From contig JAFTQC010000044.1 in assembly GCA_017462965.1 (NCBI GenBank), forward strand, positions 1-39,647: a stretch of DNA of 39,647 nt, written 5' to 3'. The notes under the pieces were generated by a model. It was given only the letters and a program-made list of their open reading frames with translations. It was not told where the DNA came from and did no database searches. The position numbers and the translations under genes were made by a program. Positions 1-39,647 of the stretch are shown here, piece by piece. The DNA is from Clostridia bacterium. GTDB lineage: Bacteria > Bacillota > Clostridia > TANB77 > UBA1234. How positions within the stretch are numbered: the stretch's first letter is position 1; the number at the start of each line of letters is the position of its first letter.

Positions 1-1023
1 GAATGGTTCTTTTACTCTGAAATTGCTTACGGCAAAGTTTGTCGAAGATGTATCAAAAGTACCTATTTGGCAGTATAAATAGTTCCCTAGTGTTGGGTGT
101 ATATTGTAATTTGAAAGGTCATCATAGTTGATAACTGTAGATTTTGTAAGATGGCTAGAGGATAAATATAGCTCCCATCCTGTTTTGTTTTCTGTAATAT
201 TGTGTACTAAAACTTTGTCAGTTTTAAATTCAATATTATTTAAAGTACCGTCTTCATTTCTTCCGTTGGGGATTAAACATTTAATTCCTTTATCAGCAAA
301 TATAACTGAACCAAAATGACCGATTCCGTTAAGTACTTCTTTGATTTCTGTTACAATTCCACTTTCAGTTTTAACAACTGCAATAGGAAAACTTCTTATA
401 GCATCTTCTGCTCCAGATGAAATATAATTAATAATTTGATTTGTTGTAGTGTTATACCACATACCAGATGCTGGTTGTTCAGTTCCAACTGTTATGTTAC
501 GAGGCTCTACAAAAGAAAGTCCACCAATACCAGTTGAGTTTGGAACATACATTTGAATATATAGGTTTTCGTGAGACCCATTACCAAACTTGTTTCTGGT
601 TAAATCTTCTGATATTGTAATATGTTCAAAGTTGTCCTTTCCATTAGGAAGAATATATGTTGACCCCGCTTTAAGTGTCAATACCCCATCGGTAAGTTCA
701 AGCTTAATATTCTGTGGAACTTCAAGTAGGCAGTTGGTGATTTCACCATCAAGACCTTGAACAAGTTTGCTTTTGAATTCCCCATCTTCATAAACTAAAG
801 TATGACCATCTTCTAAAATATTTAATGCATCACTTGCTGCCATGCTATAATTTAAACCTTTATAAGTATCATCAATAAATTTGTTTAAATTATCGCCTGC
901 TAAAACATCAGGTTGAATTCTATTAAATCCATTTAAAATTTTATTATTATCAAAATCAGCTTTAACTCCGTTTGCTGCAAAACTTTCAGGAATTGTAATA
1001 TTTGGTTTTGTAGGTTTATTCAT
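1..1023 (-). CDS. Tail fibre / receptor-binding protein, N-terminal 341 codons (runs off left edge)
   Basis: The frame is open from an ATG at 1023 to the first base of the window, so the C-terminus is missing. The product starts MNKPTKPNITIPESFAANG and is a soluble protein rich in Asn, Gly, Thr and beta-strand-like stretches, with no membrane segment. It follows the baseplate genes gpJ and DUF2612 and overlaps the latter by 8 bases, which is the usual place for the fibre or its adaptor. The start is preceded by GAGGTG. No named family was identified; the fibre role rests on position, composition and style. The open frame at the right edge of the window (39241-39647) reads like the C-terminal part of the same kind of protein. 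Confidence 0.75.
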   Translation of the reverse strand, partial: MNKPTKPNITIPESFAANGVKADFDNNKILNGFNRIQPDVLAGDNLNKFIDDTYKGLNYSMAASDALNILEDGHTLVYEDGEFKSKLVQGLDGEITNCLLEVPQNIKLELTDGVLTLKAGSTYILPNGKDNFEHITISEDLTRNKFGNGSHENLYIQMYVPNSTGIGGLSFVEPRNITVGTEQPASGMWYNTTTNQIINYISSGAEDAIRSFPIAVVKTESGIVTEIKEVLNGIGHFGSVIFADKGIKCLIPNGRNEDGTLNNIEFKTDKVLVHNITENKTGWELYLSSSHLTKSTVINYDDLSNYNIHPTLGNYLYCQIGTFDTSSTNFAVSNFRVKEPF

Positions 1024-1591
1024 TTATATGCACCTCATTTAAAAATACTCCGTCTGTTAATATATTTGAAATGTATTCAAATGTATTTTTTGTGTAAGTT
1101 ATGTCAGAACCATTTAAATATAAATCAAGCTGACAAGTTCCTACTTTCTTTATTATAACACTTTCTGCATTTGTAATCATTTTTATAATATTTAAATTTT
1201 CGTTTCTTGTTCCGGAACTTAAATTTCCACCGATTACAGCCATTATTTTTTGGATAAATTCTTTATCCTCTAATGTAATAACTATATCCGGATTTAAATT
1301 AGAAGTTAAAAAATAAAATCTTTTAGCCACATTTACATGAAGTAGATTCACACAAAAATAATCACCATAATCAACTTCATCTCTTGTTGTTCCTACTTCT
1401 GTTCCGATATTATCAAGCAAAAATCCTCTTGCTTTTGAAATTGTTAAACTATCAAGCAACTGAACAATTACATCTTGAAGTTCATTAAACCTCATGCCAA
1501 TAGCAAGCAAAATGTTTTTTATATCCTCATTTTGTCTAAAATAAGAAATCAAATATTTTAAAACTTCTACTTTATAATCTCTATATTTCAT
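1016..1591 (-). CDS. Baseplate protein, DUF2612-like
   Basis: This 191-residue protein sits directly after the gpJ-like wedge gene, with an 11-base overlap. In many contractile phages the DUF2612 protein occupies this slot and is thought to link the baseplate wedge to the fibres. The region around residues 55-70 contains LLDNIGTEVG followed by an Arg, a pattern I associate with DUF2612. The C-terminal third is beta-rich. There is no signal peptide or membrane helix. The assignment combines the motif with synteny. A tail protein I (P2 gpI-like) role is the main alternative because that protein takes the same position in P2-type phages. Confidence 0.7.
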   Translation of the reverse strand: MKYRDYKVEVLKYLISYFRQNEDIKNILLAIGMRFNELQDVIVQLLDSLTISKARGFLLDNIGTEVGTTRDEVDYGDYFCVNLLHVNVAKRFYFLTSNLNPDIVITLEDKEFIQKIMAVIGGNLSSGTRNENLNIIKMITNAESVIIKKVGTCQLDLYLNGSDITYTKNTFEYISNILTDGVFLNEVHINE

Positions 1592-2747
1592 TTAAAGTTA
1601 TCCAATCTGCATTAAACATTGCTAAAGATGTGTCAATAATTTCTTGACTATCACCCATTGTCATTGAGCCATAAATACCAACTTGTAAATTTGTGATGTT
1701 TTCCACTCCATCAACTTTATAAGCCGGAATAATAAATTCATTTGCATATACTGTTTCGCCTAATCCATAAATTCTATTATTTTGGATATATTCAAGAATT
1801 GCAGCTTTAACAGCATTTGCCACACTTGAAAATAAAAATCCTGTTTTTATTTTCAAATCACCGGTTATTGCGATTTGTGTAAATGCAACATTTATCCATT
1901 TTATGGTTACATCTTCGCCGGCATTATCTTTTACTGTCATTGTTGATGTTCCAACAGTATCAATTCCATCTGCAACAGTTTCAAAAATTGCATTTGCAAA
2001 AATAGTATCTGTTGTATTATGATTTGCAATAATTTTAATTTCGCCTGCATTCATTGAATTGTCTGTTTTTTTATCAACAATATTCAAATAGCTTGGATCC
2101 TCAACATATTTTCCTAAATTTGAATAGTTTGCGTTTCTTGTTGCTTTTGCATTTTTGCTTTTTTCTTTTCTGTATTTAACACGATATTCTTCATCATTTT
2201 CTCTATTTCTACCTAAATCGACTTTAGGATTTTCCCCTGTTTCAATTCCTGAAACTCCTATAGGCATGCTTAAAACTTCAATTTCTGCATTTTTAGGAAG
2301 TTCAATAGGTCCAAATAAAACACATTCAAAATCGGCAATAACTTTTCCATCTTGACCGATAATTACAGTATCTTTATTGACAAATTCATCAAGAGTAGCT
2401 TTATTTCTAATTGTCATTGAACCTGCATCAACAGATAATCCTGCAGTTCCTAAAATTGTTCTTTCTGCTACTGTTTTTGAGCCTTTTTCACGATAAACAA
2501 GTAATCTTTCATAAAGTGCATCTTGAAAATCGCCTTCTGCTTGTTCCGGATCTAACTGTTTAATTAAATATGCAATTTGTTCTTGCAAATTCATTTCTTG
2601 AAAAGCTACAGTAGTAAAAATATTGGCGATTACACTTTTAGCTTCAATGTAAAAATCATCACCATATTTGCCCCTCAAAAAAGTTTCAAAAGCACTTAAA
2701 ATATCATCTAATTTGTCTAAAGTATAGCCTTGTGCATCTATTTTCAT
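1581..2747 (-). CDS. Baseplate wedge protein, gpJ-like
   Basis: This 388-residue protein has the baseplate J layout. An N-terminal helical part contains the pattern of an early segment on which linkers and loops assemble (residues 1-90), followed by beta-rich domains and a C-terminal helical region. Family members form the wedge arms that surround the tail hub and carry the fibres. The gene starts with ATG at 2747 and overlaps the end of the gp25-like gene by 4 bases, and it overlaps the DUF2612-like gene downstream. The order gp25 - gpJ - DUF2612 - fibre is the standard baseplate order. The length is close to that of typical gpJ-like proteins (300-400 residues). Confidence 0.88.
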   Translation of the reverse strand: MKIDAQGYTLDKLDDILSAFETFLRGKYGDDFYIEAKSVIANIFTTVAFQEMNLQEQIAYLIKQLDPEQAEGDFQDALYERLLVYREKGSKTVAERTILGTAGLSVDAGSMTIRNKATLDEFVNKDTVIIGQDGKVIADFECVLFGPIELPKNAEIEVLSMPIGVSGIETGENPKVDLGRNRENDEEYRVKYRKEKSKNAKATRNANYSNLGKYVEDPSYLNIVDKKTDNSMNAGEIKIIANHNTTDTIFANAIFETVADGIDTVGTSTMTVKDNAGEDVTIKWINVAFTQIAITGDLKIKTGFLFSSVANAVKAAILEYIQNNRIYGLGETVYANEFIIPAYKVDGVENITNLQVGIYGSMTMGDSQEIIDTSLAMFNADWITLNEI

Positions 2748-3082
2748 TGTCTTATTACCTCATTTAGTTCTATATCGCCTAATTCAGTTGTAATATAAGC
2801 ATTAATATATATATTTTGATTTTCTTTTCTTAAATCAAAATTTTTGATTTGATTAACTCCGTCAGTTGAAAGAATAACTTTTTTAACGTCATGCTTCCAA
2901 AACACATCATCTCTCATGTTTCTTGGAAAATCTATGCCGACAGTATCATCAAGAAGCCAATCGCCTTTTAAAGTATAAAGACCGGTTAAAATATGCTGCT
3001 TAATGAGTTCTAACCCCTCAACCTGTGCCAAGTCGCCGTTAATCCATTTTAGTTTGTTTCCGTTTAACTTCAAATCTTTCAT
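2744..3082 (-). CDS. Baseplate wedge subunit, gp25/gpW-like
   Basis: This small (112 aa) protein contains GDWLLDDTVGIDF near residues 40-52, fitting the gp25 / Mu gp46-like family that joins the sheath initiator to the wedge. It lies between the spike and gpJ genes, as in most contractile tails. The ATG at 3082 has no recognisable ribosome-binding site. Instead TGGTATAAT ends exactly 6 nt upstream and overlaps the stop codon of the spike gene, so the start may be used on a leaderless transcript. Translation by re-initiation after the spike stop codon, 7 nt away, is the alternative. Confidence 0.85.
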   Translation of the reverse strand: MKDLKLNGNKLKWINGDLAQVEGLELIKQHILTGLYTLKGDWLLDDTVGIDFPRNMRDDVFWKHDVKKVILSTDGVNQIKNFDLRKENQNIYINAYITTELGDIELNEVIRQ

Positions 3083-3097
3083 AATTTAATTATACCA
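3080..3097 (-). promoter_or_regulatory. Extended -10 promoter candidate, 6 nt before the gp25 ATG
   Basis: On the minus strand the sequence reads TGG-TATAAT, then 6 nt, then ATG. The TATAAT box (3089-3094) overlaps the TAA stop of the spike gene, and the TG dinucleotide makes an extended -10. About 17 of 20 bases match the corresponding site in front of the portal gene (15663-15680). No convincing -35 is visible. If active, transcription would begin at or within a base of the start codon. Confidence 0.5.
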
Positions 3098-3695
3098 CAC
3101 CACCTGTGTTTGCACCTTGATTTCCGTTTGAATGAACATGCTCTAAAAACTTTTTACCATCAATAGTTGTATTGTTTCCAATATTAACATTTGAACCGGT
3201 TATGTTGATATTTCCACCTGAAATATTAATTGCTTTTTCTGTCAAACTAATTAAAGCACCGGCTTTTGTTCCAATGACTAAATCGCCATCAGGATAAATA
3301 TAATTTTCATTATCCGGATAAAAACCAATTTCAAAAATATTATCGTTGATGTCATGAACTTTTGCTTCAGAACTTTCTGCAATAACTCCTGATGATCTAT
3401 ACAAATCAATATCATCATCAAAAAATCTTACAACTCCTCTATCGCCAACTTTTAATTTTAAAATAAAAAAGCCTGTTGGCGATTTTAAATGTCTTACAGG
3501 GACATTTTGTAGAATATCGGCTACACCATTTGAATAATATTCAATATTTACACTATCCTGACTATTAACTTTAATAATTTTTGCTGCAAATTGAACCCTC
3601 AAATCTTTTTTGAGAGCCTTTAAAATTCTTGAAAAAGCACCCTCAAAACTTCTATCGTCATGTTGTTTTTCTTCATATTCAAATTCGTTACTCAT
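3090..3695 (-). CDS. Baseplate puncturing spike protein (gpV/gp138-like)
   Basis: This 201-residue protein resembles phi92 gp138 / P2 gpV type spikes. It has an N-terminal region, an OB-fold-like segment (about residues 35-115), a repetitive beta-helix-like stretch rich in Ile, Asn and Gly (about 140-180) and a C-terminal tip containing HVH. In characterised spikes an HxH pair at the tip holds an iron ion. The protein sits under the tail tube and pierces the outer envelope, so a short spike with a metal tip fits a contractile tail and suggests an outer membrane to cross. It is flanked by the hub candidate and gp25. Confidence 0.85.
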   Translation of the reverse strand: MSNEFEYEEKQHDDRSFEGAFSRILKALKKDLRVQFAAKIIKVNSQDSVNIEYYSNGVADILQNVPVRHLKSPTGFFILKLKVGDRGVVRFFDDDIDLYRSSGVIAESSEAKVHDINDNIFEIGFYPDNENYIYPDGDLVIGTKAGALISLTEKAINISGGNINITGSNVNIGNNTTIDGKKFLEHVHSNGNQGANTGGVV

Positions 3696-3696
3696 T

Positions 3697-4635
3697 TTAT
3701 TCAGCCTTTTTTGCTTTTTTCTTTTTTGTTTTTTCTACAGGAACTTTGATTATTACGTCAGTTGTTCCGGCAGTTCCGTAATTGTTGCATTTTCCACGCA
3801 ATTCATAAACTTGTTCTAAACTTTCAAGCTCTTTAAATTCTAATTTAACCCAATCATTAGCATTTAAGAATGGAATTAACCTTGTGCTAATAACTATTGT
3901 ATCATCACTTTGTTGGTCCGGTTGCATTGAGTTTTCAGGGTTTAAAACAACAGCATAAGTGTCATTATTTTTATCTGTAGGCATTTGAACATAAATAAAC
4001 CCATTTGTAACATTAAATTTTGCTCCTAAAGCATCTAAAAGAGTTTTAAGAACTGCATGAGGTTTGCCAATTAGTTTATATCCATTTTTATAAGTTTTTT
4101 CCGGCAAATCTTCACTAATAAAACCAATTCCTACACCCATAGCCTCAATGCAGTCATTTATAAGCTGCGTGCTTGTAACTTCCCCAAAATAGGTTTTATT
4201 TATTTTTGAAGCTAAATAATTGACTTTGCTATCAATTAATTCAATAACTGTTGGAATATCAAACTGCCCTTTATTATCTTGTTTAACAGTTGAAGCAAGA
4301 AAACCTTTTGCAGTATTTATTCTTCCGGCTACTGCATGCATTTTAACCATGCTTTTTGGATCTGTGTAACCTCTAAAAATTAAAGAAGGCTCATCATCGC
4401 CAAACCAAGCATAAACATCAACAGCATAAGTATCAAATAATTTCTTGAAAATATCATCTGATAAGTTCCATATTGTAACTGTGCTTTTATTCGGTTCTTC
4501 TGCTCTTGTCTTGATAAATTCAACATCAATATCCATATCTTCAATAACCAAATCAGCACCGGCGATTTCTAAACGCAAGTGAAAATCTAAACTATTATAT
4601 TTTATAACTTTAATTTCTGATTCGATCGTTGTCAT
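3697..4635 (-). CDS. Baseplate hub protein candidate
   Basis: The product is 312 residues from the ATG at 4635, which overlaps the stop codon of the plug gene (TAATG). An in-frame ATG 12 nt upstream (4647) is possible. The N-terminal half is beta-rich and contains STVTIWNLSDDIF near residue 50, a pattern found in hub or late-control (gpD-like) proteins of contractile phages. The C-terminus is a very basic Lys tail (KKKKAKKAE). Position between the plug and the spike is the position of the hub, onto which the spike docks. The function is inferred mainly from gene order. Confidence 0.7.
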   Translation of the reverse strand: MTTIESEIKVIKYNSLDFHLRLEIAGADLVIEDMDIDVEFIKTRAEEPNKSTVTIWNLSDDIFKKLFDTYAVDVYAWFGDDEPSLIFRGYTDPKSMVKMHAVAGRINTAKGFLASTVKQDNKGQFDIPTVIELIDSKVNYLASKINKTYFGEVTSTQLINDCIEAMGVGIGFISEDLPEKTYKNGYKLIGKPHAVLKTLLDALGAKFNVTNGFIYVQMPTDKNNDTYAVVLNPENSMQPDQQSDDTIVISTRLIPFLNANDWVKLEFKELESLEQVYELRGKCNNYGTAGTTDVIIKVPVEKTKKKKAKKAE

Positions 4636-4940
4636 TATTCTACCCATACCAAATAATAATCTGTGCTAAAAGTTTCTTGTGTAGGCTCTACAGAATGGCC
4701 ATATTTGTTTACTAAAAATAAACTACCGGTTATCAATTCATCATCTTTTACACGACCGATTAAATCGCTGCCGGTTGTCATGGCTCTACCTTTTACTAAA
4801 TATCTATCTTTTAACAAAATATCTAATACGCAAAAAGTATCAACCCACCTAAAATTAAATGTATAAGCCTTTGTGCCTATTACAATAGGTTGAGTTACAT
4901 CTGCATTTTCATTTAAATTTGGTAATTGAATTGTGTTCAT
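4635..4940 (-). CDS. Baseplate plug protein (DUF6983-like)
   Basis: This small all-beta protein (about 101 aa) matches the baseplate plug family (DUF6983), which closes the tube at the baseplate in Pam3-like tails. It has a short N-terminal Asn-rich strand, the YTFNFRW strand, then an extended sheet with Gly-Ser-Asp-Leu near the middle (GSDLIGR). I chose the ATG at 4940; a GTG 12 nt upstream is also in frame, but the sequence GTGGAAATAAAA probably serves as its ribosome-binding region. The gene lies between the Dit-like protein and the hub candidate. Confidence 0.72.
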   Translation of the reverse strand: MNTIQLPNLNENADVTQPIVIGTKAYTFNFRWVDTFCVLDILLKDRYLVKGRAMTTGSDLIGRVKDDELITGSLFLVNKYGHSVEPTQETFSTDYYLVWVE

Positions 4941-4942
4941 TT

Positions 4943-5935
4943 TTATTTCCACTCATTTAATTTATCAACAATATCCGCTACACCTTGATCTAAATTGATA
5001 ATTCGACCAATTCCATAAAGTTTTTTAGGAGTAGTTTTATTTTCAATACTCTTGCCCTCATTCCCTGTTTGTGAAGTTTGATTTTTCTTTATTGTTTTTT
5101 GCTTTGCTCCACTTGTAGATTTTGGAATATTTACTTTTTGAACTAAAATTTCCCCTACTTCTATTTTTTTAATTTCTGCAGAAAAATTTAAACTTTGTTC
5201 AAAATTGTTAGCCGGAATAAATGAAGTGAAAACATAGTTTTCAAATACTTTCTCGCCGGCTCTAAAAGTAAAAGGTTTTTTGCTTTGAAAAACACCGTCT
5301 AAAATCTCTTCATATTCATCTGCAGTATATTTTCCACCATCTTTAATTTTTCCGTTAAAAGATAAAATTTTAGGCAAAATGTGAATATACTCATTATAAA
5401 CTTGTCCACTTTGAACACGTCTATCAGGAGTTTCTGCTATGTTTTGTCTGTCAATATCAATAATCATATCAATAGTGATTTCATCACCTAAATATGAATA
5501 GTCTGCAGCTTGTTTTTTGTTATTTATAACTATGCTTAAAGCACCTGAAAAACCTTGAATAAAATTTGAAACATTGATATTTCCACTTTGAACAGCTGCT
5601 TTCATTTCTTGTACACTATTATAACCCATTTGAACTGCAGTCATATCAATAGCCGGTGCAAAACCATTAAACAAACCATCCATCATTGATTGGCTTGTTA
5701 TTGGCTCGCCATTGATAATTTTTGTAAGTCCTGCAGTCGCATATTTCTGTGTGAAATCTGTTGCACCCTCTAAAGTAAGATTATTAGCAAAACTTTTCAA
5801 ATCAAAATTTTTAATATTATTTTTTGCACTATTAAAGGCTTGTTTTAATTGCCCTTGAATAGTTGTTGCTTTAACTGCATCAACTATTCCAGATTTTGGT
5901 TTTTCAGGTTTTATATAAATTGCTGCGTATGTCAT
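4943..5935 (-). CDS. Dit-like baseplate / tail tip protein
   Basis: This 330-residue protein follows the tape measure gene, with the ATG overlapping its TAA stop (TAATG). The central region (about residues 140-260) is beta-rich and resembles Dit-like tail proteins of contractile phages, which attach the tube end to the baseplate. The N-terminal 130 residues are helical and rich in Ala, Gln and Asn, and the C-terminus has a Lys/Thr/Ser-rich linker before a final helix. Family naming is by synteny plus general resemblance. A LysM-type baseplate adaptor is an alternative, although no LysM motif is obvious. Confidence 0.62.
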   Translation of the reverse strand: MTYAAIYIKPEKPKSGIVDAVKATTIQGQLKQAFNSAKNNIKNFDLKSFANNLTLEGATDFTQKYATAGLTKIINGEPITSQSMMDGLFNGFAPAIDMTAVQMGYNSVQEMKAAVQSGNINVSNFIQGFSGALSIVINNKKQAADYSYLGDEITIDMIIDIDRQNIAETPDRRVQSGQVYNEYIHILPKILSFNGKIKDGGKYTADEYEEILDGVFQSKKPFTFRAGEKVFENYVFTSFIPANNFEQSLNFSAEIKKIEVGEILVQKVNIPKSTSGAKQKTIKKNQTSQTGNEGKSIENKTTPKKLYGIGRIINLDQGVADIVDKLNEWK

Positions 5936-7353
5936 TATGCATAAACCTCTTCATAATTATTAAACATATTTGAAACAGTAGAACGGACCAAATTTGCCAC
6001 TTGCTGACTGTCTGCACTATTTGCATTTATAATTATTGTAGCATTATTTGCACTTGTCTTTGGACTTCCGTCTTTGTTGTATAAAATGTCTGTATCTTCC
6101 CAATCCGACATTTGAGGTCTTTTATACCATGGCATGGCTTGTTGAAACTGAATTTTTTTCCTCATAAAGTTTTCACTATTGACAAATTCTTTTAATGTAG
6201 GTGCATTTCCGATAATTTCCCCTGTTGCAGTCGGTTTACCTCTTAAAGTATCAACCAATTCAATAATTACACCTAAAATCAAAGCAATTTTAAGAAGTGG
6301 AGCAAGCCAAGCAAGGAAAATTCCTGTAATTATTTTTAATCCTGCAATTACATTGCCACCAACTATTAACTGCATACCTGCACCCAATGAACCGGCTGCA
6401 AAAGTAGTTGTTAATAATTCAAGTCTTAAAATAATTAATTGTTGCCAAATTCTCTGCAAGCCGACTATAACTGCTATTCCGATAATCAATTTAATGTGTT
6501 TTGCAAGAAAAGCAACTAACTTTCCTATTTCGTTTATACCTTTCAAAAATACAGGGTTTGAAATAAGTTGTGTAATCTCTCTAATTGCATCTGCTACACC
6601 TTGCATATTATCGCCGTCAAGTAAAGCAGTTTGCATGAAGAATATTGCATTTCCTAATCTCTCTAATTCTGCTCTCAATGTGTGTACTGCTTTTGGTACT
6701 TTGTTTGCATATTCTTCATGTAAAGTTTGAGCAAATCTTTTAACAAATCCCTCTGAAGCAATACCATTCTTTAACATTTCTTGTAATTCTTCAGAAGTAA
6801 CTCCCATGGCTTTTGCTGCAATTTGCATAGCCCCTGGTAGAGCATTACCTAATTGTCTACGCAACTCTTCCATTGAAACCTTGCCCTTTGAAATCATTTG
6901 TTCCAAAGCAAGCAAAGCTCCTCCTATTTGTTGTTTTGATGAACCTAGGACTGTTCCGGCTTCCAAAACAGAACTAAATACATTCTGAATCTCTCTATCT
7001 CCCCAACCTGCACCTTTGCCGGCAGCAAATAAATTTTTATAACTATCTGCTATCGTTTCAAAACTTTGACCTAGCCTGTCAGCTTCCATTCTCAAATATG
7101 TTAATTGAGATTTTCCACCGGCTTCTGAACCTGCAAGAGCAGCCATTGACCTTTGGAGTGTATCAAGTTTGACAGTTGCATCCATAATTGATTTAACTGC
7201 GAATGTTCCAACTACACCAACAAACATTCTTTTCAAAGAATTTGAAAGAATGTTTGTTTTTTTAATAGCTTTATTTTCAAGCCTGTCTAATGCTTTAAAC
7301 CCACTTTCATCAAGTTTAGATGATAATTGAACTAATAAATCTTCAAATGCCAT
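5935..7353 (-). CDS. Tail tape measure protein
   Basis: This 472-residue protein has the classic tape measure domain. An N-terminal helical stretch is followed by the conserved core with LEQMISKGKVSMEELRRQLG and GAMQIAAKAMGV (about residues 140-185). A hydrophobic region with three or four membrane-like helices follows (about 280-370), and then a soluble tail. Tape measure length sets tail length; at about 0.15 nm per residue a tail of roughly 70 nm is expected, which is short for a contractile tail. The ATG at 7353 overlaps the stop codon of the frameshifted chaperone extension. The gene lies between the chaperone and baseplate genes, as usual. Confidence 0.92.
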   Translation of the reverse strand: MAFEDLLVQLSSKLDESGFKALDRLENKAIKKTNILSNSLKRMFVGVVGTFAVKSIMDATVKLDTLQRSMAALAGSEAGGKSQLTYLRMEADRLGQSFETIADSYKNLFAAGKGAGWGDREIQNVFSSVLEAGTVLGSSKQQIGGALLALEQMISKGKVSMEELRRQLGNALPGAMQIAAKAMGVTSEELQEMLKNGIASEGFVKRFAQTLHEEYANKVPKAVHTLRAELERLGNAIFFMQTALLDGDNMQGVADAIREITQLISNPVFLKGINEIGKLVAFLAKHIKLIIGIAVIVGLQRIWQQLIILRLELLTTTFAAGSLGAGMQLIVGGNVIAGLKIITGIFLAWLAPLLKIALILGVIIELVDTLRGKPTATGEIIGNAPTLKEFVNSENFMRKKIQFQQAMPWYKRPQMSDWEDTDILYNKDGSPKTSANNATIIINANSADSQQVANLVRSTVSNMFNNYEEVYA

Positions 7354-7586
7354 TTTTCTTTGCTTCCATTTCTCTTGTTACTTCTCGCATGTTTTCCAAG
7401 AAAATAAACATTTCTTCAGGTTTCATTCTCTTGATTTCATCTAAACCGACATTCATCATCAAACCTTTATTAGCCATGAAAATTTGCATTATAGATTTTG
7501 TAGTTTGGCTTGTTATTTGTTTAATTGTCCGTTTAGGTTTGTAAATAGAGTTAATAATTTCTTCTCTACTTGGCTCTTGATTTTTT
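7343..7586 (-). CDS. Tail assembly chaperone C-terminal extension (-1 frame)
   Basis: The -1 frame relative to the chaperone gene stays open from before the A6 tract (7581-7586) to a TGA at 7343-7345 that overlaps the tape measure start. From the A6 tract it would add about 79 residues, including SREEIINSIYKPKRT and MKPEEMFIFLENMREV, which look like normal coding sequence. Tail phages commonly make such G/GT-type extended chaperones by a -1 frameshift just before the tape measure gene. The exact slip site is not clear: the A6 run allows one tRNA-Lys to re-pair perfectly, but no canonical X_XXY_YYZ heptamer is present. Independent initiation at ATG 7489 (48 aa) is the alternative, but no good ribosome-binding site precedes it. 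Confidence 0.6.
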
Positions 7587-7986
7587 CTGTCGCACCGTTC
7601 GGAAGAAGCTGCGACAAACTCGTAAAATTTCCAAGGTTGCCCTTTATAAAGTGAACAATTACAACTCTATAATCTGCATAACCTACCTTTTGCCAATGAA
7701 GATTAAATTCAGCTTCATCAAGTTTTTTTCCATCAACTGTGAAAGTATCTTTATTTAAAACTAATTTTGAGATGAATTTCATATCTTCTCTATTAAAAAC
7801 ATCTTTACAAGAAGTGTATAATGCTCTTAATAATTCTGCATCAGATAAATCATTTGCTATACAAGCCATGAAGCAAGTGAAGAATGGGAACACCTTTTCT
7901 TCTAACATTGCTCCAAGGTTTGTAAAATCTTCAAATAATAGTTTTGCAGTTTGATATTTGTGTCCACCAACATTGCATTCTATCAT
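7513..7986 (-). CDS. Tail assembly chaperone
   Basis: This 157-residue, mostly helical protein sits between the tube and tape measure genes, the standard position of tail assembly chaperones that coat the tape measure during tube assembly. No family name is recognised with certainty. The ATG at 7986 has AGGTGATTT as ribosome-binding site. The last part of the gene overlaps an open -1 frame that runs to the tape measure start, supporting the chaperone call. The gene ends at TAA 7513. The Cys-containing segment FFTCFMACIAND near residues 34-45 is of unknown importance. Confidence 0.75.
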   Translation of the reverse strand: MIECNVGGHKYQTAKLLFEDFTNLGAMLEEKVFPFFTCFMACIANDLSDAELLRALYTSCKDVFNREDMKFISKLVLNKDTFTVDGKKLDEAEFNLHWQKVGYADYRVVIVHFIKGNLGNFTSLSQLLPNGATEKIKSQVEKKLLTLFTNLNGQLNK

Positions 7987-7993
7987 AAATCAC

Positions 7994-8368
7994 CTATTTA
8001 CCATTTCTTGTTAATGCTGACCATGTGACAGTTCTTGTGTTGCTGTCTTGTTCGCCTGTAATGTTTAAAATAACTGCTTCGCCAAAAGAATCAGAAATTC
8101 CTGTGTTCAAATCACGAACAACTAAATCACCTTCAGTTCTGTTCAAGTTATCTTGTATCAAAATTGGTAAAGAAGTGCTATCAACTTTTAAAGTTGTTGT
8201 AATAGTCCACATTCTTTGATTATTTGCGATATTTAAACCCTCGCCGGCAACACCTTTATAAGGTGTTGCACTATCGCCGTTTTGAGTGATGCTGTATTTA
8301 TGATCATCACCAAAACCTGAAAGAGTTATTCCTCGCCATACAAATTGAGCATTTTTAATATCGTACAT
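7994..8368 (-). CDS. Tail tube protein (DUF3277-like)
   Basis: This 124-residue beta-rich protein follows directly on the sheath gene, where contractile phages encode the inner tube. The pattern of strands with GITLSGFGDD near residue 13 and TRTVTW near the C-terminus fits the DUF3277 tube family that accompanies DUF3383 sheaths (as in Pam3- or KPP10-type phages). A strong AAGGAG site precedes the ATG at 8368, consistent with high expression. The protein should stack as hexameric rings inside the sheath. Confidence 0.85.
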   Translation of the reverse strand: MYDIKNAQFVWRGITLSGFGDDHKYSITQNGDSATPYKGVAGEGLNIANNQRMWTITTTLKVDSTSLPILIQDNLNRTEGDLVVRDLNTGISDSFGEAVILNITGEQDSNTRTVTWSALTRNGK

Positions 8369-8380
8369 CTTTTAGTCTCC

Positions 8381-9532
8381 TTATGCTAATAAATTTTCTA
8401 CTTCCATTGATGTTGGATCTACCACTAAATTAACCTCAACTTTTTCGCCTGTGATTTTATCGTAGTAGTAACCATAAACTTTGAATTTTTTGCCGTTGTA
8501 TGCTTCAATATCATTGTTTTGAATACTGTCAGCAGTTCCTCTAATTCTTTGAACATTAAATACAAACCCTGCAAGTTCTTCAGTATCTGCAATAATCAAA
8601 TCATAAGTTTGTAATAAACGACCTAACACTTGAAGCATACCCCAAAGAGTAGCATTGCCATCTTCATCATAAGCCGGTTTAGTGTTTAAGAACTCAAGAG
8701 ATTTTAAAGCCATTGCTTTTTCAATGTAGTCCATAATCATCATGCGTTGTCTTAAAGTGCCACCGATCATTTTTGAACCAATAACCCAATTGTATCCAAA
8801 ATCTTCTGCACCTCCACCATCAACCGGTGAAACATTTGAGTAATAACCGATATTTGCAGAATCTAAAGCAGCAATTTCTGAATCTGTTAATTGTTCAGGT
8901 GTAACTCCTACAAGTTGAGTAAATTGAGCAGAACCTTTTGTTCCACCAAAATAACCCTTTGTTGTAGTTGAAGCAACTGCAGAACCGATGCCCTCTGTTA
9001 AGTTTGCAGTTTTTCTTGCTAAAATATAAGCATAATTATTTAAGCCTGATTTTAATGCTGCAACATCTGCAATATCAGCTAAATCAATTGTTGCAGATAA
9101 AAATCTTTTATTCAATAAACACCAACCGGCAACATCAACAATATCAGCTGCTTCTCTTGATGTCATTGTAACTTGAGCAAATTTTGTGTTAATTGCTTTT
9201 GCTTTGTTCAATGCTTCTGTGTAGCTTTCGCCCTCATCTTTTTGATAAATGAATAAATATTTAATCTGAGAAGTTGTTTGTGTATTTGATTTTTGTTTAA
9301 AATTTGCAGCAGCTTCTTTGTAAACTTGTGAAGCTTCAACAAAATATTCAGCAACTTCATCTAAAGAAGTAGCAACTAACAAACCTGATTCAGGAAATGT
9401 CTTATCTGCTTTTAACTCGCCTGATGCAATTGGTGCAATTAAAGCTACTGTTTTGTAGTAATCTTCCATTGAACGACCGTCAGGAAGTTTGAACAAAATA
9501 CTAAAAAACTTTTCTAATAATGTGTTTGCCAT
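8381..9532 (-). CDS. Tail sheath protein (DUF3383-like)
   Basis: This 383-residue protein resembles DUF3383 sheath proteins: an N-terminal arm, a beta/alpha domain with a long Ala-rich central region, and a C-terminal domain ending in strands that exchange with neighbouring subunits (KFKVYGYYYDK region). It is paired with the tube gene 12 nt downstream. A good GGAG ribosome-binding site lies before the ATG at 9532. Sheath plus tube establishes that the tail is contractile. At 383 residues it is at the short end for sheaths, consistent with a small, simple tail. Confidence 0.88.
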   Translation of the reverse strand: MANTLLEKFFSILFKLPDGRSMEDYYKTVALIAPIASGELKADKTFPESGLLVATSLDEVAEYFVEASQVYKEAAANFKQKSNTQTTSQIKYLFIYQKDEGESYTEALNKAKAINTKFAQVTMTSREAADIVDVAGWCLLNKRFLSATIDLADIADVAALKSGLNNYAYILARKTANLTEGIGSAVASTTTKGYFGGTKGSAQFTQLVGVTPEQLTDSEIAALDSANIGYYSNVSPVDGGGAEDFGYNWVIGSKMIGGTLRQRMMIMDYIEKAMALKSLEFLNTKPAYDEDGNATLWGMLQVLGRLLQTYDLIIADTEELAGFVFNVQRIRGTADSIQNNDIEAYNGKKFKVYGYYYDKITGEKVEVNLVVDPTSMEVENLLA

Positions 9533-9537
9533 AGTTT

Positions 9538-10134
9538 TTAATCTCCTATCTCATTTTCTATGTATAATTCTGTATCTTTTACATTGATGTCATATCCAAC
9601 TTTTTTACCCACTCCATAATCAAGAGGTTCTTTGATTATATCGAAATTAAAAGTTATGTCTATTTCATATCTGTAATTATAGTTTGTTTCTTCAAATGAA
9701 CTCAAATCTCTTATATTGCTCACTTGCTTTTCATCTACTATTATACCATTATTTGATAATGTCTCAAAAGTTTCAGGCGAGTTGAACAAATCTTCAATGT
9801 GTTCTATGATGTCAGTTGCTTGTCTTTCCGGAGTTGCAAAGTCGCCCTCGGTGCTTTGAGAATAAACTGAAAATGTTATCATCATCATCCAATTTTCTCT
9901 TTTAATGAGTTTTTTATCGCCCTCTCTGCGATAAGTTTCACATGCTTTGTTTATTTTACCTTTGATAACATCATCTAAAATAATATAAGGTTTTGTTGGT
10001 TCTGTATCCCTGATTTTTTTCCAATAAATCTTTTCTGAAAAACCCACATCATCTAAAGGGAATAAATCAGGAAAAGCAACAGCCATTTCAGCCTTAAAAA
10101 ATGAATAAATCCTATCTTTAATTTCGTTTATCAT
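9538..10134 (-). CDS. Neck / tail terminator protein candidate
   Basis: This 198-residue alpha/beta protein lies directly upstream of the sheath gene, where the tail terminator that caps the tube at the neck is usually encoded. It has an N-terminal helix (residues 1-18), a strand region with PYIILDDVIKG, a central strand WMMMITFSVYS and a helix (about 105-118), resembling the phage neck terminator gp12-like family. The start overlaps the upstream gene stop by 4 bases. The identification is moderate and depends on position. Confidence 0.65.
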   Translation of the reverse strand: MINEIKDRIYSFFKAEMAVAFPDLFPLDDVGFSEKIYWKKIRDTEPTKPYIILDDVIKGKINKACETYRREGDKKLIKRENWMMMITFSVYSQSTEGDFATPERQATDIIEHIEDLFNSPETFETLSNNGIIVDEKQVSNIRDLSSFEETNYNYRYEIDITFNFDIIKEPLDYGVGKKVGYDINVKDTELYIENEIGD

Positions 10135-10496
10135 TGATTATCCACCTTTACTAAATAACTCTTGTAATATTGCAAAATTCCATTATTATAATACTCTATG
10201 CTTCTGATTTCATAAAACAAATTACGATATAAAACTCTTTCCTTTTCAAATCTCTCATGCTTTGAATACATGACCAAGTCAGAAGTTATTTTATCGCCTG
10301 AATTTGGAGTGGAAGATAAAGCAAGACCTTTAACAGTATTCAATGAGCCTGTTGGCTGAATAACTGCATAAATATTTGTTAAATATTGATATGTTTTAAC
10401 CTTTGAACCGGCTTGAGGGTTTTTCTTCTCTGTAGCAGCCCAAATGTCATACATTTTTCCACCATTCAATTTTAAAAGTGTATCTATTAAACTCAA
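10131..10496 (-). CDS. Head-tail connector (stopper-like) candidate
   Basis: This 121-residue beta-rich protein sits in the cluster of four small neck genes between the capsid and sheath genes. The spacing of strands (YLTNIYAVIQPTG, RNLFYEIRSIEYY) is like small beta-barrel stoppers. The start is a TTG at 10496 that overlaps the TGA of the previous gene; GAGGG lies 8-9 nt upstream, and no ATG fits. It could alternatively be a neck adaptor. Function is inferred from gene order only. Confidence 0.6.
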   Translation of the reverse strand: MSLIDTLLKLNGGKMYDIWAATEKKNPQAGSKVKTYQYLTNIYAVIQPTGSLNTVKGLALSSTPNSGDKITSDLVMYSKHERFEKERVLYRNLFYEIRSIEYYNNGILQYYKSYLVKVDNQ

Positions 10497-11077
10497 CCTT
10501 CTACCCTCGCTTTTTTGCTTCTGAATTTTATTGCATTATAAAGTGTGCCTGTTTCAAATAACCTTTTATCAAAACCTTTAATTGCAATTGTCATAGGTGC
10601 GTTTGGAACAAATATTTTTTTATCGATTCCGTTTTTAATTCTATCTCTCATGTATGAGCCGATATTTTTAACAACATCTTTTACAGAATAAAACTTTCCA
10701 CCCTCGCCATATTTAAACAAAATATGTAATTCTGCTTTAAAATTATCTATCAAACTTCTTTTTTCGTTTGGATCTTGTATTATTCTGCTCACAAATCTAG
10801 TTGCAGGAATATTTATATTTGTGCCTTTTTTAATGGTCCACCATTTACCATTTTTGAAAAATCGTCTTGTTTTATTAACTGTGTAGCTATTGCCGTATTC
10901 GTTTTGAACTGCAACATCTATCAACCTAAAGCCACTATCTGAAACTTTTTGTTGTCCATCTGCAGCATGGATTCCGGCAGTTATTTTTTCCATGTTAAGC
11001 TGCTGCAACTCTTTAAATACCAAAGTTCTCTTTTTCTTCTCTATTTTTAATGTTGCATAGCCTTGTCTTAATGTCAT
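10493..11077 (-). CDS. Tail completion / neck protein (gp10-like) candidate
   Basis: This 194-residue protein has features seen in HK97 gp10-like and Mu gpG-like neck proteins: an N-terminal helix, a strand with ITAGIHAADG (about residues 31-40), VAVQNEYGN followed by NIPATRFVSRIIQ (about 85-97), and a C-terminal ETGTLYNAIKFR segment. The pattern 'glycine-His ... NEYG ... PATRF ... TGTLYNAI' is the family hallmark as I know it. It lies between the DnaT-like adaptor and the stopper candidate. It is basic and lacks membrane segments. Confidence 0.68.
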   Translation of the reverse strand: MTLRQGYATLKIEKKKRTLVFKELQQLNMEKITAGIHAADGQQKVSDSGFRLIDVAVQNEYGNSYTVNKTRRFFKNGKWWTIKKGTNINIPATRFVSRIIQDPNEKRSLIDNFKAELHILFKYGEGGKFYSVKDVVKNIGSYMRDRIKNGIDKKIFVPNAPMTIAIKGFDKRLFETGTLYNAIKFRSKKARVEG

Positions 11078-11529
11078 AGAATAACTCGAACTCCCCCCAT
11101 TAAATATTCACTCAAAAATTTTTCAATAATCAAATCATCTTCACATTCTGTTTTTCCGTTTTCAACAAAAGAAATAGAAGAATCGCCCAAGCTGACAGAT
11201 TTAATATTGCTCATGCTGTTATCTGTTCCACCATCAGAATAAATATTTGCTGCCAATTCAGAACAAGCAGCAATTAAAATTTCTTCAGAAGTTTGCTCAC
11301 CCTCAATTATTCTAGGGAATTTTAAAGGCTGATTTTTATCTAACTTCTCGCCTTGATAATCTTTTCTGTCAATAACTCTTGTAGCAGTAATCAATAATTT
11401 TTGCTTTTGGTTTTCGCTTATGGTTTCCCATTCGCTGCCATAACTCGCTGCAAAATAATCATCAGCATCTTCAACAGTTGCATAAGTATAATAATTTTTT
11501 CCGTTTATTGTAATAATTTTATCAATCAT
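11074..11529 (-). CDS. Head-tail adaptor, DnaT-like family
   Basis: This 151-residue, mainly helical protein begins with short strands and then has YATVEDADDYFAASYGSEW (residues 15-33), which fits the family named 'putative DnaT-like ssDNA-binding protein' that in phages behaves as the portal-bound adaptor. It is the first neck gene after the capsid cluster. An AAAGGA site lies upstream of the ATG at 11529, and a TGATATAAT element at 11550-11558 could supply its own transcript. The name does not imply a replication role here. Confidence 0.7.
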   Translation of the reverse strand: MIDKIITINGKNYYTYATVEDADDYFAASYGSEWETISENQKQKLLITATRVIDRKDYQGEKLDKNQPLKFPRIIEGEQTSEEILIAACSELAANIYSDGGTDNSMSNIKSVSLGDSSISFVENGKTECEDDLIIEKFLSEYLMGGVRVIL

Positions 11530-11549
11530 TTTTATTGTCCTTTAATTAA

Positions 11550-11558
11550 ATTATATCA
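11550..11558 (-). promoter_or_regulatory. Extended -10 promoter candidate before the neck genes
   Basis: The minus strand reads TGA-TATAAT, with the TGA being the stop codon of the upstream small gene. The predicted start point lies about 14 nt before the ATG at 11529 and leaves room for the AAAGGA ribosome-binding site. The same TATGATATAAT string occurs before the scaffold gene. It lies downstream of the terminator at 11708-11739 and could restart transcription of the neck genes. Confidence 0.45.
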
Positions 11559-11693
11559 TAATTTTTTAGCCTTCTTTTTATAAACGTTCTTTTTGTTATA
11601 TTCGCTATAACCAAATTCATCAATATACTTTTTAATTTTTTCTTGATTTTCATCAGGAATATTTACAACAATATTTTTCTTTTTTAATAACAT
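11556..11693 (-). CDS. Small basic protein next to the capsid gene (45 aa)
   Basis: ATG at 11693 is preceded by AGAAAGGA. The 45-residue product starts MLLKKKNIVVNIPDENQEK and is rich in Lys. Its first half resembles the next gene upstream (11741-11911): K-rich strand, then a Pro-acidic turn, a Lys-Ile helix and a Gly-Phe near residue 27. Short proteins of this pattern commonly sit just after capsid genes in phages; a head-associated role is only a guess. Confidence 0.65.
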   Translation of the reverse strand: MLLKKKNIVVNIPDENQEKIKKYIDEFGYSEYNKKNVYKKKAKKL

Positions 11694-11707
11694 AATTTTT
11701 CCTTTCT

Positions 11708-11739
11708 AAAAAAAAGGGAGGTTTTATCCTCCCTTTTTT
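11708..11739 (-). terminator. Strong hairpin terminator after the capsid gene cluster
   Basis: GGGAGG (11716-11721) and CCTCCC (11728-11733) form a 6-bp GC stem with a 6-nt loop, flanked by eight A (11708-11715) and six T (11734-11739). On the minus strand the stem is followed by a T8 tract, the form of a Rho-independent terminator. It could work in both directions. It probably reduces transcription from the abundant capsid message into the neck genes. Confidence 0.85.
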
Positions 11740-11740
11740 A

Positions 11741-11911
11741 CTATTCCTTGTCTTTGCCATTTTTGTTATCGTTAGGCTTATTGTTTCCTTCTTTTGGAGG
11801 TAAATCAAGTTTAGATTTTGGTTTTACCTCTTTAAATCCTCTTGCTTTTAGCTCTTGGATTTTTTCAGGATCTTCAGTCCTATAAATAACATTTTGTTTT
11901 TTTAATTTCAT
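11741..11911 (-). CDS. Small Lys-rich protein next to the capsid gene (56 aa)
   Basis: ATG at 11911 has an ideal GGAGG site. The 56-residue product starts with a Lys-rich strand (MKLKKQNVIY), followed by DPEKIQELKARGFKEVK and a disordered C-terminal tail rich in Lys, Asn and Asp. It lies 15 nt after the capsid stop and just before the terminator, so it should be co-expressed with capsid. Similar small genes occur beside capsid genes of many tailed phages. The function is unknown; decoration or head-completion is possible. Confidence 0.72.
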   Translation of the reverse strand: MKLKKQNVIYRTEDPEKIQELKARGFKEVKPKSKLDLPPKEGNNKPNDNKNGKDKE

Positions 11912-11926
11912 ATATTAGCCTCCTTA

Positions 11927-12844
11927 TTATGAAATAGCAGTTTCAAGAACGGCATAAACAGCATCGATTTTGCCGTCTTTACCATTAGGGAACACGAATG
12001 TATCCATAAGTGATCTGTTTTGGTAAAGGTCGCCATCACCTTCTGTGTGTTGTCCTGCGTTGAAATAGTAGATAGATGAAATTTTTGGAACTGTTTTTAC
12101 TTTTTCAACAGATGCAAATAAAATGTTGATTTCAGAACCATCTGCAACAGCACCTTCTGTGAAATCAAATGCTGTGTTAAATCTTTCATCATCGATAACT
12201 TCAAACAATGGAACACCATTGACAGTAGTTACTCTTGTTTCAATAGCTCTTGGTCCGTCTACGATAGTATCATTTTTAATTGTAGCTGTGAAGTTTTTAT
12301 CTAAAGCCAACAAATCCATAATTTCAGAACGAACATAACCAACTAAAGAACCACGTTGTCTGTAGTATTTTAGTTTAGCTTTACCCATTGTTTTAACAAG
12401 AGTTTGGAATACATTTTCAGCAGTCAAAGATGCTCTTGTAATAACTTCAGTTAAGTTGTTATCGTTTGCAACTGTAGCAATTTTTGAGAATGCATAACAG
12501 TCCATTTCAGGAATTTGTTGAGTTTCGACAAAAGTGTTAGAAACATTTTCAATTGCTGCAGTTCTTGCAGTTTCATCAGTATCTGCTTTGTCTACTAAGA
12601 AAGAAATGTCTCTGTCATGTTCTACTGTGTAGACTTTGTCAGTTTCTGTGATTACACCTTTGTTCCATCCACCACTGCGAGAGTGATCTTTGTAACCACT
12701 TACTGATTGTTGAGTGAAGTGAAAATCTTTTGCACCAACCCATTCAACATTAGTTGTTAAAAATGGTGCTGTCAATAACCCTTGGTTAATGATTTCAAAA
12801 ATTTTGCCTGTGTACTTTTCTGCGTAGTTTAAAGAATGTGCCAT
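11927..12844 (-). CDS. Major capsid protein
   Basis: This 305-residue protein follows the scaffold gene and is followed by small head genes and a strong terminator. The layout fits an HK97-fold capsid protein: an N-terminal arm with an aromatic segment (FHFTQQSVSGYKDH, about residues 40-55), a long spine helix around residues 135-165, and a strand-rich A domain in the C-terminal half. An AGGAG site lies before the ATG at 12844. No protease gene is found between portal and capsid, so the scaffold is probably a separate protein removed without a recognisable prohead protease. Confidence 0.85.
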   Translation of the reverse strand: MAHSLNYAEKYTGKIFEIINQGLLTAPFLTTNVEWVGAKDFHFTQQSVSGYKDHSRSGGWNKGVITETDKVYTVEHDRDISFLVDKADTDETARTAAIENVSNTFVETQQIPEMDCYAFSKIATVANDNNLTEVITRASLTAENVFQTLVKTMGKAKLKYYRQRGSLVGYVRSEIMDLLALDKNFTATIKNDTIVDGPRAIETRVTTVNGVPLFEVIDDERFNTAFDFTEGAVADGSEINILFASVEKVKTVPKISSIYYFNAGQHTEGDGDLYQNRSLMDTFVFPNGKDGKIDAVYAVLETAIS

Positions 12845-12856
12845 GTTTTAGTCTCC

Positions 12857-13417
12857 TTATTTAAATTTTTCAAAGTTGTATTTTACTTTTGTGTCGGAAT
12901 CAAAGCCGGTTTTCTCATCTGCTCCTTTTCCACTTGGCTTATGACTTGGCATTGCTTCTTTTATTGCTTTATCAACAACTTCTTTTTGAACGTCAGCCAT
13001 AAGTTTAATTTTTTCTTCGTTGGACTTATCTGACATCAAAACATCAATTAACCTGCTATCAAGTTTAGCTTCTGAAAGTTTTGCAATAGCAGCAGTCTTG
13101 TCATTATTGTATTTAACTTGTGCTTCCAACTCTTGAAGTTTCTTTTCAGCATCTTCCTTTTCAGCTTTCAGCCTGTCGTTTTCTTCCATTTTTTCAAGTT
13201 CTGCTTTTCTATCTGCATCAGCCTTTAACTTTTCGTATTTGGCTTTTTCTTCTGCTCTGACCTTTGCTGCAAAACTATTCAAATCATCTTGAGTAAATTT
13301 TGCATCTTTTTTACCTTCATCAGTTTCTTTGTCTTTTTCCTTTTCTTTTTCTTTGTCTTGGTCCTGATTTTGGTTTTTTGGATCGTCTTGATCTTGTTTT
13401 TTGTCTTTGTCTGTCAT
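12857..13417 (-). CDS. Capsid scaffold protein (DUF4355-like)
   Basis: This 186-residue, highly charged protein starts with a disordered Asp/Lys/Gln repeat region (residues 1-40), has a long coiled coil (about 45-110, with repeated ELEKMEENDRLKAEK-type heptads), and ends in a basic segment. This is the DUF4355/gp20-like scaffold pattern. It lies immediately upstream of the capsid gene. The ribosome-binding site AGGAAAGGA precedes the ATG at 13417, and a promoter candidate lies about 50 nt upstream. Scaffold and capsid therefore probably form a strongly expressed sub-operon. Confidence 0.85.
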   Translation of the reverse strand: MTDKDKKQDQDDPKNQNQDQDKEKEKEKDKETDEGKKDAKFTQDDLNSFAAKVRAEEKAKYEKLKADADRKAELEKMEENDRLKAEKEDAEKKLQELEAQVKYNNDKTAAIAKLSEAKLDSRLIDVLMSDKSNEEKIKLMADVQKEVVDKAIKEAMPSHKPSGKGADEKTGFDSDTKVKYNFEKFK

Positions 13418-13465
13418 ATTTTATCCTTTCCTCTTGAACCGTAGAGTAACGTAATTTACAATTTT

Positions 13466-13474
13466 ATTATATCA
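13466..13474 (-). promoter_or_regulatory. Extended -10 promoter candidate for scaffold and capsid
   Basis: The minus strand reads TGA-TATAAT, with the box overlapping the TAA stop of the MuF-like gene. A TTGAAT at 13493-13498 lies 16 nt before an overlapping TATGAT. The TATAATAAAATT string is identical to that before the portal gene, but here a leader of about 40 nt with a good ribosome-binding site follows. Confidence 0.5.
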
Positions 13475-14354
13475 TACTTTTTTTGTTGTTATATTCAAGC
13501 CTTTTTTCATTCGCTTTATTTAAATTTATCACACCCTCGCCACCTTTATCAACCGGTGCAAGTTCTAACTCTTCCGGAATGTGATCACAATTAGGATGAA
13601 ACAAACCATAATTTTCAGCTTGTTCAATTGTCATGTATCCTGCCTCATCACCATTTATTGATAAAATTTTACCTTCAAATGGAGCACATAGTTCACATGT
13701 TGGGTGAATATTTAAGTGAACTATGCGAACTAAATCTACTCCATATTGAATTGCTCTCACAAAATATGATGTCCTTTGAATTGTTACACTATCGGTAAAA
13801 ACTCTCATTCTAACATATTTTTCAATGGGTGTTTTTCTTCCTATTTTATCCGTAAAAAAAGTTATACCTTTTTCTTGCAGATCTGCAGCAATTTCAGAAC
13901 TGATTTTTTTTTGTTCTTTCAGGCCATTAGCTGTAGGACTGCTTTTTAATTCTTTTATGATTTTTTCTGAATTAGATTTTATGCTTTCAGTTATTGCCGT
14001 TAAATCTTGCTGTAAAGAATCAATGCGACTATCAACTTTTTCAAGAAAAGTATTTTTTGTAATGTTTTTGTTTTTAATCTCTTTAATTCCTTTTTCTGCA
14101 AGTTGCCTATCGGCTACATCAATACCGATTTGTGCAGCCTGATAAAAATCAGGTCTTGCATCTTCCATCATAGCCAAAAGCCAACCAACCAATAAAGCAT
14201 CTCTTGTATCTCTGAATTTTTTTATTTGCTCATCAGTAGGGTTTTTTAACATGTCAAAAAGAGCATTGTTTACTTTGCTCATGAATGAATCTGTTTTGCT
14301 TTCACTTTCATTTATAACTTCTTCAATGAAATCTCTATCTTCAGATATAAACAT
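13467..14354 (-). CDS. MuF-like minor head protein
   Basis: This 295-residue protein follows the portal gene, with a helical N-terminal half (to about residue 165) and a C-terminal domain typical of Mu gpF-like head morphogenesis proteins. That domain holds the metal-site-like pattern HPTCELCAPFEGK (about residues 217-229) and HPNCDH (about 253-258). The family packs inside the capsid near the portal and may be injected. The start is ATG 14354 with AAGGG upstream. There is no toxin-like extension after the MuF domain. Confidence 0.83.
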   Translation of the reverse strand: MFISEDRDFIEEVINESESKTDSFMSKVNNALFDMLKNPTDEQIKKFRDTRDALLVGWLLAMMEDARPDFYQAAQIGIDVADRQLAEKGIKEIKNKNITKNTFLEKVDSRIDSLQQDLTAITESIKSNSEKIIKELKSSPTANGLKEQKKISSEIAADLQEKGITFFTDKIGRKTPIEKYVRMRVFTDSVTIQRTSYFVRAIQYGVDLVRIVHLNIHPTCELCAPFEGKILSINGDEAGYMTIEQAENYGLFHPNCDHIPEELELAPVDKGGEGVINLNKANEKRLEYNNKKSMI

Positions 14355-14357
14355 TTA

Positions 14358-15665
14358 TTAAACCCTTAAATCAAGATTGCTGTTTTTATCAGTTGTGTCA
14401 ATCTTTGGTTTTTCTTCCTCTATTCTTTTTAATTCTTCATCAACATCTTTTACAATTTGCATGTTTTCAATCATTGTTTTTCTTGAAATTCCACCGGCAT
14501 TATAAAGCTCTGCAAGCTGCAAATCAAGTTCAATGTTAGATGGAAGATTAGCAAACATATTGATTGTAATATCATCTCTTTTTAAATCAAAAGTTTTTGC
14601 AGGATATAAGCTGATAACTTTCCATCTTCTGTGAAGTGCTTGCTTGAAGTAAATTTCTTTATCTGCTCTTAAGTTTTCAAATCCGATAAGTTTATAACGC
14701 AAAGCAACACCTGAAGAGTTGCCGGCAAACTTCTCATCTGTGAAATCCGGAACATTTGAAACAGTTAAAATATCCTCTCTCAAAGCTTCTCTTAAAGTTT
14801 TAACAAAATTACTATCAAGAGTTTTATTGATGAAAGCCATTTCAGCATTTTCTGAAAATAATTGAATTGCTCTTGTAGAGTTTAAACTTTTTTTAGCTTC
14901 TTCACTAATTTGTTTTGTATCTTTGATTAACAAAATAGCATTTGAAATGCTTTCATAATCGTCAGTCGCACATGACATCAATTTATTATAAGCAGTTAAT
15001 AAATCGGTTACTCTTTCATAATCGCCGATTTCATCTGAATTATTTTGAAAATAAATTACAGGAATTTTGCCAAAGACGTTTGGTATTCTTTCCCCAAAAG
15101 TAACTTGTTTATTTTTATAAGTGAATTCAATAATTTCTTCAGGTGTGTAAACATAACCCTTTGTAATAACTGAATATCTTTCTTTGTAAGTGATGTAAGT
15201 AATACTTGCAATTCTTTCTTCTAAAATAGAAGTCGCAAAAATATCAAAAGTGAATAATGGATCTAATCTTTTGTAATAAAGTGTTTTATCATCTTTAATA
15301 TTTACAAGCTCAAAGGCTTTACCGAATTTTGAACAGTCTTTTGCAATTTCTTTGTTTTCAGCTTCTTCAATGTTTTCAAACTGCAAGTTATCAACATATT
15401 CAGATTCTTTAAAAGATTTTGCAAAAGAATAAGAAGCCGGCTCGCCAATAAAATAATCAACAGCATTCTTACAAATCATATAAGCTAAATTTGTATGAAC
15501 TCTGTTGTCAATTCTGTTTTTGCCTTGAACAACTTTTCCAATATCATCTTCGCCTTTATAAAAAGCATCTAATTTAAGCAGCTCTCTTTGGCGACCATTT
15601 TTAAAAAGTTCAATCCAACTCGCAACATTTTTTTCGTTAATTTCTGTATCAAAAACTTTAATCAT
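14358..15665 (-). CDS. Portal protein (SPP1 gp6-like)
   Basis: The product is 435 residues from ATG 15665; a GTG at 15689 (adding 8 residues) overlaps the terminase gene and lacks support. Features of SPP1-type portals include an N-terminal helical clip region with NAVDYFIGEPASY (about residues 64-76), a wing rich in strands, and a long helix before the C-terminus. The 12-mer ring forms the DNA entry vertex and docks the terminase. The ATG has no clear ribosome-binding site; TGGTATAAT ends 6 nt upstream of it. Gene order TerS - TerL - portal - MuF is standard. Confidence 0.88.
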   Translation of the reverse strand: MIKVFDTEINEKNVASWIELFKNGRQRELLKLDAFYKGEDDIGKVVQGKNRIDNRVHTNLAYMICKNAVDYFIGEPASYSFAKSFKESEYVDNLQFENIEEAENKEIAKDCSKFGKAFELVNIKDDKTLYYKRLDPLFTFDIFATSILEERIASITYITYKERYSVITKGYVYTPEEIIEFTYKNKQVTFGERIPNVFGKIPVIYFQNNSDEIGDYERVTDLLTAYNKLMSCATDDYESISNAILLIKDTKQISEEAKKSLNSTRAIQLFSENAEMAFINKTLDSNFVKTLREALREDILTVSNVPDFTDEKFAGNSSGVALRYKLIGFENLRADKEIYFKQALHRRWKVISLYPAKTFDLKRDDITINMFANLPSNIELDLQLAELYNAGGISRKTMIENMQIVKDVDEELKRIEEEKPKIDTTDKNSNLDLRV

Positions 15666-15680
15666 AATTTTATTATACCA
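15663..15680 (-). promoter_or_regulatory. Extended -10 promoter candidate, 6 nt before the portal ATG
   Basis: The minus strand reads TGG-TATAAT, AAAATT, ATG. The TATAAT box (15672-15677) overlaps the TAA stop of the large terminase gene. The spacing of box to ATG is identical to the sites at 3080, 17510 and 33730, and the sequence closely matches the one at 3080. A transcript from here would begin at the start codon. No -35 is obvious. Confidence 0.5.
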
Positions 15681-17109
15681 CAATTCCACTAACAGTTTCT
15701 ATTCCATAACCCTCTAATAATCTTATAGCACTTGCAGCACTATCAGGGCAGTCGTCATGCTTCGCTTTTTCTTCATAAGTTTGTATTTGTCTGATGTAAT
15801 CATAATCCGTATCTCTTAAAAATTTAATGTCTTTCCAATTTGAATATAAGTAAGTCATTATTTTAAAATGCTTATTCATTGATTCGTGGTAAGTCGCAAA
15901 ATTATCATTATTTTTTGCTGTGTAGCCTTTATCATCGTTATTTTCTGTGTAAACTGTGCCACACCTGAACAACTCACACCACATGTTAATTTCATCAATG
16001 CATTCATCAATGTGTTTATTCCACTTCTTACCAAACATTATTATATCATCTTTGACATAATTATCATCTTCATCAAAGAAAGCAACTTTATTTATAATCG
16101 TTAATGCTGTGCTATCTTCCCCACCGAATGATTTATCCACATGACCGATGCCGTCATAAATTCTTGAGTTGTTTTCTTCAAAATGTAAACCTTTAAAATG
16201 AGTATTAAAATTAGTGTCCGGTGCTTGCTGCCTTTGAGGATAGAAAAACCAAGGTTCTCTATCTCTCTCTCTTAAAAGCATTTTTGTACTAACTTTTTCT
16301 TCCCAAGTTGATTTTTCATCAACCAATGCTTGAACAGTTATGCAGTCCCAATCCTCCTGCCAACTTTCTCTTTGTTCCGGAGTTAATTCTGATGCATATT
16401 TTCCCTCGTTTTTTATGTAGCCGGTTAAATCCTCCTCATGTAATCTTTGCATTATCAAAATCATAGGAACGTCAGCACGTCTTAAACGAGACGGCAGCTT
16501 TCTTGAAAAATATTCAACAACTAAATCTCTTTTATTTTCATATATTTCATCACCGGCTTTCATTGGATCGTCTATAATCAAAACTCCACAAAAACCCTCA
16601 ACTGCAGGGTTGCCTGCATCTAAACCGGTAATAGTTCCACCAATAGAGCCGGCAGTTAATCCGGCACGACCGACAGAACCCTCAATACTCCAATTTGCTT
16701 TACTCTTTTTATCTTTCTTGAAAGAATATCCCCACATCGCAGCAAAAGGATCTGACTTCATTATTTCCATAATTTCAGAAGAAAATTTTATAATAAGTTT
16801 ATCGGAATAAGAAGTGTATAAATTACAAATGTTTTTATTCCTTGCAAAAACCCAAGAAATAAAATATTCAACCATTGCAGATTTACCAAAACCAACCGGA
16901 AGATTAAGGATTAAGTTTTTAGTCGTTTCATACTTCGCAATTCGTTCAAGTGCTTCAATAACCTCATCATGAAAAGGTTTAAAAGTAAAATGAGCACCGG
17001 TATTGTAATAGTGCATAATTTTAATGTATGCTTTTAAACTATTTTCACAAAGGAGCTTTAAAACTGCTCTTTCTTCTGCTGTTGGAAAATCCTCAATAAA
17101 AATCGCCAT
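15673..17109 (-). CDS. terL: Terminase large subunit
   Basis: This 478-residue protein has a packaging ATPase domain with Walker A LPVGFGKS (residues 70-77) and Walker B VLIIDDP (about 176-182), a coupling-like segment around 215-225, and a RNase H-type nuclease domain beginning near IGHVDKSFGGEDSTA (about 320-335), where the first catalytic Asp is expected. It docks at the portal, pumps DNA into the head and cuts the concatemer. It lies 1 nt after the small subunit and upstream of the portal. The length is normal for large subunits (about 450-500 residues). Confidence 0.93.
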   Translation of the reverse strand: MAIFIEDFPTAEERAVLKLLCENSLKAYIKIMHYYNTGAHFTFKPFHDEVIEALERIAKYETTKNLILNLPVGFGKSAMVEYFISWVFARNKNICNLYTSYSDKLIIKFSSEIMEIMKSDPFAAMWGYSFKKDKKSKANWSIEGSVGRAGLTAGSIGGTITGLDAGNPAVEGFCGVLIIDDPMKAGDEIYENKRDLVVEYFSRKLPSRLRRADVPMILIMQRLHEEDLTGYIKNEGKYASELTPEQRESWQEDWDCITVQALVDEKSTWEEKVSTKMLLRERDREPWFFYPQRQQAPDTNFNTHFKGLHFEENNSRIYDGIGHVDKSFGGEDSTALTIINKVAFFDEDDNYVKDDIIMFGKKWNKHIDECIDEINMWCELFRCGTVYTENNDDKGYTAKNNDNFATYHESMNKHFKIMTYLYSNWKDIKFLRDTDYDYIRQIQTYEEKAKHDDCPDSAASAIRLLEGYGIETVSGIVV

Positions 17110-17110
17110 A

Positions 17111-17512
17111 TTATAAATCTTTTACTTTTTTTAATACTGCATTGATTACTTTTTCATCAGTAATATTGATGTTTTGATTTGTATTAACAATTTCTTCTTT
17201 TGGTTTTTCGCCAATTTGGTCACGCAACAATTCAAATGCTTTGTTATCTCCGGCAAGAGCATTCAAAATAAGCCTTTGAACTATCGCTAATCGGTTTGTC
17301 ATTTCCTTTGCATCAAGGTCCGGATATAGCAGCTCAAACCCTGCAATAATATCATCAGGTGCTTTCATATCAAGCAACATTTCAGCAATTTCCTTGAGCT
17401 TCCTTTTTTCCTTTTTTCGCTTTCCGGAATTGATGCCACCTTTGCGACCTCGTTCTCTTGCTTCCTCAGTCGTTCTGCATGGCTTTAAATTTTCTTTCAT
17501 TATTTTACCCAT
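17111..17512 (-). CDS. Terminase small subunit candidate
   Basis: This 133-residue protein starts MGKIMKENLK. Residues 14-36 are a basic, Gly-rich segment (TEEARERGRKGGINSGKRKK), followed by helices and a C-terminal acidic/basic helix (INAVLKKVKDL). The pattern 'REKGGK...AFELLRDQIGEKP' is common in proteins annotated as small terminase subunits that recognise the packaging site. The position directly before the large subunit supports this. The start could be ATG 17512 or ATG 17500; the former lies 6 nt after a TGCTATAAT element and lacks a ribosome-binding site. Confidence 0.7.
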   Translation of the reverse strand: MGKIMKENLKPCRTTEEARERGRKGGINSGKRKKEKRKLKEIAEMLLDMKAPDDIIAGFELLYPDLDAKEMTNRLAIVQRLILNALAGDNKAFELLRDQIGEKPKEEIVNTNQNINITDEKVINAVLKKVKDL

Positions 17513-17527
17513 ACAAACATTATAGCA
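17510..17527 (-). promoter_or_regulatory. Extended -10 promoter candidate, 6 nt before the small terminase ATG
   Basis: The minus strand reads TGC-TATAAT, GTTTGT, ATG. The box (17519-17524) overlaps the TAA stop of the methyltransferase gene. A TTGACT is present but only 10 nt upstream of the box, too close for a normal -35. It is the third of four sites with exactly 6 nt between TATAAT and ATG. Confidence 0.5.
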
Positions 17528-18665
17528 CAGTTGCAGTCAAACCTGTTAGTTTTTCCCATCTTTCAATTATAATATCGCAATAATGCTCATCAAGTTCAAC
17601 GCAATAACAAGTCCTTCCGTTTTGCTCACAAGCCATTAAAGAAGTGCCTGAACCGGCAAAAATATCTAAAACAATATCATCTTTTCTCGTGTTGTTTTTT
17701 ATCAAATAATCAAAAAGTTTAACCGGTTTCATTGTAGGGTGCTCTTTGCTTTTCTGTGGTCTATCAAATTGTAAAACTGTAGTCTGTTTTCTATCGCTTG
17801 CCCATAGATGCGAATCGCCGGAAGTCCAACCATACAAACAAGGCTCATGTATCCATTGATAATCCTGCCTACCCATAACCATTGAATTTTTAAGCCAAAT
17901 TAAGCATTGTCTAATTGGTCCTAAATTTTCTTGAGCAGCTTTCCTGAAAATGTAACCTTGTGAATCTGCATGCCAAATATAAAAACTTGAACCTGCTTTC
18001 AAAAACTCTGCAGCATTCAAAAACGCATCAGAAAGGAAGTTCAAAAATACACTATCGGTCATATTATCGTTTTTAATTTTTCCTGCTTGCCCTTCATAAT
18101 CAACATTATAAGGTGGATCTGTCAAAAGCAAATGAGCTGTTTTATCGCCCATTAAAGCTGCTAGAGTTTCTTTATTCAAGCAGTCGCCACAAATAAGTTT
18201 ATGTTTTCCAAGCTGCCAAACTTGACCTTGCTTACATCTTGCTTTTGGTTTTTCCGGAACATCTACTTCCTTAACTTCGTTTTTATTCAAATCCAAGCCT
18301 AAATCAATATCTAATCCCCAATCTTTTAAGTAATCTTTATCAAAAAAAGCATTGAGTTTTGCAATATCCCAATCGCCTGCATTATTCGCATTAAGTCTAA
18401 CAACAATTTCTTTTACTTGCTGCTCATTCAACAATTCATCCGGAACTTTAACATCAACCTCTTTAAATCCTAGCTGCTTCATAACCTTTAAGCGAGCATG
18501 ACCACCTAAAACAGTATTATCTGCGTTTATCGTGATAATATTTGCATCACCACAATTCCTGATGCTTTCTTTTAAATCAGCCAAGCCCTTTTTAGTAAAT
18601 TTCCTAGGGTTTTTCTCATAACTTTTTAAGTCGTTAATGTTTCTTTTTTCAATTTTCCAAATCAT
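17520..18665 (-). CDS. ParB-like domain fused to DNA amino-methyltransferase
   Basis: This 381-residue protein has two domains. Residues 1-110 form a ParB/sulfiredoxin-like domain with VLGGHARL at 52-59. The second is a DNA methyltransferase of the beta circular order, with motif IV DPPY (183-186) before motif I DIFAGSGT (334-341). DPPY implies N6-adenine or N4-cytosine methylation, not C5. A target-recognition-like region lies between them. There is no paired restriction gene, so the enzyme probably protects phage DNA against host restriction or marks DNA for packaging. It is placed immediately upstream of the terminase genes. GGAGG precedes the ATG but lies in a possible hairpin. Confidence 0.9.
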   Translation of the reverse strand: MIWKIEKRNINDLKSYEKNPRKFTKKGLADLKESIRNCGDANIITINADNTVLGGHARLKVMKQLGFKEVDVKVPDELLNEQQVKEIVVRLNANNAGDWDIAKLNAFFDKDYLKDWGLDIDLGLDLNKNEVKEVDVPEKPKARCKQGQVWQLGKHKLICGDCLNKETLAALMGDKTAHLLLTDPPYNVDYEGQAGKIKNDNMTDSVFLNFLSDAFLNAAEFLKAGSSFYIWHADSQGYIFRKAAQENLGPIRQCLIWLKNSMVMGRQDYQWIHEPCLYGWTSGDSHLWASDRKQTTVLQFDRPQKSKEHPTMKPVKLFDYLIKNNTRKDDIVLDIFAGSGTSLMACEQNGRTCYCVELDEHYCDIIIERWEKLTGLTATVL

Positions 18666-18668
18666 AGC

Positions 18669-18695
18669 AAACCTCCATAATTAAATGGTAGGTTT
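18669..18695 (-). promoter_or_regulatory. Hairpin covering the ribosome-binding site of the methyltransferase gene
   Basis: AAACCTCC (18669-18676) on the plus strand can pair with GG-bulge-AGGTTT (18687-18695): 8 bp with one bulged base and a 10-nt loop. On the minus-strand mRNA the GGAGG site 4 nt before the methyltransferase ATG would be paired. This could limit translation, a useful feature for a methylase. Confidence 0.4.
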
Positions 18696-18721
18696 CAAAT
18701 CGCTTTCAAAACTTCCAAGTT

Positions 18722-19021
18722 TTAAAACAGTTTTAGCTGTATAATATCTTTTTTAAAGGCTTTAATTTTATCTTCATGCAGCTTGATTCTATCAAAAATA
18801 TTAAGCCACCCTGAACCGGTGACTTCGCAATAAGAACCAAATCTTTTATCAATAAAAACAGTCATTCCTGAATAGACAAAAAAAGTATCATCTTCAAAAT
18901 CTTTCTCATCAAAGGGAATTAAGGCAAAAAGTTCCGTCATCAAATCATACAAGTATTTATACTTATCAAATCCAAATCTTGAATTGTAAGCATTATAATC
19001 CGATGCTTTAAATTTGCTCAT
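18722..19021 (-). CDS. Hypothetical protein, first gene of the leftward operon (99 aa)
   Basis: This 99-residue soluble protein is rich in Phe, Tyr, Asp and Lys, with an amphipathic N-terminal half (YKYLYDLMTELFALIPFDE, residues 23-41) and a C-terminal helix. The ATG at 19021 has a GAGGGTG site. A TATAAT at 19037-19042 lies just upstream and the divergent operator region beyond it. I recognise no family. As the first gene of the late leftward unit it may be a regulator, but no DNA-binding motif can be seen. Confidence 0.7.
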   Translation of the reverse strand: MSKFKASDYNAYNSRFGFDKYKYLYDLMTELFALIPFDEKDFEDDTFFVYSGMTVFIDKRFGSYCEVTGSGWLNIFDRIKLHEDKIKAFKKDIIQLKLF

Positions 19022-19070
19022 TATTCACCCTCTACAATTATAGTTTATATCCTCCATTTGTTGTATTTTT

Positions 19071-19110
19071 ATTAAGAAATGTTAAGAAATCACTTGAAAA
19101 CACTTGAAAA
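19071..19110. repeat. Tandem 10-bp iterons in the divergent control region
   Basis: Four consecutive 10-mers occur: (a/g)TTAAGAAAT at 19071 and 19081, then CACTTGAAAA twice at 19091 and 19101. Each unit spans one helical turn, so repeated bases lie on the same face of the DNA. The array lies between the leftward gene at 18722 and the rightward promoter at 19104-19131. It may bind a regulator or replication initiator. Confidence 0.6.
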
Positions 19111-19131
19111 ACATTCATAACATGTTATTAT
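19104..19131 (+). promoter_or_regulatory. Early rightward promoter with palindromic operator
   Basis: TTGAAA (19104-19109), a 16-nt spacer and TATTAT (19126-19131) form a promoter whose spacer ends in the palindrome TAACATGTTA (19118-19127). The same palindrome in the same register is found in three other rightward promoters. On the opposite strand the palindrome can also serve TTGTAC-16 nt-TATGAA, so the element could fire both ways. It drives the small early genes from 19169. Confidence 0.65.
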
Positions 19132-19168
19132 ATAAGTACAAGGACAAAACAAACGAAAGGAAAACAAA

Positions 19169-19336
19169 ATGGATAAATTAGCAACACAATTATTAAACGT
19201 ATTCGGTTATGTAAATGCAAAAGAAGAAGATGTAATTGTTTTAAAAAGTTCAATAAATTACATTCAAGTTGAATTTTTCAAGCAAATTTATTATTTCACA
19301 AGAGAAAATAACACTTGGACAATGGAATTAGAATAA
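19169..19336 (+). CDS. Small early protein (55 aa)
   Basis: ATG 19169 follows an AAAGGA site. The 55-residue product starts MDKLATQLLNVFGYVNAKEE, with alternating strands in the second half (VIVLKSSINYIQVEFF). It is the first gene after the early promoter. There is no membrane segment and no recognisable family. Genes at this position in phages often counteract host functions, but nothing in the sequence shows which. Confidence 0.7.
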   Translation: MDKLATQLLNVFGYVNAKEEDVIVLKSSINYIQVEFFKQIYYFTRENNTWTMELE

Positions 19337-19350
19337 GAAAGGAAAAAGAG

Positions 19351-19506
19351 ATGAAATTCACAGAAAAAGAAAAAGAATTAATTATCAAAGCATTATTAAC
19401 AGAAATAAACTCATACAACAGTTATAAAAATTTAGAATTTGTTGAAACTGACAAAATTCAGGAAAGACAAGAAGAACTTTTAAATTTAATTAAAAAGATA
19501 GGATAA
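19351..19506 (+). CDS. Small early helical protein (51 aa)
   Basis: ATG 19351 has an AAGGA site; an upstream in-frame start at 19315 lies inside the previous gene and is not favoured. The 51-residue product is a Glu/Lys-rich helical protein (MKFTEKEKELIIKALLTEIN at the start, ending in IQERQEELLNLIKKIG). It may form a helical hairpin. The family is unknown. Confidence 0.7.
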   Translation: MKFTEKEKELIIKALLTEINSYNSYKNLEFVETDKIQERQEELLNLIKKIG

Positions 19507-19517
19507 AGGAAAGAATT

Positions 19518-19646
19518 ATGAAGAAAGTATTAATTGTTTTAGGTTTGATTTTATTGGGTTCGCTGCTATTTCAAAAAATTAGCAGTCCATTTCCACAATT
19601 TACAGAAGAACAAATGCAGATTATTTGCGTACAGGAGGAAATATAA
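19518..19646 (+). CDS. Small membrane or exported peptide (42 aa)
   Basis: ATG 19518 is preceded by AAAGGAAAG. The 42-residue product begins with KK and a hydrophobic stretch (VLIVLGLILLGSLLF, residues 4-18), followed by a short polar tail with one Cys. It could be a single-pass inner membrane protein or have an uncleaved signal anchor; it lacks the lipobox expected of a lipoprotein. The stop overlaps the next start (TAATG), showing translational coupling. Confidence 0.7.
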   Translation: MKKVLIVLGLILLGSLLFQKISSPFPQFTEEQMQIICVQEEI

Positions 19647-19858
19647 TGTTTGAATTAATTGAAATTAGAAGTTACGATACACATCACAGATATGGCACAG
19701 ATTGGCACACAGACTATTGCATTAAAACTGATGAAAATTTAAACATTCATCAAGTAATTGAAAGATTGCAGGAGCTTGGCAAAAATCCATGTGGAGAGTG
19801 TAAATTAATAACAGTTGAAGGAAGAGAAGAAATTGTACTAAAAACAATAATGTATTAA
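19646..19858 (+). CDS. Small early protein with His/Cys residues (70 aa)
   Basis: The ATG at 19646 overlaps the previous stop and has AGGAGGAAA upstream. The 70-residue product starts MFELIEIRSYDTHHRYGTDW and contains a His-rich N-terminal part, then CGEC (about residues 50-53). His and Cys residues could bind zinc, but the spacing is not a standard finger. The family is unknown. Confidence 0.75.
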   Translation: MFELIEIRSYDTHHRYGTDWHTDYCIKTDENLNIHQVIERLQELGKNPCGECKLITVEGREEIVLKTIMY

Positions 19859-19867
19859 GGAGTAAAA

Positions 19868-20023
19868 ATGAAAAAGACAGCAATTATTCAAGGCACAAAA
19901 AGAAATTTATATTTAAATCTTCCGGCTAAAATAGTTGAGAAGATGAACATTGAAAAAGGTGAAACTGTTTTAATTGAAGTCATTGATGAAGATACAATGC
20001 AAATTAAATTCATAGAAGATTAA
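19868..20023 (+). CDS. AbrB/MazE-like small DNA-binding protein candidate (51 aa)
   Basis: ATG 19868 follows AAGGAG. The 51-residue product has the swapped-hairpin pattern of AbrB/SpoVT-type proteins: an initial strand, then NLPAKIVEKMNIEKGETVLIEV (about residues 17-38), and two final strands (TMQIKFIED). The Pro before a short helix and the 'E-K-G-E-T-V' turn are typical. Such proteins act as dimeric transcription factors or antitoxins; no toxin partner is next to it. It is a candidate early regulator of the repeated operator, though no binding evidence exists. Confidence 0.55.
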   Translation: MKKTAIIQGTKRNLYLNLPAKIVEKMNIEKGETVLIEVIDEDTMQIKFIED

Positions 20024-20037
20024 GAAAGAGGTTAATT

Positions 20038-20288
20038 ATGATTAAATTTTTTGAAGAATTTAAAAACAAAAAAAGAAAAGAAACTCAAAGAAGAGTTTTA
20101 GAATTAAGATATTACATACAAAATTTTTTGAAGATTTACAAAAAACAAAAGGAACTGTTGAGCTTCCGGCTTGGGTTGAGTGTAAAAATTTAATGGAAAA
20201 ATTAAAAATAAACATTGAAAATCCAAGAATAGTAAATTTTTATTATAAAAATTTGCAGAAATACAAATTAGATCATAAAATTTTATAA
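20038..20288 (+). CDS. Small early protein spanning a -1 frameshift (about 83 aa when fused)
   Basis: ATG 20038 has an AGAGG site. The zero frame ends at TAA 20191-20193 (51 aa), but after residue 28 it no longer looks natural. The -1 frame continues to TAA 20286-20288 and reads FFEDLQKTKGTVELPAWVE and on to KYKLDHKIL, with normal composition. The frames meet at AAATTTTTTG (20121-20130), which contains the slippery heptamers A_AAT_TTT and T_TTT_TTG. Programmed frameshifting, a true mutation in the T6 tract, or a sequencing or assembly error would all fit. Family unknown. Confidence 0.55.
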
Positions 20289-20322
20289 TGTTTTTTTAAG
20301 GGTTAAAAATTGAAAAATTTTG

Positions 20323-20362
20323 AATATTGGCTTGTAGTCTAACTTCAAGCCAATATTTTTAT
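20323..20362 (+). terminator. Terminator of the first early gene block
   Basis: AATATTGGCTTG (20323-20334) and its complement CAAGCCAATATT (20346-20357) make a 12-bp stem with an 11-nt loop, followed by a T-rich run. It lies about 35 nt after the last small early gene and before the long AT-rich gap. It may also stop leftward transcription. Confidence 0.85.
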
Positions 20363-20540
20363 ATTTTTAATGTTTTTCGCACTTATAGTATTTTTTCTCT
20401 ATTTTTATATAAAAATAAAAAATTTCTTTATAAATATTTATAGTGTGAAAAATATTAAAATATTAGCATGAAAGCCAATGACCATGCGAGAATTAACATT
20501 TTTTTAAGGTTGAAAAACATTAAAACATTAAAAAACATTA
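20363..20540. other. AT-rich non-coding gap; replication origin candidate
   Basis: No credible gene is present here. The stretch is almost entirely A and T, with a run of AACATT/ACATTAAA-like repeats near 20495-20540 and a small GCATG...CATGC hairpin near 20463-20485. It is followed by a promoter and the replication gene block. Low stability plus short repeats beside helicase and primase genes are what one expects of a phage origin, but no initiator sites are known. Confidence 0.35.
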
Positions 20541-20569
20541 TTGACATTTTTTTATTAACATGTTAGGAT
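20541..20569 (+). promoter_or_regulatory. Rightward promoter with palindromic operator (replication genes)
   Basis: TTGACA (20541-20546), 17 nt, TAGGAT (20564-20569), with TAACATGTTA at 20556-20565. The -35 is perfect and the TGT before the -10 makes it extended. The TAGGAT box and palindrome are identical to those at 26270-26298. It drives the replication block. Confidence 0.75.
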
Positions 20570-20574
20570 ATTCC

Positions 20575-20700
20575 ATGTCGAGGGCAAAAAAGAATTTCAA
20601 AAAAAAGAACGTTCGCCGGCGAGCCCTCGACAAGCTGCCGGTTTTCAATAGGAGCAAAGATGTTAGAATCAATAGTAGAGGATTTAAGAGTAAACCTTGA
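20575..20700 (+). CDS. Possible basic leader peptide (41 aa), overlapping structured leader RNA
   Basis: ATG 20575 lies 5 nt after the -10 box and would be read from a leaderless transcript. The product has about 15 Arg/Lys in 41 residues (KKNFKKKNVRRRALDKLPVF) and ends at TGA 20698, inside the next gene. The same DNA is unusually GC-rich and contains inverted repeats, so the open frame may be a by-product of RNA structure. Low confidence. Confidence 0.3.
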   Translation: MSRAKKNFKKKNVRRRALDKLPVFNRSKDVRINSRGFKSKP

Positions 20701-22153
20701 TTACAAAATAAACAATATTGCTGCATTAAATGTATTACAAGCAAAATTATTACAAATTATGAGTTTTAAAGGGGTTAAATTCCAAAGTATTCAAAATATA
20801 GACAGACCTCTTCCACTTGCTTATTTTGCTTTTAATTTCGTGCCATCTGGTGGGGTTAAAAACCGATTATTAAATGAAATAGATTTACATTTATTAAAAT
20901 TTTTCAACGAATATTTAAAAAAATACAACGAAGATAGGCTTGATAAACTTGAATGTGAGCAAACCTTAAGACTTCAAAAAATTACTGATAAGGTTGAATT
21001 AAGACGTAAAAGAATGGAATGTGAAGCAGAAATTAAAGCATTCGCACCATTGAAAAAAGAAGTAACAAATGCAACACAAGCAAAGTTGTATAAATCCCTA
21101 GAAATCATCAAAGAAGCCGCCGCCGGCTCAGTAATGATTTTAAACTCCGAATTTGCCAATTATTATGAAGATGCAATTTTAAATAAGGACAAAATGAAAA
21201 AAGAATTTCTTGATATGATGTATAACCTTTATGATGGGGAATTTCAAGGAACTGATACAATAAGCACAAGCAGAGAAAATATTTCAAACATTCCGGTATC
21301 TTGTATTTTTATGTCAGATTATAAATTGCTGCTAGAAAATGAAAAATTAAGCGGAGCTTTCAAAAGTTATCTTGCACGAGGTATGGCTCGTCGTTCTTTT
21401 ATCTATTTTAAAAAAAATGAAAACTATTATACAGAAAATTCAAGTTATCCTAGTTATGATGAAAAAAATGCAGCGATAGACAGATTAAAACAATTTTCAG
21501 AAAAATTAAAATTCAAATTTGATGAAATAAAAGAAGGAAAAGTTTATTATTTCAGCTTAGAAGCTAATGATGAAATAAACGATTATAAAAAAGAAATCGA
21601 TAAAAAAATAAAAGAATTTTATAGATACACAAATGTTTTAAACTTAAATCAGGAAATTTTAAAATTAAACTTAGAACACTCAACGTGGAAAATTATTAAA
21701 TTGGCTGTTCTTTACCACATTTTAGAAAATCCTTCATCAACTTTTGTAAATGTTCAAAGTTTCAGAAAAGCAGTTAATTTTTTTAATGAAACTCATAAAT
21801 GTTTAGAAGAAATGTTGAACGACAAATTGATTTCAGATTATGACAATTTATACAATTATCTTGTTGAAAACAGAAATAAATTTATTTCAAAAATGGATTT
21901 AAGAAATCAAAAATTTGTGCCAAATAGAGAGTTCAAAGGTTGGTTTGATGATGCACTAAATAATATTAGTGAAATGTGTGAAGAAAAAGGATTTAATCTT
22001 GTTTCAAGAGTAACAGGAAAAAGAAATCAAGGTTTTGAGGTTGCACTTTATGAACCTGATAAATATCACTTTGAAGCAGAGTTTGATGGTAAATTTCAAA
22101 AAGGAAGGTTAATAAAATTAGATAATAGTGATTTAGAAGTAAGTGAATTGTAA
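20660..22153 (+). CDS. DUF3987-like replication protein with degenerate P-loop
   Basis: This 497-residue protein resembles the DUF3987 group of phage primase/helicase-associated ATPases. A strand plus loop at FVPSGGVKNRL (about residues 61-71) stands where Walker A should be; it lacks the GK(S/T). Later come a long charged helix (about 90-150), the GSVMILNSEFANYYED segment (about 155-170) typical of the family, and a C-terminal half with a winged-helix-like part (about 340-470). It is the first large gene of the replication block, with a GGAG site before ATG 20660. Loss of the P-loop suggests it acts as a structural or origin-binding partner, not as an active ATPase. Confidence 0.6.
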   Translation: MLESIVEDLRVNLDYKINNIAALNVLQAKLLQIMSFKGVKFQSIQNIDRPLPLAYFAFNFVPSGGVKNRLLNEIDLHLLKFFNEYLKKYNEDRLDKLECEQTLRLQKITDKVELRRKRMECEAEIKAFAPLKKEVTNATQAKLYKSLEIIKEAAAGSVMILNSEFANYYEDAILNKDKMKKEFLDMMYNLYDGEFQGTDTISTSRENISNIPVSCIFMSDYKLLLENEKLSGAFKSYLARGMARRSFIYFKKNENYYTENSSYPSYDEKNAAIDRLKQFSEKLKFKFDEIKEGKVYYFSLEANDEINDYKKEIDKKIKEFYRYTNVLNLNQEILKLNLEHSTWKIIKLAVLYHILENPSSTFVNVQSFRKAVNFFNETHKCLEEMLNDKLISDYDNLYNYLVENRNKFISKMDLRNQKFVPNREFKGWFDDALNNISEMCEEKGFNLVSRVTGKRNQGFEVALYEPDKYHFEAEFDGKFQKGRLIKLDNSDLEVSEL

Positions 22154-22170
22154 TTAAGAAAGAAGAAAAA

Positions 22171-23409
22171 ATGAACAAAAAATTAGAAGAATTAATTGAA
22201 AAAGGCTGTAATATTGTTTTATCAGGTGCAGCCGGAACAGGCAAAAGTTATCAGGTCCACAAAATAATTGAAAAATATGGAAAAGATAAAAAAATTGCTT
22301 TAACATCTACAACAGGAATTGCAGCAACAAATATAAATGGTCAAACATTGCATTCATTCTTAAACTTGGGAATGATTAAATCCGATGATATAAAAAAGGA
22401 AGTTGCAAGAATAAAATTTAATCCTTGGGCGAGATGGGAAGAAGTTGAGAAAACAGATATTCTAATCATTGATGAAATTTCAATGTGTGATGGATTTCTG
22501 TTTGATATAGTTGAGGAGGTACTGCGAGAAGTTCGCAAAAATTCAGAGCCTTTTGGTGGTGTGCAAGTGATTTTAGTAGGGGACTGTTATCAGCTGCCAC
22601 CGGTTGAAAGCAATACAAAAGGCTTTTTCTTTGAAAGTGCTTCATACGCATTCGGCAATTTTAAGCCGGTGCTATTGAAAAAAATATATAGACAAAATGA
22701 CAAAAAATTTATTGACTGCTTGAATAGAATCAGACTTGCAGAACATACTGATGAGGATATTGAATTTTTGCAAAAAAGACAATTTCCGGAATTAAACTAT
22801 GCTTTGCTTGATACAACATGTCTTTATCCAACAAATAGCGAAGCAGATATTTTAAATAATTATAGACTTAACGAATTAGAATATGAAACAGAAATTCAAT
22901 TAAAATCAAAAGATAAAGATTATACAAACCCAAATATAACAGGGTTCAAAAGAGATTTTAACAAATTTATGAGAGCTCCTGAATTGCTAAAATTAAGAAC
23001 CGGAGCAAGAGTAATTTTGTTAAATAATTTGAATGTTAAAAAAGGCTTGTGTAATGGTTCTATTGGAACATTTAAAAGATTAAAAGGCGATTTGCTTATT
23101 TGTGAATTCAATGGAATTGAAGAAATGATACCAAAAGCAAAATTTGAAGTTCACGAAAAATCAAAGTTAATTTTTGAACGTGAGCAATATCCTCTTGCTT
23201 TAGGTTGGGCAGTTTCAATTCATAAATCGCAAGGAATGAGCCTTGATTCTGTTGCAATAGATTTTTCAAGAATATTTGCACCACATCAGGCTTATGTAGC
23301 ACTTTCAAGAGCGAGAAATTATGAAGGATTATATTTGAAAAATTTAACTAAAAAAAGTATTTTTATAGATCCAAAAGTGGTAGATTATATGAAAAGCTTG
23401 GAGGGTTAA
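22171..23409 (+). CDS. Pif1/RecD-like DNA helicase (SF1)
   Basis: This 412-residue SF1B helicase has Walker A GAAGTGKS (residues 19-26), motif Ia around TSTTGIAA (45-52), Walker B IIDEIS (99-104), motif III GDCYQLPPV (about 142-150), and a C-terminal SIHKSQG (about 351-357) and ALSRAR (about 378-383) for motifs V and VI. It would unwind DNA 5'-3' during replication or recombination. It is followed by the primase two genes on. The length is close to Dda/Pif1-type phage helicases. Confidence 0.93.
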   Translation: MNKKLEELIEKGCNIVLSGAAGTGKSYQVHKIIEKYGKDKKIALTSTTGIAATNINGQTLHSFLNLGMIKSDDIKKEVARIKFNPWARWEEVEKTDILIIDEISMCDGFLFDIVEEVLREVRKNSEPFGGVQVILVGDCYQLPPVESNTKGFFFESASYAFGNFKPVLLKKIYRQNDKKFIDCLNRIRLAEHTDEDIEFLQKRQFPELNYALLDTTCLYPTNSEADILNNYRLNELEYETEIQLKSKDKDYTNPNITGFKRDFNKFMRAPELLKLRTGARVILLNNLNVKKGLCNGSIGTFKRLKGDLLICEFNGIEEMIPKAKFEVHEKSKLIFEREQYPLALGWAVSIHKSQGMSLDSVAIDFSRIFAPHQAYVALSRARNYEGLYLKNLTKKSIFIDPKVVDYMKSLEG

Positions 23410-23558
23410 TGTTACAGATTAGAGGGCTTGAAAACTTAAAAACATTTATTACAAGATGTATTGTTTTAGGTCAAAATAATCCTTATGAAAATCCTGAAAT
23501 AATTGCAGAAAGTATTATCAAAGAATGGAAAAAAAGAATTATCCGGAGGGTTAAATGA
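23409..23558 (+). CDS. Small basic protein between helicase and primase genes (49 aa)
   Basis: The ATG at 23409 overlaps the helicase stop and the TGA overlaps the next ATG, so this 49-residue gene is translationally coupled on both sides. GAGGG lies upstream. The product starts MLQIRGLENLKTFITRCIVL and ends in a Lys/Arg-rich helix (IIKEWKKRIIRRVK). A helical accessory factor for the helicase is a guess. Confidence 0.65.
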   Translation: MLQIRGLENLKTFITRCIVLGQNNPYENPEIIAESIIKEWKKRIIRRVK

Positions 23559-23842
23559 AAAAAATATTTGAACAACACTCAAAATATGAACAAGTATTCA
23601 GAAACAGAAAATTTGAAGAATTAGTTGAAGAAATAAAAAATTACAAAAACATTAAAAATAAAACAATAAATATTTGTGAGCATAATTGCAGAAATGGAAA
23701 AACAATTATAATTGTTTTAGATTCAGGACTTATTGAAATACATGAGCTTTTGAGCAAGAATTGTATATACTTATGTGCGAGCATTCGCAAGAAAAAAATA
23801 TTTGAGAAAGTTAAGAAAGAATTGGAATTGTTAAATGACTAG
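23555..23842 (+). CDS. Hypothetical protein (95 aa)
   Basis: This 95-residue protein has a Glu/Lys-rich N-terminal helix (residues 1-35), a central strand (KTIIIVLDSGLIEIHELL), and two Cys pairs spaced apart (CEHNC near 42-46). It starts with ATG 23555 with a GGAGGG site and overlaps the primase gene by 8 bases. No family is recognised; its place in the replication block suggests a replication accessory role. Confidence 0.7.
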   Translation: MKKIFEQHSKYEQVFRNRKFEELVEEIKNYKNIKNKTINICEHNCRNGKTIIIVLDSGLIEIHELLSKNCIYLCASIRKKKIFEKVKKELELLND

Positions 23843-24812
23843 TATTTTATTTGACAAAATTTTTGGTGACTTGATTCCACAGGGAACAAATACAAATCAA
23901 AAAAATATAATGATACCTTGTATTTTTCATGCTGATAAAAATGCGAGCCTTTGTATTTCAACAGATGAAAATAAACCGGTTTATAATTGTTTTGGTTGTA
24001 ATGAAAAAGGCTCTTGGATAGGTTTTTATATGAAAAGAAATAATTTAACTTATCCGGAAGCATTGAAAGCATTGGATATGGATAAACCAATGGAACAAAA
24101 ACCGGTTAAACAAATTATTTCAAAAGAACCACCACCAAGAATTGACACAGATTATTCTGAATATTGCTTTAAGGTTTGGAATGATACAATAATGCATGAT
24201 GAATTCTATGAATTTTATTGCAAAAAATTATATGAATTAAGAGGTTTAACTTTGCCTACTGCAGTTGTTTGTATGATAGGTTATGATCCTCAAAAAGGAT
24301 GGATTTTTCCTTGTGTGAGATATAGCGATAATAAAATTGTAGGCTATGAAATAAGACAGAAGTATTTTCAAACATTTAAATTCAAAAATGGAAAAGAAAC
24401 AAAATGCTACAAAGCAGATAATACTCCCTCTTGCATTTGTTCAATTTATCAAGCATGGGATAACAAAAAAGCAATATTCTGTGAGGGTTTTGTAGATGCT
24501 TATTTTATGTATCAATACCAATACGAAAAAACAATGAAATTCAAAGGGGAATTTGAAAAAGTTGATTGTAGCATTTTAACTTCATCTTGTGGAGTTAAAC
24601 ACATTCCTGAATTAGTGAAAGAAGCTAAACTTTGGAACGATTTTGAAGAGATTATTTTTTGTTTAGATAATGATGAAGCCGGAAGAGCAGCAAAAGAAAA
24701 GCTGCTTGAACTTCCACATGAAAACAAATTTAAATTTTTCAATATGCTTGAAGAAGGGGAAGATTTTGAAGAGTTTTATAAAAGAGTTTTAGTTAAGGAA
24801 TTATACAAATGA
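23835..24812 (+). CDS. DNA primase with CHC2 zinc finger and TOPRIM domain
   Basis: This 325-residue protein has an N-terminal CHC2-type zinc site (C29-x2-H32, C52-x2-C55), a DnaG-like catalytic core around residues 130-210, and a TOPRIM domain with the conserved Glu in IFCEGFVDAY (E217) and DND at 278-280 followed by EAGRAAKEKL. It would make RNA primers at the fork. There is no helicase domain on the same chain; helicases are separate neighbours. The start ATG overlaps the upstream gene. Confidence 0.93.
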   Translation: MTSILFDKIFGDLIPQGTNTNQKNIMIPCIFHADKNASLCISTDENKPVYNCFGCNEKGSWIGFYMKRNNLTYPEALKALDMDKPMEQKPVKQIISKEPPPRIDTDYSEYCFKVWNDTIMHDEFYEFYCKKLYELRGLTLPTAVVCMIGYDPQKGWIFPCVRYSDNKIVGYEIRQKYFQTFKFKNGKETKCYKADNTPSCICSIYQAWDNKKAIFCEGFVDAYFMYQYQYEKTMKFKGEFEKVDCSILTSSCGVKHIPELVKEAKLWNDFEEIIFCLDNDEAGRAAKEKLLELPHENKFKFFNMLEEGEDFEEFYKRVLVKELYK

Positions 24813-26281
24813 TTTTAAGAGATTATCAACAAGAAACAGTTGATTTGGTTTTAGGAAATATAGAAAAAGGAATTGAAAAGCAATTAATAAACAGTCCAAC
24901 CGGTTCAGGAAAAACTGTTATTGCAAGTGAAATTGTAAAACAATTGGTAGATCAAGGTAAAAAAATATTTTTTGTTGTAGCAAATGAGCCACTTGTCATG
25001 CAAACTTATAATAAATTTGTAGGCATTGGTTTATTCCCATCAATAATTAAAGCAGGCTTTGAAAAATTTTATAATGAATTTGCAAAAGTTCAAATAATAA
25101 TGATTCAAAGTTATACGGCAAGAGCAGAAAAGCTGCCGGACTTAAATCCTGATGTAATTATTGTTGATGAGGTTGATTTCGGTTTCAATGGTCAAATGTT
25201 CAAAAAAATGGTTAAAAGACATTCAGAAGCTCAAATTGTAGGACTTACAGGAACACCGATTACATTCAAAGGTTATTTGCTGCCTGATTTTGATTTTTAT
25301 CATGAAGTTATAACAGTAAGAGAATTGCAGGAAAAAGGCTTTTTATCAATAGACAAAAACTTTATCCCTGCCACTCCGGATATGTCAAATGTTCGAGTTA
25401 TGACCACCGGAGAGTTTAACGAATCAGAACTTGATGAAACTTGTTCACAAAGTTATTTTATCAATGATATTGTTGAAACTTACAAAAAAGTAAATTGTGG
25501 TTATCGTGGAATTGTTTTTGCAATTTCAATAGGTCATGGGGAAAAGCTGCAAGAAGCATTTTGTAATGCCGGAATTAAAACAGGCTTAATTCATTCAAAA
25601 ATGAAAAAATTTCAGGTTGATTATTGGATGCAGGCACACCGACAAGGAAGAATACAATTATTAGTTAATGTTGGAAAATTAACAAGGGGCTTTGATGATG
25701 TTGAGATTATTGATTGTATCATGGCCAGACCGACAATGAGCCTTGCTTTATATCTTCAAATGGTCGGTCGTGCTGCTAGGTTAGATTCAGAGGGCAAACA
25801 TTTCTTTAGGCATTTTGATTATGCCGGTAATATTGAAAGATTTGGTTTGTGGTCCGAACCAAGATTATATTCGCCTGAAAATGAAGTTAAAAGAGAAATT
25901 GAGTATAGACCTATTGTGTGTCCTTCTTGTTTTTCTGTAATTTATGAAAAAACTAATACATGCCCTGAATGTGATTTTATTTTGAAGCAGCAGCAAGAAA
26001 CAAGGGAAAGAGAAATTCAGGAAAATTTAAGAGCAAAAGAAATTATTGAAATAAAATCAGCAACAGGATCAGCCGGAGCGATTGAAGCATTAACAAACTT
26101 ATTAGGTAGAAATGGAAACACTTTTTATTATACAAAATTATTAAGCATGAAGCCTGAAAGAATACCAACTGACACATTTAATTCAGAAGTTATCAGGTTA
26201 TCAAATTATGCTCGCAGAAAGAAATATAATCCAAATTATGTATATTATAAAATGCGTGAAAAAATGTGCTTGACATCTTAA
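24809..26281 (+). CDS. SF2 helicase with C-terminal zinc ribbon
   Basis: This 490-residue SF2 helicase has Walker A SPTGSGKT (residues 29-36), motif II DEVD (120-123), motif III TGTP (147-150) and motif VI QMVGRAAR (about 332-339). A C-terminal zinc ribbon follows: CPSC (about 371-374) and CPEC (about 387-390). It resembles UvsW/type III restriction-like phage helicases that remodel forks or D-loops. The start overlaps the primase stop by 4 bases (ATGA). The last codons contain the -35 of the next promoter. Confidence 0.9.
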   Translation: MILRDYQQETVDLVLGNIEKGIEKQLINSPTGSGKTVIASEIVKQLVDQGKKIFFVVANEPLVMQTYNKFVGIGLFPSIIKAGFEKFYNEFAKVQIIMIQSYTARAEKLPDLNPDVIIVDEVDFGFNGQMFKKMVKRHSEAQIVGLTGTPITFKGYLLPDFDFYHEVITVRELQEKGFLSIDKNFIPATPDMSNVRVMTTGEFNESELDETCSQSYFINDIVETYKKVNCGYRGIVFAISIGHGEKLQEAFCNAGIKTGLIHSKMKKFQVDYWMQAHRQGRIQLLVNVGKLTRGFDDVEIIDCIMARPTMSLALYLQMVGRAARLDSEGKHFFRHFDYAGNIERFGLWSEPRLYSPENEVKREIEYRPIVCPSCFSVIYEKTNTCPECDFILKQQQETREREIQENLRAKEIIEIKSATGSAGAIEALTNLLGRNGNTFYYTKLLSMKPERIPTDTFNSEVIRLSNYARRKKYNPNYVYYKMREKMCLTS

Positions 26282-26298
26282 TAATAACATGTTAGGAT
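26270..26298 (+). promoter_or_regulatory. Rightward promoter with palindromic operator (recombination genes)
   Basis: TTGACA (26270-26275), 17 nt, TAGGAT (26293-26298), with TAACATGTTA at 26285-26294. The -35 lies inside the last codons of the helicase gene. It is in front of a small RHH-like gene and the ssDNA-binding, Sak4 and nuclease genes. Confidence 0.75.
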
Positions 26299-26326
26299 AA
26301 AGAAAAAGGAAAGTAAGGAGGAAGAA

Positions 26327-26476
26327 ATGTCAAATCCAAATAAATCTGTTTGGTTTAGTAATGGAAATAAAGAGTATGTCCAAGAACAAGCAGATAAGGA
26401 AAACAAATCGTTTAATAAAAAAATCAATGAAATTATTGATGCTGATCGTAGTAAGAAAGAAAAGAAAGAGGTGTAA
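26327..26476 (+). CDS. Ribbon-helix-helix-like small protein (49 aa)
   Basis: ATG 26327 has a very strong AAGGAGG site. The 49-residue product has a short strand (KSVWFS, residues 6-11), a helix (NKEYVQEQADKENK, 14-27), then SFNKKINEIIDADR (29-42): the strand-helix-helix order and 'S-x-x-x-x-I-N-x-I-I' end of Arc/MetJ-type repressors. It is the first gene after a promoter that carries a palindromic operator, as expected of an autoregulator. The C-terminus is a Lys-rich tail. It is the best candidate in the window for binding TAACATGTTA. Confidence 0.6.
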   Translation: MSNPNKSVWFSNGNKEYVQEQADKENKSFNKKINEIIDADRSKKEKKEV

Positions 26477-26478
26477 AC

Positions 26479-27246
26479 ATGGCAGCAACAGCAACACAAA
26501 ATTGGTTAGGATTTTCAGCAAACTTTGAAAATGTAGAGGACAAAACAAGCGAGAGTAATTTTGAGTTACTTCCTGAAGGATTTTACAAAGCTGAAATTAA
26601 GAATGTTATTAAGAGTGTAATTGGCTCTAATGACAAACCTGCATTAACAGTTACTTTGGAACTTGAAGAAGGTAAAAAAGAAATGGTACACAATTTATTC
26701 TTACCTGAAACAGGCGATGAACAAACTGCAATTGATTTTAAATTACAAAATTTAAGAAACTTTTTCACAAGATGTTTGTATTCAAAATTAACAAAAGATG
26801 AATATAATGCACTTGATTCTGCAGAGAAAAACAATGCACTTGCAAAAATGCAAACATCAGCAAAAGGACCGGCTCAATTTATCGGCTCAAAAGTATTAGT
26901 TCACGTTAAACAAGAACCTTTTATTGCTCAAGATAAAGAAACAAAAGCAATTAAATTCACAGACAAACCAACTGCATATTTGGTATCAGCTATGCCTAAA
27001 TCAATTTTAAAAATGATTAACGAAAAAGAAAATCAAGGTGTGGATATGTCAAAAATGCCGGTGATTTTATTCTCAAATAAAGTTGCTGCTCATGGTTTTG
27101 GTTTCTATAATGATTTTGATGCTGATGCAGTTTTAAAAAACTCAAAAGCATACGATTTTGTTCAAGCAAATTTAGTTGATGCCGGTGGAAGTTCTGCAAC
27201 AACTGCAGCAGCTACTGAACCTGTAAAAACAGTTCCAAGTTTTTAA
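26479..27246 (+). CDS. ssDNA-binding-like protein (DUF669-type)
   Basis: This 255-residue protein has an N-terminal OB-like start (FELLPEGFYKAEIKNVIK, about residues 27-44, then TVTLELEEG), a pattern of phage DUF669/ssDNA-binding proteins, and a C-terminal tail rich in Ala, Thr and Ser, of the flexible type that in ssDNA-binding proteins recruits partners. It sits between an RHH-like gene and the Sak4-like ATPase, and Sak4 proteins are normally encoded beside an ssDNA-binding protein. Start ATG 26479 with GAGGTG site. Confidence 0.65.
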   Translation: MAATATQNWLGFSANFENVEDKTSESNFELLPEGFYKAEIKNVIKSVIGSNDKPALTVTLELEEGKKEMVHNLFLPETGDEQTAIDFKLQNLRNFFTRCLYSKLTKDEYNALDSAEKNNALAKMQTSAKGPAQFIGSKVLVHVKQEPFIAQDKETKAIKFTDKPTAYLVSAMPKSILKMINEKENQGVDMSKMPVILFSNKVAAHGFGFYNDFDADAVLKNSKAYDFVQANLVDAGGSSATTAAATEPVKTVPSF

Positions 27247-27303
27247 CCGTCTCTAGGCAAGACAAAGACAAATCGGATAGACGGTTGGCAGCCGGACAGA
27301 CGG
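27245..27303 (+). other. Inverted repeat in the leader of the Sak4-like gene
   Basis: AACCGTCT (27245-27252), overlapping the stop codon of the previous gene, pairs perfectly with AGACGGTT (27279-27286) over a 26-nt loop. A second AGACGG at 27298-27303 could compete for the same strand. The stretch is much richer in GC than its surroundings and has no T-tract, so it is not a simple terminator. Confidence 0.4.
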
Positions 27304-27333
27304 CATATTAATATTTAAGAAAGAGGTAAATAC

Positions 27334-28041
27334 ATGGATTATAATGAATTATTTGGTGCAATTAAACCAAAGAGTAATTATTCGACACCAACTTTTACCA
27401 TAATTTATGGGAATATTGGGTGTGGTAAAACAGTTTTAGCAACAACTTGTTCAGAATTAGGACAAACAGTTTTAATCAATTTTGAAAACAGAATATCACA
27501 CATTGATGAAACAGAAAATTTAAGGATCGTTCCGACATCTGCAGGAGATTTCAGAGAAGATAAAGCATGCACTTATGAACAATTTTTGAATTTTCTTTCT
27601 TATATTGAGCAAGAACAAATAAAATTCAAATATCTTATTATAGATACATTAGATGAAATGTTTGTTAAATTTATGCTTGGTATGTTGAGAAAAGGCGAGA
27701 TAACAGACAAATATTATGGTCGCCCTGAAATATACAATAAAATTTGGGAAATTACAAAAAAGATTAAAGATTTAGGAATTTCCATTATTGCAACTTGCCA
27801 CCAAAAACAAAATGAAGAAATAGATCTTCTTTTAACAGATGCATTAAAATCAAAAATAAATATGACTGTTGATAATGTTTTCTATTTGAAAACTGCTGAT
27901 GATGATAACAGGGTTTTAACTTTGAAACCTACCGGAACTATTGTAGGCAAATTAACAGTTAAAAAAGAACAATATAATGATATTCCTTTAGAGTTAATAA
28001 ACCCTACTTGGAAAGATATTATTGAGGTTATTAATGCTTAA
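27334..28041 (+). CDS. Sak4-like RecA-fold ATPase
   Basis: This 235-residue single-domain RecA-fold ATPase has Walker A GNIGCGKT (residues 26-33) and Walker B YLIIDT (about 100-105), followed by a conserved region with IIATCHQKQ (about 149-158). Such proteins (AAA_24/Sak4) load phage recombinases or promote single-strand annealing together with an ssDNA-binding protein. Start ATG 27334 with AAGAGGT. The stop overlaps the next gene start (VRR-NUC), so ATPase and nuclease are coupled. Confidence 0.82.
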   Translation: MDYNELFGAIKPKSNYSTPTFTIIYGNIGCGKTVLATTCSELGQTVLINFENRISHIDETENLRIVPTSAGDFREDKACTYEQFLNFLSYIEQEQIKFKYLIIDTLDEMFVKFMLGMLRKGEITDKYYGRPEIYNKIWEITKKIKDLGISIIATCHQKQNEEIDLLLTDALKSKINMTVDNVFYLKTADDDNRVLTLKPTGTIVGKLTVKKEQYNDIPLELINPTWKDIIEVINA

Positions 28042-28447
28042 TGTTTTAGAACAAGAAGAGCAAAAGGCTTTAGTTACTCGTTGCCAAATGGAAAGAATAA
28101 CAATTATAAGCATTGAAAACAGCTTACAATTTCCGATTAATGCTGTTTTGGATATTGTTAAACCTTATGTAAATTTGGCAGCAATAGACACGATAAAAAA
28201 CAGGCTGCAGAAACTAATGAGCATGCTAACAAATAAAAGATATTCTCAAGGCATGCTCAAAGGTTGCCCTGATTTATTTCTTCCGGAATTAAAATTGTTT
28301 ATTGAATTGAAGCGAAGAGATGGAGGGGTAGTGAGTGCAGAACAATTAAAAGTTCATAAAATATTAAGAAATTACGGATACAAAGTAGAAGTTTGTCATG
28401 GTGCAAAAGAAGCATGGCAAGCAATAGAAAATGAAAGGAAAAAATAA
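28034..28447 (+). CDS. VRR-NUC nuclease
   Basis: The product is 137 residues from ATG 28034, which overlaps the previous gene by 8 bases; a TTG at 28022 is less likely. The VRR-NUC fold is shown by GCPDLF (D80), ELKRR (E91, K93) and EQLKVH with Q104. These nucleases cut branched DNA or act as recombination nucleases in phages. It lies between the Sak4-like ATPase and an exonuclease, forming a recombination module. Confidence 0.85.
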   Translation: MLNVLEQEEQKALVTRCQMERITIISIENSLQFPINAVLDIVKPYVNLAAIDTIKNRLQKLMSMLTNKRYSQGMLKGCPDLFLPELKLFIELKRRDGGVVSAEQLKVHKILRNYGYKVEVCHGAKEAWQAIENERKK

Positions 28448-28449
28448 AA

Positions 28450-28740
28450 ATGTCTGATGAAAAAAAAGAATATACAATTAAAGGAAAAGTTGAAATAGGA
28501 ACAGATGAATATAGAGATTTAATTGAAAAAAATATAATTCTTGATCATGAAATTTCTGAAGCTCGTTCAGCTCGTTGGAAAGCTGAAAGAGAAAAAGAAG
28601 AATTAGATAAAAAATATAAAGAAAAATGTTCTGAAATAGATTTATTAATTAACTTTTTAGAATTGAATGATTTGTCAATAAAGTTTAAACAATATAAATT
28701 TGATGTTAAATGTCGTCAAAGTGAAGAAGATGAGGTGTAA
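28450..28740 (+). CDS. Coiled-coil protein (96 aa)
   Basis: This 96-residue, strongly charged protein has a long helix (about residues 28-62, DHEISEARSARWKAEREKEE) predicted to form a coiled coil. It lies between two nuclease genes, starts 2 nt after the VRR-NUC stop and ends 1 nt before the exonuclease start. No family is known. It may link the nucleases or be a subunit of one of them. Confidence 0.65.
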   Translation: MSDEKKEYTIKGKVEIGTDEYRDLIEKNIILDHEISEARSARWKAEREKEELDKKYKEKCSEIDLLINFLELNDLSIKFKQYKFDVKCRQSEEDEV

Positions 28741-28741
28741 A

Positions 28742-29353
28742 ATGAATATTTTAGCAATAGATATAGAAACAATGCCAAATCCTGATATGATTTCAAAACT
28801 TTCTGAAGTTGTAGCAGATTCAAGATTAAAAGATGAAGAAAAAATCAAGGCTGATATTGAAAAGAAAAAAGCTGAACAAATAGAGAAGATGGCTTTAAGT
28901 CCTTTATATGGAAAAATTGCTTGTATTGGCTATTATGGTGATGAAATACAAAAAGTTGATATTGAAGATGAAGCAACAATGATTAAAAAGTTTTTAGATA
29001 GAATAAATGAAAATGTTGTTGTAACTTGGAATGGTAAAGGCTTTGATTTTGAATTCATTATCAAAAGAGGTGTTATATTAGGTGTTTGCCCTTTATCGCT
29101 TTTAGAGGTTTATACTAATAAATACAAATCAGAAAATCACATTGATTTAATGGAAAAATGGTGTGGTTATGGTAAATTTGCAAAATTAAATGAAGTTGCA
29201 TCAATTCTTCTTGATGGGGAATGCAAAGATGATCTTGATGTAAAACAAATTCCTGAACTAATGAAAACAACAACAGGAAAAGAAATGATAAGAAGATATT
29301 GTTTGCGAGATTGTGAATTAACTTATAAACTTGCAAGAAAGATGGGTTATTAA
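28742..29353 (+). CDS. 3'-5' exonuclease (DnaQ/PolB exonuclease-like)
   Basis: The product is 203 residues from ATG 28742. It has the three exonuclease motifs: Exo I AIDIET with D7 and E9, Exo II TWNGKGFDFEF with N97 and D102, and Exo III Y186-x3-D190 in RRYCLRDCELT. A helical insertion lies at about residues 25-50. It is similar to the proofreading domain of family B polymerases but stands alone. With no polymerase gene in the window it may proofread for the host enzyme or process recombination ends. Confidence 0.85.
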   Translation: MNILAIDIETMPNPDMISKLSEVVADSRLKDEEKIKADIEKKKAEQIEKMALSPLYGKIACIGYYGDEIQKVDIEDEATMIKKFLDRINENVVVTWNGKGFDFEFIIKRGVILGVCPLSLLEVYTNKYKSENHIDLMEKWCGYGKFAKLNEVASILLDGECKDDLDVKQIPELMKTTTGKEMIRRYCLRDCELTYKLARKMGY

Positions 29354-29354
29354 T

Positions 29355-29606
29355 ATGTATTTAAGTGTAAATATTGATCCTGAAAAAACAAAAGAATTAG
29401 AGTGGTATATCAAATCTATTTTACCTGAAATTATCAATGAGAAATTATTTGAAGATAAAAATAAATTAAATGCCATGATAAGAGAATGTGTAAAAGGTCA
29501 AATTAAAGCAACAATTAACGACCTAATGCAAGGCAAGGATTTCAGAGATTTCTTAAGAGATAAAGTGATGGAACAAATAGGAATGAAAGGAAATGATAAT
29601 GAGTAA
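29355..29606 (+). CDS. Hypothetical helical protein (83 aa)
   Basis: This 83-residue protein starts MYLSVNIDPEKTKELEWYIK. It is mainly helical and acidic-basic mixed, with repeated Lys-Ile segments. The start at ATG 29355 is favoured over an upstream in-frame ATG at 29331 inside the exonuclease gene. It overlaps the next gene by 8 bases. Family unknown. Confidence 0.65.
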   Translation: MYLSVNIDPEKTKELEWYIKSILPEIINEKLFEDKNKLNAMIRECVKGQIKATINDLMQGKDFRDFLRDKVMEQIGMKGNDNE

Positions 29607-29829
29607 TTACGAATCATATGAAGCAGCAAACCTTCAAATGTTTGTTGGCACAAGAACAACAACTGTAGCAGATGCAAAAGCAGGATTATTAATAACTTTA
29701 GATAATTTAAAACCAATATTCAAATCAGAATATGGCAATAATGATGGACAATTAGATATTTATTGCAGCTCCGGAGAGTTTTGGAATGGAAATTATAACA
29801 CTCCTTGCGTTGAAGTTGTTATTGAATAA
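29599..29829 (+). CDS. Hypothetical protein (76 aa)
   Basis: The product is 76 residues from ATG 29599, with AAAGGAAATG upstream. It has a helix with Ala (residues 4-30) and a C-terminal half with QLDIYCSSGEFWNGNYNTP, ending in a strand (CVEVVIE). The two Cys residues and aromatic loop may bind a ligand. Family unknown. Confidence 0.65.
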   Translation: MSNYESYEAANLQMFVGTRTTTVADAKAGLLITLDNLKPIFKSEYGNNDGQLDIYCSSGEFWNGNYNTPCVEVVIE

Positions 29830-29851
29830 AAAATAAAGAAAGCAGGTAACA

Positions 29852-30148
29852 ATGACAGATGTTAAAACTACTAATAGTAATGGACTTTGTTATAAAGAAC
29901 TAGATAATTTAAAAATTGGCGATGTTTTTTCTTATATTTCTGAAAAAGGAGTTTTAAGGCATTATGTTATTTCTTTTTTGCATAAAAGAATGGGGCATTC
30001 AATAGCAACTATTATTTACCCTGATGGTTTTAGCGAAACAATAACTATAGAAAATTTAAAAAATAATAAAGATAAATATGAAGAAAACTTAGAAAATTGG
30101 AGTTTGATTTATTCAAAATATATAAATGAAGCAAAAATGTATGAATAG
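29852..30148 (+). CDS. Hypothetical protein (98 aa)
   Basis: This 98-residue protein has an SH3-like strand pattern (LKIGDVFSYISEKGVLRHYVI, about residues 25-45) and a helical C-terminus. Its TAG stop (30146) is followed after 6 nt by TAA and then, in the same frame, by open coding sequence of the next gene. It may originally have been fused to it. Family unknown. Confidence 0.65.
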   Translation: MTDVKTTNSNGLCYKELDNLKIGDVFSYISEKGVLRHYVISFLHKRMGHSIATIIYPDGFSETITIENLKNNKDKYEENLENWSLIYSKYINEAKMYE

Positions 30149-30187
30149 GAGCAATAACTCGATAAACTTAAAACTGAATTAGACCAA

Positions 30188-30625
30188 ATGACAGCTTTAA
30201 AAGATACCTACTTTGCTTGCTACCACGCTAAACACGAGGATTTAGCAAAGAAGTATGACCAACTCAAAGCAGGGAATGAAACTTTATTTAAAGCTATTGA
30301 AGAAGTAAACAAGATAAACAAAAGACTCAATGCAGATAATGAAAAGTTGAAGAAAGAAATTAGACTATATGACTGCATTGATAAATGGGGTACAGAACAA
30401 TGCCGTTGTGCTTGTAGATGTTTAGGGAATGAATTTTGTGATGCTGCAAAAGAAAAAATGAAAAATATTAAAAAAACCCTTGAAAATATAAAAGAGATTG
30501 CTAAAAAAACTTTAAATATGGTTGATTACAAGACCTATTTTAAAAGAGATAATAAAAGTCTTAAACAAGAAGGTTTTAAAGCATTAAACGAAATATTACA
30601 AAAAATTAGTGAGGTAGAAAAGTGA
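30188..30625 (+). CDS. Coiled-coil protein with Cys cluster (145 aa), perhaps 5'-truncated
   Basis: The product is 145 residues from ATG 30188, which has no ribosome-binding site; an AGGAG lies 35 nt upstream, just after the previous stop. The sequence before the ATG (30158-30187) reads LDKLKTELDQ in frame, continuing the coiled coil, so the true N-terminus may be longer or be lost. A cluster of four Cys (QCRCACRCLGNEFC, near residues 71-84) may bind zinc. The remaining part is helical and Lys-rich. Confidence 0.55.
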   Translation: MTALKDTYFACYHAKHEDLAKKYDQLKAGNETLFKAIEEVNKINKRLNADNEKLKKEIRLYDCIDKWGTEQCRCACRCLGNEFCDAAKEKMKNIKKTLENIKEIAKKTLNMVDYKTYFKRDNKSLKQEGFKALNEILQKISEVEK

Positions 30626-30816
30626 CAGTATTTGTTTTAATAAATAATTTAGATTATCCAAAAGGCTGTTATTTTCTTGAAAAATATAAAACAAGATTTG
30701 AAGCTATTGAATCAATAAAAGAAAAAGCATATTTGCCAAGTGATTATACATTCATTGAAGGGAATGAATTAAGATTAACACTTACGGAGGTTGAAAATAG
30801 TGATTATAGAGTCTAA
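30622..30816 (+). CDS. Hypothetical protein, GTG start (64 aa)
   Basis: The GTG at 30622 overlaps the previous stop (GTGA) and has GAGGT 8 nt upstream, which supports it over internal starts. The 64-residue product is alpha/beta mixed (VFVLINNLDYPKGCYFLEKY at the start). Its last 17 nt overlap the next small gene. Family unknown. Confidence 0.6.
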   Translation: MTVFVLINNLDYPKGCYFLEKYKTRFEAIESIKEKAYLPSDYTFIEGNELRLTLTEVENSDYRV

Positions 30817-30910
30817 TCTTTATGACCTTATCGGAATGATAACAGTAGTAATAATAATGTTAATTATGGTTAAATGCTTTGATGGAAAGGAAGAAAACAA
30901 AGATGAGTAA
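30800..30910 (+). CDS. Small single-pass membrane protein (36 aa), GTG start
   Basis: A CGGAGG site (30785-30790) lies 9 nt before GTG 30800. The 36-residue product has one hydrophobic segment (LIGMITVVIIMLIMVKC, about residues 9-25) and a charged C-terminus. It overlaps the previous gene and the next start (30903). It is too short for a sure call, but the strong ribosome-binding site argues that it is real. Confidence 0.5.
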   Translation: MIIESNLYDLIGMITVVIIMLIMVKCFDGKEENKDE

Positions 30911-31349
30911 ATACAATTTTGAACAAAAAAGAAACGATTATATGAGCCCTCCTGAATTGGTTAAAATGGCTCTTCAAAAATTAAACAAAGAATTCTTTGA
31001 TTGTGATGTTTGTTGTTCGGAGGAAAATATACCGGCTCTACATTATTACAAAGATGGTCAAATAAATGGTTTAAGTGAATATTGGTATAAAGTTAATTGG
31101 TGTAATCCTCCTTTTGATACTTGTGCAAAATGGATAAAAAAGGCTTATGAAGAGCAGCAAATAGGGAAAACAACAGTCATGCTCATTCCTGTAAGGACAG
31201 AAACTAAATATTGGCATGAATATATCCTATTTAATCCAAAAGTTGAAATACAATGGCTAAGAAAAGGCTATTCTTTCATAAATCCTGATGATAAAAAACC
31301 TATGGGAGTTTTCAAAAATGCTCTTGCATTGGTTTATTTTAATGCTTGA
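30903..31349 (+). CDS. Phage N6-adenine DNA methyltransferase (Dam-like)
   Basis: The product is 148 residues from ATG 30903. It has the minimal phage Dam layout: YMSPPELV near the N-terminus (about 13-20), the FFDCDVCCS segment, motif IV NPPF (68-71) in WCNPPFD, and a C-terminal half with IPVRTETKYWHEY. This family (phage N-6-adenine methyltransferase) modifies adenine and is short. It is the second DNA methylase in the window, but early instead of late. Confidence 0.85.
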   Translation: MSKYNFEQKRNDYMSPPELVKMALQKLNKEFFDCDVCCSEENIPALHYYKDGQINGLSEYWYKVNWCNPPFDTCAKWIKKAYEEQQIGKTTVMLIPVRTETKYWHEYILFNPKVEIQWLRKGYSFINPDDKKPMGVFKNALALVYFNA

Positions 31350-31374
31350 TTTTGTTTTCATAACATGTTATGAT
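31346..31374 (+). promoter_or_regulatory. Rightward promoter with palindromic operator (last early genes)
   Basis: TTGATT (31346-31351, overlapping the Dam stop), 17 nt, TATGAT (31369-31374), with TAACATGTTA at 31361-31370. It is the fourth member of the operator-bearing promoter set and precedes the glycosylase-like and GIY-YIG genes. Confidence 0.7.
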
Positions 31375-31398
31375 TAAACAAAAAAAAGAGGTGGATAT

Positions 31399-31848
31399 AT
31401 GATGTTAATTGTTTTAGATTCTAACCCTGTTAATGCAGCAAATAAAGTGCCTGACAAATTAAAGTTTAAGCAGCTTTTAGAACTTGCTCAAATGATTTGT
31501 TCTTGTGGATATTGCGATATTTATAAAGCAATTCCACAAGGCAAAAAAATTCAAGAATGGATTAAGAAAAATCCTGCATGGGTTAAAACCTACGGAGCTG
31601 TTTTGTATTATTGGTGTTTAGAATATATCAAAATGAAAGAAAAAACAATGGCAGATTTATTCGCTATTTTAACAAGTATTCCTGAAGCTGCAGATTTAAA
31701 CGGCAAAATTGAAACTGCAATATTCAGGTATAATAAAAATTATAAATCAATATTTCCTAGCGATGCAGAAATTACAGTTGGAAATGCGATAGAAGAGTAT
31801 AAAAAATATTTGGAGTGGAAACAAAATGCTAATTTACAAAGCAACTAA
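31399..31848 (+). CDS. Pyrimidine dimer DNA glycosylase-like protein
   Basis: This 149-residue protein resembles a phage family related to pyrimidine dimer glycosylases: LIVLDSNPVNAANKVPDKLKFKQ near the N-terminus with LLELAQMIC after it, and a second half with WVKTYGAVLYYW. Members act in repair, cutting at damaged bases. An adjacent ATG (31402) is possible as start. GAGGTGG precedes it. The C-terminal 23 nt overlap the GIY-YIG gene. Moderate confidence because the catalytic residues could not be confirmed. Confidence 0.5.
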   Translation: MMLIVLDSNPVNAANKVPDKLKFKQLLELAQMICSCGYCDIYKAIPQGKKIQEWIKKNPAWVKTYGAVLYYWCLEYIKMKEKTMADLFAILTSIPEAADLNGKIETAIFRYNKNYKSIFPSDAEITVGNAIEEYKKYLEWKQNANLQSN

Positions 31849-32116
31849 TTTAATTACTAATGAATGTTATATCGGACAAACAACAAATACTTTGCATAAT
31901 CGAAGAGTGGACCATGAATATGAAGCATTTAAAAGGAAAAGAAATGACAAATTTCATTCAGCATTGAGGGAATTTGGCTGCAAAAATTTCAAATGGGAAG
32001 AAATCGCTTCAAGCAATAATCACACAAATTTAGCAAAAAAGGAAAGAGAAATGATTATAAAACATAATTCAATAGAATATGGATATAATACACAAGTTAG
32101 ACATGACAAAAAATAA
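31826..32116 (+). CDS. GIY-YIG endonuclease
   Basis: This 96-residue stand-alone GIY-YIG nuclease has LIYKATN (residues 2-8) for the first motif strand, YIGQT (15-19), an Arg pair at 26-27 and a later conserved Glu in a helix (about 74-76). It lacks the DNA-binding extension of group I intron homing enzymes, but its small size fits phage homing or repair types. The stop codon lies just inside the 5' arm of a large RNA structure in the following gap. Confidence 0.85.
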   Translation: MLIYKATNLITNECYIGQTTNTLHNRRVDHEYEAFKRKRNDKFHSALREFGCKNFKWEEIASSNNHTNLAKKEREMIIKHNSIEYGYNTQVRHDKK

Positions 32117-32219
32117 ACTCCCTTTTGTATTACGGTGGTCATCAAGAGAATATACTACAAACCAAAATTTAATCCTAAAATCCAAAGAGAACGACCACCC
32201 TCTTTGGTAGGGAGTTTAT
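32113..32219 (+). ncRNA. Structured RNA with closing stem and H-type pseudoknot, hides next ribosome-binding site
   Basis: Three perfect pairings can be seen. Outer stem: ATAAACTCCC (32113-32122) with GGGAGTTTAT (32210-32219), 10 bp. Inner A: GGTGGTC (32134-32140) with GACCACC (32193-32199), 7 bp. Inner B: CCAAAGAG (32182-32189) with CTCTTTGG (32200-32207), 8 bp. The order A-B-A'-B' is an H-type pseudoknot, with A' and B' adjacent (0 nt between), so the two stems can stack. The outer stem takes up GGGAG, the ribosome-binding site of the gene at 32220, and its 5' arm contains the stop codon of the GIY-YIG gene. It may be a cis-acting regulator or a riboswitch; no known class was matched. Confidence 0.75.
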
Positions 32220-32465
32220 ATGCTAATTATCTCGCCTGAAATATTGTATAATATAAGAAAAAAGGAACTTGAAGAAACAATGCAAAAAATCTATCATAAA
32301 TTACAAAGATGGACACCATCTGCTATTGATTGTTATGAAAGAAATTGTATGTGTAAAGATTGTCCTATGAAAAAATTTATTACATCTCAAAAATGCCAAA
32401 TGAAATCAAGTGTTATTGAATTAATAAGATTATATGGTATTCCAAATAAAACGGCTCAATTTTGA
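32220..32465 (+). CDS. Small Cys-rich protein of unknown function (81 aa)
   Basis: The product is 81 residues from ATG 32220, directly after the pseudoknot RNA that contains its ribosome-binding site. The C-terminal part contains a cysteine pattern, CYERNCMCKDCP and then SQKCQMKSSVIELIRL, likely a zinc site followed by a helix. I recall similar small proteins with 'WTPSAIDCY' from genomes of uncultured gut bacteria and their phages, but the function is unknown. It is the last rightward gene; its TGA lies in the terminator hairpin. Confidence 0.75.
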   Translation: MLIISPEILYNIRKKELEETMQKIYHKLQRWTPSAIDCYERNCMCKDCPMKKFITSQKCQMKSSVIELIRLYGIPNKTAQF

Positions 32466-32471
32466 GCCGTT
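32450..32471 (-). terminator. Terminator between the converging operons
   Basis: AACGGCTCAA (32450-32459) and TTGAGCCGTT (32462-32471) make a 10-bp stem with only a 2-nt loop (so 9 bp in practice). On the minus strand it is followed by TTTTATTT, a good terminator tail for the leftward lysis operon. On the plus strand the tail is weaker. The stop codon of the last rightward gene is inside it. Confidence 0.75.
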
Positions 32472-32491
32472 GATCGTAATTTAAGAAAGAA

Positions 32492-32977
32492 TTAATTGTT
32501 TAAATACCATTTTACCTTATTTCTGATAAAATTGCCAATTTCATCAGCTTCTAAATAGGAATAAGGTGGTAAAAATGTTATGTCCGGCTTTCCGTAACTT
32601 GATGTTTTTGGGTGTGATTTCCCAAATTCATAATGAGTTAAAACTGTTTCAGGAGTTATTTTTATATCATATTTTTTGCAAAGTTCAGAAATTAATTTAA
32701 ATGCTGCTTCACATTGAATTTTAGTTAAAGGATAGATTCCAATATCAAACCGGTTATTATAACGGAACATACCACAAAGAGCAACACCAATTGAGCCTGT
32801 ATTCCCTCCTCCGATGTGCTGTGCATATTTACCATCATAGCAATTTTCATTATCTTCAGGTTTGAAAATTCCTTCATGCTTTTTTCCTGTTGCATCTATT
32901 AAATAATGATAACATTCTCTTTCATGTTCGTTTGGTTTCCAAATTCCACCGGTCCAATGAATAATAATTCTTTTCAT
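32492..32977 (-). CDS. N-acetylmuramoyl-L-alanine amidase (endolysin)
   Basis: This 161-residue, single-domain type-2 amidase has the first zinc His in IIIHWTG (H7), a conserved HIGGGNTGSIGVALCG segment (H54, residues 54-69), the second His in LTHYEFG (H115) and a GKPDI motif (129-133) near the third ligand. It cleaves the amide bond between the peptide stem and glycan of peptidoglycan. There is no signal peptide, so it needs the holin. It is the last gene of the lysis cassette. A globular enzyme without cell-wall-binding domain is typical of Gram-negative hosts. Confidence 0.92.
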   Translation of the reverse strand: MKRIIIHWTGGIWKPNEHERECYHYLIDATGKKHEGIFKPEDNENCYDGKYAQHIGGGNTGSIGVALCGMFRYNNRFDIGIYPLTKIQCEAAFKLISELCKKYDIKITPETVLTHYEFGKSHPKTSSYGKPDITFLPPYSYLEADEIGNFIRNKVKWYLNN

Positions 32978-32978
32978 G

Positions 32979-33182
32979 TTATCCTCTTAAGAAATGGTTT
33001 ATAAAGAAAGGTAAAATAAAAGTAACAACAGTTGAAATTCCGACAAAAATCCAAAAGCCATGTTCTAAAGTTGTTATTCTTTTTTCGTGATCATTCTGAA
33101 CATTTTGATGATTTTCAAGTAATTGTTTAATTACTTTGATGTCAGAATACATTTCAAGTTCTTGTTCACTTGTTAATGACAT
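32979..33182 (-). CDS. Holin candidate with C-terminal membrane anchor (67 aa)
   Basis: This 67-residue protein has a polar helix (residues 1-40, with NDHEKRITTLEHG) and one membrane helix at the C-terminus (FWIFVGISTVVTFILPFFI, about 43-61). This is the layout of XhlA-type holins or holin-like partners. It is directly before the amidase gene. GGGAGAG serves as ribosome-binding site, and it overlaps the gene before by one base. Confidence 0.75.
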   Translation of the reverse strand: MSLTSEQELEMYSDIKVIKQLLENHQNVQNDHEKRITTLEHGFWIFVGISTVVTFILPFFINHFLRG

Positions 33183-33553
33183 TATATTTCTCTCCCTACA
33201 ATTTTTGTAAGAGCATCAAATTTACTTTGTAAAATTTTATATGCAGCTCTTAAATCGCCATTTTCATTTAATAAAAATTCAACCTTTTCTTCTAATTCAT
33301 CAATTTTTTTATCATGCAAATAAATTTCTTTATTGTTCTCAACATTCTGTAAATTTAAAATAACTTCATTTGGCGTGCCGTCTTTAACCTCGCCAATTCG
33401 TTTAAATGCTTCAGAAGTAATCTCAACATCTTTATTTTTGAAGTGAATATCTTTTTTAAAATTTAGTTTATCATTATAAACTCTTGCTAAAACAAAAACA
33501 ATTATAATTGCTAATACAAAAAGTAATGGATAAAATAATTGAATTTCAGTCAT
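33182..33553 (-). CDS. Inner membrane coiled-coil protein (i-spanin-like, 123 aa)
   Basis: This 123-residue protein has an N-terminal membrane anchor (YPLLFVLAIIIVFVLARVY, about 8-26) and a long coiled coil (about 75-115, DKKIDELEEKVEFLLNENGD). It is in the lysis cassette, next to the holin. An inner-membrane anchor plus a periplasmic coiled coil fits an inner-membrane spanin, but no o-spanin lipoprotein gene is seen nearby. Alternatively it is a second holin-associated factor. Confidence 0.6.
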   Translation of the reverse strand: MTEIQLFYPLLFVLAIIIVFVLARVYNDKLNFKKDIHFKNKDVEITSEAFKRIGEVKDGTPNEVILNLQNVENNKEIYLHDKKIDELEEKVEFLLNENGDLRAAYKILQSKFDALTKIVGREI

Positions 33554-33732
33554 TATTCTCTTTCCTTCATTTCAATTGTAGGTTTATTTGGCAAGTGAGG
33601 TTTAACATTCATTTTTATTTTAAATGGTTTGCCTTCAAAATCAAAAGTTTTCTCATAAATAGTGGTATTAGGTTTGAAATCGAATTTAATCTTATTCGCA
33701 CTTTTAGGATAACTTCTTCTTTTCTTTGCCAT
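33553..33732 (-). CDS. Small basic protein at the head of the lysis cassette (59 aa)
   Basis: The product is 59 residues from ATG 33732, starting MAKKRRSYPKSANKIKFDFK. It is basic and beta-like with repeated Lys-Pro motifs. The ATG lies 6 nt after TGTTATAAT and has no ribosome-binding site. It is the first gene after a terminator hairpin and a promoter candidate. Family unknown. Confidence 0.65.
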   Translation of the reverse strand: MAKKRRSYPKSANKIKFDFKPNTTIYEKTFDFEGKPFKIKMNVKPHLPNKPTIEMKERE

Positions 33733-33747
33733 ATTCACATTATAACA
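33730..33747 (-). promoter_or_regulatory. Extended -10 promoter candidate, 6 nt before the first lysis gene ATG
   Basis: The minus strand reads TGT-TATAAT, GTGAAT, ATG. The preceding bases (TAATATGTTA) differ by one base from the palindrome of the rightward promoters. An ATGACG hexamer sits 17 nt upstream of the box as a weak -35. It comes directly after the terminator at 33761-33777, so the lysis genes can be transcribed separately. Confidence 0.55.
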
Positions 33748-33760
33748 TATTAAAATAAAA

Positions 33761-33777
33761 CCGTCATATAATGACGG
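33761..33777 (-). terminator. Hairpin terminator in front of the lysis cassette
   Basis: CCGTCAT (33761-33767) and ATGACGG (33771-33777) form a 7-bp stem with a 3-nt loop. On the minus strand TTTTATTTT follows, and on the plus strand CTATTTTT follows. It ends the virion-gene transcript coming from the right, just before the lysis promoter. Confidence 0.75.
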
Positions 33778-33808
33778 CTATTTTTGGGGGAGGAGTGGAT
33801 TGTTAGAA

Positions 33809-34273
33809 TTATTTTTTTTCAAAGTATTTTATTCTTTTCATTGCATTATGATAAGCTCTTTCATCAGCTTTACCCATATAATCAGGATCTTCTAAATATG
33901 CTTTAGCCATTTTAAATATATAGCTTGGTTCGTTTATAATATGGCCATAATCGGACCATAGCATATTTACTACATAAGCGAAGTCATATTCATAATAAGT
34001 TTTATTGCTAAAATCAATGTTTGAGAGTTTTAGTATTTCTTCAAATTCAAATTTTGGTCCATACTCTTTTTCATCAGTTGATTCTAAAAGTGAAACAGCC
34101 TCATCATAAAGAGTTTTATCAACAATATGACATCCATATTCCTCTTCATACATTGTTTTAGCATAAACTTCAGGCATTAAACTTCTAAATTTTCTTATAA
34201 ATTTGTCAGCAAAGCGACTATCTTCTCGCATTTTTGCTTCATATATTCTATCTGCTTTTTCTAAATTAAACAT
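33809..34273 (-). CDS. Paralogue A of a duplicated late gene (154 aa)
   Basis: This 154-residue helical protein shares its C-terminal 75 residues with the product of 34531-34995: YDFAYVVNMLWSDYGH here versus YDYAYAVNALYADYGN there, followed by 'yy-KMA/G-x-YL-x-D/N-x-Y' and ERAYHNAMKR versus ERAYYDAKRR. It is also exactly the same length. The N-terminal halves differ. It sits among probable virion genes. Possibly a structural or internal virion protein; no function is recognised. Confidence 0.7.
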   Translation of the reverse strand: MFNLEKADRIYEAKMREDSRFADKFIRKFRSLMPEVYAKTMYEEEYGCHIVDKTLYDEAVSLLESTDEKEYGPKFEFEEILKLSNIDFSNKTYYEYDFAYVVNMLWSDYGHIINEPSYIFKMAKAYLEDPDYMGKADERAYHNAMKRIKYFEKK

Positions 34274-34278
34274 ATTTA

Positions 34279-34500
34279 TTATTCCTTAAAAAAGTTACTC
34301 TTTTTAGCGATTTGTTCTTTTTTTAACTCAACTTCTGAATCAAAGAACCAATTGTTTATCACCATGCCATTTGAAAAATACCTAACTAAAAACTCGCAGC
34401 CGTATCTGTCATATTTTATTGCTATAATTGTTCCTTCTGCATCATCAAAAGGTTTTATAATGCAAGGTTTTAATAACTCTTTAGGTTTTTCAATATACAT
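34279..34500 (-). CDS. Hypothetical SH3-like protein (73 aa)
   Basis: This 73-residue protein has an SH3-like run of strands (AEGTIIAIKYDRYGCEFLVRYF, about residues 21-42) and a basic helical tail. The ribosome-binding site AGGGA before ATG 34500 is next to a 12-bp hairpin (34512-34539) and can pair with part of it. It lies between the two paralogues. Confidence 0.65.
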   Translation of the reverse strand: MYIEKPKELLKPCIIKPFDDAEGTIIAIKYDRYGCEFLVRYFSNGMVINNWFFDSEVELKKEQIAKKSNFFKE

Positions 34501-34511
34501 TTTTTTATCCC

Positions 34512-34539
34512 TACGAGTAGGGATTATTCCCTACTCGTA
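34512..34539 (-). promoter_or_regulatory. Hairpin with alternative pairing to the next ribosome-binding site
   Basis: TACGAGTAGGGA (34512-34523) and TCCCTACTCGTA (34528-34539) make a 12-bp stem with a 4-nt loop. On the minus-strand mRNA the sequence GTAGGGA that contains the ribosome-binding site of the gene at 34500 can pair with the same TCCCTAC arm. The stop codon of the upstream paralogue is inside the first arm, so translation of that gene could choose between the two folds. Confidence 0.6.
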
Positions 34540-34995
34540 ATATCTGCCGTCATTATCTCTGTCACGATATGTGTTGCGTTCTCTGTATCTTCTGTTGTTT
34601 TCAAAAGAATAATCATCATCACCATACTCATTGCGAGTATTGTATCTTCTTGAACGTCTTTTAGCATCATAATATGCTCTTTCCTCACCTCGTTCAGGAT
34701 AACTATCATTCCTTAAATACTCTCTACCCATTTTTAAGTAATATTCAGGTTTCTCTGAAACATTACCATAATCAGCATATAGAGCATTTACAGCATAAGC
34801 ATAATCATAAGGTGTAAAGTTTTCATTATTGAAATCAATACCTGATTCAGATGTTATATCTTCAATTTTCCATCTTTCGCCATGTCCTCTGCCATTATTC
34901 CATCGAAGATTACGAACTGCATCACGATACATATATTCATCTTCAATATGTCTAGAGTTTGGCATTCTGTTATAATTTTGTCTGTTACTATACAT
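34531..34995 (-). CDS. Paralogue B of a duplicated late gene (154 aa)
   Basis: The product is 154 residues from ATG 34995 (AGGAG site); an upstream in-frame start at 35016 overlaps the previous gene. Residues 60-115 resemble paralogue A at 33809-34273 (SGIDFNNENFTPYDYAYAVN). The C-terminus is a long, charged repeat region rich in Arg, Tyr, Asp and Asn (about 115-154), absent from paralogue A. The disordered, Arg-rich tail suggests DNA or virion surface contact. Function unknown. Confidence 0.7.
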   Translation of the reverse strand: MYSNRQNYNRMPNSRHIEDEYMYRDAVRNLRWNNGRGHGERWKIEDITSESGIDFNNENFTPYDYAYAVNALYADYGNVSEKPEYYLKMGREYLRNDSYPERGEERAYYDAKRRSRRYNTRNEYGDDDYSFENNRRYRERNTYRDRDNDGRYYE

Positions 34996-35006
34996 TTTCG
35001 TTTCTC

Positions 35007-35360
35007 CTATGGACATACTACAGTTTTTGGTGTGTTCACTAAAATTACGTGTGGAGTAGGTGTTTCAGAATAATATCCAACTGCTTCACGAGGAATTGCA
35101 CTTGATAAAAGCTGCTCGCCGTACTTATTCCACAAAGGCACTTGAGCTCCATTTACCTCAACAGTTACAGGAACAGGTGTTTCAGGTAAATTATTTAGAG
35201 TGCAAGCATTAACAATAAATTTATATGGATCTTTATCATTAATATTGTCTGAATTCGTTGTAACTAAAGCAAGAGTTGCTCCTGCTGTTGTTGTAACTAC
35301 TCTATGAACAAATCTACTGCATTTGAATGTTCCACAATTACAATTACAATTACAAGTCAT
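35007..35360 (-). CDS. Cys-rich N-terminus virion protein candidate (117 aa)
   Basis: The product is 117 residues from ATG 35360, with AAAGGA upstream. The N-terminus is MTCNCNCNCGTFKCSRF, with alternate Cys, and the remainder is a beta-sandwich-like domain (TLALVTTNSDNI and PVPVTVEVNGAQVPLWN). The layout, a Cys-rich tag before a compact beta domain, suggests a metal-bound or disulfide-linked decoration or tail protein. It lies after the Gly-rich gene. An upstream in-frame start at 35399 is within the hairpin and less likely. Confidence 0.65.
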   Translation of the reverse strand: MTCNCNCNCGTFKCSRFVHRVVTTTAGATLALVTTNSDNINDKDPYKFIVNACTLNNLPETPVPVTVEVNGAQVPLWNKYGEQLLSSAIPREAVGYYSETPTPHVILVNTPKTVVCP

Positions 35361-35386
35361 TTTTATTTTTCCTTTTCTTTTCAAAA

Positions 35387-35414
35387 GTGTGAAGGACATG
35401 AAAGTCCCTCACAC
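35387..35414 (-). terminator. Attenuator-like hairpin between two virion genes
   Basis: GTGTGAAGGAC (35387-35397) and GTCCCTCACAC (35404-35414) pair over 11 positions on the minus-strand RNA, counting one G-U pair, with a 6-nt loop. Only four T follow, so it is probably a leaky terminator or a 3'-end stabiliser that lowers expression of the downstream genes. Confidence 0.5.
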
Positions 35415-35425
35415 ATCTACATTAC

Positions 35426-36196
35426 TTATACAAATTGACTACCACAGCCACAAGGGTTATAGCAGCAATTAGGATTTGCTACCATATAAGCCGGAATTGG
35501 ACATGGTGCTAATTTATTGACTAAGTAAGAATTTTGAGAAAGTTGAGATAATTGGAAATCTCTTGTTTGAACTTCTCTGTCTTTTTCTGCCAATTTAGAC
35601 TGCAACATTTCAATTTTGTTTTGAGTGATTAAATCACGAGTTGCGTTGCCTTCTGCATGAATTGCATTCACAATTTGGCAAGTGTTTTGAGCATTGTTGA
35701 AGTTTACTCCGTCAATTGCTCGTTGAGTTTCGCAGCAACATTGTTGAGCAGCAAAACGATTTGCATCTATTTTACTAGCCAATTCATAAGTAGTATTACA
35801 TAAAGCACTACTAATATTTGAATTAACTGAATAGAAGCCGTCTTTAATAGAGTTATTCAATGCAAAAGTAGAATCGCAGATTCCATTTTGAATTGATCTA
35901 ATTCCATTGTCTAATTGGTTGAATTGTTGAGAGCCATAGATAGCTTCTAAACCGAATGCACCTGCACCACCTCCGAAGCCTCCGAAGCCACCACCAAAAC
36001 CACCAAATAAAGCAGCTAATAAGATGATCCAAACAATATCACCACCATAGCCACCAAAGCCGCCGTAGCCTCCACCGAAGCCACAACATGGGTTTGTCAT
36101 GTAAACAGGATAACCCCAACCTCCGTTGTTGTTTCCGTTTGCATCGATAACTGCCCTGATGTCTGCAGGGCTCATTGAACTACTGTCCATTGCCAT
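35426..36196 (-). CDS. Gly-rich, Cys-rich protein with membrane segment, probable virion protein (256 aa)
   Basis: The product is 256 residues from ATG 36196 (GGAG site). Residues 35-80 are a Gly-Gly-Phe/Tyr repeat region interrupted by a short hydrophobic helix (DIVWIILLAALF, about 53-64). A helical part with regularly spaced Asn, Gln and Ser follows (FNQLDNGIRSIQNGICDST), then CCCET, and the C-terminus is Cys/Pro/Asn-rich (ANPNCCYNPCGCGSQ). The family is common in phages of gut bacteria but has no known function as far as I recall. Membrane insertion during infection or a surface decoration role is possible. Confidence 0.7.
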   Translation of the reverse strand: MAMDSSSMSPADIRAVIDANGNNNGGWGYPVYMTNPCCGFGGGYGGFGGYGGDIVWIILLAALFGGFGGGFGGFGGGAGAFGLEAIYGSQQFNQLDNGIRSIQNGICDSTFALNNSIKDGFYSVNSNISSALCNTTYELASKIDANRFAAQQCCCETQRAIDGVNFNNAQNTCQIVNAIHAEGNATRDLITQNKIEMLQSKLAEKDREVQTRDFQLSQLSQNSYLVNKLAPCPIPAYMVANPNCCYNPCGCGSQFV

Positions 36197-36259
36197 GATT
36201 TTACTCCTTTTTTTTGTGTGTACTCTTTTCTCGTATTTCTACGGTTAATTACACGCAAA

Positions 36260-36481
36260 TTATTGCGGAAGTTGCAAACCCAATTTTTGAGCTAATTGGG
36301 TGAGGTCTACCCCTTGAGTTTTGGCAGTATTCTCAACGTACTGCCTTAACTCTTGGGGGGATTTGCCATTAACAACTTCAAGAACCCTCTTTAATTGAGG
36401 ATTTTTTGAACTCATTTGTTGTAATAAGCCCATTGGGTTTTTAGCCTGTGAAAGCATATTAAACATTTGTAATGGATTCAT
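36260..36481 (-). CDS. Small helical protein rich in Gln/Leu (73 aa)
   Basis: This 73-residue protein starts MNPLQMFNMLSQAKNPMGLL and is made of short amphipathic helices rich in Gln, Met and Leu, ending in LTQLAQKLGLQLPQ. It starts 2 nt after the next gene upstream, with AGAGGT site. It may be a minor virion protein or scaffold-like; no family is recognised. Confidence 0.65.
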   Translation of the reverse strand: MNPLQMFNMLSQAKNPMGLLQQMSSKNPQLKRVLEVVNGKSPQELRQYVENTAKTQGVDLTQLAQKLGLQLPQ

Positions 36482-36483
36482 CT

Positions 36484-37077
36484 CTAACCTCTTTTTCTAT
36501 TTCTATAATTTTTGTTTTCAGGTTGTTCGCTTTCGTTTTCAATTTCAATTGTTTCTGCTTGCACCCTGTCAATATTTATTGGATAATTTCTTTCATTTTG
36601 CATTTTTGATATCATGCGATGTAAATTGTCTATTCCCTCGCTGATATAATTTAATTCTTTTTTATAATCGATAGCTTCATGTTTTTCTTCTATCGGTTCT
36701 ACTGTTTCATTGAAAACTTTAAAAATTGCTGATCCTGTTGGCACGTCAAATTGCTTCAAGTAAATCTCACCATTTGCTTTGTTGTAAAAGAATGATGGTT
36801 TTCCATGAATTAAATCAACCGGAGCTCCTATAGCTTCCTCTTTTGTTACAACACATAAAATTTCATTATTTATGCCGTTTTTAGGCTGCAAAATAGGGGG
36901 TTGTGTTGTGATTTGTTGAGTTTGTTGAGCCTGTGGCTGCTGTTGTGCCGGTTGTTGACTCTGTGGTTGTTGAGTGTAATTCCCTTGCATCGGATAATTA
37001 AAATAAGTAGGCTGATAAGGATTACTCATGCCGTTTTGAAATTGTCCGTAGTATGGGTTTTGTGGAAAATAATTCAT
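36484..37077 (-). CDS. Pro/Gln-rich protein with coiled coil, probable virion protein (197 aa)
   Basis: The product is 197 residues from ATG 37077; the upstream start at 37125 is inside a hairpin. The N-terminal third is a Tyr/Pro/Gln-rich low-complexity region (MNYFPQNPYYGQFQ and QQPQSQQPAQQQPQAQQ). A compact part with PSFFYNKANGEIYLKQF (about 102-118) follows, then a coiled coil (about 145-170) and a charged end. The compact domain resembles those of phage spike-associated or scaffold proteins. The AAAGGAG site lies in a 13-bp hairpin. Confidence 0.65.
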   Translation of the reverse strand: MNYFPQNPYYGQFQNGMSNPYQPTYFNYPMQGNYTQQPQSQQPAQQQPQAQQTQQITTQPPILQPKNGINNEILCVVTKEEAIGAPVDLIHGKPSFFYNKANGEIYLKQFDVPTGSAIFKVFNETVEPIEEKHEAIDYKKELNYISEGIDNLHRMISKMQNERNYPINIDRVQAETIEIENESEQPENKNYRNRKRG

Positions 37078-37081
37078 AAAT

Positions 37082-37116
37082 AAATCTCCTTTATTTTCTA
37101 ATAATAAAAGAGATTT
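37082..37116 (-). promoter_or_regulatory. Hairpin covering the ribosome-binding site of the gene at 37077
   Basis: AAATCTC (37082-37088) pairs with GAGATTT (37110-37116), then after one mismatch TTTATT (37090-37095) pairs with AATAAA (37103-37108); loop 7 nt. In the minus-strand mRNA the GGAG site of the gene starting at 37077 is in the 3' arm. It could act as a translation switch. Confidence 0.5.
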
Positions 37117-37138
37117 AGTATTCAAAACTTGGAAGTTT

Positions 37139-37372
37139 TTAATTAAATTTTAATGTATAATAGATTTTTACTAATGCGATCGGCAGCATTCTATGATAAG
37201 TAGATTCAGAAATATTTAGCTTTGCACATGTATTCAAAACTAATCTTTCATCAATATAAGCATATCTTAAGAGCCATTTTTCGATTTCTTCAAGTTCTGC
37301 CTTTTCAAAAAGCTCTCTCAATTCAGCTTTGCTCATTTCTCTTAATTTTTTCTTAATATTTTGGTGGTTCAT
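37139..37372 (-). CDS. HTH-like regulator candidate (77 aa)
   Basis: This 77-residue helical protein has a helix-turn-helix-like pattern near the C-terminus (VLNTCAKLNISESTYHRMLP, about residues 45-64), of the sigma-region-4/ArpU type. It overlaps the DUF1353 gene by 20 bases. Late-gene regulators with this fold are common in phages, and the location before a large set of virion genes fits. No DNA-binding site is known; other helical roles are possible. Confidence 0.55.
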   Translation of the reverse strand: MNHQNIKKKLREMSKAELRELFEKAELEEIEKWLLRYAYIDERLVLNTCAKLNISESTYHRMLPIALVKIYYTLKFN

Positions 37373-37886
37373 TAACTTCTCTTTGGTAAATTTTATTCAT
37401 ATCATAGCATTTATATTTAGACCAACCGGTATTTAAAAACACACCACATCTGTAAGTATTATATGCTTTAGGTGGTATTGTTTTTGTAGCTTTCATCATG
37501 CGTTTAAACATGCAGTCAATTTCCCATTTGGTAACCGGAACTAAACACAAATATTTTGTAGGAATATCCTCACAAATCAATTTAGCCTTATGAACTCTCA
37601 AAAGTCTTAATCGTCTTAATCCGGCTTCATTTATTTTAAGTTTTAAAAGTTGATGATATTGGCAGCCAAAGTCATGAATGTGTGCCGGTCTTGGATCATA
37701 TTTTGATTTATTGCCGGCTATCCAAGCAACCCAATCAGGTATTGAATAATTATCAGTTTCATAATTTCTCGGTGCTAAATAAATTGAACCATCATCATCT
37801 TGGTACAATTCATTATCTAACAAAAACCATCTATTAGGTTTATTAGACTTTTCAAGTCTTGAGTTGTCTGTTAGCCACCTTCCCAT
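37353..37886 (-). CDS. DUF1353-like protein (177 aa)
   Basis: This 177-residue protein has the DUF1353 pattern: LDNELYQDDDGSIYLAP, then YETDNYSIPDWVAWIAG (about residues 42-58) and the AHIHDFGCQYH metal-binding-like motif (about 68-78). Members are found in late regions of many phages, some near tail fibre and lysis genes. Function is not established. GGAGG precedes ATG 37886. The C-terminal part (about 120-177) is an extension with several Cys. Confidence 0.72.
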   Translation of the reverse strand: MGRWLTDNSRLEKSNKPNRWFLLDNELYQDDDGSIYLAPRNYETDNYSIPDWVAWIAGNKSKYDPRPAHIHDFGCQYHQLLKLKINEAGLRRLRLLRVHKAKLICEDIPTKYLCLVPVTKWEIDCMFKRMMKATKTIPPKAYNTYRCGVFLNTGWSKYKCYDMNKIYQREVNEPPKY

Positions 37887-37906
37887 ATTAAAACCTCCAT
37901 TTTAAA

Positions 37907-38107
37907 TTAATCTTTCTTGTCACGATAATTTTTAATATATTCTTCAAGAGCTTCTTTGAGCTTTTTCTTACAGAAGTCCAATAACTCATCTTTATTTCCT
38001 TTTTTTTCTAATATAAAATCAAGCCAAGTTTTTTGAAATTGTGTTAATTCGTTTTTTATATCTTTTATAACACTTTTTAATATTTTCTTTTTAATCCATT
38101 TAATCAT
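37907..38107 (-). CDS. Small basic helical protein (66 aa)
   Basis: This 66-residue protein is Lys-rich and helical (MIKWIKKKILKSVIKDIKNE at the start), with amphipathic character. The start overlaps the stop of the HNH gene. It may associate with membranes or nucleic acid. Family unknown. Confidence 0.6.
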   Translation of the reverse strand: MIKWIKKKILKSVIKDIKNELTQFQKTWLDFILEKKGNKDELLDFCKKKLKEALEEYIKNYRDKKD

Positions 38108-38474
38108 TTAAAATATCCTTTATATTAAAACCTTGTTCTTTACAAATTGCTTTTATATATTCCATACCATCTATGAATTTGTTTTTTATTTTTTCAAATT
38201 GTTTAAGATAGCTTTTCCACATTTCAAAAGTTACATAATTTTCAATTGGCTCTGTTCCTCTTTTGGAATTCATAAATTTGTCTGCAAGTGCCACATTTCC
38301 TGATTTTGTTTTTCCACCTTGTGAATGTGGTTTTATATGTTCTATTGACCTTGTTTTTTTAGTAAGTTTAAAGCCATATAAACCTTTAAAATCTTTACCT
38401 AATAAACCTTTGTCAAATGCTTTTTTAATGGGGTGTGAATAACCGAAACTTATGTTATTAACACCCATGCTCAT
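38100..38474 (-). CDS. HNH endonuclease-like protein (124 aa)
   Basis: This 124-residue protein has the HNH pattern: SIEHIKPHSQGGKTKSGN (residues 43-60, with E45 H46 and H50), N60 and the later N69 with RG. It has no zinc-binding Cys pairs. HNH enzymes are common near terminase genes, but this one lies between fibre and DUF1353 genes. It could be a homing nuclease or serve packaging, but its position in the fibre region suggests a selfish insertion. It overlaps the upstream gene by one base. Confidence 0.75.
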   Translation of the reverse strand: MSMGVNNISFGYSHPIKKAFDKGLLGKDFKGLYGFKLTKKTRSIEHIKPHSQGGKTKSGNVALADKFMNSKRGTEPIENYVTFEMWKSYLKQFEKIKNKFIDGMEYIKAICKEQGFNIKDILND

Positions 38475-39238
38475 TATTCTTCAACCTCTACTGCTTCTTC
38501 AGGAAGTGGTATTTGCACAGGCTGTGGTAAGTATTGCCAAGCAGTAGCTTTGTTACCTTTGTCAACCTCGTCGAAGAACTTGTCTAAATGCTCATCTGTA
38601 ATTATTACCTGTATTGTTTCAGTTAATTGAATTGGTATATTAACCAACATTTTGAACAAGTCGTGTTTGCGGTAGAAGTTCAAAGCATTTCTAAAGTTGT
38701 TAATTGCCATTAATTTCTTAACATCTTCAATAGGTAGAGTTGCAAGTAAAGTTTGTATTAAAACAAGTAACTCATCTTGACCAACTCCCCAAGCTTGTAT
38801 TGTACCGTCAAAGAAATCTGAACGTGTCATATAGAGTTCTTGGATACGTTCAGCTTCTTTTTGTGCTTGTTCCGCTTCAAAATCTGGGTTTAACACCAAA
38901 CCCTTTACTGTTATTATTTCTGTATGCGAGCCAGTTTGAACGGTTACTTCACGAGTTTTAATTTCTATATTAATTATAGGTTCTCCCATAATATCTGTTT
39001 CGGAAACAACTTCTTCATATTCTTCCGTTATAGTTTCGTATTCCGGAACTTCAATTTCTATTTGAATATCATCTACGAGAACTTTATTAGGATGTTCATT
39101 CAACTCATCAGCAGTTACAATATCTGTTTCAAGCAGACGTTCGTTTTCTAACTGTGGCATAAAGCTCATTGTGCTTAATAATCTTTCTTTATTATCGTCG
39201 TATACTGCTAGTTTTTCTTCATATATTTTATAAAACAT
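38474..39238 (-). CDS. Fibre-associated protein candidate (254 aa)
   Basis: This 254-residue acidic protein has an N-terminal strand-rich part (MFYKIYEEKLAVYDDNKERL), a Glu-rich beta segment (about 60-100), a Gln/Glu-rich helix (EQAQKEAERIQELY, about 124-137) and a helical C-terminal half (TIQAWGVGQDELLVLIQTLL, about 146-165). It directly follows the fibre gene with 2 nt between, suggesting a fibre chaperone or tail tip partner. GAGGTG site. No named family. Confidence 0.65.
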   Translation of the reverse strand: MFYKIYEEKLAVYDDNKERLLSTMSFMPQLENERLLETDIVTADELNEHPNKVLVDDIQIEIEVPEYETITEEYEEVVSETDIMGEPIINIEIKTREVTVQTGSHTEIITVKGLVLNPDFEAEQAQKEAERIQELYMTRSDFFDGTIQAWGVGQDELLVLIQTLLATLPIEDVKKLMAINNFRNALNFYRKHDLFKMLVNIPIQLTETIQVIITDEHLDKFFDEVDKGNKATAWQYLPQPVQIPLPEEAVEVEE

Positions 39239-39240
39239 TA

Positions 39241-39647
39241 TTACACCTCACCTTCTGCATACGTAAACATAAACACCGAATCAGTACCGGTTGTGTCATA
39301 AGTAACTGTTACTACATCATCCTTTTTAACTGGTATATATACTGCTGTTGCCCTTAAAGCATCACCAGAGCTATTAACTTCTGAAATTATTTTTGCTGAA
39401 CTTTGTAATCGTATAAATGTAGATGCTGTTTTACCCGCTTGAATAGACAATGTAAAATACCCATTAGCGGGAGCAGTATAAGTTGAGCCAGTTGCACCAA
39501 GTGTAAGATAGATTGCTTTACCGCTTGGCATACCCGCACCACTAGCTTGTTGAACATCAACCTTATCAGCAAAATTACTAGCAATCTCACCAACATTAAT
39601 TAAGAACTCATCTCTAACAGTTTCACCTACATAGAAGTAAAGTGATA
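39241..39647 (-). CDS. Tail fibre C-terminal part (open at right edge)
   Basis: The frame is open from the window edge through 39241. The visible 134 codons begin SLYFYVGETVRDEFLINVG and continue to GATGSTYTAPANGYF and a beta-rich end; an internal ATG at 39531 is probably not the start. This TAPANGYF-type C-terminal beta domain is common at the ends of fibre proteins of gut phages. It could be the missing C-terminus of the gene at 1-1023 if the genome is circular. The frames do not join without a few missing bases. Confidence 0.7.
   Translation of the reverse strand, partial: SLYFYVGETVRDEFLINVGEIASNFADKVDVQQASGAGMPSGKAIYLTLGATGSTYTAPANGYFTLSIQAGKTASTFIRLQSSAKIISEVNSSGDALRATAVYIPVKKDDVVTVTYDTTGTDSVFMFTYAEGEV

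Follow-up and report, generated by a model that had tools for sequence, protein, structure and literature searches.

The gap between a homing-endonuclease gene and a small gene for a Cys-rich protein in a phage contig contains several complementary segments, and the question is whether these form an RNA structure and what that structure might do. The window, i.e., the whole stretch of DNA that was analyzed, is contig G000:C4 with 39,647 bases, which bears phage genes. Reading of the open reading frames placed terminase-, portal- and tail-type genes on the minus strand, and replication-type genes on the plus strand. The relatives of the endolysin were mostly found in Candidatus Gastranaerophilales assemblies, and therefore the phage host probably belongs to this order of gut bacteria. 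The convergent genes for the Cys-rich protein and the endolysin are separated by a perfect terminator-like hairpin at 32450-32471 (AACGGCTC..GAGCCGTT). The features of the locus are compiled in Table 1.

Table 1. Genes and RNA segments at the locus (coordinates of the window).
Feature	Coordinates	Strand	Remark
phrog_624-like DNA-binding protein gene	31399-31848	+	direct upstream neighbor of the element in L012/L001
GIY-YIG homing-endonuclease gene (96 aa)	31826-32116	+	upstream neighbor; not in the near-identical phage L012
P1 5′ arm (ATAAACTCCCT)	32113-32123	+	perfect 11-bp complement of 32209-32219
P2 5′ strand (GGTGGTC)	32134-32140	+	perfectly complementary to 32193-32199
A-rich linker (41 nt)	32141-32181	+	holds 32167, the sole base differing in the other known copy
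P3 5′ strand (CCAAAGAG)	32182-32189	+	perfectly complementary to 32200-32207
P2 3′ strand (GACCACC)	32193-32199	+	within the loop of hairpin P3
P3 3′ strand (CTCTTTGG)	32200-32207	+	directly 3′ of the P2 3′ strand
P1 3′ arm (AGGGAGTTTAT)	32209-32219	+	Shine-Dalgarno GGGAG plus spacer of gene 32220
Cys-rich protein gene (81 aa)	32220-32465	+	putatively regulated gene
Endolysin gene	32492-32977		

Three Helices Between a Stop Codon and a Start Codon

Three perfect helices, P1 with 11 bp, P2 with 7 bp and P3 with 8 bp, were identified in the 107-base gap from 32113 to 32219. They follow one another in the order P1-P2-P3-P2′-P3′-P1′, which is the arrangement of an H-type pseudoknot enclosed by P1. 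The original prediction had described three perfect pairs of 10, 7 and 8 bp, with the strands of the two inner stems in the order A-B-A′-B′ and A′ directly followed by B′. All three pairs are present and the order was verified, but the outer stem comprises 11 rather than 10 bp. The UAA stop codon of the GIY-YIG gene (32114-32116) lies inside the 5′ arm of P1, which begins one base earlier, and the 3′ end of P1 is the base just before the ATG at 32220. The perfect complementarity of the two arms is in agreement with the earlier view that the outer stem pairs the ribosome-binding site of gene 32220 with the stop codon region of the GIY-YIG gene. The pseudoknot starts 17 nt past the stop codon, ends one base short of the 3′ arm of P1, and has loops of 41, 3 and 0 nt. 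From A-form reasoning, the 3-nt loop between the 5′ strand of P3 and the 3′ strand of P2 must cross the deep groove of a 7-bp helix, and in ordinary H-type pseudoknots short loops do cross this groove. By the same reasoning, the other crossing is easily spanned by the 41-nt linker. Therefore, stacking of P2 on P3 is geometrically possible, as had been proposed for the two inner stems, and the A-rich linker has the length and position that had been assigned to it.

To judge the role of chance, 1000 first-order Markov windows with the same length and composition were searched on both strands. None of them reached the summed stacking energy of P1, P2 and P3, which is -48.8 kcal/mol, and the best random value was -43.4 kcal/mol. 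P2 and P3 alone (-29.2) were equalled in 97 of the 1000 windows, and therefore the pseudoknot by itself is unremarkable and proves nothing, in contrast to the set that includes the enclosing P1. The nested fold of 32100-32240, calculated with ViennaRNA with pseudoknots disallowed, had an energy of -26 kcal/mol and a z-score of -1.9, and its centroid contained P1 and P3. This pseudoknot-free folding is only modestly better than that of shuffled sequences, which counts against the explanation that is favored below.

The energy needed to open the region from -14 to +3 of gene 32220 was calculated to be 15.1 kcal/mol, which is the highest value obtained for 60 genes in the window (median 4.1). From the sequence and the calculated energies, the ribosome-binding site is predicted to be occluded by a structure that includes the end of the upstream gene. 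In a separate calculation, which has its own limits, the opening cost fell from 10.6 to about 6.2 when all positions as far as the upstream stop codon were treated as occupied, as would be the case with a terminating ribosome. About 6 kcal/mol would still have to be paid after the opening of P1, which also counts against the favored explanation.

A second candidate H-type pseudoknot was observed on the plus strand at 20578-20641, in the leader of the first rightward gene (20660). It consists of GTCGAGGGC/GCCCTCGAC plus a GCCGG pairing and an A-rich loop, its 3′ end lies about 10 nt before the Shine-Dalgarno sequence, and it ranked second on the plus strand in a scan for the same arrangement (-43.4). 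Gene 20660 has only one clear homolog, which is distant and of no use for testing this pseudoknot.

Distribution of the Element and of the Cys-Rich Gene

In the collections searched, the only other copy of the element was found in IMGVR_UViG_3300028480_000029 (loci L001 and L012), a phage with about 98% identity across most of the sequence that the two have in common. The two copies differ at one base in the linker (32167) and at none in the stems; therefore, there is no covariation to count. Compared with the window, the GIY-YIG gene is cleanly absent from L012, almost exactly from 31826 to 32109. In L001/L012, the phrog_624-like gene continues directly into the element, and the UAA inside P1 is its stop codon as well. 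The use of one UAA by two different upstream genes fits a stop codon that belongs to the element, but the shared codon may also have arisen by accident, depending on where the gain or loss of the endonuclease gene happened to fall. A Dam-type methyltransferase gene, which is intact in the window (30879-31349), is represented by three short open reading frames at 1852-2300 of L001, due to frameshifts or to sequencing errors.

A more distant syntenic phage (L033/L034) has a GIY-YIG protein with 84%, an endolysin with 75% and a Cys-rich protein with 46% identity. It has kept both protein genes, but the element is absent, and the start of the Cys-rich gene overlaps the stop of the GIY-YIG gene by 8 nt. 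Therefore, the RNA has not been conserved together with the Cys-rich gene, and a stable conserved regulatory RNA was not supported. Judged from these comparisons, the element is seen in this lineage only, and the Cys-rich gene in general occurs without it. Taken together, the arrangement in the gap is real, non-random and lineage-specific.

The Cys-rich proteins form a small phage protein family (L067, L070, L071, L072, L073, L033) with an invariant RWT, four cysteines and a C.MK motif. The family pattern is RWT..AIxCY..C.C..C...KCQMK, and no named function is attached to it. The protein of the window had no match in Pfam and matched no RNA-binding family, and the scanned family members had no NCBIfam match and no clear PHROG match. 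An AlphaFold model of the protein was of low confidence (mean pLDDT 67.7). Relative to the upstream open reading frame, the start of the Cys-rich gene lies at -8 in L033, -4 in L067, +9 in L073, +18 in L070 and, more loosely, +53 in L071, while it is at +103 in the window and in L001. The genes of this family are mostly positioned for translational coupling.

Further copies were sought with several approaches. Searches for diverged copies found none, neither via the Cys-rich, phrog_624-like and endolysin proteins, nor with exact and gapped patterns in viral contigs, nor by DNA similarity (BLAST) in 191 genomes, plasmids and phages. A covariance-model search in 385 genomes of the order yielded no relative, and the same was true for the element model against 86 sources. 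The best outside match of the model, with 38 bits, was in L162; it consists of a palindrome of GGGGACGG repeats that contains a 26-bp hairpin, and it does not represent a relative. REP-like palindromes with repeats of GGGGACGG(A/T)CC were observed in two genomes of the order (L162 1501-1608 and L041 2317-2400), and one in L041 lies directly upstream of a start codon. Likewise, twelve GGTGGTC...GACCACC elements in genome G017 represent a separate dispersed repeat and not copies of the element. They belong to a MITE-like family of about twelve dispersed 69-bp elements (L286, L288) with these boundaries, inner hairpins and flanking inverted repeats.

Searches with the gathering scores of Rfam gave no matches in the window, and E-values up to 10 gave only chance-level matches. 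The known ribozymes and riboswitches of Rfam thus gave no match, in accordance with the original statement that the layout does not match those of the HDV, twister or pistol ribozymes. An HDV-like layout was rejected, because both P3 strands are nested inside P2 in the HDV fold, which is not the case here. Read-through or hidden coding was considered as well: 40 codons are open past the UAA, but no convincing relative of the peptide was found, and as one of six frames the length alone is weak evidence. Bypassing of the T4 gene 60 type was also rejected; the last codon before the UAA is AAA, and there is no in-frame AAA landing codon near 32220.

Proposed Translational Coupling and the Alternatives

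The explanation favored here, to which we assign roughly an even chance, is that the gap forms a cis-acting mRNA structure that would tie the translation of the Cys-rich gene to that of the preceding gene. If the RNA folds in the cell as described, P1 would pair the whole Shine-Dalgarno region of gene 32220 with bases at the upstream stop codon. As long as the upstream gene is untranslated, P1 would be closed and the downstream gene off. A ribosome terminating at the UAA has a footprint that reaches here to about 32128; it would cover the 5′ arm of P1 and thereby free the GGGAG. The pseudoknot, situated just past the footprint, would stay folded and could hold the 85 nt in between in a compact form apart from P1, which might favor either a clean re-closing of P1 or the recruitment of the freed start site.

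The distance between the two genes bears on this explanation. Overlapping genes are a typical feature of translational coupling, and at distances above about 20-40 nt hardly any plain reinitiation remains (PMC10666635). The gap of 103 nt should therefore break reinitiation, and another route would be needed, such as RNA unfolding, for which f1 VII/IX, MS2 coat-lysis and rpmI-rplT at +52 nt are examples (PMC12548453). Of the three controlling agents that had been suggested for a switch, i.e., a ligand, a protein or the ribosome, the ribosome is the best surviving option, while a ligand or a protein was not supported.

A rather unlikely alternative is a timing mechanism of the T4 gene e/I-TevI type, in which P1 would keep the Cys-rich gene silent on long transcripts made early, and a promoter within the gap, active later, would give rise to translated transcripts without the P1 5′ arm. 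A stem that sequesters the ribosome-binding site is the arrangement found in T4, frequently around homing endonucleases (PMC2988022, PMC3014915), and the Cys-rich gene is the end of a long rightward gene run. However, in T4 the sequestered gene is usually the endonuclease itself or a late gene, and a consensus scan found no sigma-70-like site in 32124-32208, which is weak evidence because phage late promoters may differ.

The absence of the element from the syntenic relative L033, together with ends that are perfect inverted repeats, would also suit a MITE-like DNA insertion with 11-bp terminal inverted repeats, in which the RNA structure is a by-product. This is unlikely, because a single full copy exists in its own genome, no second copy was found in relatives, viral contigs, plasmids or phage records, no clear target duplication is present beyond TA or an A-run, and inner helices like P2 and P3 are unexpected for a MITE.

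Somewhat less probable still is a protein operator, for which a protein of the phage, possibly the product of the Cys-rich gene, would bind the pseudoknot and hold P1 closed. Pseudoknots adjacent to start codons act in this way in T4 gene 32 and in E. coli rpsO, the gene for S15 (PMC3014915), and the gene product is small, Cys-rich and possibly metal-binding. On the other hand, its homologs lack such an upstream structure, the protein matched no RNA-binding family, and its model is of low confidence, as mentioned above.

Chance pairing in a fast-drifting intergenic gap, with only P1 or nothing being formed, is very unlikely. P2 plus P3 do arise in about 10% of random windows and the diverged relative has no gap whatever, but the combined arrangement was absent from all 1000 windows, and the ends of P1 coincide with the stop codon and with the last base before the ATG.

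A small-molecule riboswitch that uses the A-rich linker to bind its ligand has the slimmest chance: closing stem, pseudoknot, A-rich linker and a ribosome-binding site within a helix resemble translational riboswitches in general, but riboswitches are normally widely shared and conserved in sequence, and here Rfam had no match even at a relaxed threshold and no relative was found in the 385 genomes of the order, the 86 model-searched sources or the viral contigs.

Relation to Known Systems and Significance

Among the closest known systems are cases of coupling by RNA unfolding, i.e., f1 VII/IX, MS2 coat-lysis and E. coli rpmI-rplT (PMC12548453), which likewise have an inhibitory structure at the downstream ribosome-binding site. 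In the phage element too, this structure would be opened by a ribosome on the preceding gene. In contrast to these, the phage element spans a 103-nt gap, its stem ends on the stop codon and beside the start codon, and a pseudoknot fills the interior.

The repYZ system of the IncI-alpha plasmid ColIb-P9 and its relatives is similar in that the upstream stop codon lies inside the inhibitory structure and a pseudoknot forms near the downstream Shine-Dalgarno sequence; pseudoknot-dependent translational coupling of repYZ in ColIb-P9 was reportedly described by Asano and Mizobuchi in 1998. A corresponding complementarity is provided by P2 (32134-32140/32193-32199), about 10 nt before the Shine-Dalgarno sequence. 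In repYZ, the loop of an upstream hairpin is paired to a strand close to repZ, in competition with an antisense RNA, whereas in the phage element an upstream single strand would pair with the loop of the hairpin adjacent to the ribosome-binding site, and no antisense RNA is known.

Stems that hide ribosome-binding sites on polycistronic transcripts are also found in T4-type phages (genes e, soc, I-TevI, segB and Aeh1 mobE; PMC2988022, PMC3014915), and a GIY-YIG homing endonuclease is nearby in both cases. The differences are that here the hidden site is that of the gene after the endonuclease, that no internal promoter was recognized, and that a pseudoknot is present. The T4 gene 32 leader shares an H-type pseudoknot upstream of a phage start site, but gp32 binds this pseudoknot and coats an unstructured region with the ribosome-binding site, and a closing stem over that site is not described (PMC3014915). 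The loops of 41, 3 and 0 nt are also arranged differently from those of gene 32. The element is most likely a novel layout within the known mRNA structures that sequester a ribosome-binding site and couple translation, and not a demonstrated new class of RNA.

A further reading extends the coupling explanation. The element could be a compact and portable RNA module that carries its own stop codon, the pseudoknot and the ribosome-binding site of the next gene and would couple any preceding gene to this next one, possibly as a transplantable termination-sensing switch in Gastranaerophilales phages that has perhaps spread with homing endonucleases. This is an unlikely reading.

The importance of the element is limited by its occurrence in one phage lineage only. 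RNA control is hardly known at all for this host group. If the coupling explanation is true, a stem would bring a stop codon and the following start site together over a folded stretch of about 100 nt, and the phage would keep two genes coupled after an insertion had separated them. The element would then offer a simple, testable model of long-distance translational coupling.
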